A DNA stretch of 64,000 nt. Origin: an uncultured Methylophilaceae bacterium (GTDB lineage Bacteria; Pseudomonadota; Gammaproteobacteria; Burkholderiales; Methylophilaceae). Position numbers and translations under genes: made by a program. Under the pieces are notes generated by a model. That model was not told the origin of the DNA and searched no databases. It worked only from the letters and a program-made list of their open reading frames with translations. This document shows, piece after piece, positions 1 to 64,000 of this stretch. Location: the NCBI GenBank assembly GCA_903834185.1, contig CAILHX010000031.1:1-64000 (forward strand). The letters are read 5' to 3'. How positions within the stretch are numbered: position 1 is the stretch's first letter; each line of letters opens with the position of its first letter.

Positions 1-483
<483 letters not shown>

Positions 484-766
484 AATTCCTTGCTATATTT
501 ACTATTTTGATGACCATTACTGGCCATCCAATCGCTTGGCTTAAATCTCATTCGAATCGAACTGTATTACTACAGTAGATTCTATTTTTTGATGTAAGCA
601 CTTGTTGCTTGAGTTTGGCATTGCGATGAGGACAAAACAGCATTTCACTTTGACATGAAACCCTATCCAAATCCCACCACAATCAGCCTACCCACCAACA
701 AATACCCACACCTGTCAGTTGTCTGTTTTGTTAAAGAGCGTTGCTGCCGAAACAGCGAAGGTGCGC
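484..766 (-). other. rrn operon leader with boxA antitermination site
   Basis: Transcribed spacer between the rrn promoter and 16S, minus strand. It carries GCTCTTTAACA (complement of 729-739), matching the boxA element of proteobacterial rrn leaders, followed by CAGACAACTG and GGTGTGGGTA, similar to the boxC segment that follows boxA in E. coli. This is the expected NusB/NusE-dependent antitermination signal. The remainder, 484-728, is AT-rich leader that should pair with sequence beyond the 3' end of 16S during RNase III processing; that partner is outside the window. No gene is seen here. Confidence 0.85.
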
Positions 767-794
767 ATTATACCGACCAATTTTTCCCGGTCAA
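767..794 (-). promoter_or_regulatory. Strong sigma-70 rrn promoter
   Basis: On the minus strand TTGACC (complement of 789-794) and a perfect TATAAT (complement of 767-772) are separated by 16 bp. A GC-rich discriminator, GCGCACC, follows, as expected for a promoter under stringent control. Upstream (795-830) is AT-rich and could act as an UP element. It sits between the fMet tRNA and 16S, so the tRNA is not dependent on it. Confidence 0.88.
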
Positions 795-830
795 GAGAAT
801 GTTGCAACTTTATTTCTAAATCTTCATTTC

Positions 831-907
831 TGGTTGCGGGGGAAGGATTTGAACCTTCGACCTTCGGGTTATGAGCCCGACGAGCTGCCAGACTGCTCCA
901 CCCCGCG
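831..907 (-). tRNA. Initiator tRNA-fMet (CAT anticodon)
   Basis: A 77-nt minus-strand tRNA with encoded CCA. The acceptor 5' strand CGCGGGG pairs with CCCCGCA, leaving a C1 x A72 mismatch, and the anticodon stem has three consecutive G:C pairs around CTCATAA. Both are hallmarks of bacterial initiator tRNA rather than elongator tRNA-Met. It lies 59 bp downstream of tyrS and directly upstream of the rrn promoter, on the same strand as both. Confidence 0.97.
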
Positions 908-966
908 TCCGATTCGGCATATGTGTCGCCGAGAGGTGAGACTATAGCAGCTTTTGAAGTTTCGCG

Positions 967-2166
967 TCAACTAAGAATGCGGATTCTGGCAAACTTTCGC
1001 TTGCCGACTTGCGCTACCACAACCACGCCTGCAGCCAATTTCAGTGTTTTATCAATGACTTTCTCGCCATCCAGTTTGACGCCACCCTGCTCGATCATGC
1101 GCAGTGCATCCGAGGTGCTGGCGACCAGACCAGCCAGTTTCAATGCATTGGCGATCGCCAGACTGCCGTCCTGCGCCTGCAGACTGAACTCTTTCATCTC
1201 ATCGGGGATACCGCCCTGATGACGAGATTCGAAATCAGCCAGCGCCGCCTCTGCTGCTGCTTTGTTATGAAAGCGCGTCACGATCTCCTGTGCGAACGCC
1301 ACCTTTATATCCCTGGGGTTACGTCCGTCCGCTACTTCTTTCTTCCAACTATTAATAGTAGAGAGTGATTCAAATGATAGTAGCGTGATGTAGCGCCACA
1401 TCAATTCATCCGATACTGACATCAGCTTGCCGAATATCTCCTGCGGTGGTTCATTGATGCCCACATAGTTGCCCAGCGACTTGGACATCTTATTAACGCC
1501 ATCCAATCCTTCTAATAATGGCATGGTCAGAATGCACTGCGGCGACTGACCGAAATGCTTTTGCAATTCACGCCCCATTAATAGGTTGAATTTCTGGTCG
1601 GTGCCACCCAGTTCCAGATCGGCCTTTAATTCGACCGAATCGTAACCTTGCAATAAAGGATAGAGGAACTCATGGATGGCGATGGGCTGGTTACCTTTAT
1701 AACGCTTATTGAAATCGTCACGTTCCAGCATGCGCGCTACGGTATGGGTGGAAGCCAGACGTATCATGTCGGCGGCATCCAGTTTATTCATCCAGGCAGA
1801 ATTGAAAACCACCTCGGTCTGTTCCGGCTTGAGTATCTTGAATACCTGCTCGGTATAGGATTTGGCGTTTTCCTTGACCTGCTCTTTGGTCAGCGGCGGC
1901 CGTGTGGCGCTTTTGCCGGTGGGATCGCCTATCATGCCGGTGAAGTCGCCGATCAGAAAGTAGATCTGGTGCCCCAGGTCCTGGAGTTGGCGCAGTTTGT
2001 TGATCAGTACCGCATGCCCGAGATGCAGGTCCGGCGCAGTTGGGTCGAAGCCCGCCTTGACCCGCAGCGGTTTGCCTGTCTTGAGTTTGTCTACCAGCTC
2101 GTGCTCGACCAGTATCTCGTCAGAGCCGCGCTTGATGATTTCCAGCATTTCGGGGGCTTGCATCAT
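967..2166 (-). CDS. tyrS: Tyrosyl-tRNA synthetase (TyrZ-like type)
   Basis: Charges tRNA-Tyr with tyrosine in the cytoplasm; class I synthetase of about 399 aa. The N-terminal Rossmann domain has the HIGH-type motif as HLGH (near residue 49) within the [11 protein letters not shown] segment, and KMSKS is intact before LGNYVGI. A C-terminal S4-like RNA-binding domain covers roughly the last 60 residues. The [11 protein letters not shown] context and length fit the TyrZ-like subgroup rather than E. coli TyrS. An in-frame TTG lies two codons upstream, but ATG at 2166 is preferred. The gene is divergent from the M23 peptidase gene and reads toward tRNA-fMet and the rrn operon. Confidence 0.95.
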
Positions 2167-2243
2167 ATGCAACTTACACTCTATTAAATAATTCTGTTAG
2201 CATTCTGCGCTGGCATATACATATATATAGATGGGCTTCGCCA

Positions 2244-3581
2244 GTGCTGAAAAAGATTCGCATTCTAACGCAAAAATATACCCCGCAGAAATACACCCTA
2301 GGCACGCACAAGCAGCGCATACGCTGGTTATTGGCGGCTTCTACCATTCCGTTGCTGGGGATATTGACTGCATTCGGTATCGCACCTTACACGTTACCGG
2401 AAAACGTACCGGTGATCGCGATCTCCCAGGAGATTCCCATGCCGGAGACCGGCGAGGCGTTGCCTGCAGATGCCGATACCGCGTCGTTATGGCGTCTGGA
2501 TGAGACTCAGCGCGGCGACACTCTGGCTTCGGTGTTATCCCGTCTCAATATACGCAACTCCGAAGCTGTCGCCTACTTAAGACAGGCTCCTGAAGCCAGC
2601 GCACTGGCAACCCAGTTGGTACCTGGGCGTACCCTGCTGGTCAAGACTACTGACCAGGGTGATTTAATCGAATTGCAGTTCCAACTGGATGGGGGAAATG
2701 CACTGGTCATAAAAAAATCCTCTACTGCAGCCGGATATTCTGCGCAAACTCAGGCCATGGCACTGGAAAAACGCGTGATCGTGAAATCCGCCGAGATTCG
2801 CAGTTCATTGTTCGCGGCGACCGATGAAGCAGATATCCCCGACGCCATCGCCACCAAGATCGCAGATATTTTCTCTTCAGAGATAGACTTCAATCAGGAC
2901 TTGCGTAGAGGTGACCACCTCACCGTGATCTATGAAGCGGCCTACAACAATGGCGAACTGATCAGAACCGGAAAAGTGCTGGCTGCCGAATTCGTGAATA
3001 AAGGCAAGGTACTGCGCGGCATCGCCTACGGTGATAATGGCTATTATTCACCCAACGGCATGAATCTGCATAAATCCTTCCTCAGATCGCCGCTGGAATT
3101 CACCCGCATCAGTTCAGGGTTCAGTCTGGCGCGATGGCATCCGATATTGAACACCATGCGCGCTCACAAAGGAGTTGATTACGCTGCCCCTATCGGCACC
3201 AAGGTAAAAGCGGTTGCGGATGCCACGGTGAGTTTTGTCGGTCAACAAGGGGGCTACGGCAACATGATCATTCTGGATCACCATAATGGCATTACCACCG
3301 TATATGGCCACCTGTCGCGTTTTGCTGCTGAAACCGTGCGCGGGCATGCCGTTCATCAAGGCGACGTCATCGGCTTTGTGGGCATGACCGGTCTGGCTAC
3401 CGGCCCGCATCTGCATTATGAATACCGCATCAATGGCGTTTTTCACGACCCGGTGACGGTGGCGTTACCTGCGTCCATCCCTCTTGCGGATTCCCAGCGC
3501 ATCAGCTTTATTGGTCACGCGAAACCGCTGCTGTCGCAACTGGACCTGTTGCATGACACAGACCTCGCTGCACTCGAGTAA
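2244..3581 (+). CDS. M23 family metallopeptidase, membrane-anchored
   Basis: Predicted zinc peptidase acting on periplasmic peptidoglycan, 445 aa. An N-terminal hydrophobic segment (about residues 28-48) follows a basic stretch and should act as signal anchor. A middle region resembles the OapA/LysM-like and Csd3-type N-terminal domains (a DTLASVLSRLNI segment near residue 94). The C-terminal LytM domain (about residues 285-405) has HKGVDYA and HLHYE, which provide the zinc ligands of the HxxxD and HxH type, so it looks catalytically competent (MepM/NlpD-like endopeptidase). It is divergent from tyrS and ends 13 bp before anmK, suggesting co-transcription with peptidoglycan recycling. Bond specificity cannot be read from sequence. 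Confidence 0.9.
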   Translation: MLKKIRILTQKYTPQKYTLGTHKQRIRWLLAASTIPLLGILTAFGIAPYTLPENVPVIAISQEIPMPETGEALPADADTASLWRLDETQRGDTLASVLSRLNIRNSEAVAYLRQAPEASALATQLVPGRTLLVKTTDQGDLIELQFQLDGGNALVIKKSSTAAGYSAQTQAMALEKRVIVKSAEIRSSLFAATDEADIPDAIATKIADIFSSEIDFNQDLRRGDHLTVIYEAAYNNGELIRTGKVLAAEFVNKGKVLRGIAYGDNGYYSPNGMNLHKSFLRSPLEFTRISSGFSLARWHPILNTMRAHKGVDYAAPIGTKVKAVADATVSFVGQQGGYGNMIILDHHNGITTVYGHLSRFAAETVRGHAVHQGDVIGFVGMTGLATGPHLHYEYRINGVFHDPVTVALPASIPLADSQRISFIGHAKPLLSQLDLLHDTDLAALE

Positions 3582-3594
3582 TGCAAAGCTAACA

Positions 3595-4680
3595 ATGCAA
3601 TACTATGCGGGACTCATGTCAGGCACCAGCCTGGATGGGGTGGATGCCGCATTGGTATGTTTTGCAGACAATACCTGCAGCGTCACCCACACACAGTATG
3701 TGCCCTACCCGCCTGAATTGAAGCAGACGCTGCTGCAACTGCATACACCCAGCCATAACGAACTCGAACACAGTCAACTGGTCGCCATTTTATTGGCACA
3801 CCTTTATGCAGAAGCCGTACAGGGACTAAAGAACAGTTTAGCGGAAGGGGCTTCAATCACCGCTATCGGCTGCCATGGCCAGACCATACGCCACCGCCCC
3901 GAACTCGGCTTTACCCTGCAACTGAATAACCCCGCGTATCTAGCCGAACTGACCGGCATTACCGTGGTGGCCGATTTTCGTAGCCGTGACATCGCAGCCG
4001 GCGGCCAGGGAGCTCCGCTGGTTCCGGCATTTCATGCCAATGTCTTTGCTCATTCCACCATACACCGCACCATCCTGAATATCGGCGGCATCAGCAATCT
4101 GACAGATCTGCCTCTTAATGGTGCGATTTCCGGTTTCGATTGCGGCTTGGGCAACTTGCTGATGGATGCCTGGTGTCAACGCCACACAGGCGCGGACTAT
4201 GATAATGATGGTGCATGGGCAGCTGGTGGAACAGTTATTGCTCCATTGCTTTCCGAGTTGCTGGCGCATCCATTTTTCGATCAGGCGCCACCTAAAAGCA
4301 CGGGGCGCGATATGTTCAATATGAGTTGGCTGGAAAAACAATTACAACCCGGGTATGCGCCCCAGAATGTTCAAGCCACTTTGCTGGAATTCAGTGCCCG
4401 CGGCATCGCAGATGCGGTGCAACGATATTGCCCGGACACGCAGGAGTTATACCTGTGCGGCGGCGGCGCGCATAACGGCGCATTGATAGCACGCCTGAAA
4501 CAGTTATTACCAATCGTCATCGCAGCCACAGATAAGCTTGGTATCGGTGCCGATTGGGTAGAAGCAGCGGCTTTTGCATGGCTTGCCAAGCAGACGCTGG
4601 AAAACAAACCCGGCAACCTGCCATCGGTGACAGGCGCTTCCGGATACCGCGTACTCGGTGCGATTTACCCGGGCGCTTGA
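3595..4680 (+). CDS. anmK: Anhydro-N-acetylmuramic acid kinase
   Basis: Converts anhMurNAc from recycled cell wall to MurNAc-6-phosphate with ATP. The 361-aa protein begins MQYYAGLMSGTSLDGVDAAL, which contains the family's MSGTSLDG phosphate-binding motif, so the ATG at 3595 is chosen over a reading frame open further upstream. Other family landmarks are GCHGQTIRH, NIGGISNLT, GFDCGLGN followed by LMDAW, and GGGAHN near the C-terminus. Length matches the family (about 365-375 aa). It lies immediately downstream of the M23 peptidase and complements AmgK and MurU, encoded on the opposite strand at 7383-9105. Confidence 0.95.
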   Translation: MQYYAGLMSGTSLDGVDAALVCFADNTCSVTHTQYVPYPPELKQTLLQLHTPSHNELEHSQLVAILLAHLYAEAVQGLKNSLAEGASITAIGCHGQTIRHRPELGFTLQLNNPAYLAELTGITVVADFRSRDIAAGGQGAPLVPAFHANVFAHSTIHRTILNIGGISNLTDLPLNGAISGFDCGLGNLLMDAWCQRHTGADYDNDGAWAAGGTVIAPLLSELLAHPFFDQAPPKSTGRDMFNMSWLEKQLQPGYAPQNVQATLLEFSARGIADAVQRYCPDTQELYLCGGGAHNGALIARLKQLLPIVIAATDKLGIGADWVEAAAFAWLAKQTLENKPGNLPSVTGASGYRVLGAIYPGA

Positions 4681-4745
4681 TACAATGAAGCGTAGATTTC
4701 ATTCCCAATAAATTACCTGGACAAATATAGTCAAGACAAAATTAT

Positions 4746-6038
4746 ATGAAACCGACCAAAGCCACCATTACCTTTGACAACGGCAGCAAAACCATAGAGT
4801 TGCCTATACTATCCGGCACGCTGGGAGAAGACGTCATTGATATTCGTGCCCTGGGGAAGCATGGTTATTTCACTTATGACCCGGGCTTCCTGTCTACCGC
4901 CAGCTGCAGTTCAGACATCACCTTTATCGATGGTGAAAAAGGACTGTTATATTATCGCGGTTACCCGATAGAACAACTGGCGGAACAGTGCGACTTCATG
5001 GAAGTCTCCTACCTGCTGATGAACGGCGAATTGCCGAATGCAGAGCAGAAGCAGAGCTTTACCAACACCATACGCAGCCACACCATGCTGCACGACCAGC
5101 TCACTAATGTATTTCGCGGTTTCAGGCGCGACGCCCACCCCATGGCTGTCATGGTCGGCGTGGTCGGCTCGATGTCGGCTTTCTACCACGACGCGCTTGA
5201 CGTGCATGACCCGCAGCACCGGGAGGTCTCATCCTACCGTCTGCTGGCCAAGGTGCCGACCATCGCAGCATGGAGCTACAAATACAATCTGGGACAGCCA
5301 TTCATCTATCCGCAGAACCGCTTTAACTATGCGCAGAATTTCCTGCACATGATGTTCGCAACACCTTGCGAGACCACCGAACCTAATTCAATATTGGCCG
5401 ACGCTTTTGAAAAGATACTCATTCTGCATGCTGACCATGAACAGAACGCGTCCACCTCCACCGTGAGGCTGGTAGGCTCCAGCGGCGCCAATCCGTTCGC
5501 CTGTGTCTCCGCAGGTATCGCTTCGCTATGGGGTCCGGCGCACGGAGGTGCCAACGAAGCCACGCTCAAGATGCTGGAAGAGATAGGCGACGTCAGCCGT
5601 ATTGATACCTATATCAAAAGAGCCAAGGATAAATCGGATACTTTCCGCTTGATGGGTTTCGGGCATCGCGTATATCGCAATATGGATCCGCGTGCCGCCA
5701 TCATGCGTCAAACCTGCCATCAGGTACTGGACGAACTGGGGCTGCACGACGACCCGATCTTCAAGCTGGCTCTGAAGCTGGAGCAAATCGCACTGGAAGA
5801 TGAGTACTTTGTGAGTAAAAAACTGTACCCGAATGTGGATTTCTATTCAGGGATCGTGATGCGCGCGATGGGCATCCCCGATTCCATGTTCACCGCTATT
5901 TTCGCCATGGCACGCACTGCCGGCTGGATCGCGCAATGGAGCGAAATGATCGCGCACCCTGAAGCCCGCATAGGTCGTCCGCGCCAACTCTATACCGGGG
6001 AAAATCGCAGAGACGTGATTCCTGTGGCAAAACGCTGA
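4746..6038 (+). CDS. gltA: Citrate synthase, type II
   Basis: Condenses oxaloacetate and acetyl-CoA to citrate at the entry to the TCA cycle. At 430 aa it has the length of the hexameric, NADH-sensitive Gram-negative type. Catalytic and substrate-binding motifs are visible: [20 protein letters not shown] with its catalytic His, GFGHRVY, and YPNVDFYSG with the catalytic Asp. The N-terminal beta-rich domain typical of type II is present ([12 protein letters not shown]...). It is transcribed alone, 65 bp after anmK, and converges on pfp across a hairpin. Confidence 0.97.
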
Positions 6039-6039
6039 A

Positions 6040-6074
6040 GCAAAGGCCTGGAATCAGAATATCCAGGCTTTTGC
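6040..6074. terminator. Hairpin between convergent gltA and pfp
   Basis: Arms GCAAAGGCCTGGA (6040-6052) and TCCAGGCTTTTGC (6062-6074) pair over 13 bp with one G-T wobble and a 9-nt loop. It lies exactly between the two convergent stop codons, so it probably ends transcription from both sides. No clear T-tract follows on the plus strand, so an intrinsic terminator is likely but not certain. Confidence 0.6.
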
Positions 6075-6075
6075 C

Positions 6076-7341
6076 TCAGATCTTGAATTCGCCTTTCAGT
6101 TTTTTCGCAACAGACGCATTCTTCAGCCTGACGTACGCAGGCAGCCCATCCTTGTACGGCGGGTAATCTTCTCCGGCGATCAATGGCTGCAGATAGGTGC
6201 GGCATTGCGGGGTGATGCCGAAACCATCGCGTGAGATGAAGCTTCTCGGCATTTTCTTCTCCACGTTGGCGACATCCTTGAGCTTGGCTACCCCTAGCCT
6301 CCATTTATACGGACTGTCCGACTTGCGCACGATCGTCGGCATCACTGCAGTGCGTCCATCAAGCGCCAACTCTACGGCAGCTTTGCCCAGCGCATAGGCC
6401 TGCTCAACATCCGTTCTGGAAGCGATATGGCGCGCAGCACGCTGCAGATAGTCTGCCACCGCCCAGTGATATTTGTAGCCCAGCGCATCCTTGACCATAT
6501 TTGCAACCACCGGAGCCGCGCCGCCCAGCTGGGCATGACCGAAAGCATCCTTAAGGCCGGATTCAGCCAGAAATTTACCGTCGGCGTCCTTGACGCCTTC
6601 AGACACGATAACGGAACAGTACCCGTGCTTTTTCACCATGTGATCCACCTTCGCCAGGAATTTCTCCTGATTGAATTCGATCTCGGGGAACAGGATCACT
6701 ATAGGCAATTCGCAATCGGCAGAAGATGCCATGCCACCTGCCGCAGCGATCCAGCCTGCATGACGCCCCATTACTTCCATCACAAACACCTTGGTCGAAG
6801 TTTTGCACATGGAGGCCACATCAAAACTGGCTTCGCGCGCAGATACGGCAATATACTTGGCGACAGAGCCGAACCCGGGGCAGCAATCGGTGATCGGCAG
6901 ATCGTTATCTACCGTCTTTGGCACATGGATGGCCTGTAGTGGATAACCCATCGTCTGGGCGATTTGCGAAACCTTGAGGCAAGTGTCGGCAGAGTCTCCG
7001 CCACCGTTGTAAAAGAAGTAGCCTATGTTATGTGCTTTGAACACTTCGACCAGACGCTCGTATTCCGCCTTGTTTTGATCCAGCCCCTTCAACTTGTAGC
7101 GGCACGAACCGAATGCGCCGGAAGGGGTGTAACGTAACGCAGCGATATCCTTTTTCGATTCTTTGCCGGTATCTATCAGATCCTCGGTCAGCGCGCCTAT
7201 GATGCCGTTGCGCCCGGCATACAGCTTGCCGATCTTGTCTTTATGCTTGCGCGCAGTTTCAATGACCCCGCAGGCAGAGGCGTTGATGACGGAAGTCACA
7301 CCACCGGACTGGGCGTAAAACGCATTTTTTGGTTTAGCCAT
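6076..7341 (-). CDS. pfp: Pyrophosphate-type 6-phosphofructokinase
   Basis: Predicted reversible PPi-dependent phosphorylation of fructose-6-phosphate, cytosolic, 421 aa. The active-site loop reads NGGGDSADT: aspartate occupies the position that is glycine in ATP enzymes (GGDGS), and PKTVDND has lysine in the second discriminating position. Both mark PPi-PFKs. The usual preceding Asp (GGDDS) or Asn (GGNDS) is Gly here. MGRHAGWIA and SEGV segments fit the PFK fold. ATG at 7341 is preceded by AGGAG at 8-nt spacing; an in-frame GTG is two codons earlier. PPi use would save ATP and permit gluconeogenic flux. Residue assignment is from recalled family alignments. Confidence 0.88.
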   Translation of the reverse strand: MAKPKNAFYAQSGGVTSVINASACGVIETARKHKDKIGKLYAGRNGIIGALTEDLIDTGKESKKDIAALRYTPSGAFGSCRYKLKGLDQNKAEYERLVEVFKAHNIGYFFYNGGGDSADTCLKVSQIAQTMGYPLQAIHVPKTVDNDLPITDCCPGFGSVAKYIAVSAREASFDVASMCKTSTKVFVMEVMGRHAGWIAAAGGMASSADCELPIVILFPEIEFNQEKFLAKVDHMVKKHGYCSVIVSEGVKDADGKFLAESGLKDAFGHAQLGGAAPVVANMVKDALGYKYHWAVADYLQRAARHIASRTDVEQAYALGKAAVELALDGRTAVMPTIVRKSDSPYKWRLGVAKLKDVANVEKKMPRSFISRDGFGITPQCRTYLQPLIAGEDYPPYKDGLPAYVRLKNASVAKKLKGEFKI

Positions 7342-7382
7342 ATTCACTCTCCTTTTTGAAGATGTTGCCTGGTGTTGTCATC

Positions 7383-8069
7383 CTAGGTTTCACTACTCAG
7401 CATTCTATCCAATTCGGCCAATCGTTGCGGGGTTCCGATATCCATCCATCGCCCGGCAAAAAACTCTCCGCCTACTTGCTGCGTCGCCATCGCTGCTCGT
7501 AATAAAGGCGCGAGCCTGGCTTTACTGCCATTCACAATACCTATAAACAGACGGGGATGATAAACGCCTATGCCGCTGAACGTGAGCATATGCTCGCCCG
7601 TCCCCGCTACGCGATCCTTACTCAGCGCAAAATCACCCTGTGCATTGTGCTCTGGATTATTCACCAGCACTAACCATGCCAGCATGCCAGGCGGAAACTC
7701 CCGATTTAGCTGTGCATAATCAAAATCGCAAAAGATATCGCCATTGATTACCAGGAATGGTTCATTTCCCTGCTCGCCACCCAACAAATGCAAAGCATGC
7801 GCGATACCGCCTGCGGTTTCCAGTGCTTCTGCTTCGGGTGAATACCTAATCTGCACGCCATATTGGCTGCCGTCACCCAATACAGCTTCAATCTGATGCC
7901 CAAGATATGCGTGATTTATTACCAACTGATGAAAGCCCGCCTGTGCCAGCTTTTCTATATGCCAGACAATGAGCGGTTTCCCGCCTGCCGGCAATAAAGG
8001 TTTAGGCGCATGGTCGGTAAGTGGCCGCATGCGTTCTCCACGACCGGCAGCGAGAATCATTGCTCTCAA
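7383..8069 (-). CDS. murU: N-acetylmuramate alpha-1-phosphate uridylyltransferase
   Basis: Makes UDP-MurNAc from MurNAc-1-phosphate and UTP in the peptidoglycan recycling bypass. The 228-aa nucleotidyltransferase starts MRAMILAAGRGERMRPLT, containing the GXGxRxxPLT-type UTP site. Further markers are KPLLPAGGKPLI, TAGGI, NGDIFCDF and WMDIGTP. The start is TTG at 8069, chosen because it restores the canonical family N-terminus; the first ATG is three codons in. It lies 28 bp downstream of amgK on the same strand, the usual pairing. Confidence 0.92.
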   Translation of the reverse strand: MRAMILAAGRGERMRPLTDHAPKPLLPAGGKPLIVWHIEKLAQAGFHQLVINHAYLGHQIEAVLGDGSQYGVQIRYSPEAEALETAGGIAHALHLLGGEQGNEPFLVINGDIFCDFDYAQLNREFPPGMLAWLVLVNNPEHNAQGDFALSKDRVAGTGEHMLTFSGIGVYHPRLFIGIVNGSKARLAPLLRAAMATQQVGGEFFAGRWMDIGTPQRLAELDRMLSSET

Positions 8070-8097
8070 TTCATGGCTCTCAACTGGCTGGTCTCAT

Positions 8098-9105
8098 TTA
8101 AAAGGTCATCCCGATCTGCGGTTGCTTGCCTTCCAGTTCATCCAGCAGATACAGCATAGGCTTCAACTCAATGTAACGCTCGCAGGTCTTGCGCAGATAC
8201 GCCATTACCAACGGCATATCTTTAAGGTAACCGTCCTTGCCATCGCGGTGATAGAGCCGTGCAAAAATACCAAGCACTTTGATATGGCGCTGCGCGCCCA
8301 TCCATTCAAAATCGCGATAGAACTCGCCAAAATCCAGTGCGACAGGCAAACCGACTTTGCGCGCCTGCTCCCAATAACGTATCGTCCAATCCAATATTTT
8401 CTCTTCTTCCCAGCTGATGTAAGCATCCTTGAGCAGCGAGACCAGATCATAGGTGATCGCACCATACACGGCATCCTGAAAATCCAGAATACCTGGATTG
8501 TTCTCGCATAACATCAGGTTGCGCGAGTGGTAATCTCTATGCACATAAACCCGTCCCTGCGCCAGAATATTGCGATTTAGCAAATCAAATGTCTGCTTTA
8601 GCACGACCTGCTGAGCCGGACTGACTTCAGTACCAAGATGTTTGGCGATGTACCATTCCGGAAATAGCTGTAGCTCGCGTGCGAGCAGTGCTTCGTCATA
8701 ATCCGGCAGTACACCGGGTTGACTTGCACGTTGAATAGTAACAAGCGCACTTGCGGCATCACGATAGAGCTGGTCGGCATATTGCTTGCCATTTTGTGCA
8801 TTAAGCGCATCAAGGTAGGTTCTGGCGCCCAGATCCGTCAGCAACAAAAACCCTTGCTCCAGATCCTGCGCCAAAACTTCCGGCACATTGGCACCCGCGT
8901 TGGCAAATAACTGCGATACGCGTATGAATGGCTTGCAGTCTTCATGTTCAGGGGGCGCATCCATGACGATCAAGGTTTTATGATCGATGAAGCTCACGCG
9001 AAAATAACGTCGAAAACTCGCATCTGCCGAAGCCGGCGCCAACGTAAACGCTTTGTCGGGATAAATCCCGGTTAGCCAGTCATGAATTTTAGCCAATCGT
9101 TGCAA
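8098..9105 (-). CDS. amgK: N-acetylmuramate/N-acetylglucosamine anomeric kinase
   Basis: Phosphorylates MurNAc or GlcNAc at the anomeric carbon, feeding MurU. The 335-aa protein has the aminoglycoside-phosphotransferase (APH-like) kinase fold: ASADASFRRYFRV near the N-terminus, catalytic VHRDYHSRNLM (HxDxxxxN) and metal-binding LDFQDAVYG (DxD-like). The only plausible start is TTG at 9105, so amgK and murU both use TTG. The pair allows UDP-MurNAc synthesis that bypasses MurA and, in Pseudomonas, gives intrinsic fosfomycin tolerance; that consequence is inference here. The gene is divergent from lptD across 211 bp. Confidence 0.92.
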   Translation of the reverse strand: MQRLAKIHDWLTGIYPDKAFTLAPASADASFRRYFRVSFIDHKTLIVMDAPPEHEDCKPFIRVSQLFANAGANVPEVLAQDLEQGFLLLTDLGARTYLDALNAQNGKQYADQLYRDAASALVTIQRASQPGVLPDYDEALLARELQLFPEWYIAKHLGTEVSPAQQVVLKQTFDLLNRNILAQGRVYVHRDYHSRNLMLCENNPGILDFQDAVYGAITYDLVSLLKDAYISWEEEKILDWTIRYWEQARKVGLPVALDFGEFYRDFEWMGAQRHIKVLGIFARLYHRDGKDGYLKDMPLVMAYLRKTCERYIELKPMLYLLDELEGKQPQIGMTF

Positions 9106-9316
9106 AATTTAACCTTTATGCCTATTTCTAAAGTAGAAAATCAACTTAATATGCTAAGGTACTGCCAATCATGAAAATTTTAATAAGAAACTACGGACAT
9201 ATCGCCCGGAAGTCAAGATTGGTGCGGCTTTAGCGTTCTTTAGGCGTTTCTTTATAGTAGAATCAAAACGATTTTATCATTACAAAAAGCAAATCAGACC
9301 CCCTTATTTTCTGTAC

Positions 9317-11704
9317 ATGAAAGCCACCTGCCAACTTACACTCACCGTTATTACTTTTGCTGGCACGCTTGCTTCCATAAGTGCGCCTGCCTATGCACAA
9401 GAAATAACGCCGGAAAACAAACAGGTAGCTCCTGCATCAAGCGATAAGGCTTCTACTCCCGCTGCCTCGGATATCGCCAATAAGAATACTGGTTACGATG
9501 CCGCCGTCACCGCTCCGAACACAGCACCTGTTGCCAAAACAGCCAAGGACACTTCGGGAGTGACTACCGTAGATGGTCAGCGCATAGAGCTATATCTTGG
9601 GCGAGAAATGCGCGTGTTCGGCGATGCGGAATTGCACCGCGGCGAGGATTATGTCAAAGGTGATCGTATTGATCTGAATACCCAGAATGACGAACTGCAC
9701 GCAACCGGCAATGTGCAGGTCAAACAGGGGACAACCGTCGCCGACGGGGATGAGCTGAAACTGAAACTGCAAGACCATGTGGGCACAATGGAGAATCCCA
9801 TTTTTCACATGACACCGAGCAAAGGGCCAAAAACACGTGGCAGTGCTCAAACCATGTTCTTTGAGGGCCCGAATAAAGAACATTTATCCAGTGCGATGTA
9901 TACCAGTTGCGGCGAAGGTATAGACGACTGGTATTTGCGCGCCAAGGATCTGGAAATAGATCACTACACTGAAACAGTCACCGCCAGAAATGCCAGCATT
10001 GAATTCAAAGGTGTGCCTTTCATCTATACGCCGTGGATAGACATCCCCTTTAACTCTGAACGAAAATCTGGCTTTCTGATCCCGACTTTCGGCGTCAGCA
10101 CGCTGAATGGCCTGGAAGCGTCTATCCCTTACTACTGGAATATCGCTCCGAATCAGGATGCGACTTTTTCACCGCGTTACTTGAGCAGCCGAGGCGCGCA
10201 ACTACAGAGCGAATACCGCTATCTGGAGAACGATTTCTCCGGCACTGCCGCTGCCGAAGTTCTTCCCGATGACAACAAAGCCGGCATCACGCGCTACTAC
10301 CTGAACCTTAAACATAATCATGATTTTGGGAGTGGCTGGTCGGGCAACATTGACTTTGAAAAAGTGTCTGATGGCCAGTACTTCACCGACATGTCGACCC
10401 AGATTGCCGCCACCAGTCAAGTCAACTTGCCACAGCAAGCGAGCGTTTCCTACACCGGGACCACCATGCATTTCTCGGCTTTGGTGCAACGCTATCAAAC
10501 ACTGGACAAAATATCCTACACCTATGAACGCTTGCCGCAACTGACACTCAACGACAGTGAAGATTTTGATGTGGTGACTACGAATCTTTATAGTGAGTTC
10601 GTCTATTTCGGCCGTAACGACAATGCACCGAAAGTGCTTAATGGCGTCGCCGTTCCCACTGGCAGCCGCTTTACGCTATACCCCAGTGTCAGCGTGCCGT
10701 TTACGGAATCATATGGTTACGTCACGCCGAAGCTAGGCTTGCACCTGACAAAATACGACCTGAGCGACACGGGCGGACAGTTTTCCAGCGAAACACGCGC
10801 ATTACCTATATTCAGTGTGGACAGCGGGTTGTATTTTGACCGCGACCTGCGTGTAGTCAAGAATAGATACACGCAGACTATTGAACCGCGGCTGTTCTAT
10901 GTTTATATCCCGCGCAAGAATCAGGATCGCATACCCAATTTTGACACGGGTCTAAGTGACTTGAATCTGTCTACCATCTTTTCCGAGAATCAATTCAGTG
11001 GAGGCGACCGTGTAAACGATGCCAATCAGGCAACATTTGCATTGACCTCGCGGATGATAGACAAAAAAACAGGGGAACAGCGCCTCTCCGCCACCATAGG
11101 CCAGCGCTACTATTTTAGCAATCCGGAAGTGTCATTGCCTGTAGTACCCGGTGTGATACCTACCCCCGGATCGAAGTCGGATATTCTGACTGCATTAACG
11201 GTAGAACTGCTTAACGGATGGTATGCCGATACTGCCTGGGAATATAACACCGGTAACAGCCGTACCATTAAATCCAACATCTCGGCGCGTTATCAACCTG
11301 AGCCAGGCAAAATTCTTAATATGGGCTATCGTTTTACCAAGGATAGCCTGGAGCAATTGGATGTTTCCGGAGAATGGCCACTGGGTAATAACTGGTATGG
11401 TGTAGGGCGCCTGAATTACTCCTTGCGTGACCATGTGGCAACCGCTGTTGCTCCTGCAGACGTAAGCGGCCCGATAGAATATTTAGCCGGGGTCGAATAT
11501 AATGCCGGTTGCTGGCAGACTCGTGCGGTTCTGCAACGACTGCCAACGGCAACAGCAGCCTCAACTGCAAAAGCCAACTACGCATTCTTTGTTCAGCTTG
11601 AACTATCCGGATTCAGCAAAATAGGATCGAACCCGCTGGACGTTATCAATCGCAGTGTTTACGGCTATACAGACATCGCTAAACTCCCTCCATCGCCACA
11701 ATGA
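9317..11704 (+). CDS. lptD: LPS-assembly outer membrane protein LptD
   Basis: Outer membrane beta-barrel that inserts LPS into the outer leaflet together with LptE. The 795-aa precursor has a signal peptide (cleavage near AYAQE), a low-complexity Ala/Thr/Pro linker (about 30-75), an OstA/LptA-like beta-jellyroll domain (about 85-220) and a C-terminal barrel with alternating aromatic strands. Besides a Cys in the signal peptide only two cysteines are visible, C198 and about C732. They correspond to one inter-domain disulfide instead of the two of E. coli. It overlaps surA by 4 bp (ATGA), starting the conserved lptD-surA-pdxA-rsmA run. Confidence 0.95.
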   Translation: MKATCQLTLTVITFAGTLASISAPAYAQEITPENKQVAPASSDKASTPAASDIANKNTGYDAAVTAPNTAPVAKTAKDTSGVTTVDGQRIELYLGREMRVFGDAELHRGEDYVKGDRIDLNTQNDELHATGNVQVKQGTTVADGDELKLKLQDHVGTMENPIFHMTPSKGPKTRGSAQTMFFEGPNKEHLSSAMYTSCGEGIDDWYLRAKDLEIDHYTETVTARNASIEFKGVPFIYTPWIDIPFNSERKSGFLIPTFGVSTLNGLEASIPYYWNIAPNQDATFSPRYLSSRGAQLQSEYRYLENDFSGTAAAEVLPDDNKAGITRYYLNLKHNHDFGSGWSGNIDFEKVSDGQYFTDMSTQIAATSQVNLPQQASVSYTGTTMHFSALVQRYQTLDKISYTYERLPQLTLNDSEDFDVVTTNLYSEFVYFGRNDNAPKVLNGVAVPTGSRFTLYPSVSVPFTESYGYVTPKLGLHLTKYDLSDTGGQFSSETRALPIFSVDSGLYFDRDLRVVKNRYTQTIEPRLFYVYIPRKNQDRIPNFDTGLSDLNLSTIFSENQFSGGDRVNDANQATFALTSRMIDKKTGEQRLSATIGQRYYFSNPEVSLPVVPGVIPTPGSKSDILTALTVELLNGWYADTAWEYNTGNSRTIKSNISARYQPEPGKILNMGYRFTKDSLEQLDVSGEWPLGNNWYGVGRLNYSLRDHVATAVAPADVSGPIEYLAGVEYNAGCWQTRAVLQRLPTATAASTAKANYAFFVQLELSGFSKIGSNPLDVINRSVYGYTDIAKLPPSPQ

Positions 11705-13047
11705 CAATGACACAACTGAATCAACGCATCACCCGCCTGCTGTTCGCATTACTTTTGATCATCCCGATTTTGGGGCATAGCGAAGATGGCAATACGGGGG
11801 CAAAGCCAAAACAGAAGATTGCAACGCTGGATCAAATCGTTGCGATTGTGGATAGTGATGTGATTACGCGGACCGAATTGGATGCACGGATAGAGATGGT
11901 CACCCAGCAAATAGAGAAGCAGGGCAACAAACTCCCCCCGCACGACATCCTTGAGAAACAGATTCTGGAACGTATCATCTCTGACCGGTTACAACTGGAA
12001 TATGCGGCACAAACCGGTATCCGCGTGGATGATAATCAACTGGATAAAACACTGGACCGCATTGCCGACCAGAACAAATTAAGCCTTCCGGATTTCAAGC
12101 GTGCCCTGGATAAGGAAGGCATCAGTTTCGACAAATTCCGCGAGGATATCCGCAAGGAAATCATCATCGCCCGCCTGCGTGAGCGTGAAGTTGATAGCAA
12201 AGTAAGCGTCACCGAAGCAGAGATTGACAATGCGTTGATGACTCAGAATTCCGGCCAGGACTCGAATGATGAGTATGAGGTTGCCCATATCATGGTTCGA
12301 GTACCGGAACAGTCATCCCCGGAAGAGATACAAAAACTGCGAGCAAAGATTGACGGCGCCCTGATGAAACTGCAAGGTGGTGCAGATTTCGCTCAGGTTT
12401 CTGCCGCCATGTCCGACGCACCGAAAGCACTGGAAGGCGGTGATCTGGGATGGAAAAAGCCTACCGAATTGCCTGAACTGTTTCAGACTGCACTTAAGCC
12501 GCTTAAAAAAGGCGAGTTGACCGCCATTCTGCGCAGCCCGAACGGGTTTCACATCCTGAAGATGGTAGACCGCCGTGGCGATACGACTCCGCTGATCGTG
12601 CAGCAGACACATGCTCGCCATATCCTGATGAAAATCAGTGATGTATTGTCCGAAGACGAAGCCAAACAGCGTATGATCGGCCTCAAGGAGCGTTTGGATA
12701 ATGGCGGCAAATTCGAAGAAATTGCAAGACAATATTCTGAGGACGGTAGCGCCAGCAATGGTGGCGATCTGGGTTGGGTCAATCCCGGCGATCTGGTGCC
12801 GGAATTTGAAAAGGTCATGGATGGTTTAGCCATCAACCAGATCAGCGAACCCATCAAATCCCGGTTTGGCTGGCACATCATTCAAGTGCTTGAGCGACGT
12901 AATCAGGACGTGAGTCAGCAAGCGGCTCGCTTGAAAATACGCGAGGAGATCAAGTCCCGCAAGTCAGAAGAAACGTTCCAGGACTGGTTGCACGGATTAC
13001 GTGACCGAGCTTACGTTGAATACCGCACCGACGACAAAGACGAATAG
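11701..13047 (+). CDS. surA: Periplasmic chaperone / peptidyl-prolyl isomerase SurA
   Basis: Chaperones outer membrane proteins, including LptD, through the periplasm. The 448-aa precursor has an N-terminal hydrophobic signal peptide, an N-terminal chaperone domain (about 45-180) and two parvulin PPIC domains (about 188-290 and 300-400). The second is better conserved, with HARHILM and GGDLGWV; the first has AHIMVRV and GGDLGWK. Start is ATG at 11701, overlapping the lptD stop; a second ATG follows two codons later. Co-transcription with lptD couples the chaperone with a principal client. Confidence 0.96.
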   Translation: MTMTQLNQRITRLLFALLLIIPILGHSEDGNTGAKPKQKIATLDQIVAIVDSDVITRTELDARIEMVTQQIEKQGNKLPPHDILEKQILERIISDRLQLEYAAQTGIRVDDNQLDKTLDRIADQNKLSLPDFKRALDKEGISFDKFREDIRKEIIIARLREREVDSKVSVTEAEIDNALMTQNSGQDSNDEYEVAHIMVRVPEQSSPEEIQKLRAKIDGALMKLQGGADFAQVSAAMSDAPKALEGGDLGWKKPTELPELFQTALKPLKKGELTAILRSPNGFHILKMVDRRGDTTPLIVQQTHARHILMKISDVLSEDEAKQRMIGLKERLDNGGKFEEIARQYSEDGSASNGGDLGWVNPGDLVPEFEKVMDGLAINQISEPIKSRFGWHIIQVLERRNQDVSQQAARLKIREEIKSRKSEETFQDWLHGLRDRAYVEYRTDDKDE

Positions 13048-13068
13048 AACGCTCTTGTCATAGCATAG

Positions 13069-14013
13069 ATGCCGCGCCTGCCACGTATCGCCATCACCAC
13101 CGGGGAGCCCGCAGGCATAGGCCCTGATCTGTGTGCGATACTGCAACAACAGCAATTCGCAGCAGACATCACCATCATCGCCGACAGCTCATTACTTGCA
13201 TCTCGTGCAGAGCAAATCGGCCTTCCAGCATCCAATATAAAAGTCCGCCATGTTGCACTGAACTCGCCATGTATCGCGGGAAAACTTGACCCGGTCAATA
13301 GCCTCTATGTGCTGGAGACGCTGAAGATTGCAACACTAGGCTGCATGTCGGGCGAATTCGATGCGATGGTCACCGCACCGGTACACAAAGGAGTCATCAA
13401 CGATGCAGGCGTTCCTTTCACCGGACATACTGAATTTCTGGCTGAACTGACCGAAACCAGACAAGTAGTGATGATGCTGGTCGGCGGCGGCATGCGTGTA
13501 GCACTTGCCAGCATACATCTGGCACTGAGTGCAGTGCCAGATGTAATCACCCGGGAAAGTCTGGAATCCACAATTAAAATACTGCATGCCGAGCTGGTGC
13601 ATAAGTTCGGACTGTCACAACCGCATATCTTTGTCGCCGGGCTGAATCCGCACGCTGGTGAGGATGGTCATTTGGGAAAAGAAGAGATAGAAATCATTAA
13701 CCCGGTACTGCAAAAGCTGCGGCAACAAGGAATGCGGTTAAGCGGTGCCCTGCCTGCCGATACCATGTTCTCCAAAATCAATCTGCAACAAGCCGATTGC
13801 TTTCTCGCCATGTATCACGACCAGGGCTTGCCCGTACTCAAATATGCCAGTTTCGGCCAGGGGGTTAATGTGACTCTGGGCTTACCCATCATCCGCACCT
13901 CGGTGGATCATGGCACCGCGCTGGATTTGGCTGGCAGCGGTAAAGCCAACCCCGGCAGCCTGATCGCAGCCATAGATCTGGCGATAGACCTGGTTCATAA
14001 GCGCGTCGCCTAA
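13069..14013 (+). CDS. pdxA: 4-hydroxythreonine-4-phosphate dehydrogenase
   Basis: NAD-dependent oxidation of 4-phosphohydroxy-threonine in DXP-dependent vitamin B6 synthesis. The 314-aa protein begins MPRLPRIAITTGEPAGIGPD, the typical PdxA start (GEPAGIGP). Metal- and substrate-binding histidines are visible in APVHKG, FTGHTEFLA, GLNPHAGE and MYHDQGL. The Arg/Ser-containing C-terminal motif GLPIIRTSVDHGTALDLAG is intact. It lies 21 bp after surA and 4 bp before rsmA. Confidence 0.96.
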   Translation: MPRLPRIAITTGEPAGIGPDLCAILQQQQFAADITIIADSSLLASRAEQIGLPASNIKVRHVALNSPCIAGKLDPVNSLYVLETLKIATLGCMSGEFDAMVTAPVHKGVINDAGVPFTGHTEFLAELTETRQVVMMLVGGGMRVALASIHLALSAVPDVITRESLESTIKILHAELVHKFGLSQPHIFVAGLNPHAGEDGHLGKEEIEIINPVLQKLRQQGMRLSGALPADTMFSKINLQQADCFLAMYHDQGLPVLKYASFGQGVNVTLGLPIIRTSVDHGTALDLAGSGKANPGSLIAAIDLAIDLVHKRVA

Positions 14014-14017
14014 GCCT

Positions 14018-14794
14018 ATGAAACATAGCCCTAAAAAAAGCCTGGGGCAGAACTTCCTGTCCGACCCCGACTTTGTCCGCGCCTGCATTGATGCCATACA
14101 ACCGAAAGCGGACGACCTGACAGTCGAGATCGGTCCGGGATTGGGTGCGTTGACCAAACCACTGACAGCCATACTCAAACACCTTCATGCCGTCGAGCTG
14201 GATCGCGACATTATTGCTTGGATGCATACGCATTATGCAGCCGACAGGATCACCATCCATCATAGCGATGCGCTCAAGTTCGATTTTGCAGCGTTGAGTA
14301 AAGACAGCGATGCAAACTTGCGTGTGGTCGGCAACCTGCCTTACAACATCTCGACACCCATCCTGTTCCACCTGCTGGAACAATCGCGCAAAATCGTGGA
14401 TATGCATTTCATGCTGCAAAAAGAAGTGGTGGAACGCATGGTAGCGCAACCTTCTACGCCTGAATACGGCAGGCTTTCCGTGATGTTGCAGTACCGGCTG
14501 CATATGGAATACCTGTTCACCGTACCTGCGGATGCGTTCGACCCAGCCCCCAAAGTCGAGTCGGCGTTTGTGCGTGCCATCCCGTACGCTACCCTGCCTT
14601 GCCCGGCACATGACGAACAACTATTCGCCAAAATCGTGGTCGCGGCCTTTGGTCAACGCCGCAAGACCCTTCGCAATACGTTGAAAACGTGGATGACCGA
14701 CCCCGACTTCTCCACGCTGCAAATTGATCCTCAGCTGCGAGCAGAGAATCTGGGGGTAGCGGAATTTGTGGCTATCGCCAATCATCTAGCCTGA
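14018..14794 (+). CDS. rsmA: 16S rRNA (A1518/A1519) dimethyltransferase
   Basis: SAM-dependent dimethylation of two adjacent adenines in the 3'-terminal helix of 16S rRNA. The 258-aa protein starts with KKSLGQNFL, has the SAM motif EIGPGLGALT and the catalytic motif IV NLPYNISTPI (NLPY). The C-terminal FGQRRKTLRNTLK segment is characteristic. Spacing to pdxA is 4 bp, which fits the classic operon. Confidence 0.96.
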   Translation: MKHSPKKSLGQNFLSDPDFVRACIDAIQPKADDLTVEIGPGLGALTKPLTAILKHLHAVELDRDIIAWMHTHYAADRITIHHSDALKFDFAALSKDSDANLRVVGNLPYNISTPILFHLLEQSRKIVDMHFMLQKEVVERMVAQPSTPEYGRLSVMLQYRLHMEYLFTVPADAFDPAPKVESAFVRAIPYATLPCPAHDEQLFAKIVVAAFGQRRKTLRNTLKTWMTDPDFSTLQIDPQLRAENLGVAEFVAIANHLA

Positions 14795-14804
14795 TATAAT
14801 TTAA

Positions 14805-15494
<690 letters not shown>

Positions 15495-15501
15495 AGCATC
15501 T

Positions 15502-17193
15502 TCAAATATCTTGCCAGTGCCGCAAAATCAATTGCGCGGTGCGCTGCCCGTTAAACTCATTCACTTCCAACTGATACACAGCTTCAACCGTTGCAGGCAT
15601 GCTTTCCGTGTTGAAGAAGTAGATAGCGTCAAAGCTGTGGCCCTCACGCTCCAGTTTCATTTTGAGATGTTTCTCGCCAACGATGCGCTGAGATGTTACG
15701 CCGAACCTGCCTTTAAATAGCGGAGCGGCAAACCCCTGCCCCCAAATGCCCTGTTCCAGCATCTGCGCCAGCCGTAGATTGATATCCTCCGCAAGCAGTT
15801 CACCATCGGTCTCAATCAGGCGATCCAGATCAGCTGGAGTAAGCAGTTCGTGCATCACTTGCTCGAATATCCCGCTAAAGCGCTCCACATTTTTTTCTGC
15901 AATGGTCAAGCCAGCCGCCATCGCATGACCGCCAAACTGAACGATCAGATCCGGTTCACGTTTGGAAATGATATCAAGTGCGTCGCGTAGATGCAGTCCA
16001 GGGATGGAACGCCCGGAGCCTTTCACAAGTCCGTCACCGGCCGCGGCAAATGCGATCACAGGGCAGTGATATTTCTCCTTGATACGCGAGGCCAGAATGC
16101 CAATGATGCCCTGATGCCATCCAGAGTCGTACAGGCAAAAACCATAGCAATCCTGCGTCTCTATCTGCTGCAGCACAGATAGCGCGTCTTGTTGCATATC
16201 AGCTTCTATCTCACGTCGGCTGCGGTTCATCTCATCCAGCTTTGCAGCCATCTTCTGAGCCACTTGCGGGTCCGTAGCCAACAGACACTCTATGCCAAGA
16301 GACATATCCTGCATACGACCTGCCGCATTCAATCTAGGGCCCAGCATAAAGCCCAGATCGTAGGTGGTGACTTTTTTAGGATCGCGCGATGCCACCCGTA
16401 ATAAGGCTGCGATGCCGGGGCAGGCCTTGCCTGCGCGGATGCGATTAAGCCCCTGTTCCACCAAAATCCGATTATTCTCGTCCAGTTTAACCACATCAGC
16501 CACAGTGCCCAGAGCGACGATATCCAGCAATTCCGCCAGATTCGGTTCTGTGCCTGACGTAAACATGCCACGCTGCCTGAGTTCGCTGCGAAGTGCCAGC
16601 ATCACGTAAAAAATCACCCCTACCCCGGCCAGATGCTTACTGGGGAAAGTGCAACCACCGGCATTGGGATTAACAATACAGGTGGCATCCGGCAAGGCAT
16701 CTCCGGGCAGATGGTGGTCGGTCACCAGCACCGAGATTCCCAGTTTATTCGCTTCAACCACCCCGGCCATGCTGGCGATACCGTTATCCACAGTGATAAT
16801 AAAGTCCGGCTTGCGTTCTGCTGCCAAGCGCACGATCTCCGGGGTCAAACCATAACCATGCTCAAAACGATTGGGCACCAGATAATCCACTACTGCACCG
16901 AATCGTCTGAGCGCGGTGACACCGACCGCACAGGCCGTTGCCCCATCGGCATCGTAATCTGCCACGACCAACAAGCGTTTGCGCTGTATGATGGCATCCG
17001 CCAGATGGTTGGCCATTGCCCCGACATTCAACAATCTTTCAGGCGCGATCAATCTGGATAGTTTCGCCTGTAACTGCGCGGCCTCTGTCACACCACGCGA
17101 GGCATAAATACGTGCCAGTACCGGGTGCAGACCTTCCGCCGTCAGCACTTCGACAGTTTCAGCAGCATAGGGACGGGATATAATCGTAGGCAT
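15502..17193 (-). CDS. recJ: Single-stranded-DNA-specific exonuclease RecJ
   Basis: 5'-3' ssDNA exonuclease of recombination and mismatch repair; DHH-family phosphoesterase, 563 aa. Catalytic motifs are VVADYDADGATAC (DxD), VTVDNGIAS, TDHHLPG (the DHH motif), the GVG segment and LNAAGRM. The DHHA1 domain shows QFGGHAMAAG. ATG at 17193 is preferred over an in-frame TTG four codons upstream. It converges with adk and is divergent from the HDOD gene. Confidence 0.95.
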   Translation of the reverse strand: MPTIISRPYAAETVEVLTAEGLHPVLARIYASRGVTEAAQLQAKLSRLIAPERLLNVGAMANHLADAIIQRKRLLVVADYDADGATACAVGVTALRRFGAVVDYLVPNRFEHGYGLTPEIVRLAAERKPDFIITVDNGIASMAGVVEANKLGISVLVTDHHLPGDALPDATCIVNPNAGGCTFPSKHLAGVGVIFYVMLALRSELRQRGMFTSGTEPNLAELLDIVALGTVADVVKLDENNRILVEQGLNRIRAGKACPGIAALLRVASRDPKKVTTYDLGFMLGPRLNAAGRMQDMSLGIECLLATDPQVAQKMAAKLDEMNRSRREIEADMQQDALSVLQQIETQDCYGFCLYDSGWHQGIIGILASRIKEKYHCPVIAFAAAGDGLVKGSGRSIPGLHLRDALDIISKREPDLIVQFGGHAMAAGLTIAEKNVERFSGIFEQVMHELLTPADLDRLIETDGELLAEDINLRLAQMLEQGIWGQGFAAPLFKGRFGVTSQRIVGEKHLKMKLEREGHSFDAIYFFNTESMPATVEAVYQLEVNEFNGQRTAQLILRHWQDI

Positions 17194-17348
17194 ATGGTTA
17201 CGCAATTGGAAATTGTTGGATTTTACTGTGAATGCGCTTATGATTTACTTAAGGCCGCACCCGGTTTTAATTAAAGCAGTTTAATTAGTGTATGTTCAAA
17301 AAATAGAGCGTATCCAAAAATACGTAGCGATCATTTCGAGGAGAAAGT

Positions 17349-18185
17349 ATGGGCGACACCACTCTAGAAGAAGCCACAGACAAGATCATTGCTGGCATCA
17401 AGATTCCGCCACGCCCGGAAGTTCTGGCTGAGCTCATGATAGAAAGCCGTTTGGATAGTCCGGATATCCAGAAGATCGGGCAACTGATCGCAAAAGATGT
17501 CGCGCTGTCTGTATCCATGCTCAAACTGGTCAACTCCTCTTATTATGGCGTGAAACGCAAAGTAGAGTCACCCCAGCAAGCCGCCATCATTCTGGGCGTA
17601 AACAATGTTAAAAGCCTGGTCACCGGCCTGTCATTAAAACACGCTTATGGCCAGATAGAAGGTCTGGAGGCTTTCTGGAATCACGCTGAACTGGTCGCCA
17701 ACGTATCCATGGTCATTGCCAGCCGCCTACCCGGCGTGCCGCGCGAAACTGCCTATATTTTCGGACTGTTCCAGAATTGCGGCATCCCGCTGATGATGCA
17801 ACGCCTACCCGGCTATGCCGACACATACGCCATTGCAATGGCTGACAACACGGGCAGGTTTACCGACATAGAAATTGAAAGACACACCACCAGCCACGCC
17901 ATTGTCGGACATATGATGGCAAAAAGCTGGGAACTGGCGGATGAGATATGCGAAGCCATCACCCACCACCATGAGACCAAGGTATTTGATGACGATTATC
18001 AGCTGTCAGCGGCAGCTTCGGCGCTCATCGCCGTATCGCGCCTGGCAGAATATGTGATCGAGCCGGAACGTGTTCCAGAAGGTTATACATCGGAAGGTTA
18101 TGGACTAACCCTGGGTGACCACCTCGGTTTTGACGACGATGACATCAAGGAATTTATGGAGAGTGCTCTAGGTGGTGGGACTTAA
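17349..18185 (+). CDS. HDOD domain signalling protein
   Basis: A 278-aa protein made almost entirely of an HDOD domain (about 15-215), related to HD domains but usually lacking phosphodiesterase residues. The characteristic PPRPEVLAEL, SSYYGVKRKVESPQQAAIILG and HAIVG segments are visible, followed by an acidic C-terminus. HDOD proteins act in two-component, c-di-GMP and motility signalling, mostly by protein contact; no partner is encoded adjacent. A strong GAGGAG site precedes the ATG. It converges with the RpfE-like gene 15 bp away. Function remains generic. Confidence 0.85.
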   Translation: MGDTTLEEATDKIIAGIKIPPRPEVLAELMIESRLDSPDIQKIGQLIAKDVALSVSMLKLVNSSYYGVKRKVESPQQAAIILGVNNVKSLVTGLSLKHAYGQIEGLEAFWNHAELVANVSMVIASRLPGVPRETAYIFGLFQNCGIPLMMQRLPGYADTYAIAMADNTGRFTDIEIERHTTSHAIVGHMMAKSWELADEICEAITHHHETKVFDDDYQLSAAASALIAVSRLAEYVIEPERVPEGYTSEGYGLTLGDHLGFDDDDIKEFMESALGGGT

Positions 18186-18200
18186 TCAGCATGGCGGCAG

Positions 18201-19103
18201 TTAATTCAACCATCGCCGCCAGAATTTCCATAGATCGTAACGCTTTAATGCTACGCTCACTACAGCCTGTTCTTGCTCAAGGTGCAAAACCAGCTTTTGC
18301 ACCTTGTTGCTTTTTAGCATATCTAATAACGGCATAGCCCAGTTCTGCCGGATTTGCGGTTCATCTTTCACATCCAGTACCACCAGACAGTTACCCTGTT
18401 GCGGCAGGTATTCAGCAGAATCAGGCAGCGGCTGGCAAAGCATACCCGCCAACCCTTTTACCAAGGGCTCATCTGCCAAAACAACGGTGTAAGGCTGTAA
18501 AGCAGGTAGATCATAACTGCCGGCTCCCCACAACCACACACTATTCAGCGGCAACAAGCCGGCCTCTTCACGTGTCATATTGGCCGCATGCTGATGCAAT
18601 AGCATCTGTATCTCGTTGAGCATGGTCGCATACTGCGCAGAATTCACGTCATCGCTGATCTTGTTGCTGATTTTTTTACCTATCGCCAGCTTTTTGCTGA
18701 TGGTTGATATTGGTAGTGGTTGATCCAGCCGCAGATACCAACGTTCGGGATGAGGCGAGAACCATTGCATGCCATCACCCGAAAAGTGCTGGTTCAGGGT
18801 TGCAACCATCTGCTGCGCATGTTGCGGGTTCAGATCGTGCGGCGTACCGTGCAGTATAAAAAAATCACGCATCAGCGCCAGATGCACCGGATCGGCATGC
18901 AGCCAGTACCCTTGCGTAGCATCCAACCCATCGCCCATCGCGCTGAATGGGGCGGTTGCCTGTTGCATGACACCGAACAAACGGCACAACCAGGCATCTG
19001 CGTCTCCAGCAAAACGGGCGGTGCTTTTGCCATAAGCGAGCAAGCGGGAACCATGCAAACTCTGTGTTGCCTGACCGCGCAGCAGGATGTCACATTGCAC
19101 CAT
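18201..19103 (-). CDS. RpfE-like conserved protein (phosphoglycerate mutase-related)
   Basis: A 300-aa protein resembling the RpfE-type family found beside recJ in beta- and gammaproteobacteria and distantly related to cofactor-independent phosphoglycerate mutase. Recognition rests on neighbourhood and family-like segments (WLHADPVHL, NSVWLWGAG, the terminal WKFWRRW); metal-binding residues of a mutase are not evident. No signal peptide or membrane segment is seen. The function of the family is not established. An AT-rich leader with a hairpin at 19170-19192 lies just upstream on the same strand. Confidence 0.7.
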   Translation of the reverse strand: MVQCDILLRGQATQSLHGSRLLAYGKSTARFAGDADAWLCRLFGVMQQATAPFSAMGDGLDATQGYWLHADPVHLALMRDFFILHGTPHDLNPQHAQQMVATLNQHFSGDGMQWFSPHPERWYLRLDQPLPISTISKKLAIGKKISNKISDDVNSAQYATMLNEIQMLLHQHAANMTREEAGLLPLNSVWLWGAGSYDLPALQPYTVVLADEPLVKGLAGMLCQPLPDSAEYLPQQGNCLVVLDVKDEPQIRQNWAMPLLDMLKSNKVQKLVLHLEQEQAVVSVALKRYDLWKFWRRWLN

Positions 19104-19438
19104 GAAAATGTTCTCGCAATTCTGAAAGTAAGCGATTCTGCACTTTTAATTCAGCTCCCGCAAAACAAAAACCGCCGGGATCGCCAGCGGTTCTCTTTAG
19201 GCGTGCCTTTTGGGCATGGTTACATTCTTATTGCCGCCGTTGTACCTTCAACGACACAAAAAGCAATTTGTTGACCCGGTTGGTAAAACTTTTTTCGCGG
19301 CAGCCGGTCTGATTGCAACAAAACCAAAAACACGACCGTCTTATATGCCACTCTCCTAATTCCGATTATGCTACTTCGTTATGCTAAAGTGCCATCCATC
19401 CTGATAAACTGTTCATACATCCAGCAAAGGTTAACCAT
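19104..19438. other. Intergenic leader with minus-strand terminator-like hairpin
   Basis: 335 bp between two divergent genes. On the minus strand AACCGC and GCGGTT (complement of 19187-19192 and 19170-19175) can pair and are followed by TTTTTGTTTT, which looks like an intrinsic terminator about 65 bp upstream of the RpfE-like start. Two unsupported short frames occupy the same stretch. One is a 43-codon GTG frame on the minus strand (19351 to 19220) that would end just before the hairpin. The other is a 47-codon ATG frame on the plus strand starting near 19215. Neither resembles a known family. Attenuation or a small transcript is possible. Confidence 0.4.
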
Positions 19439-20392
19439 ATGAAAATTTTAAATTTATTTGTAGCTTTGATGTTATCAGCCATGGCAACACTGACCGTGGC
19501 CGCAGAGTTAGGCGGCAACTGTACCAATAGCCTGGCTGCAGGAATGGTGGTCAAAAGCGATTGCTCGAACAAATCCTTGTTCGATGGTAAAACCTACTGT
19601 TTTAGCAATGCCGCCTCGAAGATGGCATTTGACAACGCACCCGACAAGTCTGAAATCGTGATGAAGGCAACCGCGTTCTACACCAAATCTCTGGAAACCT
19701 TGCGCGAGAAGATCACCCAGGAACAGGCTCTGGCGCAGATCAACAGTGCGAGTTGTGATTTGAGCAATAAAGATGCAGGGTATCTGGAATTCGATAATCT
19801 GAAACTGTCGCATTGCAAAATGGTGAATACCAGCTTTTTCGGTGCTTATCTGCGCGGAGCTGATTTAAGCGGTGCCAATATGCAAGGGGCTTACCTGAAT
19901 CTGGCTCGACTTGAAGGCACGAACCTGAGCGGTGCCAACTTGACCGACGCCATCATTTTTCAGGCCATTTTCAGCAAGACCAATTTCAAAGGCGCCAATC
20001 TCACTAACGCGCGAATGATAGGCACGTTGGGCAATGTGGACATGAGTGAAGCCAACGTGACTAAAGGGCGTTTAGGTCTGGACGTCGGTAACCAACCCAT
20101 GGGGCAGATGAAATTTGATTCGGTGAGCGGCAATTTCACCAACACCAACTTTGCCGGTGCCGACCTCAATATCGCTAATTTCAGCTTTGGCAACTTGCAA
20201 GGCGCCAATTTGAGCAACACCAATCTGCATCGCGCAGACCTGAGTCAGGCTGATCTCACTGGTGCCGATCTGACCGGCGCCGATTTGACCGATGCCGATG
20301 TGGACGGAGCGATCTTCACAAATGCAAAAGGCCTGGATTCCGCCAAAGGCTTCAATACCGTAAAAGGCAAGTGCAAAGACTGTGGTCGCTAG
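19439..20392 (+). CDS. Secreted pentapeptide-repeat protein with YHS-like N-terminus
   Basis: A 317-aa protein with a clear signal peptide (cleavage near TVAAEL). Residues about 45-75 contain LFDGKTYCFSNAASKMAFD, resembling the YHS metal-binding motif (Y-x-F-x-S...K..F). After a helical spacer, residues about 105-300 form A(D/N)Lxx pentapeptide repeats (GADLSGANMQGAYLN, ADLTGADLTGADLTDAD), predicted to fold as a right-handed quadrilateral beta-helix. The C-terminus ends CKDCGR. It abuts the DUF3095 gene (stops one base apart, convergent). Periplasmic location is inferred; the role is unknown. Confidence 0.8.
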   Translation: MKILNLFVALMLSAMATLTVAAELGGNCTNSLAAGMVVKSDCSNKSLFDGKTYCFSNAASKMAFDNAPDKSEIVMKATAFYTKSLETLREKITQEQALAQINSASCDLSNKDAGYLEFDNLKLSHCKMVNTSFFGAYLRGADLSGANMQGAYLNLARLEGTNLSGANLTDAIIFQAIFSKTNFKGANLTNARMIGTLGNVDMSEANVTKGRLGLDVGNQPMGQMKFDSVSGNFTNTNFAGADLNIANFSFGNLQGANLSNTNLHRADLSQADLTGADLTGADLTDADVDGAIFTNAKGLDSAKGFNTVKGKCKDCGR

Positions 20393-21583
20393 TTAATCAC
20401 CGCTTTTTAGCTGCTTGAGGCGTTGCTTCAATTCGCGCGCCGCCAAGGCATAGCCGCCGTCGCTGCCATCCACAAAATGCAGATGATTGCCGTTATAGGA
20501 TTGCACGATGCAGGTCACCAGCGCCTCGCGCGATTTATGCATGCCGTAGACCAGTGCTCCCTTGCGATACTGCTTTTCCAGGTAGGACTGCAAGCGTTCG
20601 AATTGCTGCTCGCTACCATCCATCACCATGCGCAACATGCCGTCGAACTTGCGGAAGTCGGAATTCTCCACCAGTTCCTGACGGTAATGGCTCCATTGCA
20701 CCGACTTGGTATCCAGTTTGCGCGAGAATAAATATACCCCCGCCACATTCATCCATAACATCTTGAGGAAATAGGCGATGCGCTTGACTGCCGCCAATCC
20801 CGCAGTGCGCACCCGCCATTCGTGACTGAGCAGTCTGGGGTCGAATGCCATTTGCATTTTTTCCGCCTGCAGCGGGTGATAACTGGCGACATCGCCATAA
20901 ATGGTTTGGATTTGGTCGAATACCTCCTGGTAAGAAGCGAGATTCTCACCGGCATCACGCGATATTGCAGCCACCAGCAAGGACAACTTATGCCCGTGAA
21001 AACTTGGAACGCCTTGCCAACGACACTCGAAGCCTTCGAAGCTGCCTTCCATTTCACCATCGTCCTCTTGCACCCGTAAAACCTGCGCCGCTTCCGGCAT
21101 TTTCACCAACCTTTCCGCCTCTTCCCAACCGCGACCTGAAAAAGTGGGTTGCGTCATATGCGGCGACAAACGTACTTTGGCAAGCTTTACCCAGTAGCCG
21201 GCCTTCACCATGCCCTCGACACGTACCAGACCGACACGCAGGCCCAGACCGAAACTTTCGCGTGATAGCCATTGCGCCTGACGCAAAGCCTTCATCACCC
21301 GCTCGCGTATAGCCTCAGGCACTGCAAAAGTGGCACCATCGCCACCAAACACAAACGGCAGGCTGATGGCGCGATCAACATTCATTACCGCTGCGATACA
21401 GGCCACGCCTACCGTGTTAACGCTTTTGTAGGCACCGGCTTCTATGGCTTTGGTGGAACCGATCACATCGGCGATCACGATCCACCAGTCGTTAGGGACA
21501 TCCGTATGCAGATTGCCGTCCGTGGCTTCGGCAAAAGACTCTAGTGCAGGGAGATGGTGATAGAAGTTAATGGTTTTGGCCAT
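20393..21583 (-). CDS. DUF3095 protein, adenylate-cyclase-like
   Basis: A 396-aa protein of the DUF3095 type. Its N-terminal half resembles class III nucleotide cyclase folds: WWIVIADVIGSTKAIEAG near residues 33-50 resembles the metal-binding strand of cyclases, and FVFGGDGATF gives the second Gly-Gly-Asp. The reading frame is open further upstream, but ATG at 21583 (MAKTINFYHHLP) gives the family start and overlaps the previous gene by 17 bp. It is the last gene of a three-gene operon after an M17 peptidase and a beta-CASP hydrolase. Enzymatic activity is not established for the family. Confidence 0.75.
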   Translation of the reverse strand: MAKTINFYHHLPALESFAEATDGNLHTDVPNDWWIVIADVIGSTKAIEAGAYKSVNTVGVACIAAVMNVDRAISLPFVFGGDGATFAVPEAIRERVMKALRQAQWLSRESFGLGLRVGLVRVEGMVKAGYWVKLAKVRLSPHMTQPTFSGRGWEEAERLVKMPEAAQVLRVQEDDGEMEGSFEGFECRWQGVPSFHGHKLSLLVAAISRDAGENLASYQEVFDQIQTIYGDVASYHPLQAEKMQMAFDPRLLSHEWRVRTAGLAAVKRIAYFLKMLWMNVAGVYLFSRKLDTKSVQWSHYRQELVENSDFRKFDGMLRMVMDGSEQQFERLQSYLEKQYRKGALVYGMHKSREALVTCIVQSYNGNHLHFVDGSDGGYALAARELKQRLKQLKSGD

Positions 21584-22976
21584 CCACTCTAGACTGGATT
21601 TCCACAGTTTCGTTCTCGGCGGGGACGTTGGCATCCCAGCCCAACCGTTGTTGGACCAGTCCGCAGAATAGTTGCGCTGTGGATAATTCACCATGCACCA
21701 CATAAGCATGTTGCGGCGGTTTGCTGAATTGGCCGAGCCAGTGCAGCAAGCCATCCTGGTCGGCATGGGCGGAGAGCCCGCCTATGGTATGTATGCTGGC
21801 ACGTACAGCAATCTCCTGACCAAACAGGGTAGCCACCCTGGCGCCGTCAACCAGACGTCTGCCTAAAGTCCCCATGGCTTGAAATCCTGTGATGATCACG
21901 CTGCATTCAGGCCGGCTCAGATTATGCCGCAGGTGATGTTTGATGCGCCCGGCATCGCACATGCCGCTGGCGGAAATAATGATGGCCCCTGAACGGATGT
22001 CATTGAGCGCAATAGACTCGCTGACATCCTGCACGAAACGGATGTCCGGCAATTGCTGGCGCCGCTCCTTACCCCAGGCCAGCATTTCCTGAGCCTCCTG
22101 ATTGAACAGCTCGATGTGACGCATGGTGATTTCGGTTGCAGCCAATGCCATGGGTGAATCGACATATATCTTTAGATCATGTAACCGACGCTGGCGGGTC
22201 AATTGAATTAAAAAATACAGGATTTCCTGGGTACGCCCTACGGTAAAAGCCGGCATGATGATGTTACCGCGGCGCGCCAGGGTTTCCTTCACCGCCTGCA
22301 CAAACTCCTCCAGCGTATCGTCCAGATTCTTATGCAGACGATTACCATAGGTGGATTCCACCAGCACGATATCCGCCTCATTTACCGGTGTCGGGTCGCG
22401 CAGTATTGGGCGCTTGGGCTGTCCGAGATCACCGGAGAACACGATCTTGTTACCGGCTACCCAGACTTCAATCACTGCCGACCCCAGGATGTGTCCCGCA
22501 TCGACATATTTGCATCTGACCTCCGGGTGGGGATGAATGTCAGTGTCGTAGCTTACTGGCTGCACTTGCTGCATCACTGCTTCAACGTCGGCCATCTGAT
22601 ATAGCGGCTGGATCAGTGCATGTCCGTGCCGACGCGGGTGCTGTTCCGCCCATTCGGCCTCTTTTATCTGGATATGCGCACTATCGCGCAGCATTACATC
22701 CAGCAACTCTATGGTAGCCTGGGTAGCGTAAACCTTGCCTTTAAATCCCATCGCCGCCAATCTGGGCAACATGCCGGAGTGGTCGATATGAGCATGGGTC
22801 AACAGCACAAAATCTATGCTGCGCGCATCGAACGGTGGGAACTGATGGTTCTTGAGATCAGCATTGCGTCCACCCTGAAACATGCCACAATCCACCAGGA
22901 ATCTTACCGAACCGGTATCCACCAAATAGCATGAGCCGGTCACCTCGCCTGCTGCGCCGCAAAATGTCAGACGCAT
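21567..22976 (-). CDS. Metallo-beta-lactamase / beta-CASP RNA-processing-type hydrolase
   Basis: A 469-aa protein of the Ysh1/CPSF-73-like bacterial MBL group. The zinc-binding motif is THAHIDHSG (HxHxDH), followed by DAGHILGSA and FSGDLGQ. The beta-CASP domain has DSPMA and SASGMCDAGRIKHHL, and the C-terminal RMMBL-type segment shows GGLSAHADQ. Such proteins act on RNA in archaea and eukaryotes; bacterial members are mostly uncharacterised. It starts 1 bp after the M17 peptidase stop and overlaps the DUF3095 gene, so the three are probably one transcript. Confidence 0.88.
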   Translation of the reverse strand: MRLTFCGAAGEVTGSCYLVDTGSVRFLVDCGMFQGGRNADLKNHQFPPFDARSIDFVLLTHAHIDHSGMLPRLAAMGFKGKVYATQATIELLDVMLRDSAHIQIKEAEWAEQHPRRHGHALIQPLYQMADVEAVMQQVQPVSYDTDIHPHPEVRCKYVDAGHILGSAVIEVWVAGNKIVFSGDLGQPKRPILRDPTPVNEADIVLVESTYGNRLHKNLDDTLEEFVQAVKETLARRGNIIMPAFTVGRTQEILYFLIQLTRQRRLHDLKIYVDSPMALAATEITMRHIELFNQEAQEMLAWGKERRQQLPDIRFVQDVSESIALNDIRSGAIIISASGMCDAGRIKHHLRHNLSRPECSVIITGFQAMGTLGRRLVDGARVATLFGQEIAVRASIHTIGGLSAHADQDGLLHWLGQFSKPPQHAYVVHGELSTAQLFCGLVQQRLGWDANVPAENETVEIQSRVDGQNH

Positions 22977-22977
22977 A

Positions 22978-24432
22978 TCAAATAAGCTTGGAAATCAGGG
23001 ATACAGCCAACGCCACCCCGAATCCGGTGACATCGCTGGCTACCGCGCCCAGTCCGCCCTTGCGGTTGCTGGAAGACAAGTCCATATGCAGCCAGGGGAT
23101 ATCGCCGACGATGAACCTGGCAAGAAAACGCGCGGCAAGAATGTGGTCACCTTCAGAATCCAGCGTACATTGTTTTATATCGGCGATCTTGCTGTCCAGA
23201 TCGGCTTCATAATCGGCATCGAACGGAAAGGCGCAAATCCGCTCGCCAACAAGGCTGCCGATACCCACGGCTTTACAGAGCAACTCCGGATCATTCCCCA
23301 GTATGCCGCTGTAGCGGTCGCCCAGCGCCACCGCCATGCTGCCGGTAAGCGTGGCGAAGTCCATGATCAGCTCCGGCTTCAGGCGGGAAGCCAGCGTCAA
23401 CGTATCAGCCAGCACCATGCGCCCTTCTGCATCGGTGTGCACGATCTCTATGGTGGTGCCGTTCAATGCCGTGATCACGTCATTCTGCTTGTACGCCCTG
23501 GCGCTGATGTGATTTTGCGCGATCGCCAGCCAGCAATCTATCTTCACCGGCAATTTGGCAGCAGTGGCTGCCAGCAATATGCCCAGCGCGACTGCAGAAC
23601 CGTTCATATCCTCGTGCATGCCGTTCATATAACGTGCGGGTTTGAGATTGTGGCCGCCGGTATCGAAACAGATGCCTTTACCCACAAGGGCGATGTGCTT
23701 CCGGCTTCTTTTCGGCGTATAGGTCAGATGCACAATAGCGGCATCAAGGGGGTCGGAACCTTGCGCTACCGCCACAAAAGCACCCGCACCCATTTTGCGC
23801 AACTGCTTCATATCAAATTCTTCATGCTTCCAGCCGTGCTCCGCCGCCATTGCTTTCACTTTTTCGCGGTAGATGCCGGGAGTCAGATCATTAGGCGGCA
23901 ACATGGTGAGCTGGCGTGTCAGCGTATTACCCTGCACCACTGCGCGGATGAAGGTGTCGTCGGGCTTTGCGCTATCTTTCTTTGTACCAAATACCGAGAT
24001 GGTTTTTAGGGGTCTGAACTCATTTTTTTTCTTGCGGGTGGGTAACTCGGCACTATTGACCAGTGCCACATAAACCGCCATTTCGGCGTGTTCTTTGCCA
24101 TGGTTACCGCACAACGCAATGGTGAGGGTATCGGGATATTCATCCAGCAATGGTTGCAACGCTTTGCGCAACGCTGTCTGGCGCTCGAATACGGATTTCT
24201 TATCATCCAGCACTACCCAGCTTGCCAGACCGCCATGTGGCAGATCGGCAGTCAACGGGGTTTTGGCCAGATCTTCATATTTAAGCTTGCGGCGCTTCAT
24301 GCGCGCCGCAAAAACTTCCGCCAGGGGCAAGTCATTTAGTTTTGATGGGGGTAATATGTATAAGCTATGACTCGCCTTTTCAACTTGTATATATGATATA
24401 TGACCATGATTATAAATAATTTTTGTGCTCAT
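22978..24432 (-). CDS. Leucyl aminopeptidase family (M17) peptidase
   Basis: A 484-aa cytosolic metallo-aminopeptidase of family M17. The C-terminal catalytic domain keeps the metal and catalytic residues: GKGICFDTGGHNLKP (Lys, Asp, Lys), MHEDMNGSA (Asp) and HTDAEGRM (Asp, Glu, Arg, normally NTDAEGRL). Those deviations and the divergent N-terminal domain suggest a separate subfamily from PepA. It heads the operon with the MBL and DUF3095 genes and is divergent from aceE. A role in peptide turnover is inferred. Confidence 0.88.
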   Translation of the reverse strand: MSTKIIYNHGHISYIQVEKASHSLYILPPSKLNDLPLAEVFAARMKRRKLKYEDLAKTPLTADLPHGGLASWVVLDDKKSVFERQTALRKALQPLLDEYPDTLTIALCGNHGKEHAEMAVYVALVNSAELPTRKKKNEFRPLKTISVFGTKKDSAKPDDTFIRAVVQGNTLTRQLTMLPPNDLTPGIYREKVKAMAAEHGWKHEEFDMKQLRKMGAGAFVAVAQGSDPLDAAIVHLTYTPKRSRKHIALVGKGICFDTGGHNLKPARYMNGMHEDMNGSAVALGILLAATAAKLPVKIDCWLAIAQNHISARAYKQNDVITALNGTTIEIVHTDAEGRMVLADTLTLASRLKPELIMDFATLTGSMAVALGDRYSGILGNDPELLCKAVGIGSLVGERICAFPFDADYEADLDSKIADIKQCTLDSEGDHILAARFLARFIVGDIPWLHMDLSSSNRKGGLGAVASDVTGFGVALAVSLISKLI

Positions 24433-24459
24433 TAATGGCCTTCCAAACCTAGTTTAACC

Positions 24460-24488
24460 TTGACCGGAACTCTCAATAAAGCGAAAAT
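24460..24488 (+). promoter_or_regulatory. Possible sigma-70 promoter for the pdh operon
   Basis: TTGACC (24460-24465) and GAAAAT (24483-24488) are separated by 17 bp, giving a 4/6 match at -10, and would leave a leader of about 110 nt before aceE. It is the best candidate in the 172-bp divergent gap. No PdhR-type operator was recognised. Confidence 0.4.
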
Positions 24489-24604
24489 GGGTACTTACTG
24501 GCATTACTTTTTCATCTCTATCACTTAGTTCGCCTAAATTTACGTTAGTGTATAGCAACAGCGCTTTATAAGGCGGATGCAGAATAACCTCAGGAGAGCA
24601 CCAG

Positions 24605-27268
24605 ATGGCGGATACCCCGGCAACGCACGATATTGACCCTCAAGAGACCCAGGAATGGCTTGATGCCATTGCCGCCGTTCTTGAACAGGAGGGGACAGAA
24701 CGCGCGCACTTTATACTGGAGAATCTGATCGACAAGGCACGTCGCTCCGGCGCCTATTTGCCGTACAACGCCACCACAGGGTATGTGAATACCATACCAG
24801 CGCACATGCAGCAAAAGCTGCCCGGCGACCCGGACATGGAACGTCGTATCCGTGCACTGATCCGCTGGAATGCAGTGATGACCGTGTTGCGCGCCAACGA
24901 AAAATCTCCCGGGGTGGGTGGTCACATCGCCAGCTTCCAGTCTGCTGCTACTTTGTATGACGTAGGCTTTAACCACTTTTTCCGTGCCGCAACGGACAAC
25001 TTCGGCGGCGATTGCATTTATTTCCAGGGTCATTCCTCACCTGGCGTCTATGCCCGTGCCTTTCTTGAAGGACGTATCAGCGAAGAGCAGATGTCCAACT
25101 TCCGTCAGGAAACAGGCGGCAATGGCCTTTCCAGTTACCCGCATCCATGGCTGATGCCGGATTTCTGGCAATTCCCTACCGTCTCCATGGGTCTGGGGCC
25201 TATTGCGGGTATCTATCAGGCTCGTTTCCTCAAGTACCTGCATAACCGCGGCATCGCCGACACTTCTGACCGCAAGGTATGGGTATTCTGCGGCGATGGC
25301 GAGATGGACGAGCCGGAATCGCTGGGTGCGATCTCGCTGGCTTCTCGCGAAAAACTGGATAACCTTATTTTTGTCATTAACTGCAATCTGCAACGACTTG
25401 ACGGCCCGGTGCGCGGTAACGGCAAGATCATTCAGGAACTGGAAGCCGATTTCCGTGGCTCCGGCTGGAATGTGCTGAAAGTGATCTGGGGCTCATATTG
25501 GGATCCATTGCTGGCGATGGACAAGGACGGAATTCTGAAGAAGCGCATGGAAGAATGCGTGGATGGCGAATACCAGAACTTCAAGGCCAAAGGCGGCGCT
25601 TATACCCGCGAGCATTTCTTCGGCAAATATCCTGAGCTGAAGGAAATGGTCGCTGCCATGTCGGATGCCGACATCTGGCGTCTGAACCGTGGCGGCCACG
25701 ACCCGCACAAAGTCTATGCCGCATATGCCGCTGCCACGCAGCATAAAGGTCAACCCAGCGTTATTCTGGCCAAGACGGTCAAGGGATACGGCATGGGTGA
25801 AGCAGGCGAAGGCCAGAACATCACGCACCAGCAGAAGAGCATGGATATCGCTTCGCTCAAGACTTTCCGCGACCGTTTCGATCTGCCCATCACCGACGAA
25901 CAAGTTGAGCAATTATCGTTTTACAGACCTGCCGCAGATTCTCCGGAAATGAAATACATGGAGCAGCGGCGCACGGCGCTGGGCGGTCACATGCCGAAAC
26001 GCAGGCGTAAAGGCAATGAACTGGTAGTCCCCGAATTATCCGCCTTCGACAACATGCTGGGTGCAACGGGCGAGCGCGAGATCTCCACCACCATGGCTTT
26101 CGTGCGCATTCTTTCCACGCTGGTACGCGACAAGCAGATCGGCAAATATGTGGTGCCCATCGTGCCTGACGAAGCACGTACTTTCGGCATGGAAGGCATG
26201 TTCCGCCAGTTGGGCATCTATTCCTCGGTCGGCCAGTTGTACGAGCCGCAGGATTCAGACCAGGTGATGTTCTACAAGGAATCGCAGGACGGACAGATAC
26301 TGGAAGAAGGTATCAACGAAGCGGGTTCGTTCTCAAGCTGGCTGGCGGCGGCGACTGCATACAGCGTGACCGGTGTGCAGATGATCCCGTTCTACATCTT
26401 CTACTCCATGTTCGGATTCCAGCGCATCGGCGATCTGGCATGGGCGGCAGGCGACAGCCGGGCGCGCGGCTTTTTGCTGGGCGCTACTGCCGGACGCACC
26501 ACCTTGAACGGCGAAGGTTTGCAGCACGAAGATGGTCATAGCCATTTGATGTCAGCCACTATCCCCAACTGCGTATCTTACGATCCGACTTTCGCTTACG
26601 AATTGGCCGTGATTATTCAAGAGGGTCTGCGGCGCATGGTACAGAATCAGGAAGATGTGTATTACTACATCACCCTGATGAACGAGAATTACAGCCATCC
26701 AGCGCTGCCCAAAGGTGCGGAAGAAGGCATCCTCAAGGGCATGTATGCGTTCAGCAAATCCAAGGCCAAAGGCCCGAAAGTACAACTGATGGGCAGCGGT
26801 GTGATTCTGCGCGAAGTGATCGCGGCAGCCGAACTGCTGGAGCAGGACTGGGGGGTTTCCGCAGATGTATGGAGCGTGACCAGCTTTACCGAGTTGCGCC
26901 GCGAAGGCATAGACGTGGAACGCTGGAACATGTTGAATCCGGACAAGAAAGCCAGGGAAAGTTACGTGAGCAAGTTACTGAGTAAAGCGGAAGGCCCGGT
27001 CATTGCCTCTACCGATTACATGCGTTCGTTTGCCGACCAGATACGCAACTTCATCACCCAGCCTTACGTGACGCTGGGTACCGACGGTTACGGCCGCTCG
27101 GACTCGCGCGAAGCTTTGCGCAGCTTCTTTGAAGTGGATCGCTACTATGTGGTACTGGCTGCATTGAAAGCCCTGGCCGACGCTGGCAAGTTGCCAGCGA
27201 GCAAGGCAGCCGAAGCCATCAAGAAGTACCAGATCAACGCTAACCGCCCTAACCCAACCACCATATAA
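24605..27268 (+). CDS. aceE: Pyruvate dehydrogenase E1 component
   Basis: Thiamine-diphosphate-dependent decarboxylation of pyruvate and reductive acetylation of E2. At 887 aa this is the homodimeric (alpha2) E1 of Gram-negatives. Visible are FFRAATDNFGGDCIYFQGHSSPG, the ThDP motif GDGEMDEPE continuing to NCNLQRLDG (GDG-N), KTVKGYGMG, and the C-terminal TDGYGRSD and LRSFFEVD segments. RBS AGGAGAG lies 8-9 bp before the ATG. It is the first gene of aceE-aceF-lpdA, with a 10-bp gap to aceF. Confidence 0.97.
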   Translation: MADTPATHDIDPQETQEWLDAIAAVLEQEGTERAHFILENLIDKARRSGAYLPYNATTGYVNTIPAHMQQKLPGDPDMERRIRALIRWNAVMTVLRANEKSPGVGGHIASFQSAATLYDVGFNHFFRAATDNFGGDCIYFQGHSSPGVYARAFLEGRISEEQMSNFRQETGGNGLSSYPHPWLMPDFWQFPTVSMGLGPIAGIYQARFLKYLHNRGIADTSDRKVWVFCGDGEMDEPESLGAISLASREKLDNLIFVINCNLQRLDGPVRGNGKIIQELEADFRGSGWNVLKVIWGSYWDPLLAMDKDGILKKRMEECVDGEYQNFKAKGGAYTREHFFGKYPELKEMVAAMSDADIWRLNRGGHDPHKVYAAYAAATQHKGQPSVILAKTVKGYGMGEAGEGQNITHQQKSMDIASLKTFRDRFDLPITDEQVEQLSFYRPAADSPEMKYMEQRRTALGGHMPKRRRKGNELVVPELSAFDNMLGATGEREISTTMAFVRILSTLVRDKQIGKYVVPIVPDEARTFGMEGMFRQLGIYSSVGQLYEPQDSDQVMFYKESQDGQILEEGINEAGSFSSWLAAATAYSVTGVQMIPFYIFYSMFGFQRIGDLAWAAGDSRARGFLLGATAGRTTLNGEGLQHEDGHSHLMSATIPNCVSYDPTFAYELAVIIQEGLRRMVQNQEDVYYYITLMNENYSHPALPKGAEEGILKGMYAFSKSKAKGPKVQLMGSGVILREVIAAAELLEQDWGVSADVWSVTSFTELRREGIDVERWNMLNPDKKARESYVSKLLSKAEGPVIASTDYMRSFADQIRNFITQPYVTLGTDGYGRSDSREALRSFFEVDRYYVVLAALKALADAGKLPASKAAEAIKKYQINANRPNPTTI

Positions 27269-27278
27269 GGAGACGAAA

Positions 27279-28616
27279 ATGGCATTACAAGACGTTCTCG
27301 TCCCCGATATCGGCAATTTTGATAGTGTGGATGTGATTGATGTACTGGTGAAAGCGGGCGACACCGTCGCTAAAGACGATTCGCTGATCACGCTGGAGTC
27401 GGACAAGGCCTCCATGGATATTCCCGCGCCGTTCGCAGGGGTGGTCAAGGAAGTCAAAATGAAAGTGGGCGACAAGGCCGCACAAGGCGGATTGATTCTG
27501 GTGATGGATGCCAGCGATACCGCTCCGGTTGCTGAAAAACCTGCCGCACAACCGAGTGCCACACCCATGGTGTCTACGGTGAAAGTGGATGAAAAGCCAG
27601 TCCCTATCCCGGAACCCTCAAGGCCGGTAGCGGAACCTCCCAAGGTGATCCAGCCACAAGCCATGCCTAATCCTATGGCTGCCAGTACTGCAGGCGCTGC
27701 CGGCAAATTGGCGCATGCCAGCCCCTCGGTACGCAAATTTGCTCGTGAGTTGGGCGTTAACCTGAGTCTGGTATCGGGTAGTGGTGCAAAAAACCGTATC
27801 CTGCAAAGCGACGTACAAGCTTTCGTCAAAGGGGAACTCGCGAAACCGCGCTCCGAGACCATGGGTTCCAGTCTGTCTGCATTGGCGATGCCTGTCATCG
27901 ACTTCAGTCAGTTCGGTGCCACCGAAACCAAGCCGCTGTCACGCATCAAAAAACTGGCGGGTGCCAACCTGCATCGCAACTGGGTCACTGCACCGCACGT
28001 CACCCAGTTCGACGAAGCCGACATTACCGATCTGGAGGACTTCCGTAAATCCATGGCGGCCGACGCGGAGAAACGCGGCGTCAAACTCACGCTGCTTGCG
28101 TTCCTGATGAAGGCGGTGGTCAATGCCTTGCGCACTTACCCCAACTTCAACGCGTCCCTGTCGCCAGAAGGCGACAGCCTGATACTCAAGCAGTACTTCC
28201 ATATCGGTTTTGCATGCGATACTCCGGATGGTCTGGTGGTGCCGGTGGTGCGTGACGTCAATAGCAAGGATGTCATGGATATCGCCCGCGACCTGGCAGA
28301 ACTCTCGGCCAAAGCGCGTGAACGTAAACTCAAGATTGAGGAAATGCAGGGCGGTTGCTTTACAGTATCCAGCCTGGGCGGCATAGGCGGTACCATGTTC
28401 ACGCCCATTATTAATTGCCCTGAAGTCGCTATCCTGGGGGTATCGCGTTCGTCCATGCAGCCGGTGTACAACGCTACCAGCAAAAATTTTGAGCCGCGCC
28501 TGATTTTGCCGCTTTCGCTTTCATATGACCATCGTGTGATTGATGGAGCAGACGGCGCGCGCTTTACCAGCCACTTGCGCATGATGTTATCCGATGTGCG
28601 CAGGCTCTTGTTGTAA
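27279..28616 (+). CDS. aceF: Dihydrolipoamide acetyltransferase (PDH E2)
   Basis: Transfers acetyl groups from lipoamide to CoA in the PDH core. The 445-aa protein has one lipoyl domain (about 1-80, lipoylated Lys in ESDKASMDI), a Pro/Ala/Val-rich linker (about 85-145), a peripheral-subunit-binding domain (about 150-185, ASPSVRKFARELGV) and the catalytic domain ending SYDHRVIDGADGARF (HxxxD). A single lipoyl domain contrasts with three in E. coli. The 5' end is almost identical to the start of lpdA. Confidence 0.96.
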   Translation: MALQDVLVPDIGNFDSVDVIDVLVKAGDTVAKDDSLITLESDKASMDIPAPFAGVVKEVKMKVGDKAAQGGLILVMDASDTAPVAEKPAAQPSATPMVSTVKVDEKPVPIPEPSRPVAEPPKVIQPQAMPNPMAASTAGAAGKLAHASPSVRKFARELGVNLSLVSGSGAKNRILQSDVQAFVKGELAKPRSETMGSSLSALAMPVIDFSQFGATETKPLSRIKKLAGANLHRNWVTAPHVTQFDEADITDLEDFRKSMAADAEKRGVKLTLLAFLMKAVVNALRTYPNFNASLSPEGDSLILKQYFHIGFACDTPDGLVVPVVRDVNSKDVMDIARDLAELSAKARERKLKIEEMQGGCFTVSSLGGIGGTMFTPIINCPEVAILGVSRSSMQPVYNATSKNFEPRLILPLSLSYDHRVIDGADGARFTSHLRMMLSDVRRLLL

Positions 28617-28625
28617 AGGTCATAC

Positions 28626-30422
28626 ATGAGTCAAATAGTTGAAGTAAAAGTCCCCGATATCGGCAATTTCGATAGTGTAGATGTGATTGAAGTACTGGTG
28701 AAACCCGGTGATGTCATCGCCAGGGAAGACAGCCTGATCACGCTCGAATCCGACAAGGCCTCGATGGATATCCCTTCTTCCCACGCCGGCACTGTGAAAG
28801 AAATCAGGGTGAAGGTAGGAGACAAGGTCGCCAAAGACTCGCTGATCCTGCTGCTTGAAGTGCAGAATCTGGGCGTTACGGATCAGGCATCCGCAACAAG
28901 CCCGGCGCCAGCCCCTGTGGCGGCGGCAGAAAGGGCGGAACCTGTATCGCCAGCTTCTGAAGCATCAGCTCCTGCACCCCAGCTTGCTACTCCCCAATTC
29001 TCCGGCACCAGCGACATCCAGACCGAAGTACTGGTACTGGGCGCAGGCCCGGGGGGCTATACCGCGGCTTTCCGCGCTGCCGATCTGGGCAAGAAGGTGG
29101 TGCTGGTGGAGCGCTACCCGTCACTGGGAGGCGTATGCCTGAACGTAGGCTGCATCCCGTCCAAAGCCTTATTGCATGCAGCAAAAGTGGTGACTGAAGC
29201 AGAAGAGATGGCTGCGCACGGCATCGATTTCGGCCGTCCGGTGATCGAGCTTTCCAAGTTGCGCGAATGGAAAAACAAGGAAGTGGTGAGCAAGCTCACC
29301 GGTGGTCTGGTACAACTGGCCAAGCAACGTAATATACAAGTGGTGCACGGCGTGGGTAAATTCACTGCCAGCAACCAGTTGCAAGTGGTCGATGCTGACG
29401 GCAAAAGTACCACTATCGGTTTTGACAACGCCATCATCGCTGCCGGTTCGCAGGCCAGCAAGATACCCAATGTACCGGATGACCCCAGAATCATGGATTC
29501 CACCGGAGCGTTGTTACTTGAAGACATCCCGAACCGCATGCTGGTAATAGGTGGCGGTATCATCGGACTGGAAATGGGCACGGTATACGATGCCTTCGGC
29601 TCCAAAGTATCGGTAGTTGAAATGACGGATGGGCTGATACAGGGTTGCGACCGCGATCTTGTCAGGCCACTGCAGAAACGCATGGAAAAGCGTTTTGAGA
29701 AGATCATGCTCAGCACCAGGGTCAGTTCCATAGTAGCCAAAGACGACGGCATCCATGTCAGTTTCGAAGGCGAGAATGCCATAGACCCGCAGGTCTACGA
29801 TAGAGTGCTGGTGGCGATCGGGCGGCGCCCGAACGGGCACAATATAGGCGCAGAGGATGCCGGGGTGGCTGTGGACAAACGCGGTTTTATCGCAGTGGAC
29901 AAACAGATGCGTACCAATGTCCCGCATATTTTCGCCATCGGCGACATCGTGGGCCAACCGATGCTGGCGCATAAGGCTACGCACGAGGGCAAAGTGGCTG
30001 CAGAAGTGATTTCGGGTCACAAGGTAGAATTCCAGGCGTTGGCTATCCCATCCGTCGCCTATACTGACCCGGAAGTGGCATGGGCCGGAATGACCGAGAC
30101 TGAAGCCAAGGAAAAAGGCCTGGAGATAGAGAAAGCTTCTTTCCCCTGGGCTGCAAGCGGCAGAGCATTATCCATTAGCCGTGCAGAAGGTGCTACCAAG
30201 CTGATTCTGGATAAGCAGACCAGACGCGTAATAGGCGCCGGCATCGTCGGCGTCAATGCCGGAGAGTTGCTGGCTGAAGCCATGCTCGCTATAGAAATGG
30301 GTGCAGATGCCGAGGATCTGTCTTTGACCATACATTCGCATCCCACGCTTTCAGAAACGGTTGCCTTCGCCGCTGAAATGGCGGAAGGCACCATTACCGA
30401 TCTGTACATCCGTAAGAAATAA
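28626..30422 (+). CDS. lpdA: Dihydrolipoamide dehydrogenase with N-terminal lipoyl domain (PDH E3)
   Basis: Reoxidises dihydrolipoamide with NAD+. The 598-aa protein carries an extra lipoyl domain (about 1-80, Lys in ESDKASMDI), an Ala/Pro-rich linker (about 85-130) and a complete E3 flavoenzyme: [10 protein letters not shown] (FAD), redox-active [23 protein letters not shown] (NAD), [13 protein letters not shown] and the C-terminal HSHPTLSE containing the catalytic His-Glu pair. Lipoyl-E3 fusions are known in several proteobacteria. It ends 6 bp before the GlcD-like gene. Confidence 0.96.
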
Positions 30423-30428
30423 GCGGAC

Positions 30429-31796
30429 ATGCTCGCGCCAGATATCCTTGCTGGATTGACCGGCATTCTGCCTGAGGAGCGCCTATTCACCGACCCGGTG
30501 GATTGTTACGCATATGCATACGATAACTCGCGCCGCTTCTTCCCGCCGCAAGCGGTAGTGTTTCCGCTGAGTGCGGAAGAAATCCAGGCCGTCGTACAGC
30601 TCTGCAATCATTATCAGATACCCCTCACTGCTCGTGGTCGCGGCACAGGCACAGCAGGTGGCAGCCAGCCTGAGCAAGGCGGCATCGTGCTGTCCTTGGA
30701 GCGCATGAACCGCATACTCAAGGTGGACCCGGCTAACAAGATGATCGTCTGTGAACCGGGGGTGCTGAATCAGGAAGTGCAAACTGCGGCTAAAGCACAT
30801 GGTTTCTTCTGGCCGCCCGATCCTTCCAGTGCTGCTTACTGCACCATAGGCGGCAACCTCGCTACTTGTGCTGCCGGCCCGCATGCGGTGAAGTACGGCG
30901 TCACACGTGACCATGTTTTGGGGCTGAAAGCAGTCACAGGTAACGGCGAAATAATACGCACAGGCTGTAATACGACCAAAGGCGTGGTGGGCTACGATCT
31001 GACGCGACTGATCATCGGCTCTGAAGGCACGCTCGCCATCATTACCGAAGCGACGCTCAAGCTGACCCCATTGCCGCACGCAACGGCAGGCATTACCGCC
31101 CAATTTGAAGATACCATAAGCTGCGCGCATGCGATTGCTGCGATCATGGCGCAACCTTTCATCCCCAGTGCTCTGGAATTTCTTGATAATGGCGCGTTGA
31201 ACCTGATACGCAACCGACATCCAGGCATGTTGCCGGAGGCTGCCAAGGCATTTCTGATGATAGAAGTAGATGGCGCAGCCAGCGAATTGCCAGCTGCATC
31301 AGAGGCCATTATCAAAGCCTGTCAGGTAGATGGGCTGATACTGGCGCAACCGGCGCACGACACTGAAGCGCTATGGGCCGCACGTAAAGCTTTATCGCCG
31401 CTATTACGCGATATTGCCCCGAAAAAAATAAATGAGGATATTGCAGTACCGGTTTCCCGTTTGCCGCAGTTGTTAAAGGGACTGGAAGACCTGTCCGCGC
31501 AATATCAGATCGCCAATGTCAATTTCGGGCATGCGGGCAATGGCAATATCCACGTCAATCTGCTGGTGAATCCGGATGATACTGAAGAGATGCATAGAGC
31601 CGAACGTTGTCTGGCTGAAGTGTTCAGTTTGGTTTTGGGTCTGGGGGGCACACTCTCAGGTGAACATGGGGTAGGCAGTGCAAAAATGCCTTTTGTAGAC
31701 CAGGAAATTGACCCTATTACTATAAATCTAATGAAAAAAATAAAGACAACTTTTGATTCTAGGTCTATACTTAATCCGGGAAAGTTGTTTCCATAA
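30429..31796 (+). CDS. FAD-linked oxidase, GlcD / D-lactate dehydrogenase type
   Basis: A 455-aa flavoprotein of the FAD_binding_4 / FAD-oxidase_C family, likely oxidising a 2-hydroxy acid such as glycolate or D-lactate. The N-terminal FAD domain shows VVFPLSAEEIQAVV, RGRGTGTAGG and CTIGGNLATCAAGPHAVKYGVT; the C-terminal domain has FGHAGNGNIHVN (metal/substrate His) and SGEHGVG. No GlcE or GlcF partner follows, so it may be a single-subunit D-lactate dehydrogenase. It begins 6 bp after lpdA and is probably co-transcribed, which fits feeding pyruvate to the complex. Confidence 0.85.
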   Translation: MLAPDILAGLTGILPEERLFTDPVDCYAYAYDNSRRFFPPQAVVFPLSAEEIQAVVQLCNHYQIPLTARGRGTGTAGGSQPEQGGIVLSLERMNRILKVDPANKMIVCEPGVLNQEVQTAAKAHGFFWPPDPSSAAYCTIGGNLATCAAGPHAVKYGVTRDHVLGLKAVTGNGEIIRTGCNTTKGVVGYDLTRLIIGSEGTLAIITEATLKLTPLPHATAGITAQFEDTISCAHAIAAIMAQPFIPSALEFLDNGALNLIRNRHPGMLPEAAKAFLMIEVDGAASELPAASEAIIKACQVDGLILAQPAHDTEALWAARKALSPLLRDIAPKKINEDIAVPVSRLPQLLKGLEDLSAQYQIANVNFGHAGNGNIHVNLLVNPDDTEEMHRAERCLAEVFSLVLGLGGTLSGEHGVGSAKMPFVDQEIDPITINLMKKIKTTFDSRSILNPGKLFP

Positions 31797-31830
31797 AGAA
31801 GGTGCAGACAAAGTTGCCGCTAAAAAGTAC

Positions 31831-31857
31831 TAAAGTTATGCGTGAGGTTGCCGTTAA
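31831..31857 (+). promoter_or_regulatory. Sigma-28 (FliA) promoter of flgM
   Basis: TAAA (31831-31834), 15 bp, then GCCGTTAA (31850-31857), one base from the flagellar sigma-28 consensus TAAA-N15-GCCGATAA. It lies 50 bp before the flgM ATG. The core GTTGCCGYTAA also occurs 35 bp upstream at 31813-31823, without a well-spaced -35. Confidence 0.82.
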
Positions 31858-31906
31858 CAAAATCGTACAGTGTGGTATTTGAACTAGCACAAAGAGGTAT
31901 TGCATT

Positions 31907-32203
31907 ATGAAAATTGACTCATCATCCATCACCACCGCGCTTACTGGCTCAAGCAGTCAGGGTTCGCGCACAGAAAAAAGCGTTAGCACTCAGACGAGTA
32001 ACGCCAGTACCGTCAGTTTGTCTGATGCTGCCGCCAAGATCCAGGCTCTGGAACAGAGCGCACAACAATCTTCCGGATTCGATGCCGCAAGAGTCGCTGC
32101 GCTGAAGCAGGCAATTGCAGAAGGCAAGTTCCAAATAACGCCGCAGATGATCGCCGAGAAGTTGCTTGATACAGCTCGAGACTTAATGCAGGAACAGGCT
32201 TAG
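31907..32203 (+). CDS. flgM: Anti-sigma-28 factor FlgM
   Basis: Small protein (98 aa) that binds FliA until it is exported through the flagellar hook-basal body. The N-terminus is Ser/Thr-rich and disordered; the C-terminal half (about 60-98) has the conserved RVAALKQAIAEGKFQITPQMIAEKLL segment that contacts sigma-28. RBS AAAGAGG precedes the ATG. It is followed by flgN after 4 bp and is read from a FliA-type promoter, giving feedback on the fliA gene encoded 2.2 kb away. Confidence 0.93.
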   Translation: MKIDSSSITTALTGSSSQGSRTEKSVSTQTSNASTVSLSDAAAKIQALEQSAQQSSGFDAARVAALKQAIAEGKFQITPQMIAEKLLDTARDLMQEQA

Positions 32204-32207
32204 TAGT

Positions 32208-32699
32208 TTGATTGATAGTACTGTCGTAAATCAGCAAATAGCCGATGGAATAGCAGCTGAACTCAACGGCTGTGAGGCATTCAAGAAAGTCCTGCTGTCT
32301 GAACAACAAGCCTTGATCGACGGCAATGTTGATCTGCTTGCTAAAATCACCGAACAAAAGAATGCGTCAGCCGAGCAATTGAATACGATTGCGGAACATC
32401 GCATCGCCAGAATAAAAGCGTTGGGATTTACCCCGGATAAAGACGGCATGCAGAAATGGATCCGTGAAACCGGCGGCGCTGCAAGCAAGACCTGGAAATC
32501 TCTCATGACCATTGCTGCAGAGATTCAACACATCAATGAAGTCAACGGAAAACTCATATACACGCGCCTGCAACTCACTGAGCGTACTCTTTCCGTACTG
32601 CTGGCAGCTGTCAATCAAGCAAATCTGTATGGGCCAAGCGGACGTCCCGCAGGCACGCCGCAATCCAGCAATGTACGCGGGATAATCGGCAAAGCCTGA
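32208..32699 (+). CDS. flgN: Flagellar export chaperone FlgN
   Basis: Predicted cytosolic helical chaperone for hook-associated proteins FlgK and FlgL, 163 aa. The long alpha-helical composition with LLSEQQALIDGNVDLLAKITEQKN and a C-terminal NLYGPSGRP segment fits FlgN, as does position 4 bp after flgM. Start codon is TTG at 32208; no ATG or GTG lies in frame nearby, so this unusual start is accepted. Its stop is followed by an 80-bp gap to the convergent motD. Confidence 0.85.
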   Translation: MIDSTVVNQQIADGIAAELNGCEAFKKVLLSEQQALIDGNVDLLAKITEQKNASAEQLNTIAEHRIARIKALGFTPDKDGMQKWIRETGGAASKTWKSLMTIAAEIQHINEVNGKLIYTRLQLTERTLSVLLAAVNQANLYGPSGRPAGTPQSSNVRGIIGKA

Positions 32700-32779
32700 T
32701 CAGGCAATAGCCGGTTTGACTGTGCAGAAAAATTAATACTATTGGTAATTTTGGCCGGGGAAATTAAAGGCCAGATTAC

Positions 32780-33613
32780 TTACTTTCCAGTAACTACCGC
32801 TGCGGCTCCAAGCGGCACGATGGCAGCTCTCACATCGGGGGCTAATCCAGTACCCTGGCCACCATTATCTTTTTCAGCCAGCACCATGATGGTCACGCGG
32901 CGATTACGCGAACGTGACTCCGGCGTGTCATTAGGCGCAACCGGACGTTTATCTGCATAACCTATGGCAACCATGCGTGCGCCATCAACACCATTCTTTT
33001 CGAACAGCCTGATGACGCTGCCTGAACGTGCGGCTGAAAGCTCCCAGTTGGACGGGAACACAACCGAGCTGATAGGCTCGTTATCGGTATGCCCTTCAAC
33101 CTGGATTTGATGGTTGTCTTTTGCCAGCACCTGGGCTACTGCGCTGAGGGCTGAGATCGATTCATTGTGCAGGTCTGCTTTTGCCGTATCAAACAATACG
33201 CTGGCATTGATCTCGATCGAAATCCCTCTGGCGGTCTCGGTCACCTGCACCTTGCCTTCTCTTACCAGGGTTTCCAATGCCTGCTGCACATCAGACGCGA
33301 TCGCTTTCATGCTTTCACGCTGTTGCTGCTTTTTCATCTCTTCTGCTGGTGCAATTTCGGGCTGACGTGGCGCAATCGTTACAGTCGTTGCACCTTGCGA
33401 AGTATTGCCCGGCTTGGGCATATTGTCAGGACTTTGCGAATAATCAAAAGAGGCACGGATAGACTCTGCCAGTGCTTTGTATTTGCTGGTGTTCATGCTG
33501 GACAAGGCATACAGCACCACAAAGAAAGCAAATAGCAATGTAATGAAGTCGGCGTAGGAAACCAGCCAACGTTCAAGGTTTTCGTGTTCTTCGTGCTTTT
33601 GCTTGCGTGCCAT
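32780..33613 (-). CDS. motD: Flagellar motor stator protein MotD (MotB family)
   Basis: Stator B subunit that anchors the motor to peptidoglycan, 277 aa. One N-terminal transmembrane helix (about 19-40) carries the proton-binding Asp in WLVSYADFITLLFAFF. The C-terminal OmpA-like domain (about 140-255) has VEGHTDNEPIS and SRNRRVTIMV. No extra pair of TM helices is seen. Downstream partner of motC (29 bp gap) in the flhF-flhG-fliA-motC-motD operon, the gene order of pseudomonads with dual stators. Confidence 0.93.
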   Translation of the reverse strand: MARKQKHEEHENLERWLVSYADFITLLFAFFVVLYALSSMNTSKYKALAESIRASFDYSQSPDNMPKPGNTSQGATTVTIAPRQPEIAPAEEMKKQQQRESMKAIASDVQQALETLVREGKVQVTETARGISIEINASVLFDTAKADLHNESISALSAVAQVLAKDNHQIQVEGHTDNEPISSVVFPSNWELSAARSGSVIRLFEKNGVDGARMVAIGYADKRPVAPNDTPESRSRNRRVTIMVLAEKDNGGQGTGLAPDVRAAIVPLGAAAVVTGK

Positions 33614-33642
33614 GATTAGGTGAACTTAGTTTAACTAAACAA

Positions 33643-34401
33643 TCATTCTGCGATAAAGCCGCGCAGACGGGTTTCGATTAGCCTTGGGTTATCGCCATTG
33701 GCCACTGCTACCAGGCCTTCCACGATCATCGCACGCTTCACCATTTCGCGGCCGATGATGGCTTTGATCTTGTTGGCGAATGGCAGATAGAACAAGTTGG
33801 CTGCACCCACACCGTAAACAGTTGCAACGAACGCAACGGCGATACCTGCACCCAGCTTAGTCGGGTCGGAGAGGTTTTCCATCACGTGGATCAGACCCAG
33901 CACGGCACCCAGAATCCCGATGGTAGGGGAGTAACCACCTGCAGCCTCCCATACTTTCGATGCCAGACGGTAGTGTTCGTCGTAGGCATCCATTTCCACT
34001 TCCATCATTTCACGCAGTTTTTCGGGCTCGGCGCCGTCTACCAGCATTTGCAGGCCCTTGCGCATGAAAGGATCATTCATCTCAGCCAACAGCGGCTCCA
34101 GAGAAAGCAGGCCGCCGCGACGTGCGGTGTTACCCCAGCCCACCACTTGTTCAACCACTTCGTCATGGACGATATTTGGAGTGAAGAATACCCAACCTAC
34201 CAATTTTATCCCCAGGAAAAACACGGGCGGAGTGAACTGAATCATGGTTGCGCCTATGGTACCGCCGAATACGATACAGAATGCTGTGATCTGGAGCAGG
34301 GACCCGACATGCCCGCCCTCCAATACTTGCCCCCCTATGATGGCACTGAATGCGAGGAGTATCCCCAGAATTGTTGTAAGGTCTAAGCGAGAATTATTCA
34401 T
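33643..34401 (-). CDS. motC: Flagellar motor stator protein MotC (MotA family)
   Basis: Stator A subunit forming the ion channel with MotD, 252 aa with four predicted TM helices (about 8-25, 35-55, 155-175, 185-205). The cytoplasmic loop has the conserved MRKGLQMLVDGAEPEKLREMM region, and the channel segments show EAAGGYSPTIGILGAVLGLI and YGVGAANLFYLPFANK. It starts 2 bp after the fliA stop. Confidence 0.94.
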   Translation of the reverse strand: MNNSRLDLTTILGILLAFSAIIGGQVLEGGHVGSLLQITAFCIVFGGTIGATMIQFTPPVFFLGIKLVGWVFFTPNIVHDEVVEQVVGWGNTARRGGLLSLEPLLAEMNDPFMRKGLQMLVDGAEPEKLREMMEVEMDAYDEHYRLASKVWEAAGGYSPTIGILGAVLGLIHVMENLSDPTKLGAGIAVAFVATVYGVGAANLFYLPFANKIKAIIGREMVKRAMIVEGLVAVANGDNPRLIETRLRGFIAE

Positions 34402-34403
34402 AT

Positions 34404-35114
34404 TTATTGTCCGATCCAGTCTTTAAGCTTGGCACGTAAGCGCATGATGGCCTGAGAGTGAATCTGGCACACCCGCGACTCCGAAACATCAAGTACCGCT
34501 CCCACTTCTTTCAGATTAAGTTCTTCCTGATAATACATTGCCATGACCATTTTTTCACGTTCCGGCAACTCTTCAATCGCTAAAATCAACGCCTGACGCA
34601 TCCCCTCGTCCTGCATTACCCCAAAGGGCCCTGCACGGCCATCACTTAAGTTAAGCTCTACCGGCCCCGCATCATCATCGTTCTGAAAGTCCTCATAGTA
34701 CACGAGTTGATGGCCGCGTGCATCTGTAAGCATCGCCTGATATTCGTGTAACGTCAACTCCATATAAACCGCTATTTGCTGCTCTGTAGGCGCTTTGCCA
34801 AGTTGTTGCTGTAACGCGGAGATGGCACGTTCTATATCACGCGCATTTTTACGTACCGACCGCGGTACCCAGTCTATCTCTCTCAACTCATCAAGCATTG
34901 CTCCACGAATGCGCTGTGAAGCATAGGTTTCAAACTGCGCGCCTTGAGTTTCGTCAAAATTATTCAGCGCGTCAAGTAAACCTATCATTCCTGCCTGAAC
35001 CAGATCATCTATCTGCACACTGGCTGGCAACCGCGCGGCAAGCGTGTATGCGATGCGCTTTACCAGCAATGAATAATCAGCAGCTGAACGCTCTATTGCA
35101 AATTTCAGGGCCAT
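34404..35114 (-). CDS. fliA: Flagellar sigma-28 factor FliA
   Basis: Alternative sigma factor for late flagellar genes, 236 aa, with region 2 (YASQRIRGAMLDELREIDWVPRSVR), region 3 and region 4 (helix-turn-helix near NLKEVGAVLDVSESRVCQIHSQA). It is 8 bp downstream of flhG. Its cognate promoter sequence is visible upstream of flgM, and its inhibitor FlgM is encoded on the opposite strand, so the regulatory loop is contained in this window. Confidence 0.95.
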   Translation of the reverse strand: MALKFAIERSAADYSLLVKRIAYTLAARLPASVQIDDLVQAGMIGLLDALNNFDETQGAQFETYASQRIRGAMLDELREIDWVPRSVRKNARDIERAISALQQQLGKAPTEQQIAVYMELTLHEYQAMLTDARGHQLVYYEDFQNDDDAGPVELNLSDGRAGPFGVMQDEGMRQALILAIEELPEREKMVMAMYYQEELNLKEVGAVLDVSESRVCQIHSQAIMRLRAKLKDWIGQ

Positions 35115-35122
35115 ATTGCTTA

Positions 35123-35926
35123 CTAAACTGCCGCGACACTACTGCTCGTAGTATTCAGCAGGCGGCACATAAATATATCAAAGCGACTGCCATTTTCCAC
35201 ACTGGGCGCCGGGCTATGCATCATATCCAGCGCCAGCATTTCCAACATTTCCGCTGCAACCATACTATCTGAGGACAATACGCACGAAAAATCCAGCTTC
35301 AGTTTCAAGTATTGACGGCACACAGCCGCCAGCTTATGGAACATGGTCTTGGCCACGGACTCGCTTACGTCGCGAAACAACATCATAAAGTGCCGTTCAC
35401 CGCCCATTCTAGTCAAAGTCTTGATATGACGGTAGGCGTTGGTAATACCATCCCCGCTCGCATCACACAGCACAATCACCTCAGGTGCGGCCAGCGCAAA
35501 ACCAAGGCCATGCCTTTGCAGGTCCGGTGCGGCGTGGATCACTACGAAATCGAATCCGACAGAAAATGCATGGAAGGCATCGATCAATTCCAGCCGTGCC
35601 GCTTCCATATTACGTTCGATACGCACCGTATCTGCGGGTAGCAAAGTGATGCCCGCCTCGGTCAGAACGATATCGTGCAGCTCTTTTTTGCCACGCAAAA
35701 CCTGTCCTACATCCATGGCCACAGCGCCACCCAACAAAGGATGCTCTCCGCCTGCACACAACTCTTCATCCACCAGCATCACTTTATTATTCTGCGCCGT
35801 AAGCGCCAACGCCAGCGCTGCAGCGACACTTTGGCTATGACGCCCGGTCAGCGCAACCACGCGCACCTCCTCGGCTGCGAATAACTGACGCAAGCCCTGC
35901 GCCTGATCGGTGCTGACTCTAGCCAA
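35123..35926 (-). CDS. flhG: FlhG/FleN-like flagellar number regulator with degenerate P-loop
   Basis: A 267-aa MinD/ParA-family protein by position (between flhF and fliA, overlapping flhF by 8 bp) and by retained segments VMLVDEELC, VIHAAPDL and the C-terminal helical tail. FlhG ATPases control flagellum number through FlhF. The deviant Walker A normally reads KGGVGK(T/S), but the equivalent stretch here is ALTGRHSQSVAAALALALT, with no Lys and no GKT. The N-terminal DQAQGLRQLF helix, which in FlhG stimulates FlhF GTPase, is well preserved. It may therefore regulate FlhF without binding ATP. Confidence 0.8.
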   Translation of the reverse strand: MARVSTDQAQGLRQLFAAEEVRVVALTGRHSQSVAAALALALTAQNNKVMLVDEELCAGGEHPLLGGAVAMDVGQVLRGKKELHDIVLTEAGITLLPADTVRIERNMEAARLELIDAFHAFSVGFDFVVIHAAPDLQRHGLGFALAAPEVIVLCDASGDGITNAYRHIKTLTRMGGERHFMMLFRDVSESVAKTMFHKLAAVCRQYLKLKLDFSCVLSSDSMVAAEMLEMLALDMMHSPAPSVENGSRFDIFMCRLLNTTSSSVAAV

Positions 35927-37337
35927 ACAAATCTCCCGTCCCGGTCCAGTCGCCTTGCAGCACCATTTCTTCCTGATTGAGTTGCATGGCTCCGCTTGAT
36001 TGACCTTTGAATGCCCTGTCTACGAGATATGCAGCGTTCGCCGTACGGATATCCTCTGGAACGCGCTGACCGTTGGTGACGTAATGCAGTTTCAAACCAT
36101 GGCGGATCAGGCAATCAATCGCTGGTGCCAATGACACCGACTCATCCACCTTGGTCAGAATGCAACCGTCCAAACCTACTCCCTGATGGGCCCTGACAAT
36201 GTCATCCAGCGTCACACCCTGGGCGGTCGCCGGCAAAATAAGCTGGCGCTTGACCTGGCGATTATCACCGCACAGGAATCTGATTTGATCCGGAATATTG
36301 CGGTCGCGCTGGCTCATGCCTACCGTGTCCACCAGTACCAGATGGCTGCGTTGCAGATCCGCCAGAGTCATATCAAGCTCTGACTCTTCCTTGATCGCAT
36401 ACACAGGGACGTTCAAAATACGTCCATATATCCTTAGTTGTTCATGCGCGCCGATGCGATAACTGTCGGTAGAGAGCAATGCCACATTGGACGCACCGAA
36501 TCTCAATACTGCATGCGCTGCCAGTTTGGCAACCGTAGTGGTCTTTCCAACTCCCGTAGGCCCTACGAGGGCGACCACACCTCCGCGCTCAATGACATCG
36601 GACTCGGTGTCATCCACTTTCAGATTATGCGTGATGGCAGCCTTCAACCATTTGATTCCACGCTCGAAATCCAGCCCCAAGGGCAAGGCATCTACCAGTT
36701 TGCGGGAGAGCGCCGGGCTGAATCCGGCACCGAACAAGGCGCGTAACAGTTCGGCTTTGATCGGATCACGTCGCGCCAGCTCGCCCCAGGCGAATCCTGA
36801 TAGCTGACCTTCGAGCAGACTACGCAGATGCTTGATCTCGAAAGCCATGCCGGCCACGGCAGAATTCAGTTCGGGGATAGGCTCTTCATCCGGCAACTCA
36901 TCGGGTTGTATTTCCCACCTGGGTTTTCTTGACTGGCCTGCCGGTGCTGCTTCCTGACTACTGGCTACACGTGGCTTCTTGGCACGCGGTTCTTTTTCGG
37001 CAATCGCTTTCGCCGCAGGCGCGTTCTGGTTTGCGGCTATTTTGCTGGAAAACTTATTGACTGTTAGCTCAGACTCATCGAGCTCTTCACGATGATTGAG
37101 AATGGCGGCAATCGCTTCGGCGCCGAACATGGGCTTGGCGGCAGGCTTGGCTTTTTCTGCAGGGGGAGTCGGCTTTTGATAGGTGACGTTATCAACTTCA
37201 CTGCCAGCCACTGCAACAATCTCGACCCCGTCCTTGACTTTGCGGTTAGAAAGGATCAGAGCATCACCGCCTAAAGCCTCACGCACCATATCCATGGCCT
37301 CGCGCGAGTTACTACCGTAAAATTTCTGCATATTCAT
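35919..37337 (-). CDS. flhF: Flagellar biosynthesis SRP-type GTPase FlhF
   Basis: SRP-family GTPase that places polar flagella, 472 aa. N-terminal B domain (about 1-150, MQKFYGSNSREAMDMVREALGGDALILSN), a low-complexity Ala/Pro/Lys linker, then N and G domains. P-loop GPTGVGKTTTVAKLA is near residue 260; DTVGMSQRD and the TKVDE guanine-recognition motif follow. First gene of flhF-flhG-fliA-motC-motD; 238 bp separate it from the upstream chemoreceptor. Presence of flhF predicts polar flagellation. Confidence 0.95.
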   Translation of the reverse strand: MNMQKFYGSNSREAMDMVREALGGDALILSNRKVKDGVEIVAVAGSEVDNVTYQKPTPPAEKAKPAAKPMFGAEAIAAILNHREELDESELTVNKFSSKIAANQNAPAAKAIAEKEPRAKKPRVASSQEAAPAGQSRKPRWEIQPDELPDEEPIPELNSAVAGMAFEIKHLRSLLEGQLSGFAWGELARRDPIKAELLRALFGAGFSPALSRKLVDALPLGLDFERGIKWLKAAITHNLKVDDTESDVIERGGVVALVGPTGVGKTTTVAKLAAHAVLRFGASNVALLSTDSYRIGAHEQLRIYGRILNVPVYAIKEESELDMTLADLQRSHLVLVDTVGMSQRDRNIPDQIRFLCGDNRQVKRQLILPATAQGVTLDDIVRAHQGVGLDGCILTKVDESVSLAPAIDCLIRHGLKLHYVTNGQRVPEDIRTANAAYLVDRAFKGQSSGAMQLNQEEMVLQGDWTGTGDLFG

Positions 37338-37575
37338 TTGTGGCTATCCTTCAGGGCGCAAACCGACTTGCCGTGCACAACACAAAACCAAGCACATCAA
37401 GGCTGATAGGGAAGTCTATCACGGGGAAAGTAGCAAAATAAAGTAAAAACTTACATAAGTATCGCAAATACCGGCTGCAACCTCTATGTTTTCACTTGGG
37501 TTTTACTTTTCACCAGATGCGCTTGCTGCAATTGTGGATGATGATATGCGCAATTCATCCTAATCGAATCATGTC

Positions 37576-39180
37576 CTAAAACCGAATCAAGCTGATCTGA
37601 GACCGCAAGTTTTCAGCAATGGCAGCGATTTCTTTGGTTGTGGTGTTGAGGACTTCAACATGACTTTGATTGGCTGCAGCGCCACCCTCAATCTCAGCGA
37701 CACGCCCGCGTATGGCCTGGACTTCCATCTGGTGATCGCGCGTCACCACATCGATCTCGCTGTTGACCATATAAATATGCTGTGCTGATTCCTGGATCTC
37801 CTGCAACCTTGCTTCCGCTTCACGCGCCACTTCCACGCTGGTATCCGCATGGGTATGCGCCTGCTGCATCAATTCAGCGGCTTCTTGCGCCATGTTGCGC
37901 AAGCTGGCCATGATCTGGTCAATTTCCTTGGTTGCACCACTTGTACTCTGCGAAAGCTTTCTTACTTCATCAGCCACCACTGCGAAACCCCGACCAGCCT
38001 CACCTGCACGAGCGGCCTCAATCGCTGCATTCAGTGCCAGCAGATTGGTTTGATCGGCAATATCGCGGATCATGGAAAGTACATTGGTGACCTTGCGTGA
38101 GTCTTCCTCAAGCTGCAGAATCACATTTGCCGTTGATTGCACTTCTTCAGCCAGACTGGCGATCGAGTTTCTACTGTTCGCCACGACTTCCCTGCCCTGC
38201 TGTGAAGCTTTTGCGGAACTGCCTGCCCTTTCTGCTGCCATCCCTGCTTTATTTGCGATCAGATCCACTTTGGCGGCGATGTCTTTCGCTCCGGTATCAA
38301 TCGCCTGTATCTGCACGTTCTGTTGCAGCACCGCCTTGGTGGTAGTGTCTGCCACTCTGGATAAGGAATTCACTGTGGCACCGAGCCCCTGAGCGGTTCT
38401 ATCCAGCGTACTTGCCAGTTGCTGGAATTCTGCCAGAAGGTGATTGACCGCTTTGGCGATATCACCCACTTCATCGTCAGAACTGTGACCAAGGCGGCGA
38501 GTCAAGTCGCGCGTGGAGGCGATCTCACCCAGCGACTTGCTCATTGCATTAAAGGGGCTGGTCACAAAACGCGTCGTGAGATACGCCATTGCCAATACTC
38601 CCAGGAATACGATCAGCGCCAGAATCAGACTGCCGGTCATCAGTTGGTTGATGAGTTGCCCGGAGGTGCCAGCCAGGGTGAGCGTTTCATCAGAGACGGA
38701 TTGCACGAGCTTGTCGAGTAGCTGCTTGGCAGCATCGGTACTGGCACTGAACTCTCCCAGCACAGAGCGGACGCGATCCCAATCCACTTCCTGCGCGGTA
38801 ATCGCGGACGAGAATTTTTGGGTGATTGCACGCTGATTTTCTATCATGCCGTGCAATGCAGTTTCATAGTCATGAAACTCCGGCAGTGTGCTCGCATTCT
38901 GCAACTGCTTCTGCATATCCGCCATGTCCTGCTGGTAGCGTTTTTCAAATGCAGCCCGATCTGCCGTCGCATAAAACTCATACAAATGAGATTTCTGCGT
39001 CTGGAAGCCGTCTTTGAGATTGTTAATAGCGATCAGGCCCGGCAGCTTATTCTGTGCCAGCGTGATAGTAGTCGCTTCAATACGTTTGCCATTAACGAAA
39101 GTAAGCCCGGCAAAGCCTAGCAGCAATATAAAACCTGCCAGATAACCAGCCAGTATCTTTTGTGAGATATTTAATCGCAT
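37576..39180 (-). CDS. Methyl-accepting chemotaxis protein
   Basis: Transmembrane chemoreceptor of 534 aa: TM1 (about 8-28), a periplasmic helical-bundle sensor (about 30-185), TM2 (about 187-207), HAMP (about 208-262) and a cytoplasmic signalling domain with the conserved tip [21 protein letters not shown] followed by [11 protein letters not shown]. The C-terminus (SQISLIRF) has no NWETF-like CheR tether. The sensor domain is of the small four-helix type; the ligand cannot be named. RBS AGGAGG lies before the ATG. It is monocistronic between flhF and the HvfD-like gene. Confidence 0.92.
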
Positions 39181-39308
39181 TGCTAACCCTCCTAAAACTC
39201 TGTTATACCACTCGCTGACATTTCAATCTACCAAGAAGAGGGTATGCAAGACTTTTTCAGGCGAAGATGAACTTCAGCGATCGGGCTTCTACAATAGGGC
39301 TTGCCGTT

Positions 39309-39824
39309 TTATTTGCCTGACCCTTTGCAGCAACGACGGCTCAGCAAATAATCCAGACTGACTTTGCCTGCACCGCCAAACATCAACGGCAGGAACATCA
39401 CGATAAAGATCAGCGGTAATTTATAGTTGCCAAAACCATCGTTGGTCTCATCAATGATGCGATAACCACGCCAAAGCTCACCCAATGTATGCCAGTGCAT
39501 AGGCCAGTGCACGGTGGAAATGGCGACGACAGTCAATATAATCAGAGAAATGCTGGCAAAACGAACTGCCAGACCCAGCACTAATGCCACGGCTCCAAGT
39601 AATTCGAACCAGGTAGAGATTGCCCAGCTGACATTGGCGGAAACCAGATTGAACGGGAATGGGAATGTCAGGTCGGCGAACCAGTTCTCGCCGGTATATT
39701 TCTCATAGCCCGCCTCACCGTACTCCCAACCCAATATCAGACGTAACGCCAATGGCGGAATGATAGGTGCGAGGAACTCTGCGATGCGCACCAGTTTGCA
39801 GTAAAGCGATACTAATTTATGCAT
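39309..39824 (-). CDS. DoxX family membrane protein (HvfD-like)
   Basis: A 171-aa protein with four predicted TM helices (about 15-33, 65-85, 88-105, 130-150) of the DoxX family. DoxX proteins regularly occur as the last gene of hvfABCD/bufferin operons, where the role is unknown. It overlaps the DUF2063 gene by 8 bp, so translation is coupled. The long loop WHTLGELWRGYRIIDETNDG and a Cys pair at the C-terminus (RRCCKGSGK) are notable. It is the terminal gene of the operon starting at the sigma factor. Confidence 0.85.
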   Translation of the reverse strand: MHKLVSLYCKLVRIAEFLAPIIPPLALRLILGWEYGEAGYEKYTGENWFADLTFPFPFNLVSANVSWAISTWFELLGAVALVLGLAVRFASISLIILTVVAISTVHWPMHWHTLGELWRGYRIIDETNDGFGNYKLPLIFIVMFLPLMFGGAGKVSLDYLLSRRCCKGSGK

Positions 39825-40608
39825 TTTTTTCTCCCTTGTTTGTAACTGCTAGAACACCAATAATCACTCCTTCGGCACGCAACCCTTCCATGATCTCCAG
39901 CCCACCAGCAATCACCACTTGCGGTTTCGGATGCTGCATCTCTGCCGCAATCTGTCGCAAGGCCTGCTCTCCGCTCAATTCCCCGGTTGTTAACAATGCC
40001 AGCAAACGAGCGCTGACCGGATTGAGCACGATGAACTTCACTATGTCGTCTGCGCGCCGGAATACCACGATATGAGTGGGCTGGTCATCAGGGTGCTCGG
40101 GCTGATGCCGCTTATTAATGCGGTGCACGGCATACGGGTAGCATAACAACGCCAATGCCGGAGCCAGCACCGGGCACCTAACCAGCAATTCACCAGGCGC
40201 AGACTCGGCATCATGCTCACCGGCAACGGCATCAGAAAACGCCAGCGCCATTTCTATCCATTCATAATGCGCAAGACTATAAAGAAATGCCGGCGGTTTT
40301 TCTTTTATTGTTTCATGCTCCTGCGTCGTTTCCAGCCAGCGCAAAAACTCTTCGGGTATCTGGCGGAAGAGCGGCGAGGTACACTGATGTTCGATAAAGA
40401 AGCGGCGCAGCAATCTGTTCCAGAGCCGCACTCCCAATATGCTGCGGCACACAGGGAAGCATGCGGTCACGACCTCGGCCAGATTGTTGAATACGATCTC
40501 GGTATACACCCCCATGCGGCGGGCGTTCACACCTTTTGGTCTGGAAACATGCAGCGGATCGCGGATGTGGCGCGTGAATTGCCGCTGATAACTTTGCAAT
40601 GCACTCAT
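39817..40608 (-). CDS. DUF2063 partner protein of MNIO maturase (HvfC/BufC-like)
   Basis: A 263-aa protein. The N-terminal domain (about 5-100, [14 protein letters not shown] and [14 protein letters not shown]) is the DUF2063 putative DNA-binding-like domain, thought to recognise the RiPP precursor in MNIO systems. The C-terminal half (about 150-250) is a winged-helix-like domain. Start ATG overlaps the hvfB stop by 4 bp (ATGA). By analogy with MbnC and BufC it should form a heterodimer with the DUF692 enzyme. Confidence 0.87.
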
Positions 40609-41450
40609 GCCGCAACCCGCCCGCGCACGGCGTGATGTCGCTGCAAGCGGGCGATATGTTCGATCTCGGCAGCCAGTTCGGTCAATGGCGGGATATTCAT
40701 GTCGCGTTCAAGCAGCGTCGGTGCCACCCCGAACAAGCGGTAGGTCTCATCCAGCAGATCCCACACCGGATCCAGCACCGGCGCGCCATGCGTATCTATC
40801 GCCAGGTGTTCGGCTTCGCGCAGATGCCCGGCAGTATGAATATAGACGATGCGCTCTCCCGGCAGGCCGCGCAACATGGCGAGCGGGTCGAAGCCAAAAT
40901 TGATGCTGTTGACGTAGATATTGTTAACGTCCAGATGCAGGTCGCAATCTGCCTCGCTAAGTACAGCGCGGATAAAAGCGAGCTCGTCCATCTCGGTGAT
41001 GGGCGCACGCACGTAATAGGAAGCGTTCTCTACCGCGATGCGTCGTTCAAGGATGTCCTGTGTGCGACGTATGCGCGCTACCACATGCTTGACCGCTTCT
41101 TCGGTAAAAGGAATCGGCAGCAGGTCGTACAGATAGCCATCGGCACTGCAATAGCTTAAGTGCTCGGTATAAAGTGGAATTCTGTGCTGATCGAGAAAGC
41201 TTTTGACACGCTGCAAGAACACCTCGTTCAGCGGATCAGGCCCGCCGAGAGACAATGACAGGCCATGTGCTGCAAGCGGATAGCGTTCGGCGAACCAGGC
41301 CAGTTGTTTAGCGGAACGTCCGCCCACCTCTATCCAGTTTTCCGGCGCAATCTCGAAAAAATCGATACAGGCAGGAACACCGGCCTGAAGCTGAGGCATC
41401 AAGTCTCGCTTCAGGCCGAGCCCTGCGCCGAAAAGCGCTTTGGCATTCAT
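40605..41450 (-). CDS. MNIO-type (DUF692) peptide maturase, HvfB/BufB-like
   Basis: A 281-aa TIM-barrel enzyme of the multinuclear non-heme iron oxidase family (MbnB, BufB, HvfB). Likely iron ligands are in HGLSLSLGG (62-70), EHLSY (96-100), EN at 141-142, DVNNIYVN (184-191), HTAGH (215-219) and DTHG (229-232). The family oxidatively remodels cysteines of short secreted peptides into copper-binding groups. It lies 40 bp downstream of the Cys-rich precursor gene, its probable substrate, and overlaps the DUF2063 gene. Which cysteines it modifies here is unknown. Confidence 0.9.
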
Positions 41451-41490
41451 GGTAGCCAGAAATCAATAAAGTTAAAAGAAGATCAACGCA

Positions 41491-41829
41491 TTAGTGCTTG
41501 CAGTTGCCTTCTTTAGCCTTCTTCATGTCAGCGCTGCAAGAACCATCCGCTTTCTTGCCATCTGCTGCGGCTGCAGCAGCACAGCAAGAACCATCGGCTT
41601 TTTTCATGCTTGCGCCACCAGCACAGCAGGAACCATCCGTTTTCTTTTTGTTGGCACCGCACTTGCCAGTACCGCATTTGCCATCTTTGGCGTCAGCGAC
41701 CTGATAACCTTTGGCCAGCGCATTCATGGCGAACGGGTTTTGGTCTGCATTCGCGAGTGGGGAGAATGCCAGAGCCGTGGCAAAAGCGCCACCCAGAACT
41801 ACTGCCAGAGTTTTTTGTTGTGCGTTCAT
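41491..41829 (-). CDS. Cys-rich secreted RiPP precursor, HvfA/BufA-like
   Basis: A 112-aa peptide with a signal peptide (cleavage near PLANADQ) and a Lys/Gly/Cys-rich core of about 65 residues. The core begins DGKCGTGKCG, the canonical HvfA-type motif, then continues with three imperfect repeats: KKTDGSCC, KKADGSCC and KKADGSC, ending EGNCKH; eight cysteines in total. The repeats are visible in DNA as copies of AAGAACCATC plus an A/T-rich stretch (about 41535-41650). A strong AAGGAG site precedes the ATG. The neighbouring MNIO enzyme and DUF2063 partner are the expected maturation pair. Likely role: periplasmic copper or other metal buffering. Confidence 0.85.
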   Translation of the reverse strand: MNAQQKTLAVVLGGAFATALAFSPLANADQNPFAMNALAKGYQVADAKDGKCGTGKCGANKKKTDGSCCAGGASMKKADGSCCAAAAAADGKKADGSCSADMKKAKEGNCKH

Positions 41830-41864
41830 TTTAATGCTCCTTTAAGTTTAGATAATGAAAAGAT

Positions 41865-42113
41865 TCAATGTAGATGTTGATGCAATGCTTCACGTATGAC
41901 TTCACGCGCGGAATTCGACAGTACGACATTGCTGTCATTTTCCGCGTGGCGGGATTGCTGCTTCAAAACTGCGCGCAGCAAACGCAGCTGGGCGACGAAC
42001 TGCCGGCAAGGATCGCAAATGCCCAAGTGCATCCACACGCTGATACGCTCCCGCAATGTCAGCGGACGATCCATGGCTTGAGACGCGATACGACTAATTT
42101 CCTTGCAATTCAC
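41865..42113 (-). CDS. Zinc-finger anti-sigma factor
   Basis: Small soluble protein (82 aa) with the anti-sigma zinc-finger signature: the N-terminal NCKEISRIASQAMDRPLTLRER helix, then HLGICDPCRQF (HxxxCxxC). No transmembrane segment is seen, so it is cytosolic like ChrR/RsrA-type regulators. The start is taken as GTG at 42113, with AGGAG 7 bp upstream and 10 bp after the sigma stop. An in-frame ATG at 42146 would overlap the sigma gene but has a poorly spaced site. It probably inhibits the adjacent sigma factor and releases it on metal or oxidative stress. Confidence 0.85.
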   Translation of the reverse strand: MNCKEISRIASQAMDRPLTLRERISVWMHLGICDPCRQFVAQLRLLRAVLKQQSRHAENDSNVVLSNSAREVIREALHQHLH

Positions 42114-42123
42114 TTCCAGTCTC

Positions 42124-42747
42124 CTAAGAATCGAGCGCCTTATCATGAACTCCCCTTTCCGCCCAGTGCATTTCCACGCACTTTCGCAACCCCATACGCG
42201 AGCGATAAAGCATCACCCATGCATTGGTCGCCGTAATTTCCAGTTCCTTACATATTGTTTCATTATCTTCTTCTTCAACTTCTCTCAACATAAATAGCCG
42301 CGCCAGTTTCTTCGGCAAACGGTCCAGACAGTTTTGCAATATATGCCAGAATTGCTGCTGCTCCAACAATCTTGCAGGATCTCCCAGAGAAGACGGCTTT
42401 TCAGCCCAATGCCCGGCATCATCAAAGAACTCATCCATCCCCGGCTCCATCATTTCCTCTGCAGGGTCATCTTCATATAAAGGCTGTTCTTTCTGGGCAT
42501 GACGTATCAGGTCTACGATCTTATGTTTGAGTATGCCGGTGAGCCAGGTACGTGCGGAAGACTTTCCGGTAAAACTGCTGCTATTCTTGAGCGCAGCCAG
42601 TAAGGTTTCCTGCACCGCGTCTTCAGCCAGATGCGTGTCGCGCAAACGTACCAGTGCAAAACGATAAAGATAATCGCCATGCGCGGTAAGCCAATCATTC
42701 GGGTTGCAATCAGAGTTTTGATTTATCGTAGTAGCCATGCTGCGCAT
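42124..42747 (-). CDS. ECF-type sigma-70 family RNA polymerase sigma factor
   Basis: A 207-aa sigma factor with region 2 (WLTAHGDYLYRFALVRLRDTHLAEDAVQETLLAAL, then SARTWLTGILKHKIVDLIR) and region 4 (LPKKLARLFMLREVEEEDNETICKELEITATNAWVMLYRSRMGLRKC). A 40-residue acidic insertion lies between them. It fits the small group of ECF-like factors paired with a zinc-finger anti-sigma. First gene of the operon with the anti-sigma, HvfA-like peptide, maturase, DUF2063 and DoxX genes, so it probably controls them and itself. No convincing ribosome site before ATG 42747; ATG 42738 is an alternative. Confidence 0.88.
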   Translation of the reverse strand: MRSMATTINQNSDCNPNDWLTAHGDYLYRFALVRLRDTHLAEDAVQETLLAALKNSSSFTGKSSARTWLTGILKHKIVDLIRHAQKEQPLYEDDPAEEMMEPGMDEFFDDAGHWAEKPSSLGDPARLLEQQQFWHILQNCLDRLPKKLARLFMLREVEEEDNETICKELEITATNAWVMLYRSRMGLRKCVEMHWAERGVHDKALDS

Positions 42748-42920
42748 TCAATCACGAAATCTTTACAATTTCCACATCTAACGGTCATCTTTACCTGCTA
42801 TTTTTAAAAAGTTGTAAGGAATTATGACGCCTCCGGACTAATGGCTGTCATAAACAAATTTATGATGTTTGGAAATTCTGACATTCAACTTAACTTAATC
42901 TTAATTAGGGAGTTTTAATC
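42748..42920. promoter_or_regulatory. Divergent regulatory region with repeated TTGTAARGA
   Basis: 173 bp between the sigma factor (minus) and the EF-hand gene (plus). TTGTAAGGA occurs on the plus strand at 42812-42820 and TTGTAAAGA on the minus strand (complement of 42760-42768), each directed toward its gene. They could be -35 elements for the local ECF sigma factor or operator halves. AGGGAG precedes the EF-hand ATG. The assignment rests only on symmetry and context. Confidence 0.4.
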
Positions 42921-43385
42921 ATGACAATTCAATTTAAACATACTGCAATCGCAATCGGCGTGGCACTGGTAGCTCTTTCCGGTTCAGCATCTGCCGCAGG
43001 CGTTGGTTCTGGTGGCTACAGCGAGCTTCACACCATGGATATGATGAAGATGATAGACGCTAACGGTGACCATATGGTTTCCAAAGATGAATTCATGACT
43101 TACTACGGTTCCATTTTTGACGCTCTGGATACCGATAAGGATGGTTCTATCGATGCCAAGGAATGGGTAGGCACCAAGGGTGATAACAAGATCAGTATCG
43201 CTACCGGCGGCTTCAGTTCACAACTGCGCACATTGAAGATGATGAAGGCGATGGACACCGATGGCGACCATAAAGTCACCAAGGAAGAATTCCTGAAATA
43301 TCACGAAGGCGTATTCATGGCGATGTCCAAGAGCGGTACCGACATTGACGGTAAAGGCTGGCTGGCAAGAGCTACCGGCAACTGA
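42921..43385 (+). CDS. Secreted EF-hand calcium-binding protein
   Basis: A 154-aa protein with a signal peptide (cleavage near SASAAG). Three canonical EF-hand loops are visible: DANGDHMVSKDE (about 47-58), DTDKDGSIDAKE (about 74-85) and DTDGDHKVTKEE (about 112-123). A degenerate fourth, TDIDGKGW, lies at the C-terminus. Histidine occupies one loop position in two of them and Met-rich stretches (MDMMKMI, LKMMKAM) precede two loops, so binding of a metal other than Ca is possible. It is divergent from the ECF sigma operon and followed by a strong terminator. Confidence 0.85.
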   Translation: MTIQFKHTAIAIGVALVALSGSASAAGVGSGGYSELHTMDMMKMIDANGDHMVSKDEFMTYYGSIFDALDTDKDGSIDAKEWVGTKGDNKISIATGGFSSQLRTLKMMKAMDTDGDHKVTKEEFLKYHEGVFMAMSKSGTDIDGKGWLARATGN

Positions 43386-43431
43386 GCTTTGTTCATCTCC
43401 ATGTTTTGAATCATCATACTGGTTCATACTC

Positions 43432-43460
43432 AAGGCCGACTATGTCGGCCTTTTTTATTT
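43432..43460 (+). terminator. Intrinsic terminator after the EF-hand gene
   Basis: A perfect 9-bp stem, AAGGCCGAC (43432-43440) and GTCGGCCTT (43444-43452), with a 3-nt loop, is followed by TTTTATTT. It overlaps the 3' end of the convergent DUF1841 gene by a few bases. Confidence 0.92.
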
Positions 43461-43883
43461 TTTGGCCGCCTGCTGCAAGCACTCCAGATATGCTTTGCTA
43501 TCCGGAGTCCTGCCATCTCGTTGCCCCTGCCACACAATTTCCGCCAGGCAATCCAGAACCACATGTTGAGCCGGATGCTCCCCCAGACGGCTGGCCAGCT
43601 GGTGATATACCGCAACGATACCGGGCGGCTGGTCTATGGAAAGCTGCTCCAGCATCGACAGATGCAAGCTCATGTGCAGGAACGGGTTGGTTTCGCCCAT
43701 TTCCGGAAAATATTCCTGTTCCAGATAATTATCAGGATCGTTCAGCACGACATGGTATTCAGGATGCGCCAGCATCACCTGCAAAGCCATCCCTTCCAGC
43801 GCCGTCATTTGACTAGCTTGGCGATATTTGCGCCATGCGTCAAAAAAGAACTGACGTACCTGCTCGCGAGTGGGGTTAAACAT
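43455..43883 (-). CDS. DUF1841 family protein
   Basis: A 142-aa cytosolic protein matching the DUF1841 family: start MFNPTREQVRQFFFDAW, ALQVMLAHPEYH, and NPFLHMSLHLSMLEQLSIDQPPGI with clustered His. The function is unknown; the His-rich segment is conserved in the family as recalled. ATG at 43883 is preferred over a TTG two codons upstream. It overlaps the FIST gene end by 8 bp and lies in the downstream part of the rnf-nth transcription unit. Confidence 0.85.
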   Translation of the reverse strand: MFNPTREQVRQFFFDAWRKYRQASQMTALEGMALQVMLAHPEYHVVLNDPDNYLEQEYFPEMGETNPFLHMSLHLSMLEQLSIDQPPGIVAVYHQLASRLGEHPAQHVVLDCLAEIVWQGQRDGRTPDSKAYLECLQQAAKK

Positions 43884-44934
43884 TGCCAACCTGACTGAAC
43901 AAGCCCAGCACCGCCGATAACTGCAGCAACTGGTTCCTCCCTTTTACCGGGGCGATCTCACCGTTACCGTAGAACCCGAGCAGCGGCATTTGCGGAAAGC
44001 GCTGGCGCACGATCTGGCGCGTGTAATCTACGCCACCATCGAAGTGCGGGCTGCGCCCCAGGCAGGAGAACATAAGCCCGAAATCCGGCTGTTGGAGCAT
44101 TTTTGCACCCAGATTCAGCACCATCTCCGCACAATATTGTGGCGACTGATCCGGCTCGCGCACCGCCCAGCATAATGATGCTCCAGGCTCCACTTTTTGT
44201 GACAGCGTCACCGTCCGCTCCTGTTCGTTGATCGCCACCAATGCCGCCATCTGGTAGTGCCCATGCTCATCATCTTCGCTCAGGATAAAAGCGATAATGC
44301 GGTGTAACGGCAATTCTCCGTCATAGGTCCAGGCTTGTTGCAGTGTCTGTAATGCGGGCTTGCCTGCCACATAGACCACATCGTATCCCTGCGTCGCGGT
44401 CACGGCTAACGGCTGCGTCAGGCGCTTGATGCCGTGGGAGATGCCGATATTGCCCACCACCCCTTCCAATTCGACCTCGCAACTGCCGTTGACTGCTTCA
44501 CGGCTATTGCACCATACCGCATTCTTGCCGCTTTCAGCGACCCCGCCGAAACGCTGGATATCCTGCTCCAGCGCCGTAGCACCCATCGTTTCTGGCGTTG
44601 CCAGAAAAAGACGCAGGTTGCTGAGCGGCGCTTCCGCATGGTGCTGCAAACTCACTCCGCCACCGAACACCATGGCAGCGGCGGCAGGTTGATGCAGCGC
44701 CGGGCTATGTTCGGTAAATATCTCGGTGGCGATGCATCCCACAACTTGCGTGCAATTCGCCGCACGTGCTGCCGCGCGCACCGAGGATATGGAGTCCTCT
44801 GAGAAATGAGGCGTAAGGAACAACAGTACACTGTTGGCGATATCAGTCTGTGCATTACGCAATGCATTCACCACTGCCTGATGCGCCAGATCGGCATGTG
44901 GTTGCTGGCCTTGCGCAAAACCGGTTGCGATCAT
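43876..44934 (-). CDS. FIST N/C domain sensory protein
   Basis: A 352-aa soluble protein with a FIST N-terminal domain (about 30-215, VVGCIATEIFTEHSP) and a FIST C-terminal domain (about 225-340, LMFSCLGRSPHF and PLLGFYGNGEIAPV). FIST domains are predicted to bind small ligands such as amino acids in signalling proteins. No output domain is fused. It overlaps nth by 4 bp, linking it to the rnf operon, and overlaps DUF1841. Confidence 0.87.
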   Translation of the reverse strand: MIATGFAQGQQPHADLAHQAVVNALRNAQTDIANSVLLFLTPHFSEDSISSVRAAARAANCTQVVGCIATEIFTEHSPALHQPAAAAMVFGGGVSLQHHAEAPLSNLRLFLATPETMGATALEQDIQRFGGVAESGKNAVWCNSREAVNGSCEVELEGVVGNIGISHGIKRLTQPLAVTATQGYDVVYVAGKPALQTLQQAWTYDGELPLHRIIAFILSEDDEHGHYQMAALVAINEQERTVTLSQKVEPGASLCWAVREPDQSPQYCAEMVLNLGAKMLQQPDFGLMFSCLGRSPHFDGGVDYTRQIVRQRFPQMPLLGFYGNGEIAPVKGRNQLLQLSAVLGLFSQVGNV

Positions 44935-45560
44935 GCTTTACCTTTATATTCGCAGAGGTCGTAGATCGCACAAACCCCACATTTCGGCTTGCGTGCCACA
45001 CAAGTATAGCGCCCATGCAGAATCAGCCAATGGTGTGCATCATGCTGGTATTGTTCGGGCACCACCCTGAGCAATTTTTTCTCGACTTCCAGCACCGTTT
45101 TCCCAGGTGCCAGGCCGATACGGTTACAGATACGGAAGATATGCGTGTCCACTGCCATGGTGGGATGCCCGAATGCCGTATTGAGGATGACGTTGGCGGT
45201 TTTGCGCCCCACTCCGGGCAGACTCTTCAGCGCTTCCCTGTCGTCAGGCACCTTCCCGCTGTGTCGCTCTATCAACAGACTGCTGGTGGCGATCAGATTC
45301 CTGGCCTTGCTGTGATACAAACCTATGGTACGGATGTAGTGCTCCAGGCCTGCTTGCCCCAGCGCAAAAATAGCCTTTGGCGTATTCGCCACAGGGAACA
45401 GCTTGGCGGTCGCAAGGTTCACGCCTTTGTCGGTAGACTGCGCCGACAGGATCACGGCAACCAGCAGCTCAAATACGCTGCTGTGCTTAAGCTCGGTGGT
45501 GGGATGCGGATTCTGCGCCTGCAGGCGTCGAAATATTTCGTTGCGCTGCTCCGCATTCAC
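44931..45560 (-). CDS. nth: Endonuclease III
   Basis: DNA glycosylase/AP lyase for oxidised pyrimidines, 209 aa. Helix-hairpin-helix LPGVGRKTANVIL carries the catalytic Lys, VDTHIFRICNRIG contains the catalytic Asp, and the 4Fe-4S cluster motif is C-x6-C-x2-C-x5-C in CVARKPKCGVCAIYDLC. It follows rnfE by 3 bp, the same rnf-nth linkage as in E. coli (rsx-nth). Confidence 0.96.
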   Translation of the reverse strand: MNAEQRNEIFRRLQAQNPHPTTELKHSSVFELLVAVILSAQSTDKGVNLATAKLFPVANTPKAIFALGQAGLEHYIRTIGLYHSKARNLIATSSLLIERHSGKVPDDREALKSLPGVGRKTANVILNTAFGHPTMAVDTHIFRICNRIGLAPGKTVLEVEKKLLRVVPEQYQHDAHHWLILHGRYTCVARKPKCGVCAIYDLCEYKGKA

Positions 45561-45563
45561 TCC

Positions 45564-46244
45564 CTAGTGTCCAGCGGCCAACGCTGGTTTGGGGGTTCCC
45601 TGCAGATCATTACTCGCCTGGCGATTATCCAGCCAGTTCTTGCCGGCGATGAGCAGGGCCAGACCAATGAACGCACCTGGCGGCAGGATCGCCAGCAGGA
45701 AGCCGTGGTAATCAGGAATCACGGTAATAACCCAATGCTTGGCCGCAGGGCCCAAAGCCAGGTCTATGCCGGACAGCAGCGTCCCCTTGCCGATCAACTC
45801 GCGCATCCCGCCGAGCACCGACAGCACCAGTGCCAAGCCGAAACCCATCATGAAACCATCCAGTGCCGATGGCGCAATGGGGTTCTTGGCAGCGAACGCC
45901 TCTACCCGCGCCAGCACGATACAATTGGTAACGATCAGCGGAATAAAGATACCCAGCACCGCATGCAGTGCATGGAAGTATGCATGCATACCCAAGTCGA
46001 TGATGGTCACCAGCGCCGCGATGATGAGGATGAATACCGGTATGCGTATCTCGGTCGGTACCAGCTTGCGTATCGGAGATACCGAGGCATTGCTGAACGC
46101 CATTACGATCGCCGTCAGCAAGCCAAGCGACAGGCCATTGACCACGGAACTGGTCACCGCCAGCGTCGGGCACATGCCCAGGAGCTGCACCAGTCCTGAA
46201 TTCTGTTTCCACAAACTGTTGCTGATGATCTCTTTGGAATCCAT
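45564..46244 (-). CDS. rnfE: Rnf electron transport complex subunit E
   Basis: Integral membrane subunit of the ion-translocating ferredoxin:NAD oxidoreductase (Rnf/Rsx), 226 aa, with six predicted TM helices. Family segments are NSGLVQLLGMCPTLAVTSSVVNGLSLGL and IPLIVTNCIVLARVEAFA. It is paralogous to RnfA and arranged with it in inverted membrane topology in the complex. Starts directly after rnfG. Confidence 0.94.
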   Translation of the reverse strand: MDSKEIISNSLWKQNSGLVQLLGMCPTLAVTSSVVNGLSLGLLTAIVMAFSNASVSPIRKLVPTEIRIPVFILIIAALVTIIDLGMHAYFHALHAVLGIFIPLIVTNCIVLARVEAFAAKNPIAPSALDGFMMGFGLALVLSVLGGMRELIGKGTLLSGIDLALGPAAKHWVITVIPDYHGFLLAILPPGAFIGLALLIAGKNWLDNRQASNDLQGTPKPALAAGH

Positions 46245-46934
46245 TTATTTTTCCTTTAGCCCACTGCCTGCAGCAAAAATCTGTTGCTGATGCTGCGCGT
46301 AATATTGCAAAGCCTTGTGTACCACTTTGACCACGGCTCGCGGGGTGATGGTGGCACCTGCCATATAGTCGAAGCTGCCACCGTCTTTTTTCACTTTCCA
46401 CAACTCGTCTTTTGTTTTGATCAGCGATTGACCGTCAAAGTTCTTCTTGATCCAGTCACTGTGCGCAATATCGATATAATCGCCGAGCCCCGGTGTTTCC
46501 TTATGCGCCAACACACGTACTCCTGCGATCTCGCCATCGGCCTTGATGGCGATCAGTAGTTTGATGTCGCCACTGTAACCATCCGGCGCAATGGCTTCGA
46601 ATATCACCGCGCTAGGCTTCCCGCCCAGCCGCCCGCGATAAGCAAACGTCTCATCGCTATTGCCCAATTCACCGCCTGCCGGCACTTTGAACGTGTCTTG
46701 CAACAGATTATTGTCATGCAATGCAGGCGGCAATACCTGCGACAGCAAAGCCAGCTTTGCCTGCTTTTCGCTACTGGCGATCAAATCGCTTGTTTTCAGA
46801 TGAGTGTAGGCCAGTAATACCGTACCCACGATACAAAACCCTATCATCACCCCGGCCGTACTGAAGGCATGGCTCCAGATGGAGACCGGCTTGTCTTCGC
46901 TTGCCTTGTCCTGGTTTAACTGGTCTTCACTCAT
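46245..46934 (-). CDS. rnfG: Rnf electron transport complex subunit G
   Basis: Subunit with one N-terminal TM helix (about 22-45) and a periplasmic FMN domain, 229 aa. The flavinylation motif reads AGATITP (about 193-199), equivalent to SGAT(I/V)(T/S), with the Thr for covalent FMN. The segment AHKETPGLGDYID is also characteristic. It overlaps rnfD by 4 bp. Confidence 0.94.
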   Translation of the reverse strand: MSEDQLNQDKASEDKPVSIWSHAFSTAGVMIGFCIVGTVLLAYTHLKTSDLIASSEKQAKLALLSQVLPPALHDNNLLQDTFKVPAGGELGNSDETFAYRGRLGGKPSAVIFEAIAPDGYSGDIKLLIAIKADGEIAGVRVLAHKETPGLGDYIDIAHSDWIKKNFDGQSLIKTKDELWKVKKDGGSFDYMAGATITPRAVVKVVHKALQYYAQHQQQIFAAGSGLKEK

Positions 46935-47950
46935 GAGTTATGTCCGAACACTCTGGGCTGCGTTTTCGCATCTATCAGCGGCACGCAGATGTTCATGAGC
47001 AACACAGCAAATGCGACGCCGTCAGGATAACCTCCGTATGTTCGTATCAGCCAGGTCAGCACTGCGATACCGGCAGCGAATATCAACTTGCCGTTAGGCG
47101 TGGTCGGCCCGCTCACCGGGTCGGTGGCGATAAAGAACGCGCACAGCATGCTGGCGCCGGCAAACAGGTGCAGCGTGGGCGGAGCAAAATGTCCGGGGTT
47201 GATGAAGTGGAACAGTCCCGCCATCAGCGCCAATGTGCCCAGAAAAGCGGTAGGGATATGCCAGCTGATGATCTTTTGCTGCACCAGATACAAGCCGCCC
47301 AGCAGATAAGCAGCCGCCACCATTTCACCTCCTTTACCCGCCCAGTGGCCGAAAAATGGCGCCTGCCATATCTGCTCCATGCTGTGGCTCATGGTCAGTT
47401 GCGTCTTCAGATAATCCAGAGGCGTGGCACTGCTCATGGCATCCATGCCCACGCCGATTGGCAGGGTACGGCTGAAGATATATTGCCATTGATCCAGGAA
47501 CGACAGCTTTGCAGCGGTGAGCGACAGCGGTGCAGGCCATAAGGTCATGACCGCAGGGAAAGAGATCAGCAATACCGCATAACCGATCATGGCAGGGTTG
47601 AACGGATTTTGTCCAAGGCCGCCGTACAGATGCTTGGCGATGACGATGGCGAATATTATCCCAACCACGATCAGCCACCAGGGAGCCAGCGGTGGCAAAG
47701 CCAGCGCCAGCAGCCATGCAGTGACCAGTGCACTGCCATCCAGCAGGAAAGGCAGCACCGGGCGGCGGCGTATCTGCAGCACCGAGGCTTCTGCCAGCAA
47801 CGCGACCACGCTACCTATGATAAGGTTGACCAATATCCCGGAACCGAACGCCCACACATAGACGATGATCCCCGGCACAAGAGCGAGCAACACCTTCAAC
47901 ATGACGATGCTGACACTGGTGTTACTGGTAAAGAACGGTGAATATTTCAT
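46931..47950 (-). CDS. rnfD: Rnf electron transport complex subunit D
   Basis: Polytopic membrane subunit of 339 aa with about nine TM helices and a covalent FMN site: MDAMSSATPLDYLKT (about 155-169) contains the SATPL motif whose Thr is flavinylated. GGLGQNPFNPAMIGYA and ATDPVSGPTTPNGKLIFA are family landmarks. It overlaps the rnfC stop by one base and rnfG by 4 bp. Confidence 0.94.
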   Translation of the reverse strand: MKYSPFFTSNTSVSIVMLKVLLALVPGIIVYVWAFGSGILVNLIIGSVVALLAEASVLQIRRRPVLPFLLDGSALVTAWLLALALPPLAPWWLIVVGIIFAIVIAKHLYGGLGQNPFNPAMIGYAVLLISFPAVMTLWPAPLSLTAAKLSFLDQWQYIFSRTLPIGVGMDAMSSATPLDYLKTQLTMSHSMEQIWQAPFFGHWAGKGGEMVAAAYLLGGLYLVQQKIISWHIPTAFLGTLALMAGLFHFINPGHFAPPTLHLFAGASMLCAFFIATDPVSGPTTPNGKLIFAAGIAVLTWLIRTYGGYPDGVAFAVLLMNICVPLIDAKTQPRVFGHNS

Positions 47951-49581
47951 TAGCTATTAGTCTCTGTAGTCGGTGCAGTGCTAGTCATATCACCACGCAG
48001 GGCATCAATTCCTGCAATCTCGGCCTGCACCGCAGGCGATAGATTCTCCGTATTCTGAGGTGTCACCCCCTCTTTCTGTGCCTTGGCTCGTTCCATCGCT
48101 GCCTGGATCGCAGCCTGCTTGTCGGCATCGCCGCCGGTATCGGCCTTGGCAGTACGTAACGCGTTCCTTTGTGCACGTTCCTGCTTTTCCCGCTCTATTC
48201 TGGCCAGGCGGTTATCGTTACGTACGCGTGCCTGATCTGCAGCAGTCTGCGCACGCTCCTGGGCGATGCTCTCGCTCTTGGCGTAACGATAATATTGCAC
48301 CAGCGGGATATGGCTGGGGCATACATAAGTGCAGCAACCGCATTCGATACAATCCTGCAGGTTGTACTCCAGTGCTTTTTCCAGATTATTGCTCTTGGAG
48401 AACCAGTAGAGCTCCTGCGGCTGCAACGACACCGGGCAAACATCTGCACATGCAGCACAACGGATGCAGGGCATCTCCATCGCCGGCGGCGGAAACAGGC
48501 CGGGCGTGGAAGCGATGACGCAATTCATGGCTTTGGTCATCGGCACGGCGCTCGATGGCAGCGTGAAGCCCATCATCGGGCCGCCCATGATATAGCCATC
48601 GGTATTCGGCAAGTCGCCACCCGCGGCCTTTAACAGATCATCAACGCTGGTACCCAGTAACGCTTCGTAATTCCCGGGTCGTGCCACATTACCGGTGATG
48701 GTGACGATGCGCGAGACCGCGGTTTCGCCATGGGCAAAAAAACGATATACCGATTGCGCCGTTGCCACGTTAAAGCACTGGATGCCGATGTCGGTGGAAC
48801 GTCCGTCCGCAGGCACTTCTTTTCCGGTTAACAGGCGTATCAGTTGCCGTGCGTCTCCGCTCGGGTAAAGCGTAGGCACGATACCCACTTCAGCAGCGAA
48901 ACCGGACTTCTCGCAAGCCGCTTTCATCGCCGCAGCGGCTTCCGGCTTGTTGTCTTCGATACCGATAAAGCATTCCACCGCACCCAGTAACGATTGAATG
49001 ATCTGCGCGCCCAGCACGATCTCTTCGGCACGTTCGCGCATCAGCAGATCGTCGCATGTAATGAAAGGTTCGCACTCGGCACCATTCAGTACCAGCGTCA
49101 CCACAGGATGCGTTCCTTTGGGGCTGAGTTTGAGATGGGTGGGGAAAGTCGCGCCGCCCAAACCGACGATACCGGATTGACGCAAGCGGCGCAGCAGCTC
49201 TACCCTATCCATGCTGCGGTAATCCATTGCGTCATGCGCGACCCAACGTTCCTGTCCATCGGGCCTGAGGGTGATGCACATATCCGGCAAACCTGAAGGA
49301 TGCGGGATCACTTGTTCATCTATTGCCACCACAGTGCCTGAAGTCGGCGCGTGCACCGCTGCCGAAACCGTACCGTTGGCTTCTGCCAGCAATTGCCCTT
49401 TGAGTACGCTATCACCCACCTTCACCAGCACTTTGGGCATATTGCCTATGTGCTGACGCAAAGGCAGTACCAGCCGTTCAGGCACCGCAACTTTCTGGAT
49501 CGGCAGACTGGTCGATTCCAGCTTGTGCTCAGGCGGGTGTACCCCGTTGCTGGCATTAAAGATTTTAGCGAGGATGTTCAT
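47950..49581 (-). CDS. rnfC: Rnf electron transport complex subunit C
   Basis: Peripheral NADH-dehydrogenase-like subunit, 543 aa. Two 4Fe-4S motifs [15 protein letters not shown] and [16 protein letters not shown] (about 375-425), an NADH/FMN-binding part ([26 protein letters not shown]) and an N-terminal lipoyl-like barrel. The C-terminal tail after about residue 445 is Arg/Ala/Gln-rich and probably helical, as in proteobacterial RnfC. It overlaps rnfB by 4 bp. Confidence 0.95.
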
Positions 49582-50147
49582 GCTCTTGCTTCTGCTTTTA
49601 TTTCGCTCTTGATTTCAAATACCGGATAACGCCATTTCCAGTTACCTATGTCTTCCGCAAGCGGAATCATGGTGATGCAATCCACCGGGCAGGGCGCCAG
49701 ACAAAGCTCGCAACCCGTGCATTCGGCGGCGATGATGGTATGCATCTGCTTCGCCGCGCCGAGAATGGCATCTACCGGACATGCTTGTATGCACAAAGTG
49801 CAACCGATGCAGGTCTGCTCATCAATAAAAGCAACCGATTTAGGTTTGGGCTCGCCGTGCTCGGCATTCAGCGGCTTGGGTTCTACCCCCAGCAGGTCTG
49901 CCAGCAACTTGATGCCGGGCTCGCCTCCCGGCGGGCATTGATTGATGTCGGCTTCGCCGTTGGCAATGGCCGTAGCATAGGGTTTGCACCCCGGATAGCC
50001 ACATTGTCCGCATTGCGTTTGCGGCAGAATGGCGTCTATCTTGTCCACCAGCGGATCGCCTTCCACCTTGAACTTGATCGAGGAATACCCAAGCGCTATG
50101 CCTAAGGCCAGCCCAAGGCCTACCATCACCAGAATCGCAGTTAGCAT
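49578..50147 (-). CDS. rnfB: Rnf electron transport complex subunit B
   Basis: Iron-sulfur subunit of 189 aa: an N-terminal TM helix (about 4-24), a Fe-S motif [16 protein letters not shown] (about 47-62) and two 4Fe-4S ferredoxin motifs, [16 protein letters not shown] and [16 protein letters not shown]. It accepts electrons from ferredoxin, or delivers them in the reverse direction. It is 6 bp downstream of rnfA. Confidence 0.95.
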
Positions 50148-50153
50148 GATTGA

Positions 50154-50735
50154 TTAACCTTTAACCAACCCGGCGAATCCCATGAACGCAAGACTCATCA
50201 ATCCGGCAGTGACCATGGCGATCGCGCCACCACGGAACGGCAAGGGAATATCAGCAGCTTCCATACGTTCACGCATGGAAGCAAACAGGATCAGCACCAT
50301 GGAAAAACCCATCGCGCCGCCAAAGCCGAATAGCAGGGAATCGGCAAAATTATGCTTGGCTTGGACATTCAGCAACGGGATGCCGAGTACCGCGCAATTG
50401 GTGGTGATCAGCGGCAGATAGATGCCCAACACCTGATACAGCACCGGACTGGTCTTTTCGACCACGATCTCGGTAAATTGCACCACCCCCGCGATCACCA
50501 CGATGAATGACAGGGTACGCAGGTAGAACAGATCAGGCCCCAGCAGGTATTGATTGATCAAATAACTTGTGCCGGAACCTATCGTCAGCACGAATGCAGT
50601 CGCCAAGCCCATGGCGATAGAGGCTTCCAGTTTTTTGGATACCCCCATGAACGGGCATAAGCCCAGTATCTTGACCAGCACGATGTTATTGACGAACACC
50701 GTGCCCAGCAGAATAAGAATATAGCTTGAGAACAT
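50154..50735 (-). CDS. rnfA: Rnf electron transport complex subunit A
   Basis: Integral membrane subunit of 193 aa with six TM helices. [21 protein letters not shown] and [19 protein letters not shown] are family signatures, including the conserved Cys residues in TM segments that bind the intramembrane Fe-S cluster with RnfE. First gene of rnfABCDGE-nth-FIST-DUF1841. The complex likely makes low-potential ferredoxin at the expense of ion motive force, or maintains SoxR-like redox control; the direction cannot be told from sequence. Confidence 0.95.
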
Positions 50736-50903
50736 GCTTGATAAGCCCTGAATAATATCGAATTATCGCCTTCACCCGGTCAACGTGCAACATACCAGTG
50801 CATCGCACAATGTCGAGCGGCAATATAGCATTTACTCTATAAAAGAAAAAAGAATAAATACTTCTAGCATATAAGCATTTATTTTATAAAGATGACTTAG
50901 ATA

Positions 50904-52427
50904 CTAGCCTTTTAGCAGCTTCTGGCTGGAGTTCTGCGGGATATGCTTAAGCTTGGTCTCAATTTGCTCGCAAAGTCTTTTCAGTATCTTGATCCGGGCA
51001 AAATTCTTGTCATTGGCCTCGACCATGATCCACGGCGCGATCTCGGTGCTGGTGCGGTCTACCATGTCGCATACTGCCTGCTCGTATTGCTTCCATTTTT
51101 TGCGGTTACGCCAGTCTTCCTCGGTGATTTTGAAGCTCTTGAAACCGGTTTCCTGCCTGGACTCGAAACGCCGTAACTGCTCCTCCTTGGTGATCGCAAG
51201 CCAGAATTTGACAACCAGAATATCGTGCCTGAACAGCTGCGATTCAAAATCGTTGATCTCGCTATAGGCGCGCATCCAGTCCGCATCGGAAATGAACTTT
51301 TCCACGCGCTCGACCAGCACACGACCATACCATGAGCGGTCGAATATGGTGACGCGCCCCCGGCGCGGGATATGCCGCCAGAACCTCCACAGGTAAGGCT
51401 GTGCACGTTCCTCCTCGGTTGGCGCCGCAATCGGTACCACCTGATATTGCCGCGCGTCCAATGCCCCGGTGATACGGCGGATACTACCACCCTTGCCTGC
51501 GGCATCATTGCCCTCGAACACCACCACTACAGTCATTTTCTTGAATCTGGGGTCACGCGTAAGTGAATTCAATCGCCCCTGATACTTTTCCAGCTCAAGC
51601 TTGAACTTATCCTTTTCCAGCACCTGTGACATGTTCAAAGTTTTGAGTATATCCAGATGATCTATCGGTGCTATCAGCGGCGCGGCAGCGATCCTTTTAA
51701 CCTTGGGGGCTGCTTCCTGTTCCAGCCGCCCGGTGATGGCCTTGAGGATCATCTTGCCCACTGTCAACCCGCGATAGCATGGATCTTCACCCTCAACGAT
51801 CATCCACGGCGCTTCTGCGGTACTCGTGTGGCGAATCACCATTTCATGCACGGTCTGCAACTGATCGTAAACCTTGAAATGCTTCCAGTCTCTCTCCGTC
51901 ACCCGCCAGCGCGTGAGCGGATTCTTCTCCAGCGCCTTGAGCCGCTTTTTCTGCTTTTCCTTGGACAGATGCAGCCAGAACTTGATGATCAGCGCCCCCT
52001 CATCCACCAGCATCTTTTCCAGGCGCTTGGCACGCTCCATACTTTGCTCAAGATCAGCCATCCTAGTGACGTTGAACACTTTGTTGAGAATAGGCCATGT
52101 GTACCAGGAACCAAGGAAGACACCTATCTTGCCCTTGGGCGGCAACTCGCGCCAGAATCTCCACATCATCGGCCTGTCCATCTCTTCATCCGACGGGTCG
52201 CCCATGCCGTGGGTCTGGATATAACGCGGGTCCATCCACTCATTGAGCAGATTTACTGTCTCGCCACGCCCCGCGCCATCTAATCCGCCGATAAGAATAA
52301 TGACTTGGAACTTGGCCAGCTTTACCAAATCCAGTTGCGCATTCAGCAGTGCCTCACGCAATGCGGGCACTTCTTTATCGTATTCGGACTTCTTGATCTT
52401 GTGGCCTAACTCGGCTGATTCAAACAT
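50904..52427 (-). CDS. pap: Polyphosphate:AMP phosphotransferase, two-domain PPK2
   Basis: Predicted transfer of phosphate from polyphosphate to AMP, forming ADP. The 507-aa protein consists of two fused PPK2 domains (about 10-240 and 275-500). The N-terminal P-loop is degenerate (GGLDGAGRGE) while the C-terminal one is intact (FEGNDAAGKGGS), consistent with the class II arrangement in which only the C-terminal half is catalytic. DRSWYGRVLVERVE and WLHLSKEKQKKRL/WLAITKEEQLRRF repeats mark both halves. It is transcribed alone between rnfA and the SulP gene. Confidence 0.92.
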   Translation of the reverse strand: MFESAELGHKIKKSEYDKEVPALREALLNAQLDLVKLAKFQVIILIGGLDGAGRGETVNLLNEWMDPRYIQTHGMGDPSDEEMDRPMMWRFWRELPPKGKIGVFLGSWYTWPILNKVFNVTRMADLEQSMERAKRLEKMLVDEGALIIKFWLHLSKEKQKKRLKALEKNPLTRWRVTERDWKHFKVYDQLQTVHEMVIRHTSTAEAPWMIVEGEDPCYRGLTVGKMILKAITGRLEQEAAPKVKRIAAAPLIAPIDHLDILKTLNMSQVLEKDKFKLELEKYQGRLNSLTRDPRFKKMTVVVVFEGNDAAGKGGSIRRITGALDARQYQVVPIAAPTEEERAQPYLWRFWRHIPRRGRVTIFDRSWYGRVLVERVEKFISDADWMRAYSEINDFESQLFRHDILVVKFWLAITKEEQLRRFESRQETGFKSFKITEEDWRNRKKWKQYEQAVCDMVDRTSTEIAPWIMVEANDKNFARIKILKRLCEQIETKLKHIPQNSSQKLLKG

Positions 52428-52594
52428 GTGGGCTCTCCTCTCTCGAGTACCTTCATTAAGGTGCGTAGATGTATACCATTTATACTATATTGTTTTACGT
52501 TAGGTTTTTTTGACCTGCATCAGAAAAACCAATCGCTTGCTCCAGTTTACTTCCCAGACTCATCCATCGTATTTCCGGCTGAAGCAAAACTGCA

Positions 52595-54793
52595 TCAGGA
52601 GTCCAGCGCATGTATCTCGGTATTGGCATATCGCAAGCGCGCGGCGAGAACTCTGGAAAGCCCTACCAGCAGGCTGATGGCAACTTTTTTATGCTCTTCT
52701 GCAAGCTTCTCGAATTCGGCTCGGGAAAGGCCGTAAATATCGGTGTCAGTTTGCGCGATCGCTGTGGCAGAACGTGGCTGCCCATCGAGGAACGACATCT
52801 CGCCAAAAAATGAACCTCGCCCGAAGGTGCTGATATGGTGGTTGTGGGTTTCATCCAGTGGCAGCAGGATACGCACTTCTCCGCGCCGGATCAGGAACAA
52901 TTCATCGCCGGTTGTGCCGCTTTCGAAAATAAGTTCACCGGCCTTGTAGGAAAGCTTGGTCATGCAAGCGGCAAGAGAAGCGAGTGTCTCCAGTTTGCGC
53001 CCCTTGAACAATTCGAATTCATTCAGCTCAAGCAACGATTCTTCTTCGTGTTGCAGCAAGGCTTGGGCGATGATGCGATCCTCTACCCACTCCACTGCTT
53101 CGTCCAACTCGCCGAATATCAGCACCGGGTTGCCTTCGCGCGTCAATCCCAGATGCCTGAAATACTGTTTCATATCCCTGCCGCTGGGCAGGCTTGCAGG
53201 CATATTGCTGAAAAGCAGATAACCCTTGCGTTCATTCAGCATATCCTTGATCTGCTCCAGCATGTGCGCGGCAGTCATGTCCACCGTTTGTACCCGACGC
53301 ATGTCCAGGATCACATAAGTACGCAGCTTGATTTCGGGTTCCAGCAAGGTATACAGCTGGTCGGCGGTGCCAAAGAACAAACTGCCTTGCAGTTGGAAGA
53401 TGACTGCCTGGCCGCCCTGTTTGGAAAGCACTTCCATTTCTTCCTGAACACGGATTTGCTTGGAAAAAGTCTCGTTACCATAGCTCTTGCGGCGCATGAT
53501 TTTGTTGCCGACCTCCTCATGCACAAACAGCGCAATCGCCAGCAAAACACCGACACCGGACGCTGCAATCAGGCTGACTGAAAGCGCCACGATCACCACT
53601 GAAATAATCACCAGGAAATCCAGCCGCGTGCTCTCGGATTTCAGCAACGTCAGATTATGCATATCTATCATACGTAAACCGATCACGATCAATATCCCGG
53701 CCAGTGCAGCTACCGGCACCCAGGCGATCACACTGCCAAGCAACACGAACGCGACCAGCGCCAATGCGCCTTCGACAACGCCGGAAAGTCGGGTGCTGGC
53801 GCCCCCGGACATATTGACCAGAGTTGGCCCCATGGCGCCCGCTCCCGGGATTCCTCCAATGATGGCTGACACCACGTTACCTATCCCTTGCCCTCTTAGT
53901 TCGCGGTTGGAGTCGTGGCGGGAACGCGTCAGTGCATCCAGCACCACACAGGTTTTCAAGGTGTCGATGGAAAGCAGCGCCGCCAGTGTCAGCGCCGGAA
54001 ACAGCATCACTCTGAAATCATGTAATTGCAAGTTGCTCGCGGCACGCAACCTGCCGCTCATGGCCTCTGTAAAACTTGCGCCGGATTTACCCAGTGACCC
54101 CACCACCAGCGTATTGTCGGTGAGCGTAAACAGTGAGTTATCCAGCAACGCCACGCCGAAATAGGCGACCACCCCGGCCAGCAGCGCAAGGATGGCGGCA
54201 GGGACCACCTTGATGACTTTGGATGCCCCATACATCACTGCAATCGTGACTGACCCGACTAAAATTGCCTGCCATTTCCACATACCCATCGCAGCTAGCG
54301 ATGCCCAGAAATGCATACCCTTGGGAGCGCCCAGAAGCTTGGGTACCTGACTGGCAATGATGTACAGCCCCACACCGCTCAAATAACCACTCACCACGGA
54401 ATAAGGCATGTACTTTATCAAACGCCCCAGACCCACCGTGCCAAATATCAACTGCAAAATACCGGCAGCCAGCCCCAGCATGGATATCATCAGTAGTGTC
54501 GACTCCACACTGTTGCCCTGATGTATGAACTCGATGGCAAAGGCCGAGAGAACTGCGGCTGCAGGCGCGCAGGGTGCCGTGATCAAACGATTGGTGCCGC
54601 CGAACAAGGGAGCCAGCAAACCCAGAGCAGTTACGCCAAGAATGCCCGCCAACGCCCCTTGCGCCGCATAACTGCTGCCCATGGATGAAAATATGGTCAC
54701 CCCGAACGCAATTGCCGATGGCAACGCGACCATCATGGCAGCCAAGCCTCCCCATAGATCACCACTGAGATTTTCGAACTTGATCGTCTTCAT
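52595..54793 (-). CDS. SulP-family anion transporter with STAS and cyclic-nucleotide-binding domains
   Basis: A 732-aa membrane protein: a SulP/SLC26 transmembrane domain (about 1-430, GGIPGAGAMGPTLVNMSGGA), a STAS domain (about 455-560, YVILDMRRVQTVDMTAAHML) and a C-terminal cNMP-binding domain (about 600-715, FESGTTGDELFLIRRGEVRILL and FGEMSFLDGQPRSATAIA). Substrate may be sulfate, bicarbonate or another anion; the adjacent organosulfur locus hints at sulfate but does not prove it. Fused CNB suggests allosteric control by a cyclic nucleotide. Divergent from the SfnR-like gene. Confidence 0.88.
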   Translation of the reverse strand: MKTIKFENLSGDLWGGLAAMMVALPSAIAFGVTIFSSMGSSYAAQGALAGILGVTALGLLAPLFGGTNRLITAPCAPAAAVLSAFAIEFIHQGNSVESTLLMISMLGLAAGILQLIFGTVGLGRLIKYMPYSVVSGYLSGVGLYIIASQVPKLLGAPKGMHFWASLAAMGMWKWQAILVGSVTIAVMYGASKVIKVVPAAILALLAGVVAYFGVALLDNSLFTLTDNTLVVGSLGKSGASFTEAMSGRLRAASNLQLHDFRVMLFPALTLAALLSIDTLKTCVVLDALTRSRHDSNRELRGQGIGNVVSAIIGGIPGAGAMGPTLVNMSGGASTRLSGVVEGALALVAFVLLGSVIAWVPVAALAGILIVIGLRMIDMHNLTLLKSESTRLDFLVIISVVIVALSVSLIAASGVGVLLAIALFVHEEVGNKIMRRKSYGNETFSKQIRVQEEMEVLSKQGGQAVIFQLQGSLFFGTADQLYTLLEPEIKLRTYVILDMRRVQTVDMTAAHMLEQIKDMLNERKGYLLFSNMPASLPSGRDMKQYFRHLGLTREGNPVLIFGELDEAVEWVEDRIIAQALLQHEEESLLELNEFELFKGRKLETLASLAACMTKLSYKAGELIFESGTTGDELFLIRRGEVRILLPLDETHNHHISTFGRGSFFGEMSFLDGQPRSATAIAQTDTDIYGLSRAEFEKLAEEHKKVAISLLVGLSRVLAARLRYANTEIHALDS

Positions 54794-55092
54794 AATTTCT
54801 ATAATTTAAAAAATCGACGACTTCAGGTATACCAAAAAGCTTGCAAACGCAATAGCGGTTTGGTCAAACATCCTTCGCTTTGTCCATACGCTAACAAACA
54901 ACCCGGCCTTTGAAGAGCTTGTTTAGCGGCAGGGTAATCGTAAAACCCGCCTGGAAAAATGCAAAATAGGAATAAACATATTATTTAATATTCTTTCACA
55001 TTATATGCAATGGCCTATATATTCCTGTGCCTCTTATTCCGATTCGTGAAAATGTTAAGCCTTGTCTTGTTGATTGTTTTAGCGGGAGAACC
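54794..55092. other. AT-rich divergent gap between sulP and the SfnR-like regulator
   Basis: 299 bp with no gene. The centre (54960-55020) is very AT-rich and could hold sigma-70 or CysB-type sites, but no motif can be assigned. A CGGCC...GAGC string at 54905-54921 has GG-N10-GC spacing but lacks the TGGC and TTGC cores and is not called. CGGGAGA at 55082-55088 is the ribosome site of the regulator. Confidence 0.5.
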
Positions 55093-56208
55093 ATGAGCAG
55101 CTATATTGAAGAAATTGAAACCGAAGATCATCTTCAGGCAGGTACTGGTCGAGCTGTTCTGACGTTTCCCAATCCCCAGCAGATTAGCTTGTCTATTCGT
55201 GCAAGTGCATTGGTATTTGCAGATCCGGAATCGCAAAAGCTACTGTCCATAATCGAACGCGTAGCCCCAAGTGAAGCAACTGTTTTGATCAAGGGAGAAA
55301 CAGGAACGGGCAAAGAACTTGTTGCTAGACACATTCACTCCTTAAGCAGAAGAAAAAACGGACCTTTTGCGGCAATTAACTGTGGTGCATTTTCTGAGAC
55401 ACTGGTTGAAAGTGAGCTATTCGGTTATGAACGCGGAGCATTTACCGGTGCTGTTGGCGCAAAACCAGGCTGGTTTGAAACCGCCAATGGCGGTACGCTC
55501 TTTCTGGATGAAATCGGGGACTTGCCGATGTCCACCCAGGTCAAGTTGCTGCGTGTTTTGCAGGAAAGAGAAATTATCCGTGTCGGTGCAAGAAAAACCA
55601 CTCCGATTGACGTCAGGTTACTTGCGGCAACCAATGTGGACCTCAAGGAAGCAGTACATGCCGGCAGGTTCCGTGAAGATCTCTTTTATCGAATCAACGT
55701 GGTACCACTACAGCTATCGCCATTGCGGGAGAGGCCGGGGGATATTCTGCCGCTGATACAGCACTTCATTAGAGTCTACGCGAAAAGGCTGCATATCAAG
55801 GAACCCATCATCCTGCCTGAAACTTTGCGCGCCCTGAGCGATTATCCATGGCCAGGGAATATTCGTGAGCTGGAAAACCTGATTCATCGTGCGCTGCTGG
55901 TTTGCGAAGGAGAAGTATTGAGGCCTCATAACCTCAACCTGCCGATTATTCGCGAACATGATTATGAAGTTCCAAAAGCAATATTGCAGGACGAGCCACC
56001 GCTGGAGGATGATTTCAGCAACATCAAGAAAGCTTTCGCGAAGCTTTTTGAAATGGAGCCCGAGGCGCTTTACGACAGCGTTAATAAAGCATTGATTACA
56101 CAAGCTTATCAGCACGCCCGTGAAAATCAGGTACAAACTGCAAAACTTCTTGGAATCAGTCGGAACGTCCTGCGGAACCAGTTGAAACACTTGGGCTTGA
56201 TCGTATAA
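55093..56208 (+). CDS. Sigma-54 enhancer-binding activator, SfnR-like
   Basis: A 371-aa AAA+ activator of sigma-54 RNA polymerase without an N-terminal receiver or sensor domain, as in SfnR/SfnA-type regulators of sulfone use. Walker A GETGTGKE (68-75), sigma-54 contact loop GAFTGA (115-120), Walker B TLFLDEIGD (135-143) and a C-terminal Fis-type HTH (QTAKLLGISRNVLRNQLK). Start ATG 55093 follows CGGGAGA; an open frame begins at 55027. Activity is probably set by its expression, for example under CysB. It lies beside three sigma-54 promoters and their 18-bp sites, so it is the obvious local activator. Confidence 0.88.
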   Translation: MSSYIEEIETEDHLQAGTGRAVLTFPNPQQISLSIRASALVFADPESQKLLSIIERVAPSEATVLIKGETGTGKELVARHIHSLSRRKNGPFAAINCGAFSETLVESELFGYERGAFTGAVGAKPGWFETANGGTLFLDEIGDLPMSTQVKLLRVLQEREIIRVGARKTTPIDVRLLAATNVDLKEAVHAGRFREDLFYRINVVPLQLSPLRERPGDILPLIQHFIRVYAKRLHIKEPIILPETLRALSDYPWPGNIRELENLIHRALLVCEGEVLRPHNLNLPIIREHDYEVPKAILQDEPPLEDDFSNIKKAFAKLFEMEPEALYDSVNKALITQAYQHARENQVQTAKLLGISRNVLRNQLKHLGLIV

Positions 56209-56224
56209 GCAACTTACTTCTGCG

Positions 56225-56242
56225 CTGTTTGTTTCTGAACAG
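56225..56242. promoter_or_regulatory. Candidate activator site (UAS) upstream of msuE-like gene
   Basis: The 18-mer CTGTTTGTTTCTGAACAG has perfect 5-bp inverted arms (CTGTT/AACAG) around 8 bp. Its centre is about 90 bp upstream of the -24 GG at 56324. Two further half-site-like CAACAG copies follow at 56257-56262 and 56289-56294. The same architecture recurs at 62078-62095. Confidence 0.6.
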
Positions 56243-56322
56243 GAAAGCACGATTTTCAACAGCCATCTTCTGCTGCAGGTTGTTTTTTCAACAGGATTAC
56301 TCTAATTCCGCCCCATTTTGCA

Positions 56323-56339
56323 TGGCATGGAACATGCTA
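56323..56339 (+). promoter_or_regulatory. Sigma-54 promoter of msuE-like gene
   Basis: TGGCATGGAACATGCTA has GG (56324-56325) and GC (56336-56337) separated by 10 bp, the -24/-12 signature. The gene starts at 56412, leaving a leader of about 60 nt. Confidence 0.82.
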
Positions 56340-56411
56340 ACTTGGGAAGGTGCTAATAAAAGCAGATCGCTTTAGCATTGCCTTTCAATGAATAAGTATT
56401 TAGGAGCTTAT

Positions 56412-56963
56412 ATGCGAAGAATCGTAGGGATTTCCGGCAGTATTGGAAATCCATCGCGCACGCGTGCGCTGGTCGAAAATATCCTGATCAAAACCGCACA
56501 AAAAACCCATAGCAAGTATGACTTGATTGATATTGCAGAAATAGCCGTGGAGGTTGGGTCAGCGATTAGCTTTGACCGAATACCCGCAGTTGTTCAGGAA
56601 GCATACCGTAAGCTTTATGATGCGGATATCATCGTCATTGCGACACCGGTTTACAAAGCATCGTATACGGGATTGCTCAAACATTTCTTTGACCTGATCG
56701 ATCCCAAGCGCCTGACAGGAAAAATTGCAATATTGGCTGCTACCGGGGGAAGTGATCAACATGCACTGATTCTGGAGAGTCATCTACGCCCACTGGCCAG
56801 TTTTTTTGGGCTGATTACAGTGCCTACGGCAATTTATGCTCGAGACAGTGAATTCGTGGATTACCAGCTTAATAGCGACGCCATATCCAATCGAATCAAT
56901 TCCGCTGTGGAACAAGCAGCCGGGCTATTCCCTCTGGAGCAGCCTGCAGCATTGGCTGCTTGA
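56412..56963 (+). CDS. NAD(P)H-dependent FMN reductase, MsuE/SsuE-like
   Basis: Predicted to supply FMNH2 to two-component monooxygenases that desulfurise sulfonates or sulfones. The 183-aa flavodoxin-like protein begins MRRIVGISGSIGNPSRTRAL (FMN phosphate loop GSxxxxSRT) and has ATPVYKASYTGLLKHFFDL and ATGGSDQHAL. ATG at 56412 is favoured by AGGAG 6 bp upstream; an in-frame ATG lies eight codons earlier. It is read from a sigma-54 promoter immediately after the SfnR-like gene. The partner monooxygenase is not in this window. Confidence 0.88.
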   Translation: MRRIVGISGSIGNPSRTRALVENILIKTAQKTHSKYDLIDIAEIAVEVGSAISFDRIPAVVQEAYRKLYDADIIVIATPVYKASYTGLLKHFFDLIDPKRLTGKIAILAATGGSDQHALILESHLRPLASFFGLITVPTAIYARDSEFVDYQLNSDAISNRINSAVEQAAGLFPLEQPAALAA

Positions 56964-56980
56964 TTAGGAGTGAACGAAGG

Positions 56981-57015
56981 AAAAAGGGCAGCGACCATAA
57001 GCGCGGCCCTTTTTT
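56981..57015. terminator. Bidirectional terminator between msuE-like and TSUP genes
   Basis: GGGC-A-GCG (56986-56993) pairs with CGC-G-GCCC (57002-57009), giving 7 bp with one A-G mismatch. It is flanked by AAAAA on the left and TTTTTT on the right, so it can stop transcription from both convergent sides. Confidence 0.82.
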
Positions 57016-57031
57016 ATTGCAGATGCTGGTT

Positions 57032-57787
57032 TTAGCGCAGAAAAAGCCAGCCCGTCAGTATTACTCCAACCAGAACAACGAAGCCGCGCATGTATAGTTC
57101 AGGCAACCTGTGTAACAGCCACCCTCCGACGATCGCTCCAGCGACACCACCCATAGACAGCGCAAAAGCAGCGTGCCAATCAATCTGACTGGAATATGCA
57201 AACAGAACAACGGCAGAAGCGTTCATCGCCATAGCCATTACATTTTTGGTCGCCGTGGCAACACGAACTTCCTGCCCCGCGACTATCAGTGCAGCAAGCA
57301 TCAAAAAACCGATACCGCCCCCAAAATACCCTCCATAGATGGCAATGATGAACTGGATAAATGCTAGCAGCCCACCGGGGATTGCTTTGGCGGCATGTAG
57401 TTGTTTTTTACGGAAGCTGCCCCATGCAAAAATGAACGTGGCAAATAGCACCAGCCAAGGCACCAGACGAGAAAAAAAGGTAACTGGGGTATGCAGTAAC
57501 AGGATGGCTCCGACAATTCCTCCAGCAACACTGAGTACGAATAACTTCAGGATAGTTAATTCACCCACGCCGCGGGCTAACTTACGCCCTGCTAGAGATG
57601 AAACGATCTGATTGGGGAATAGCGCTATAGTCGAGGTCATATTTGCTGCGAGCGGATTCAGGCCAGCCAGCAGCAAAGCAGGAAAAGTAATGAAAGAACC
57701 GCCACCGGCAAGTGTGTTCTGTATACCGGCATACAGGCCAGCCAGAAAAACAAGGAGTTCTGTGGTAGTTTGTAAATGAGACGGCAT
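57032..57787 (-). CDS. TSUP/TauE-SafE family sulfite or organosulfur permease
   Basis: A 251-aa membrane protein with about eight TM helices in two repeats. The family motifs QNTLAGGGSFITFPALLLAGLNPLAANMTST and YGGYFGGGIGFLMLAALI are visible. TSUP members export sulfite or transport sulfonates. It is the last gene of the operon from the ABC ATPase and is 18 bp after ribA. In a locus with a desulfinase a sulfite-export or detoxification role is reasonable inference. Confidence 0.87.
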   Translation of the reverse strand: MPSHLQTTTELLVFLAGLYAGIQNTLAGGGSFITFPALLLAGLNPLAANMTSTIALFPNQIVSSLAGRKLARGVGELTILKLFVLSVAGGIVGAILLLHTPVTFFSRLVPWLVLFATFIFAWGSFRKKQLHAAKAIPGGLLAFIQFIIAIYGGYFGGGIGFLMLAALIVAGQEVRVATATKNVMAMAMNASAVVLFAYSSQIDWHAAFALSMGGVAGAIVGGWLLHRLPELYMRGFVVLVGVILTGWLFLR

Positions 57788-57805
57788 AAGCAGATTGAGT
57801 TGGTG

Positions 57806-58408
57806 TTACTCAGTCAAATTCAATGCATGCCCTAACTTCATTTGCTTGGTAAAAAGATACGAGTAGTTATTGGGGTTTGATCGCGTAATGAGTGGTATGG
57901 TTTCGGAAATAACCACGCCGAATGAACTTAACTGTTTCGACTTATCCGCGTTGTTGCTCAGCAATTTGATGGAACGCGGCTGCAACAGATGCAATATTTC
58001 AGCGGCAGCCTTATATGATCTGGCATCAACAGGCAGTCCTAAAGCCAGGTTTGCTTGCACAGTATCCAAACCTTTATCCTGCAGGTCGTAGGCGCGTATT
58101 TTATTCGCCAGCCCTATACCGCGCCCCTCATGATTGCGCAGATATACAATAAGCCCCTGGCCGGCATCAGAAATATATTGCTGTGCCAGGTTCAGCTGTT
58201 CGCCACAGTCGCATCGAGAGGAGGAGAAAATATCTCCCGTCAAGCATTCGGAGTGGACTCTGGTCAAAACATTATCCGCATGAAAAATATCCCCCATGAC
58301 CAGCGCCACATGTTCAGTAGCGCTTTGAAGGTCGTGGTACACATGGAATTCAAATTCTCCGAATGAAGTCGGTAATTTTGAGGTGGAAAGTTTAACTAAA
58401 CTGGTCAT
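57806..58408 (-). CDS. ribA: GTP cyclohydrolase II
   Basis: First enzyme of riboflavin synthesis, stand-alone RibA of 200 aa. Zinc cysteines in HSECLTGDIFSSSRCDCGEQ, the catalytic and substrate segments RNHEGRGIGL and LQDKGLDTVQAN, and the C-terminal LLSNNADK are all present, so it should be active. Its position inside a sulfur operon, not a rib operon, suggests a dedicated supply of flavin for FMN-dependent desulfurisation. 81 bp separate it from the dioxygenase-like gene upstream. Confidence 0.92.
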   Translation of the reverse strand: MTSLVKLSTSKLPTSFGEFEFHVYHDLQSATEHVALVMGDIFHADNVLTRVHSECLTGDIFSSSRCDCGEQLNLAQQYISDAGQGLIVYLRNHEGRGIGLANKIRAYDLQDKGLDTVQANLALGLPVDARSYKAAAEILHLLQPRSIKLLSNNADKSKQLSSFGVVISETIPLITRSNPNNYSYLFTKQMKLGHALNLTE

Positions 58409-58488
58409 CTGGCATGCAGGTCATAAGATTGGTTGAGCCTTAGTATTCTTTCTCGTGCCGCATCAGTAGGTATCAGGATCGTATAGCA

Positions 58489-58992
58489 CTAGTCTATTGC
58501 AATCCATCGCTTGGCTTGAGCAGCCTGGCTTGGATTGCCTTCAATACGGATTAACTTTGCAGGCCCATCGCGTCGCGGAGAATGAATTTCCCCTTCATTA
58601 TATGTGCGTGCGGAGCCTGAAGCCAGTACAGATGATCCGCGCAACCTGACTTTTCCAGGCTGTTCTTCACTGGCTGGTTCAACGATCTCCCAGCTATCCA
58701 TGATCGTTTCTCCACTGACCTGACCATATATCGCCCACGAATCACCGTGATCGTGGGGGTTAGTGCGACGCGCCTCATGAAATACATGACCCAATATGGC
58801 GAATCCCAAGTCACGGTCTTGGTATAAAACATTACGCTGAGGTTGGTCATTGCCCAGGTGTTGTTTTATCAACTCGCTATCTATGACGGCTTGTTCCAGC
58901 AGTTTGCGGACGGTCTCGCGTCCGGCAGGTCCGGGGTCGGACAGCAATGCCTGTTTCACCTGCTGCGCAAATATCTCTAAGGTAATGGCCAT
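58489..58992 (-). CDS. Thiol-dioxygenase-like cupin
   Basis: A 167-aa predicted metal enzyme of the double-stranded beta-helix superfamily, close to bacterial cysteine dioxygenase-type proteins (COG5553-like). The metal motif is NPHDHGDSWAIYGQVSGET, with His80 and His82 and a following Glu; a third His is probably the one in EIHSP. Start ATG 58992 follows AAGGA; an in-frame GTG is six codons earlier. In context it may oxidise a thiol to a sulfinate, the substrate class of the divergent DszB-like desulfinase. Substrate unknown. Confidence 0.72.
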   Translation of the reverse strand: MAITLEIFAQQVKQALLSDPGPAGRETVRKLLEQAVIDSELIKQHLGNDQPQRNVLYQDRDLGFAILGHVFHEARRTNPHDHGDSWAIYGQVSGETIMDSWEIVEPASEEQPGKVRLRGSSVLASGSARTYNEGEIHSPRRDGPAKLIRIEGNPSQAAQAKRWIAID

Positions 58993-59066
58993 TCGATTAT
59001 TCCTTGTCACATGTCTGAATATAAGTATTTAATTCCGGCATCTTCTGTTGGCAAGAGGTGAAGTCT

Positions 59067-59474
59067 TCACTCCGCTTCGGTCAATACAGCAAGCTTGGTA
59101 ACACCTGCGCGCTCGACAACTGCCATCACTTTTGCAACAACGGCATACTTGACGGATTCGTCGGAACTTAGGTGATATACAACATCCGGATTCTGCGCCA
59201 GACGCTTTTTAAGCTCGGACTCTAGTGATGTAATCGATTGTTCCTGCTTATCGATATAAACCTTGCCCGAAGCATCAATGCTGATGGTCACAGGTTTCGC
59301 TGGTTCGGGCGGCCTCGTTGCGACGGTCTTGGGCAAGTTTACATGCACTGCATTATTCAGCAGCGGGGCTGTCACGATAAAGGCCACCAGCAGCACCAGC
59401 ATCACGTCTACCAAAGGCGTGATGTTGATTTCACTCATCACCTGATCGCCATCATTTGCACTTGAGAATGCCAT
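59067..59474 (-). CDS. exbD: Biopolymer transport protein ExbD
   Basis: A 135-aa ExbD/TolR protein with one N-terminal TM helix (about 20-40) carrying the conserved Asp in INITPLVDVMLVLLVAFIVTAPL, then a periplasmic domain. It works with ExbB to energise TonB by proton flow. It overlaps exbB at 59474 and is followed by the cupin gene after 74 bp. Confidence 0.94.
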   Translation of the reverse strand: MAFSSANDGDQVMSEINITPLVDVMLVLLVAFIVTAPLLNNAVHVNLPKTVATRPPEPAKPVTISIDASGKVYIDKQEQSITSLESELKKRLAQNPDVVYHLSSDESVKYAVVAKVMAVVERAGVTKLAVLTEAE

Positions 59475-60196
59475 TATGCTACGGCTCCTTTCAGGTTGCG
59501 TACCACACCACCAACTGCTGACGGAGATTGTTCTTGCGCCTCCGGCTTACGGAAATGGATTCTTCTGGAAAGCGCGATAAAGTCAGCGGCAAAATCATCG
59601 AGATTATTGCTGCTGATTTTCAATCTGCGTAAAAAGAAGTTATAGGCCAATACCGCAGGTACCGCGACCGCAATGCCGAAAGCTGTCGCAATCAGTGCTT
59701 CGCCGATCGGGCCTGCCACCACTTCCAGGCTAGCCGACCCCAACCTACTGATGTCGGTCAGCGCATGCATGATGCCCCACACAGTACCGAACAAGCCGAC
59801 AAAAGGTGAAGTGCTACCGATACTGGCCAGCACCGAGAGTCCGCTCTCGCGGATTACTCGCTCCTTTTGAATCTGCTGCCGTAACGCACGTTCCAGCACG
59901 TCCTGACGATCTCCAAAATGTTGCAGGTCATGCGGAGTATTCAAGTCTATATCCTTCAATGCATCGAATCCCACTTGCGAGACCCGATAAGTCGGCCCGG
60001 CGTGCCCTTCCAGATTGGATGCTGCCTGAAAGTCATTCGCACTCCAGAAAGCGGCGCGAAATTTGACGTTTTGCTTGCGCATACGCCAGATCTGGAAGGT
60101 TTTGACTAGGATCAGCGTCCATGTCACCAGAGAAAAAGCCTCCAGCGACCACAACACACTCTGCACAACAAGCGATTTAGTAGAAATATCAATCAT
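59474..60196 (-). CDS. exbB: Biopolymer transport protein ExbB
   Basis: A 240-aa MotA/TolQ/ExbB family membrane protein with three TM helices (about 10-33, 125-150, 170-195). It has the conserved SIGSTSPFVGLFGTVWGIMHAL and GPIGEALIATAFGIAVAVPAVLAYN segments. Partner of ExbD and TonB encoded on either side. The C-terminal tail is longer than usual and polar. 30 bp follow the tonB stop. Confidence 0.94.
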   Translation of the reverse strand: MIDISTKSLVVQSVLWSLEAFSLVTWTLILVKTFQIWRMRKQNVKFRAAFWSANDFQAASNLEGHAGPTYRVSQVGFDALKDIDLNTPHDLQHFGDRQDVLERALRQQIQKERVIRESGLSVLASIGSTSPFVGLFGTVWGIMHALTDISRLGSASLEVVAGPIGEALIATAFGIAVAVPAVLAYNFFLRRLKISSNNLDDFAADFIALSRRIHFRKPEAQEQSPSAVGGVVRNLKGAVA

Positions 60197-60226
60197 GGTA
60201 ATACCTCATTATTTAGAAAATTTAAG

Positions 60227-61039
60227 TTACTTGGAAAGTTTAAAAACAATAGGAACAGTGACCCAGCCATCGATAGGCTTGCTACCACGACGAATGGGAT
60301 CAAAAGTCCAATTACGGACAGCAGATTGTGCAGCATCATCCAGAGTCTTTCTGCCGCTGCTTTGCTTGATATCGACCATATCCGTCTTGCCACTGGCGAG
60401 AATATGCACATGCAGCAACACGGTCCCCTCAAAGCCCTGGCGAATGGCAAAGGCAGGATACTCGGCAGGTGGATTATTGCGGTAAGCGGCATTGATATCG
60501 GGCTCCACGATAGGCTCATCCACCTTGGGCGGAGGGGGCGGTTCCGGCGGGGCGGCCTCTACGGGCCCGGTTGTTTTCGCGGCTTCCGTGTTTTCCGCCA
60601 CGGTCACGACATCATGTGCAACATTCTGTTCCGCTGGAGGGGTACGCATCGCGGCGACCGGTGGCGGTACAGGCGCAGGTTTCTGTTCTACATGGTGCTG
60701 AATCTTGGGCGGCGGCGGAGGGGGCGGTGGTGGCTCCTCAATCTTTTTTTCGGGCTTGACGAACTCGATCTCTACATGATGAGGAATAGCCAGCAAAGTA
60801 GCACTCTGATCCTTATGCAGCATCGCATTGACGACCAGGAATTGAAACAGCGCTGCGCCGACACCAAAAGCAAGGTAATGCTGCCATGTCAAATCATGAG
60901 GCAACGTTTCGTCAAACCTGGCTTGAGGCAGCGCAAGATAACCATGTTCTCCAGAGCAATCCGTCGCAATCGTCGTTACTCTGGCCGGCGCATCAATCAA
61001 TGACTGAGTCAATAGTTCGGAGGGGTTCAATGCGCCCAT
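60227..61039 (-). CDS. tonB: Energy transducer TonB
   Basis: A 270-aa TonB: a cytoplasmic N-terminus of about 50 residues (longer than E. coli TonB), one TM helix (about 52-72), a Pro-rich periplasmic span with a run of nine prolines and PPEPPPPPK, and a C-terminal TonB domain (about 180-270, YPAFAIRQGFEGTVLLHVHIL and AVRNWTFDP). Start ATG 61039 has GGAG 5 bp upstream; GTG at 61045 overlaps the ATPase stop. Position inside an organosulfur operon implies a dedicated TonB for a receptor not in the window. Confidence 0.92.
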   Translation of the reverse strand: MGALNPSELLTQSLIDAPARVTTIATDCSGEHGYLALPQARFDETLPHDLTWQHYLAFGVGAALFQFLVVNAMLHKDQSATLLAIPHHVEIEFVKPEKKIEEPPPPPPPPPKIQHHVEQKPAPVPPPVAAMRTPPAEQNVAHDVVTVAENTEAAKTTGPVEAAPPEPPPPPKVDEPIVEPDINAAYRNNPPAEYPAFAIRQGFEGTVLLHVHILASGKTDMVDIKQSSGRKTLDDAAQSAVRNWTFDPIRRGSKPIDGWVTVPIVFKLSK

Positions 61040-61041
61040 GA

Positions 61042-61932
61042 TCACTCCACCTCGATGCTGTAAAAATCACTGAGAACATCGGTCTTGATGCGCTGGAAAT
61101 CGACAGAACTTCGCTCTCTTGGACGTGCCAAGGGAACTGGTACGATTCTTTTTATACGACCGGGATGAGACTCCATCACGACGATGCGATCGCCGAGGAA
61201 TACTGCTTCTTCCACGTCATGTGTTACCAATATCGTGGTCATACCTTCTTTTTCCCAAAGCAGCTCCAGCTCTTGCTGTAACTTCAGCCGCGTTAAGGCA
61301 TCCAGGGCACCAAAGGGTTCGTCCAGTAACAAAAGCTGGGGGCGTAGCACCAGAGCGCGAGCGATCGCTACACGTTGCGACATTCCACCTGAAAGTTGAT
61401 GCGGATAGGCACTTTCAAAGCCTTGCAGTCCGACCACTGCGATTTGAGCTTTCACACGCGCCGCCCGCTCTAACTTATCTACTTTGGTCGCCGAGAACGC
61501 CAACGAAATATTTTCCTCGACCGTCATCCACGGGAATAACCTATGCTCCTGGAACACGATCCCGCGTCCGAGATCAGTTCCGGTGATAGGCACGCCCAGA
61601 TAATCCGCGCTACCGAGATATTCGTTATCCAGCCCGGCCAGGATGCGCAGCAGGGTCGACTTACCGCAACCGCTTGCGCCAACGATGGAAACAAACTCCC
61701 CGGTGTTAACCGACAGATCAATATGCTCCAGCACTTTCAAAATCCGATCTTGCAGAGTAAAGGATTTTTCCAGCCCGACGATTTCCAGCGCTGTCGTGGA
61801 GGTGGTAGCCGCTTGCTTTGCCACTTCGCGCAGCTCGGTTTTCCGTCCGCGTCGAGATTCAAGCTCTAACGGCGGTACAGCCAATACCTGATCGTTTTGC
61901 CGCAGATGAACTGCGGCGGTTTTGATCGTCAT
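61042..61932 (-). CDS. Sulfonate-type ABC transporter ATP-binding protein (SsuB/TauB-like)
   Basis: A 296-aa ATPase of the nitrate/sulfonate/taurine import family. A 45-residue non-conserved N-terminal extension precedes the ABC domain. Walker A GASGCGKST (85-93), Q-loop in VFQEHRLFPWMT, signature LSGGMSQRVAIARAL, Walker B LLLLDEPFGALD and the switch His in THDVEEA. Start ATG 61932 has GGAG upstream; the frame is open to 62208 but the extra sequence spans the promoter. First gene of the minus operon, 45 bp below its sigma-54 promoter. The permease is not in the window. Confidence 0.9.
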   Translation of the reverse strand: MTIKTAAVHLRQNDQVLAVPPLELESRRGRKTELREVAKQAATTSTTALEIVGLEKSFTLQDRILKVLEHIDLSVNTGEFVSIVGASGCGKSTLLRILAGLDNEYLGSADYLGVPITGTDLGRGIVFQEHRLFPWMTVEENISLAFSATKVDKLERAARVKAQIAVVGLQGFESAYPHQLSGGMSQRVAIARALVLRPQLLLLDEPFGALDALTRLKLQQELELLWEKEGMTTILVTHDVEEAVFLGDRIVVMESHPGRIKRIVPVPLARPRERSSVDFQRIKTDVLSDFYSIEVE

Positions 61933-61977
61933 TCCAATTGCTCTCCATAAAGGGAATAAAAAATTACCTAATGTATT

Positions 61978-61993
61978 AGCAACTGGCGTGCCA
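61978..61993 (-). promoter_or_regulatory. Sigma-54 promoter of the ABC-tonB-exbBD operon
   Basis: On the minus strand TGGCACGCCAGTTGCT (complement of 61978-61993) matches the consensus TGGCAC-N5-TTGC fully, with GG-N10-GC spacing. The ATPase start is 45 bp downstream of the -12 element. Confidence 0.88.
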
Positions 61994-62077
61994 TGTGAAA
62001 ATATTGATATAAATAAACAACTTATAAAAATACGTGCACTTGTCACTGCGGTAAGTGTTTCAAATCCAGCACCCTTG

Positions 62078-62095
62078 CTGCCGCATGTGCAACAG
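62078..62095. promoter_or_regulatory. Candidate shared activator site between divergent sigma-54 promoters
   Basis: CTGCCGCATGTGCAACAG pairs at CTG/CAG and GCA/TGC and matches the msuE site in the form CTGYY-N8-AACAG. Its centre (62086.5) is about 92 bp from the -24 GG of the plus promoter and about 95 bp from that of the minus promoter, so one site could serve both. The rest of the 337-bp gap (61933-62269) holds the two promoters and AT-rich sequence and no gene. Confidence 0.6.
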
Positions 62096-62176
62096 GTGTG
62101 GCTATAAACCAGCAAAGAAGCCCTGGAACGCTTCCCGTAAAAATACAAATATATGATTAATAACAAATAAATGATT

Positions 62177-62192
62177 TGGCATGGAGTGTGCT
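62177..62192 (+). promoter_or_regulatory. Sigma-54 promoter of the desulfinase operon
   Basis: TGGCATGGAGTGTGCT has GG (62178-62179) and GC (62190-62191) 10 bp apart and shares TGGCATGG with the msuE promoter. The gene starts at 62270. Confidence 0.84.
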
Positions 62193-62269
62193 GTACATGA
62201 CCAGACACCCCGGGCTGATCGGGAATTTAACAATTGACTCTACAAATCAAATCTACAGGAGTTCTACAC

Positions 62270-63319
62270 ATGGCTAACAATCTTGATGTTCTTTGGTATA
62301 CCCGCTGCCCGGTTCCAACCGGCCTTGGCATCGCTTTGCAAAAAGGCTGGCTGGAAGAAAGCTTCTCCTCCAGTTGCACAAAGATCGAATCGTTGCGGGA
62401 ATCCAATGATCAGTCGGTACGGGAATCCCATTTCGACCATACGCTGACTAATTCAGTACGGCACGGCGGCAACATCCCGGCGATCTGGGCACATGCCATT
62501 GGCAGGGATACCCGTGTGCTGGGTCTTTCCTGGGCAGATGAAACTCAACTCATCCTTACGCTGCCGCAAACCGGGATACGCACGGTAAAGGATCTAAAAG
62601 GCAGAAAATTCGGTTTGCCAAAGTGGGTCAATGTACAAATAGATTTCACACGCGCACAGGCAATACGCGGACTGGAGAATGCATTGAAACTGGAAGGCCT
62701 GGCCGTCAGCGATGTCGAGATCGTCGACTACACTATCGGCGCCGGCTACAGCGACACTCCCGCCAAAAGCGAATCGGGCAACTTTGTGTTCAGTGGACGC
62801 TCCAGTGGCCGCAATGACGAACTGGTAGGCCTGCTACGCGGAGAGGTCGACGCCATTTTCCTGAAAGGGGCCAGTGCAGCTGCGTTAGCCAACCAATTCG
62901 GGTTGGTTACTGTGATAGACACAGGTATACACCCGGATCCCTTGATTCGCGCCAATAACGGCACACCACGCACGCTCACCGTTGACCGCAACCTGATCGA
63001 AAATCATTTCGATGCAGCGGTTCGTATCGTTGAACAGGTTTTGCACGCCGAGGAATGGGCGCGTAGCCATCCGGATGAAACGCGCCGCTTTCTGGCGCGT
63101 GAGACCAACAGCAGCGAGTATTGGGTCAGCGTTGCTTATGGCAAGGATGCGCACGAACGTCTGCGTACCGACTTTTCGGAGCAATCCATCGCCGGGCTAC
63201 AGGATTTCGTGAATTTCCTGCACAGATGGTCATTTATTCCCAAAAGCTTCAAGGTGGATGATTGGCTTGATAGACGTCCACTGGCAGAAGTACTCGGCAG
63301 TCAGGCATTAGCTGCTTGA
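62270..63319 (+). CDS. DszB-like sulfinate desulfinase
   Basis: A 349-aa protein with the fold of sulfonate-binding proteins but no signal peptide. It resembles DszB, the 2'-hydroxybiphenyl-2-sulfinate desulfinase of the 4S pathway. It keeps the equivalents of all three DszB active-site residues: Cys13 in RCPVPTGLG (DszB Cys27 in NCPVP), His54 in SHFDH and Arg64 in RHGGNIP, with the same 10-residue His-Arg spacing. Eight more residues lie between Cys and His than in DszB. It should release sulfite from a sulfinate in the cytoplasm. Start ATG 62270 follows AGGAG. The alternative, a cytosolic binding-protein homologue, is less likely given the conserved triad. Confidence 0.8.
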   Translation: MANNLDVLWYTRCPVPTGLGIALQKGWLEESFSSSCTKIESLRESNDQSVRESHFDHTLTNSVRHGGNIPAIWAHAIGRDTRVLGLSWADETQLILTLPQTGIRTVKDLKGRKFGLPKWVNVQIDFTRAQAIRGLENALKLEGLAVSDVEIVDYTIGAGYSDTPAKSESGNFVFSGRSSGRNDELVGLLRGEVDAIFLKGASAAALANQFGLVTVIDTGIHPDPLIRANNGTPRTLTVDRNLIENHFDAAVRIVEQVLHAEEWARSHPDETRRFLARETNSSEYWVSVAYGKDAHERLRTDFSEQSIAGLQDFVNFLHRWSFIPKSFKVDDWLDRRPLAEVLGSQALAA

Positions 63320-63340
63320 TTATTGAACTACTTGCATATC

Positions 63341-63365
63341 GGGCTGCCTGCCTGTCAGGCAGCCC
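63341..63365 (+). other. Intercistronic hairpin after the desulfinase gene
   Basis: A perfect 10-bp stem, GGGCTGCCTG (63341-63350) and CAGGCAGCCC (63356-63365), with a 5-nt loop. No T-tract follows, so it is more likely an mRNA-stability or partial-attenuation element between the desulfinase and binding-protein genes than a full terminator. Confidence 0.7.
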
Positions 63366-63401
63366 GAACATATTTAACAGCTCATGTTTTAAAGGATTTT
63401 T

Positions 63402-64000
63402 ATGAAGCAAATCAGCGTATTTAATATTATCAAACTAGTGTTGCTTTCAACCGTGTTGTTCATCAACCTGCAACAGGCTTTTGCCGCCGATGCAGTAAAA
63501 GAGGTACGCATTGCCGCAGTCGCCTATGGCAAGGACGGAAAAACGGGCTTCAATGGTAGCGCAGGTGTCGTCGATACCGAAGGTTGGCTGCGTGCTGAAT
63601 TGCAGAAGCAGAATATCAAGCTCACATGGGTAGCGATTCCGCCGCAGTCTGTGGCAACCACCATCAACGAAGATTTTGCCAATCACAGTATTGATTTCGC
63701 CGATTATGGCGATCTGCCATCGGTCATCCTCAATGCCAACGGTATCGATACACGACTGATCGTTCCGGGCGGGCGTGGCAACAACGTCTATCTGGTCGTG
63801 CCTCCAGGCTCTACTGCAAAATCCATACTCGATTTAAAAGGCAAGCGCATCGCCATCCATCGTGGCAGACCGTGGGAAGTGTCTTTTGGTCGCCTGTTGG
63901 CAGCTAACGGCCTGAAGATCACAGATTTCAAGGTCTCCAACCTGAACCCGGTGGCGGGAGCCGCTGCACTGGTCGCAGGTAACGTAGATGCCTTCGTCAC
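63402..64000 (+). CDS. SsuA-like ABC transporter substrate-binding protein, 3' end outside window
   Basis: The first 199 codons of a periplasmic sulfonate/nitrate/taurine-type binding protein; the frame is open to the window end. A signal peptide (about 1-27, cleavage near QAFAAD) is followed by the type-2 periplasmic-binding fold with TEGWLRAELQKQNIKLTW, IDFADYGDLPSVI, and LDLKGKRIAIHRG. AAAGGA lies before ATG 63402. It is the likely partner of the SsuB-like ATPase encoded divergently. Unlike the neighbouring desulfinase it is secreted and lacks the RCPVP motif. Confidence 0.88.
   Translation, partial: MKQISVFNIIKLVLLSTVLFINLQQAFAADAVKEVRIAAVAYGKDGKTGFNGSAGVVDTEGWLRAELQKQNIKLTWVAIPPQSVATTINEDFANHSIDFADYGDLPSVILNANGIDTRLIVPGGRGNNVYLVVPPGSTAKSILDLKGKRIAIHRGRPWEVSFGRLLAANGLKITDFKVSNLNPVAGAAALVAGNVDAFV

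Follow-up and report, generated by a model that had tools for sequence, protein, structure and literature searches.

An HvfA-like precursor with a hybrid cysteine core and an altered HvfB pocket in Methylophilaceae

The stretch of DNA analysed here, referred to as the window, comprises 64,000 nucleotides of a contig from an uncultured Methylophilaceae bacterium (CAILHX010000031.1). It carries an operon of the hvfABCX type in which an HvfA-like precursor gene stands first, followed on the same strand by the adjoining hvfB and then by hvfC and hvfX, all three of which pass their NCBIfam cut-offs (Table 1). This gene order, DoxX-like protein included, is that of HvfA-type operons, and it backs the initial annotation of the gene as a RiPP precursor of the HvfA type with a hybrid core. 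An AGGAG-like ribosome site lies directly 5' of the precursor ORF and its N-terminus is typical of a Sec signal peptide, both as judged by eye. Homologues of the precursor were found in 24 of 61 genomes of relatives at E ≤ 0.001, and matches in 103 of the 187 genomes of the Methylophilaceae search. Between the putative signal peptide and the core lies a leader-like stretch (residues 29-48) with an NPF...L..GY motif. The pattern recurs in 97 of 100 precursors from Methylophilaceae and in 109 of 137 from elsewhere, and this stretch is probably the recognition element for HvfC.

Table 1. Features of the hvf locus, in window coordinates
Feature	Position	Strand	Basis
hvfX, DoxX-like protein	39309..39824	-	NF050144, 126 bits (cut-off 80)
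hvfC, DUF2063/RRE partner protein	39817..40608	-	NF050145, 272 bits (cut-off 142)
hvfB, MNIO peptide oxidase	40605..41450	-	NF003818, 406 bits (cut-off 360); PF05114, E 4.5e-103; 3bww, E 1.8e-79
hvfA-like precursor, 112 aa	41491..41829	-	ORF, ATG start
Distal unit 6, EGNCK	41497..41511	-	translation
Imperfect tandem repeat array, period 42	41529..41646		Tandem Repeats Finder
Distal unit 5, DGSCS	41533..41547	-	translation
Distal unit 4, DGSCC	41581..41595	-	translation
Distal unit 3, DGSCC	41623..41637	-	translation
Opener units 1 and 2, DGKCG and TGKCG	41656..41685	-	translation
Leader-like stretch with NPF...L..GY motif, residues 29-48	41686..41745	-	
Putative Sec-type signal peptide, residues 1-28 (MNAQQKTLAVVLGGAFATALAFSPLANA)	41746..41829	-	by eye; putative end at ANA
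Zinc-finger anti-sigma factor	41865..42146	-	NF052368, 69 bits (cut-off 50)
ECF sigma factor, TIGR02943 family	42124..42747	-	207 bits (cut-off 162)

Immediately upstream of the precursor is an ECF sigma and anti-sigma factor pair. A sigma homologue is present in at least 85, and an anti-sigma homologue in at least 79, of 102 Methylophilaceae HvfB loci, both counts being lower bounds because the flanks are short, and the sigma factor probably regulates the hvf operon. Divergent from the sigma factor gene lies a gene for a secreted-looking EF-hand protein of 154 residues (42921-43385, + strand). This gene is also kept beside hvf in the genus mate (L209, 6988-7455), and at other loci HvfA-like domains are fused to EF-hands (e.g. 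L049 and L063); the EF-hand protein and the HvfA-like peptide may work together.

Clusters of the hvf or MNIO-PME1 kind are reported to turn the Cys of EGKCG repeats into copper-binding 5-thiooxazoles, for which the name captophorins has been proposed. At our locus an MNIO of the HvfB family lies beside the precursor, it is accompanied by a PME1 partner (DUF2063 with an RRE), and two of the six core units are Lys-Cys 5-mers, so that the precursor almost certainly belongs to this known class of thiooxazole copper metallophores, as far as sequence can assign it. As it scores under the NCBIfam HvfA cut-offs (17.3 against 95 bits for NF050188 and 15.2 against 19.5 for NF050137), we call it HvfA-like and not a member of either family. 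The closest comparison is with oxazolin, the HvfA product of the hvfABCX operon of Haemophilus influenzae, which shares the precursor, MNIO, DUF2063/RRE partner and DoxX protein, the repeated Cys core and, putatively, the N-terminal secretion signal (PMC13419390). In oxazolin, however, all six repeated Cys are modified (PMC13419390), whereas in the window core two KCG units give way to four in which position 3 is Ser or Asn and position 5 is Cys, Ser or Lys. Fontiphorin (FonA of Fontimonas thermophila) derives from a MNIO-PME1 cluster of the same Lys-Cys group, forms a 5-thiooxazole from each EGKCG-type repeat and binds copper (PMC13097082). It differs in the enzyme, FonB having Arg15 and Phe250 where the window HvfB, mapped by motif and the 3bww alignment, has Lys14 and Met251. 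Bulbicupramide (MmrA of Microbulbifer) likewise has EGKCG repeats in variable number and all six of its Cys are modified, but the available text mentions no Ser-Cys or Cys-Cys units for it (PMC12538549). The bufferins Buf1 and Buf2 share the MNIO, the DUF2063 partner and DoxX and, putatively, a Sec-type signal and a link to copper stress, although their precursors are of other families, DUF2282 or with 6/12 Cys (PMC12452194). A Buf2-like cluster (Cys-rich precursor, BufB and a DUF2063-like protein) lies near hvf in the genus mate (L209, 7581-9729); that of the window genome is on a separate contig (L208, 4485-6740), near genes for a CcdA/DsbD-like thiol transporter and a thioredoxin-like protein.

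The core reads DGKCG TGKCG ... KTDGSCC ... KADGSCC ... KADGSCS ... KEGNCKH, that is six D/E/T-G-x-Cys units of which only the first two place Lys before Cys. The openers are of the same kind as the published 5-thiooxazole sites, which are of the EGKCG type. All four distal units retain Lys at position -2, Asp or Glu at position 1, Gly at position 2 and Cys at position 4. Where the initial annotation had described a single opener with three DGSC(C/S) units, the three stand, but the opener consists of two units side by side, and a fourth distal unit, EGNCK, had been missed. The annotation had also attributed the distal units to imperfect DNA repeats, and these are real. The repeats of the core are 42-48 nucleotides long, and the array detected over them (77% matches, 11% indels) tops all 28 arrays in the window with a score of 119, the runner-up reaching 61. 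Compared without gaps over 42 nucleotides, the copies agree at 28, 26 and 25 positions, whereas control in-frame pairs drawn at random from four genes nearby (up to 20,000 pairs) agree at 11 on average and at 23 at most. The further suggestion that the repeats had expanded recently is rejected, as the copies are only 60-67% identical and use different synonymous codons (TCC and TCT for Ser, GCC and GCG before Asp).

Core and enzyme were compared over HvfB loci from three sources: the best 80 GTDB contigs, retrieved with search patterns made from the window's own HvfB; 187 Methylophilaceae genomes, 113 of them with a match at E ≤ 1e-40, BufB-type enzymes included; and 370 genomes spread evenly over the class, 119 of them with a match at E ≤ 1e-75, part of which were taken in as 30 loci (one of them the window's own) and 77 regions. 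After deduplication there remained 281 distinct HvfB, 102 from Methylophilaceae and 179 from elsewhere, this outside set being biased, by the 80 best GTDB loci that accompany the class sample, toward loci resembling the window HvfB. A precursor was found beside 237 of the 281, and 227 were counted (99 from Methylophilaceae, 128 from outside), the losses being 44 HvfB loci at which no precursor turned up within about 1 kb, 8 rows lacking an anchor motif and 2 spurious ORFs; in a smaller first count 26 of 178 rows were left out. The choice of precursor was automatic, and at one locus (L097) with two candidate ORFs it alters the units. Each Cys was counted as one unit, and the second Cys of Cys-Cys pairs is therefore included among the 558 units of the 99 Methylophilaceae precursors and the 772 of the 128 outside.

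The initial annotation had treated the hybrid core as an oddity of this gene, a view that the comparison overturns. With a strict hybrid defined as having Lys before Cys in units 1 and 2 and lacking it in most later units, 46 of 99 Methylophilaceae precursors are hybrids, as against 3 of 128 outside. In the family the first two units hold Lys at position 3 in 185 of 198 cases and mostly Gly at position 5 (147 of 198). Among the 360 units from the third onward, Asp/Glu-1 and Gly-2 are each kept in 342 and Lys(-2) in 338, while Lys-3 is found in 133 and Gly-5 in 124; at position 5, Ser, His or Asn account for 227, and Cys for two, both from the window. Outside the family Lys-3 occurs in 651 of 772 units (84%) and Gly-5 in 736 (95%). 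Position-5 entropy accordingly rises from 0.35 bits in the outside units to 1.67 in Methylophilaceae distal units, and that of Gly-2 stays low (0.54 and 0.37 bits). The hybrid core is thus a trait of the Methylophilaceae as a family, and only the Cys-Cys pairs are special to the window genome. A different hybrid core, in which EGGCS units flank a central EGKCG EGKCG pair, is seen at five Methylobacter- or Methylococcales-like loci (L068, L080, L103, L104 and L217). Literature searches covering papers without their supplements turned up no study of MNIO precursors from Methylophilaceae. Neither DGSC nor EGSC appears as a string in the main text of PMC12452194, and PMC13097082 contains no word that begins with GSC.

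The division of the core between openers and distal units would also fit a peptide in which only the two opener Cys are oxidised and the distal DGSC(C/S) units form a plain-thiol tail resembling a metallothionein, to which the Cys-Cys pairs would contribute ligands for soft metals. Besides the contrast at positions 3 and 5, the species differ in how many distal units they have and how these are spaced, and the substrate range of FonBC points the same way in part. With both repeats altered, FonBC accepted Ala, Arg or Thr at position 3 but left position-5 variants other than Ala unprocessed (PMC13097082), so that Ser, His or Cys at this position may block the reaction; FonBC did once modify a Cys-Tyr site (PMC13097082). 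Against a thiol tail, which needs neither Asp/Glu-1 nor Gly-2, is the retention of both in nearly all distal units while other flanking residues vary, together with the modification of every repeat Cys in the EGKCG peptides described in the papers cited here (PMC13097082, PMC13419390, PMC12538549) and the change of HvfB pocket positions in the same family, set out below. We consider a purely thiol tail unlikely; the distal units are probably modified, to judge from their conserved frame.

The window HvfB is probably an active enzyme, since all 29 polar columns that are at least 98% conserved outside Methylophilaceae are intact in it. Its pocket comprises Lys14, Arg15, Phe185, Asp250, which is catalytic by homology, and Met251 at the gate. 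To guard against mistaking overall divergence of the Methylophilaceae enzymes for a specific change, we compared the 103 columns that are at least 90% conserved outside, of which only three, 14, 185 and 251, are kept by fewer than 10% of the family, with Arg replaced by Lys at 14, His by Phe at 185 and the gate residue lost at 251. Residue 185 (window 40896-40898, - strand) is His in 94% of the outside enzymes and Phe in 102 of 102 from Methylophilaceae. The gate residue, 251, comes directly after the invariant Asp250. Of the 179 outside enzymes 172 have Phe or Tyr there; within the family Phe remains in 1 of 102, the others having Ser, Asn, Thr, Ile, Leu, Ala, Val or Met, of which Met is seen in the window enzyme alone (1 of 281). 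Columns 14 and 251 match FonB Arg15 and Phe250, as mapped by motif and the 3bww alignment without the FonB sequence, and the chance that at least two of three FonB residues (Arg15, Arg16 and Phe250) fall among the lost columns is about 0.002 if shared descent is ignored. In the FonB model substrate Glu1 lies between Arg15 and Arg16, and Phe250, beside the catalytic Asp249, touches substrate Lys3 and Gly5 (PMC13097082). The Phe250 contacts are thus to positions 3 and 5, the very two that are relaxed in the Methylophilaceae distal units.

The association extends in part beyond the family, where, of the six loci whose gate is non-aromatic, five have at least one unit with a residue other than Gly at position 5, as against 12 of 122 loci with Phe or Tyr (Fisher p 0.00013, uncorrected for descent). 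Likewise, the only Methylophilaceae locus to retain the gate Phe (L026) has Gly-5 in all five of its units. Gate loss is nevertheless not sufficient for relaxation of position 5, as 25 of 98 Methylophilaceae loci without the Phe keep Gly-5 in every unit, nor is it necessary, as EGGCS or EGACS units occur alongside a Phe gate at the five Methylococcales-like loci. FonB variants F250A and F250D still form thiooxazole, mostly with activity similar to wild type (PMC13097082), indicating that the gate is a modest determinant. In trees of 152 and 227 loci, built with columns 14 and 251 omitted, tests of independent pairs for the link between gate and substrate had two pairs on well-supported branches and six on all, and gave no significance; within Methylophilaceae the direction agrees (p = 0.25). 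A phylogenetically independent proof was set aside, there being too few independent changes. With the gate lost in what is essentially a single evolutionary event, the link is no more than suggestive, and that HvfB pocket and substrate changed together in Methylophilaceae is, on these sequence comparisons, likely but unproven.

Overall, the explanation to which we incline, if with restraint, is that of an HvfA-like, captophorin-class precursor acted on by an HvfB with a remodelled pocket, the distal units being substrates. By analogy with the characterised systems, the RRE domain of HvfC would bind the leader stretch, and HvfB, using multinuclear iron and O2, would take four hydrogens from each target Cys to give a 5-thiooxazole. 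The secreted product would serve as a stress buffer by binding Cu(I), probably controlled by the adjacent ECF sigma/anti-sigma pair. Loss of the Phe250 equivalent, replacement of the Arg15 equivalent by Lys and of His185 by Phe would have remodelled the pocket so that it could admit a target Cys flanked on either side by small or polar residues. The distal units, of the form [D/E]G[S/N/A/K]C[S/G/H], would then be genuine HvfB substrates, and in the window genome position 5 has turned into Cys twice.

These Cys-Cys units were singled out by the initial annotation as distinctive, and they are: with one genome per species sampled, they occur in the window genome only, in 1 of the 237 precursors found beside the 281 distinct HvfB. 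No other Cys-Cys precursor was present among the 237 of the Methylophilaceae and class samples, nor, the window's aside, any among ORFs with at least three precursor motifs in all 319 loci, and a plasmid search returned one partial match (38% cover). Matches at two loci (L214 and L261) were rejected as lying ahead of the mature precursor, and one at L091 as belonging to an ORF without any precursor motif. In the nearest relative, the genus mate G001, Ser or His stands where the window has the second Cys. The initial annotation had named orthologues with unmodified and unconserved DGSCC units as evidence that would count against it; the second Cys is indeed unconserved, but the D/E-G-x-C frame is conserved. 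Taken as a whole, its observation is confirmed and its interpretation borne out in part.

Such rarity is what would be expected if a Cys-rich tail of low complexity were drifting neutrally, a Cys-Cys pair having arisen by chance and been copied to a second unit without any function of its own, an account that is compatible with modification of the first Cys. Both pairs share the codons TGC TGT GCT, and TGC GGT becomes TGC TGT by a single base change (Gly GGT to Cys TGT). The frame around both pairs is nevertheless intact, with no stop or frameshift, and a single genome cannot tell drift from selection; we regard drift as a real possibility, though a somewhat doubtful one. The first Cys of each pair lies within the full K-x-x-D-G-x-C frame and the second does not, its own context, G-S-C-C-A, lacking both the acidic residue and the Gly. 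Oxidation of both to tandem thiooxazoles, for which one might cite the action of MNIO enzymes on repeated Cys and the unique gate Met of the window HvfB, is therefore hard to reconcile with the missing Asp/Glu-1 and Gly-2 of the second Cys, and a ring there would need the peptide bond adjoining the first ring. To our knowledge no adjacent thiooxazole pair is known, and we hold this outcome very improbable. The reading of the pair that we tentatively prefer, as plausible but short of probable, is that the first Cys becomes a 5-thiooxazole and the second stays a free thiol.

If this is true, each Cys-Cys unit would set a thiooxazole thiolate beside a thiol, giving two adjacent sulphur donors, and the variant would offer a clear-cut example in which thiooxazole and thiol ligands are mixed. 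It is a more speculative and rather improbable extension that loss of the Phe gate in Methylophilaceae let the residue after Cys (Ser, His or, here, Cys) become a second metal ligand, creating thiooxazole-plus-side-chain sites of which the Cys-Cys units would be thiooxazole-thiol pairs. The selection of Cys by a thiooxazole-forming MNIO has so far, in the literature available to us, been probed in detail in one enzyme, FonB. The Methylophilaceae provide a natural experiment on the same question, as a pocket residue has been lost in this family and the two substrate positions in contact with it are relaxed.

Follow-up and report, generated by a model that had tools for sequence, protein, structure and literature searches.

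Introduction

Cofactor-free desulfination of sulfinates has been known chiefly through DszB, which removes the sulfur from aryl sulfinates and forms the slow step in fuel biodesulfurisation. In this enzyme Cys27 is thought to protonate the ring carbon while SO2 departs, a His60-Ser25 pair assisting and Arg70 and Gly73 being located at the sulfinate; the C27S mutant is inactive and H60Q suffers a loss of about 17-fold (PMC6100217). In apo DszB His60 and Cys27 are separated by 17 Å, and the loops 55-62 and 187-204 turn helical on substrate binding (PMC6100217). DszB and other proteins of sulfate-starved IGTS8 also show sulfur sparing (PMC8557817).

DszB-like proteins encoded in ssu-type clusters have already been listed for actinobacteria (PMC8557817, PMC3868597). 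The products of IGTS8_peg4802 (“SsuA/DszB”) and of the Gordonia terrae desulfinase gene bdsA reach higher levels when the sulfur source is thiophenic (PMC8557817, PMC3868597). The IGTS8 proteome table lists a chromosomal SsuA/DszB protein beside ssu-type gene products in DBT culture (PMC8557817), and benzothiophene was turned into o-hydroxystyrene in E. coli expressing an operon that includes a DszB analogue of low homology (PMC3868597). In Pseudomonas, MsuC oxidises methanesulfinate to methanesulfonate, from which MsuD then releases sulfite (PMC13352529).

Results and Discussion

Identification of a DszB-like gene

The DNA analysed here, called the window throughout, is a stretch of 64,000 nucleotides from an uncultured Methylophilaceae bacterium. 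Close to its end lies a gene for a protein, P0001, which we consider probably to be a DszB-family desulfinase that is cytosolic, needs no cofactor and is produced when the cell is starved of sulfate. The gene and the codons of interest are:

62257..62261, + strand: Shine-Dalgarno sequence AGGAG (from sequence), 8 nt upstream of the ATG at 62270
62270..63319, + strand: DszB-like cytosolic desulfinase candidate P0001, 349 aa plus stop (ORF, homology, model)
62300..62302, + strand: Thr11 codon, counterpart of DszB Ser25 (alignment)
62306..62308, + strand: Cys13 codon, counterpart of DszB Cys27 (phmmer, profile, alignment, orthologue count)
62429..62431, + strand: His54 codon, counterpart of DszB His60 (phmmer, profile, alignment)
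62459..62470, + strand: Arg64-x-Gly66-Gly67 codons, counterpart of DszB Arg70-x-Gly72-Gly73 (invariant in 197/197)

The ATG at 62270 was favoured over an in-frame TTG at 62234 because of the AGGAG in front of it. A sequence-only reading of this DNA had pointed to Cys13 in RCPVP, His54, and Arg64 in RHGGNIP, and all are present exactly as stated. Its claim of an intact Cys-His-Arg set was borne out as well, the register C13=C27, H54=H60 and R64=R70 agreeing in phmmer, profile hmmsearch and MAFFT; in the alignment, S25 and G73 of DszB further correspond to T11 and G67. The spacing, said to be locally the same as in DszB, is so from His to Arg, at 10 residues in either protein, whereas Cys and His are 41 residues apart in P0001 versus 33 in DszB, owing to 8 extra residues. 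Judged by conservation, the match of the catalytic set is not due to chance: R64, G66 and G67 are invariant in 197/197 relatives, and C13 is found in 83/83 close orthologues. No signal peptide is visible when the N-terminus MANNLDVLWYTRC is read by eye, as had been claimed, and the first predicted strand comprises residues 7-12, directly before C13.

In a PDB-wide sequence search (phmmer) DszB was the top match for P0001 (2.5e-10), and a profile of 59 relatives searched against the PDB gave 4.6e-36 for DszB, with SsuA second (2.9e-5). The AlphaFold2 model of P0001 (pLDDT 92.9, pTM 0.91) found the DszB C27S-substrate complex as its best Foldseek match (E 2e-21, TM 0.76); SsuA proteins ranked next, and Thi5 was matched at 7e-12. 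By sequence, profile and fold, DszB is thus the nearest characterised relative. H54 lies within a helix (residues 48-56), and pLDDT falls below 50 only at 178-180; these two stretches are roughly aligned with the DszB loops 55-62 and 187-204. From the model, a DszB-like loop closure in P0001 is plausible.

With DszB (PDB 2DE2/2DE3), P0001 shares the fold, homology over the full length, the counterparts of C27, H60, R70 and G73 (S25 being Thr), the absence of a signal peptide, and relatives encoded near LLM flavin monooxygenases. However, the two proteins are only ~22% identical, and the residues W88, E91, K199, R227, P233 and R234, conserved in the P0001 family, do not occur in either DszB sequence. 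The DszB of the 4S pathway, moreover, has dszA/dszC partners, of which none was found in the genome of P0001: a genome search detected no separate DszA-like protein, and no DszC-like protein was detected in a search that had no positive control there. P0001 is filed here as a protein of the DszB kind, but not as 4S-pathway DszB.

Distribution, conservation and sulfur content of the family

The family set comprised 197 DszB-like ORFs from 80 loci (Pseudomonas, Janthinobacterium, Sphingomonas, Methylotenera and others). Sulfite release of this kind had been presumed unusual for an apparent chemolithotroph-like betaproteobacterium. This view was not supported, as orthologues with 67-79% identity occur across Proteobacteria; with 197 relatives in 80 loci, the family is common, and rarity outside Actinobacteria was rejected. 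DszB-like genes (E <= 1e-40) were found in 18/150 Methylophilaceae genomes and in 4/369 genomes of an even class sample, a patchy distribution consistent with horizontal spread. Two contigs labelled Pedobacter and Myxococcaceae (L015, L016) carry orthologues with 75-76% identity and are possibly mis-binned. In the literature searched we found neither a characterised proteobacterial member nor activity data for P0001 or any proteobacterial relative.

Among the 197 relatives, His is present in 180, Cys in 152 and the full C-H-R set in 139; the hydroxyl at the Ser25-equivalent position is kept as Thr (186) or Ser (9). In some sphingomonad proteins (L046:4352-5392, L034:4273-5301 and relatives) Asp replaces the catalytic His, giving C-D-R; these have a normal Met content (mean 7), in contrast to the sulfur-poor members.

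After its start Met, P0001 contains 2 sulfur amino acids, versus 12.6 expected from 24 other genes of the window (P 3e-4). Its only cysteines are Cys13 and Cys36, and in 71 of the 83 close orthologues the counterpart of Cys13 is the sole cysteine. As these proteins are almost free of sulfur amino acids, expression under sulfur starvation is suggested; and since one fixed cysteine is kept in proteins otherwise purged of sulfur, its retention suggests that Cys13 is catalytic and is the best evidence here for such a role.

Cysteine-less paralogues

Three classes of paralogues among the 197 lack the cysteine: SHR (37, Pseudomonas), RYR/RHR (5, Massilia and relatives) and GHR (3, Duganella). The tree requires three changes at this position and is most simply read as an ancestral Cys with three separate losses. 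The first class is represented by:

L076:11084-12139, L027:11173-12225 and 35 other Pseudomonas genes: tandem Cys-to-Ser paralogues

All but one of the SHR proteins (36/37) are encoded directly downstream of a C-H-R copy, and 32/37 lack Cys altogether. None of the 18 invariant residues is changed, and an omega of about 0.09 indicates purifying selection. By analogy, they are natural counterparts of the inactive DszB mutant C27S, and such tandem paralogues in Pseudomonas are a new point. We propose that they may bind without cleaving, as a partner or a sensor.

Because these paralogues exist, family membership alone is no proof of catalysis, and because selection keeps them, binding alone can be useful. 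P0001 itself might accordingly be a non-catalytic cytosolic binder of sulfonates or sulfinates, derived from an SsuA-type protein, which buffers, delivers or senses organosulfur for the monooxygenases or the SfnR-type activator. The overall fold of a solute-binding protein, SsuA as the second-best structural match, the persistence of all three Cys-lost classes, and genes often located beside an ABC transporter and an activator would fit such a role. It is nevertheless rather unlikely for P0001, since in its 83 orthologues C13 is kept throughout as almost the only sulfur amino acid, along with T11, H54, R64 and G67, and since, on the simplest reading of the tree, the cysteine is ancestral.

That P0001 is an ordinary periplasmic SsuA-type sulfonate-binding protein is very improbable. 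Relatives are indeed annotated as ABC transporter substrate-binding proteins, as the sequence-only reading had warned, and P0001 gives weak NMT1 and SsuA_fam matches; the latter (TIGR01728), however, scores 78.8, below the cut-off of 163.5. SsuA/TIGR01728 proteins share the periplasmic-binding-protein fold with P0001, but have a signal peptide and no Cys, His or RxGG at the aligned positions. SsuA-type proteins of the same loci, used as controls, are likewise without Cys, His and Arg and carry YGD in place of RxGG. In addition, a separate SsuA-like protein with a typical hydrophobic signal sequence at its start is encoded directly downstream of P0001. With the signal peptide absent and the motif wrong, this identity was rejected. 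A pyrimidine synthase like Thi5/NMT1, or some other enzyme of this fold with no role in sulfur chemistry, was dismissed as more improbable still: the Pfam NMT1 match lies just above its cut-off (20.7 vs 20.5) and Thi5 is among the structural matches, but far below DszB (7e-12 vs 2e-21), the CCCFC motif of Thi5/NMT1 is impossible with two cysteines, and the context is one of sulfur metabolism.

The gene island around P0001

The island starts in the window and runs on into the remainder of the contig. An SfnR-type activator and an FMN reductase are followed by a divergent operon (SsuB-TonB-ExbB-ExbD-cupin-RibA-TauE), P0001 as the first DszB-like protein, the SsuA-like protein, two permeases, a TonB receptor, an MFS protein, two SsuD-like LLM monooxygenases, a second DszB-like protein (also C-H-R) and a class II aldolase. 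Within the window the features are:

55027..56208, + strand: SfnR-type sigma-54 activator with AAA+ and Fis HTH (profile searches)
56323..56338, + strand: sigma-54-like site before the FMN reductase (pattern position)
56388..56963, + strand: MsuE/SsuE-like FMN reductase (profile searches)
57032..57787, - strand: TauE/SafE-type exporter (profile search)
57806..58408, - strand: GTP cyclohydrolase II, RibA (profile searches)
58489..59010, - strand: cupin-like protein, HxH...H motif (its relatives immediately follow DszB-like genes in 4 related genomes)
59067..59474, - strand: ExbD-like protein (sequence and position beside TonB; kept with TonB in relatives)
59474..60196, - strand: ExbB-like protein (sequence and position beside TonB; kept with TonB in relatives)
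60227..61045, - strand: TonB (profile search)
61042..61932, - strand: SsuB-like ABC ATPase (profile searches)
61978..61993, - strand: divergent sigma-54-like site TGGCACGCCAGTTGCT (12/12) before the SsuB-TonB-Exb operon (pattern position)
62177..62192, + strand: sigma-54 -24/-12-like site TGGCATGGAGTGTGCT, ending 78 bp before the P0001 ATG
63402..64000, + strand: SsuA-like periplasmic binding protein with signal peptide, extending past the window to L004:2517

Sites resembling the sigma-54 -24/-12 element precede five transcription units, their ends lying about 45-78 bp ahead of the start codons. The chance of this placement is near 1e-11, a rough, post hoc figure as consensus and windows were picked after looking. 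A count with a loose pattern showed no enrichment across the window as a whole (41 found, 54 expected), so that only the positions are telling, again post hoc. Sulfur poverty extends to other products of the island: the TonB-dependent receptor (L004:4424-6847, 807 aa) has no Cys and no Met except the start (P 1e-13 for the 806 aa after it), and one monooxygenase (354 aa) has zero Cys or Met after its start (P 2e-6). The island is probably induced during sulfate shortage, to obtain sulfur from organic compounds.

With the Pseudomonas systems SfnR/SfnFG, MsuEDC and SsuEADCBF the island shares the sigma-54 activator, the FMN reductase, SsuD/MsuD-type monooxygenases and the sulfonate transporter; for the MsuC/MsuD route, no desulfinase is described in the source cited (PMC13352529). 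Compared by description only, IGTS8_peg4802 and G. terrae bdsA likewise encode DszB-like proteins among ssu-type transporter and LLM genes, but they are actinobacterial, unlike P0001.

Neighbourhoods in relatives

LLM monooxygenases and sulfonate ABC transporters are usually encoded near the relatives. Many orthologues directly follow an LLM gene, which is SsuD-like in Pseudomonas and DszA/NtaA-like in sphingomonads, with gaps of mostly 12-60 bp (about 12-25 bp in most Pseudomonas). The sphingomonad LLM products match a mycobacterial DszA at 38-40%, and the arrangement is that of dszA-dszB; for one of these products, DszA structures were hit at 1.5e-80 and YtnJ at 1e-87. In a Methylophilaceae genome (L107:4092-7997), a DszB-like gene is followed directly by two DszA/NtaA-like monooxygenase genes. 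The monooxygenases of P0001’s own genome are of the SsuD/MsuD type and would free sulfite directly from sulfonates, which counts against the desulfinase reading.

The cupin gene

Relatives of the cupin occur in 5 other genomes of the 150-genome family sample, all of which have DszB-like genes (hypergeometric P about 1e-5 with the own genome excluded, the related genomes not being independent). In four of them (L102-L105) the gene lies about 14 bp downstream of the DszB-like gene. The link of this cupin to DszB-like genes is a new point. Its HxH...H motif, invariant across 6 sequences, together with weak PDB matches to mercaptosuccinate dioxygenase (E 0.02-0.08), suggests a putative sulfinate-forming thiol dioxygenase. 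A Pfam search of the cupin was negative and the structure model is poor (pLDDT 49); on these grounds, and with matches this weak, the cupin was rejected as a proven thiol dioxygenase and its function left unassigned. CpcN, its top profile match, was disregarded as a sum of sub-threshold repeats.

Proposed mechanism and substrate

From homology, conserved residues, gene context and sulfur-poor composition, all of which are observed, we infer the catalysis, substrate and regulation of P0001 as a desulfinase. Organosulfur would be taken up by way of the Cys/Met-free TonB receptor and an Ssu-type ABC importer. Oxidation or opening of the compounds would fall to FMNH2-dependent monooxygenases or to the cupin. 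Any sulfinate formed might be bound by Arg64 and Gly67; with the aid of His54 and Thr11, Cys13 would pass a proton to the ipso carbon, and SO2 or sulfite would leave for cysteine synthesis. This DszB mechanism is proposed because all five counterparts (C13, T11, H54, R64, G67) are present.

The pocket of the P0001 family probably differs from that of DszB, with W88, E91, K199, R227, P233 and R234 as its probable lining; HBPS, the substrate of DszB, is therefore unlikely for P0001, which probably takes a more polar sulfinate. DszB-type proton transfer to a ring fits best with a sulfinate of the aryl (or vinyl) type; the lack of a known substrate of that sort in this case also counts against the desulfinase reading.

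A wider picture is offered tentatively, and we regard it as doubtful: a widespread uncharacterised desulfinase subfamily might form a second PLP-free route from sulfinate to sulfite in Proteobacteria, parallel to MsuC/MsuD, accompanied in Pseudomonas by a nearly sulfur-free tandem Cys-to-Ser pseudo-desulfinase that binds without cleaving, and in Methylophilaceae by a cupin that may make the sulfinate. If true, bacterial organosulfur assimilation would gain a further branch that releases sulfite, at present concealed by the annotation “ABC transporter substrate-binding protein”. A large family that is strongly selected, retains the complete catalytic set and is located in defined sulfur-scavenging islands would then also supply natural variants for other substrates, and the Cys-to-Ser paralogues would offer natural counterparts of the inactive C27S mutant for study.

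The host

The sequence-only reading had taken the organism to be chemolithotroph-like. This is doubtful, as the source belongs to the Methylophilaceae, a methanol-using family, although RuBisCO is present. In this methylotroph-family genome, the gene of the RuBisCO large subunit and one of the hexulose-6-phosphate synthase family are no more than 1 kb apart (G000:C2:14180-16645).
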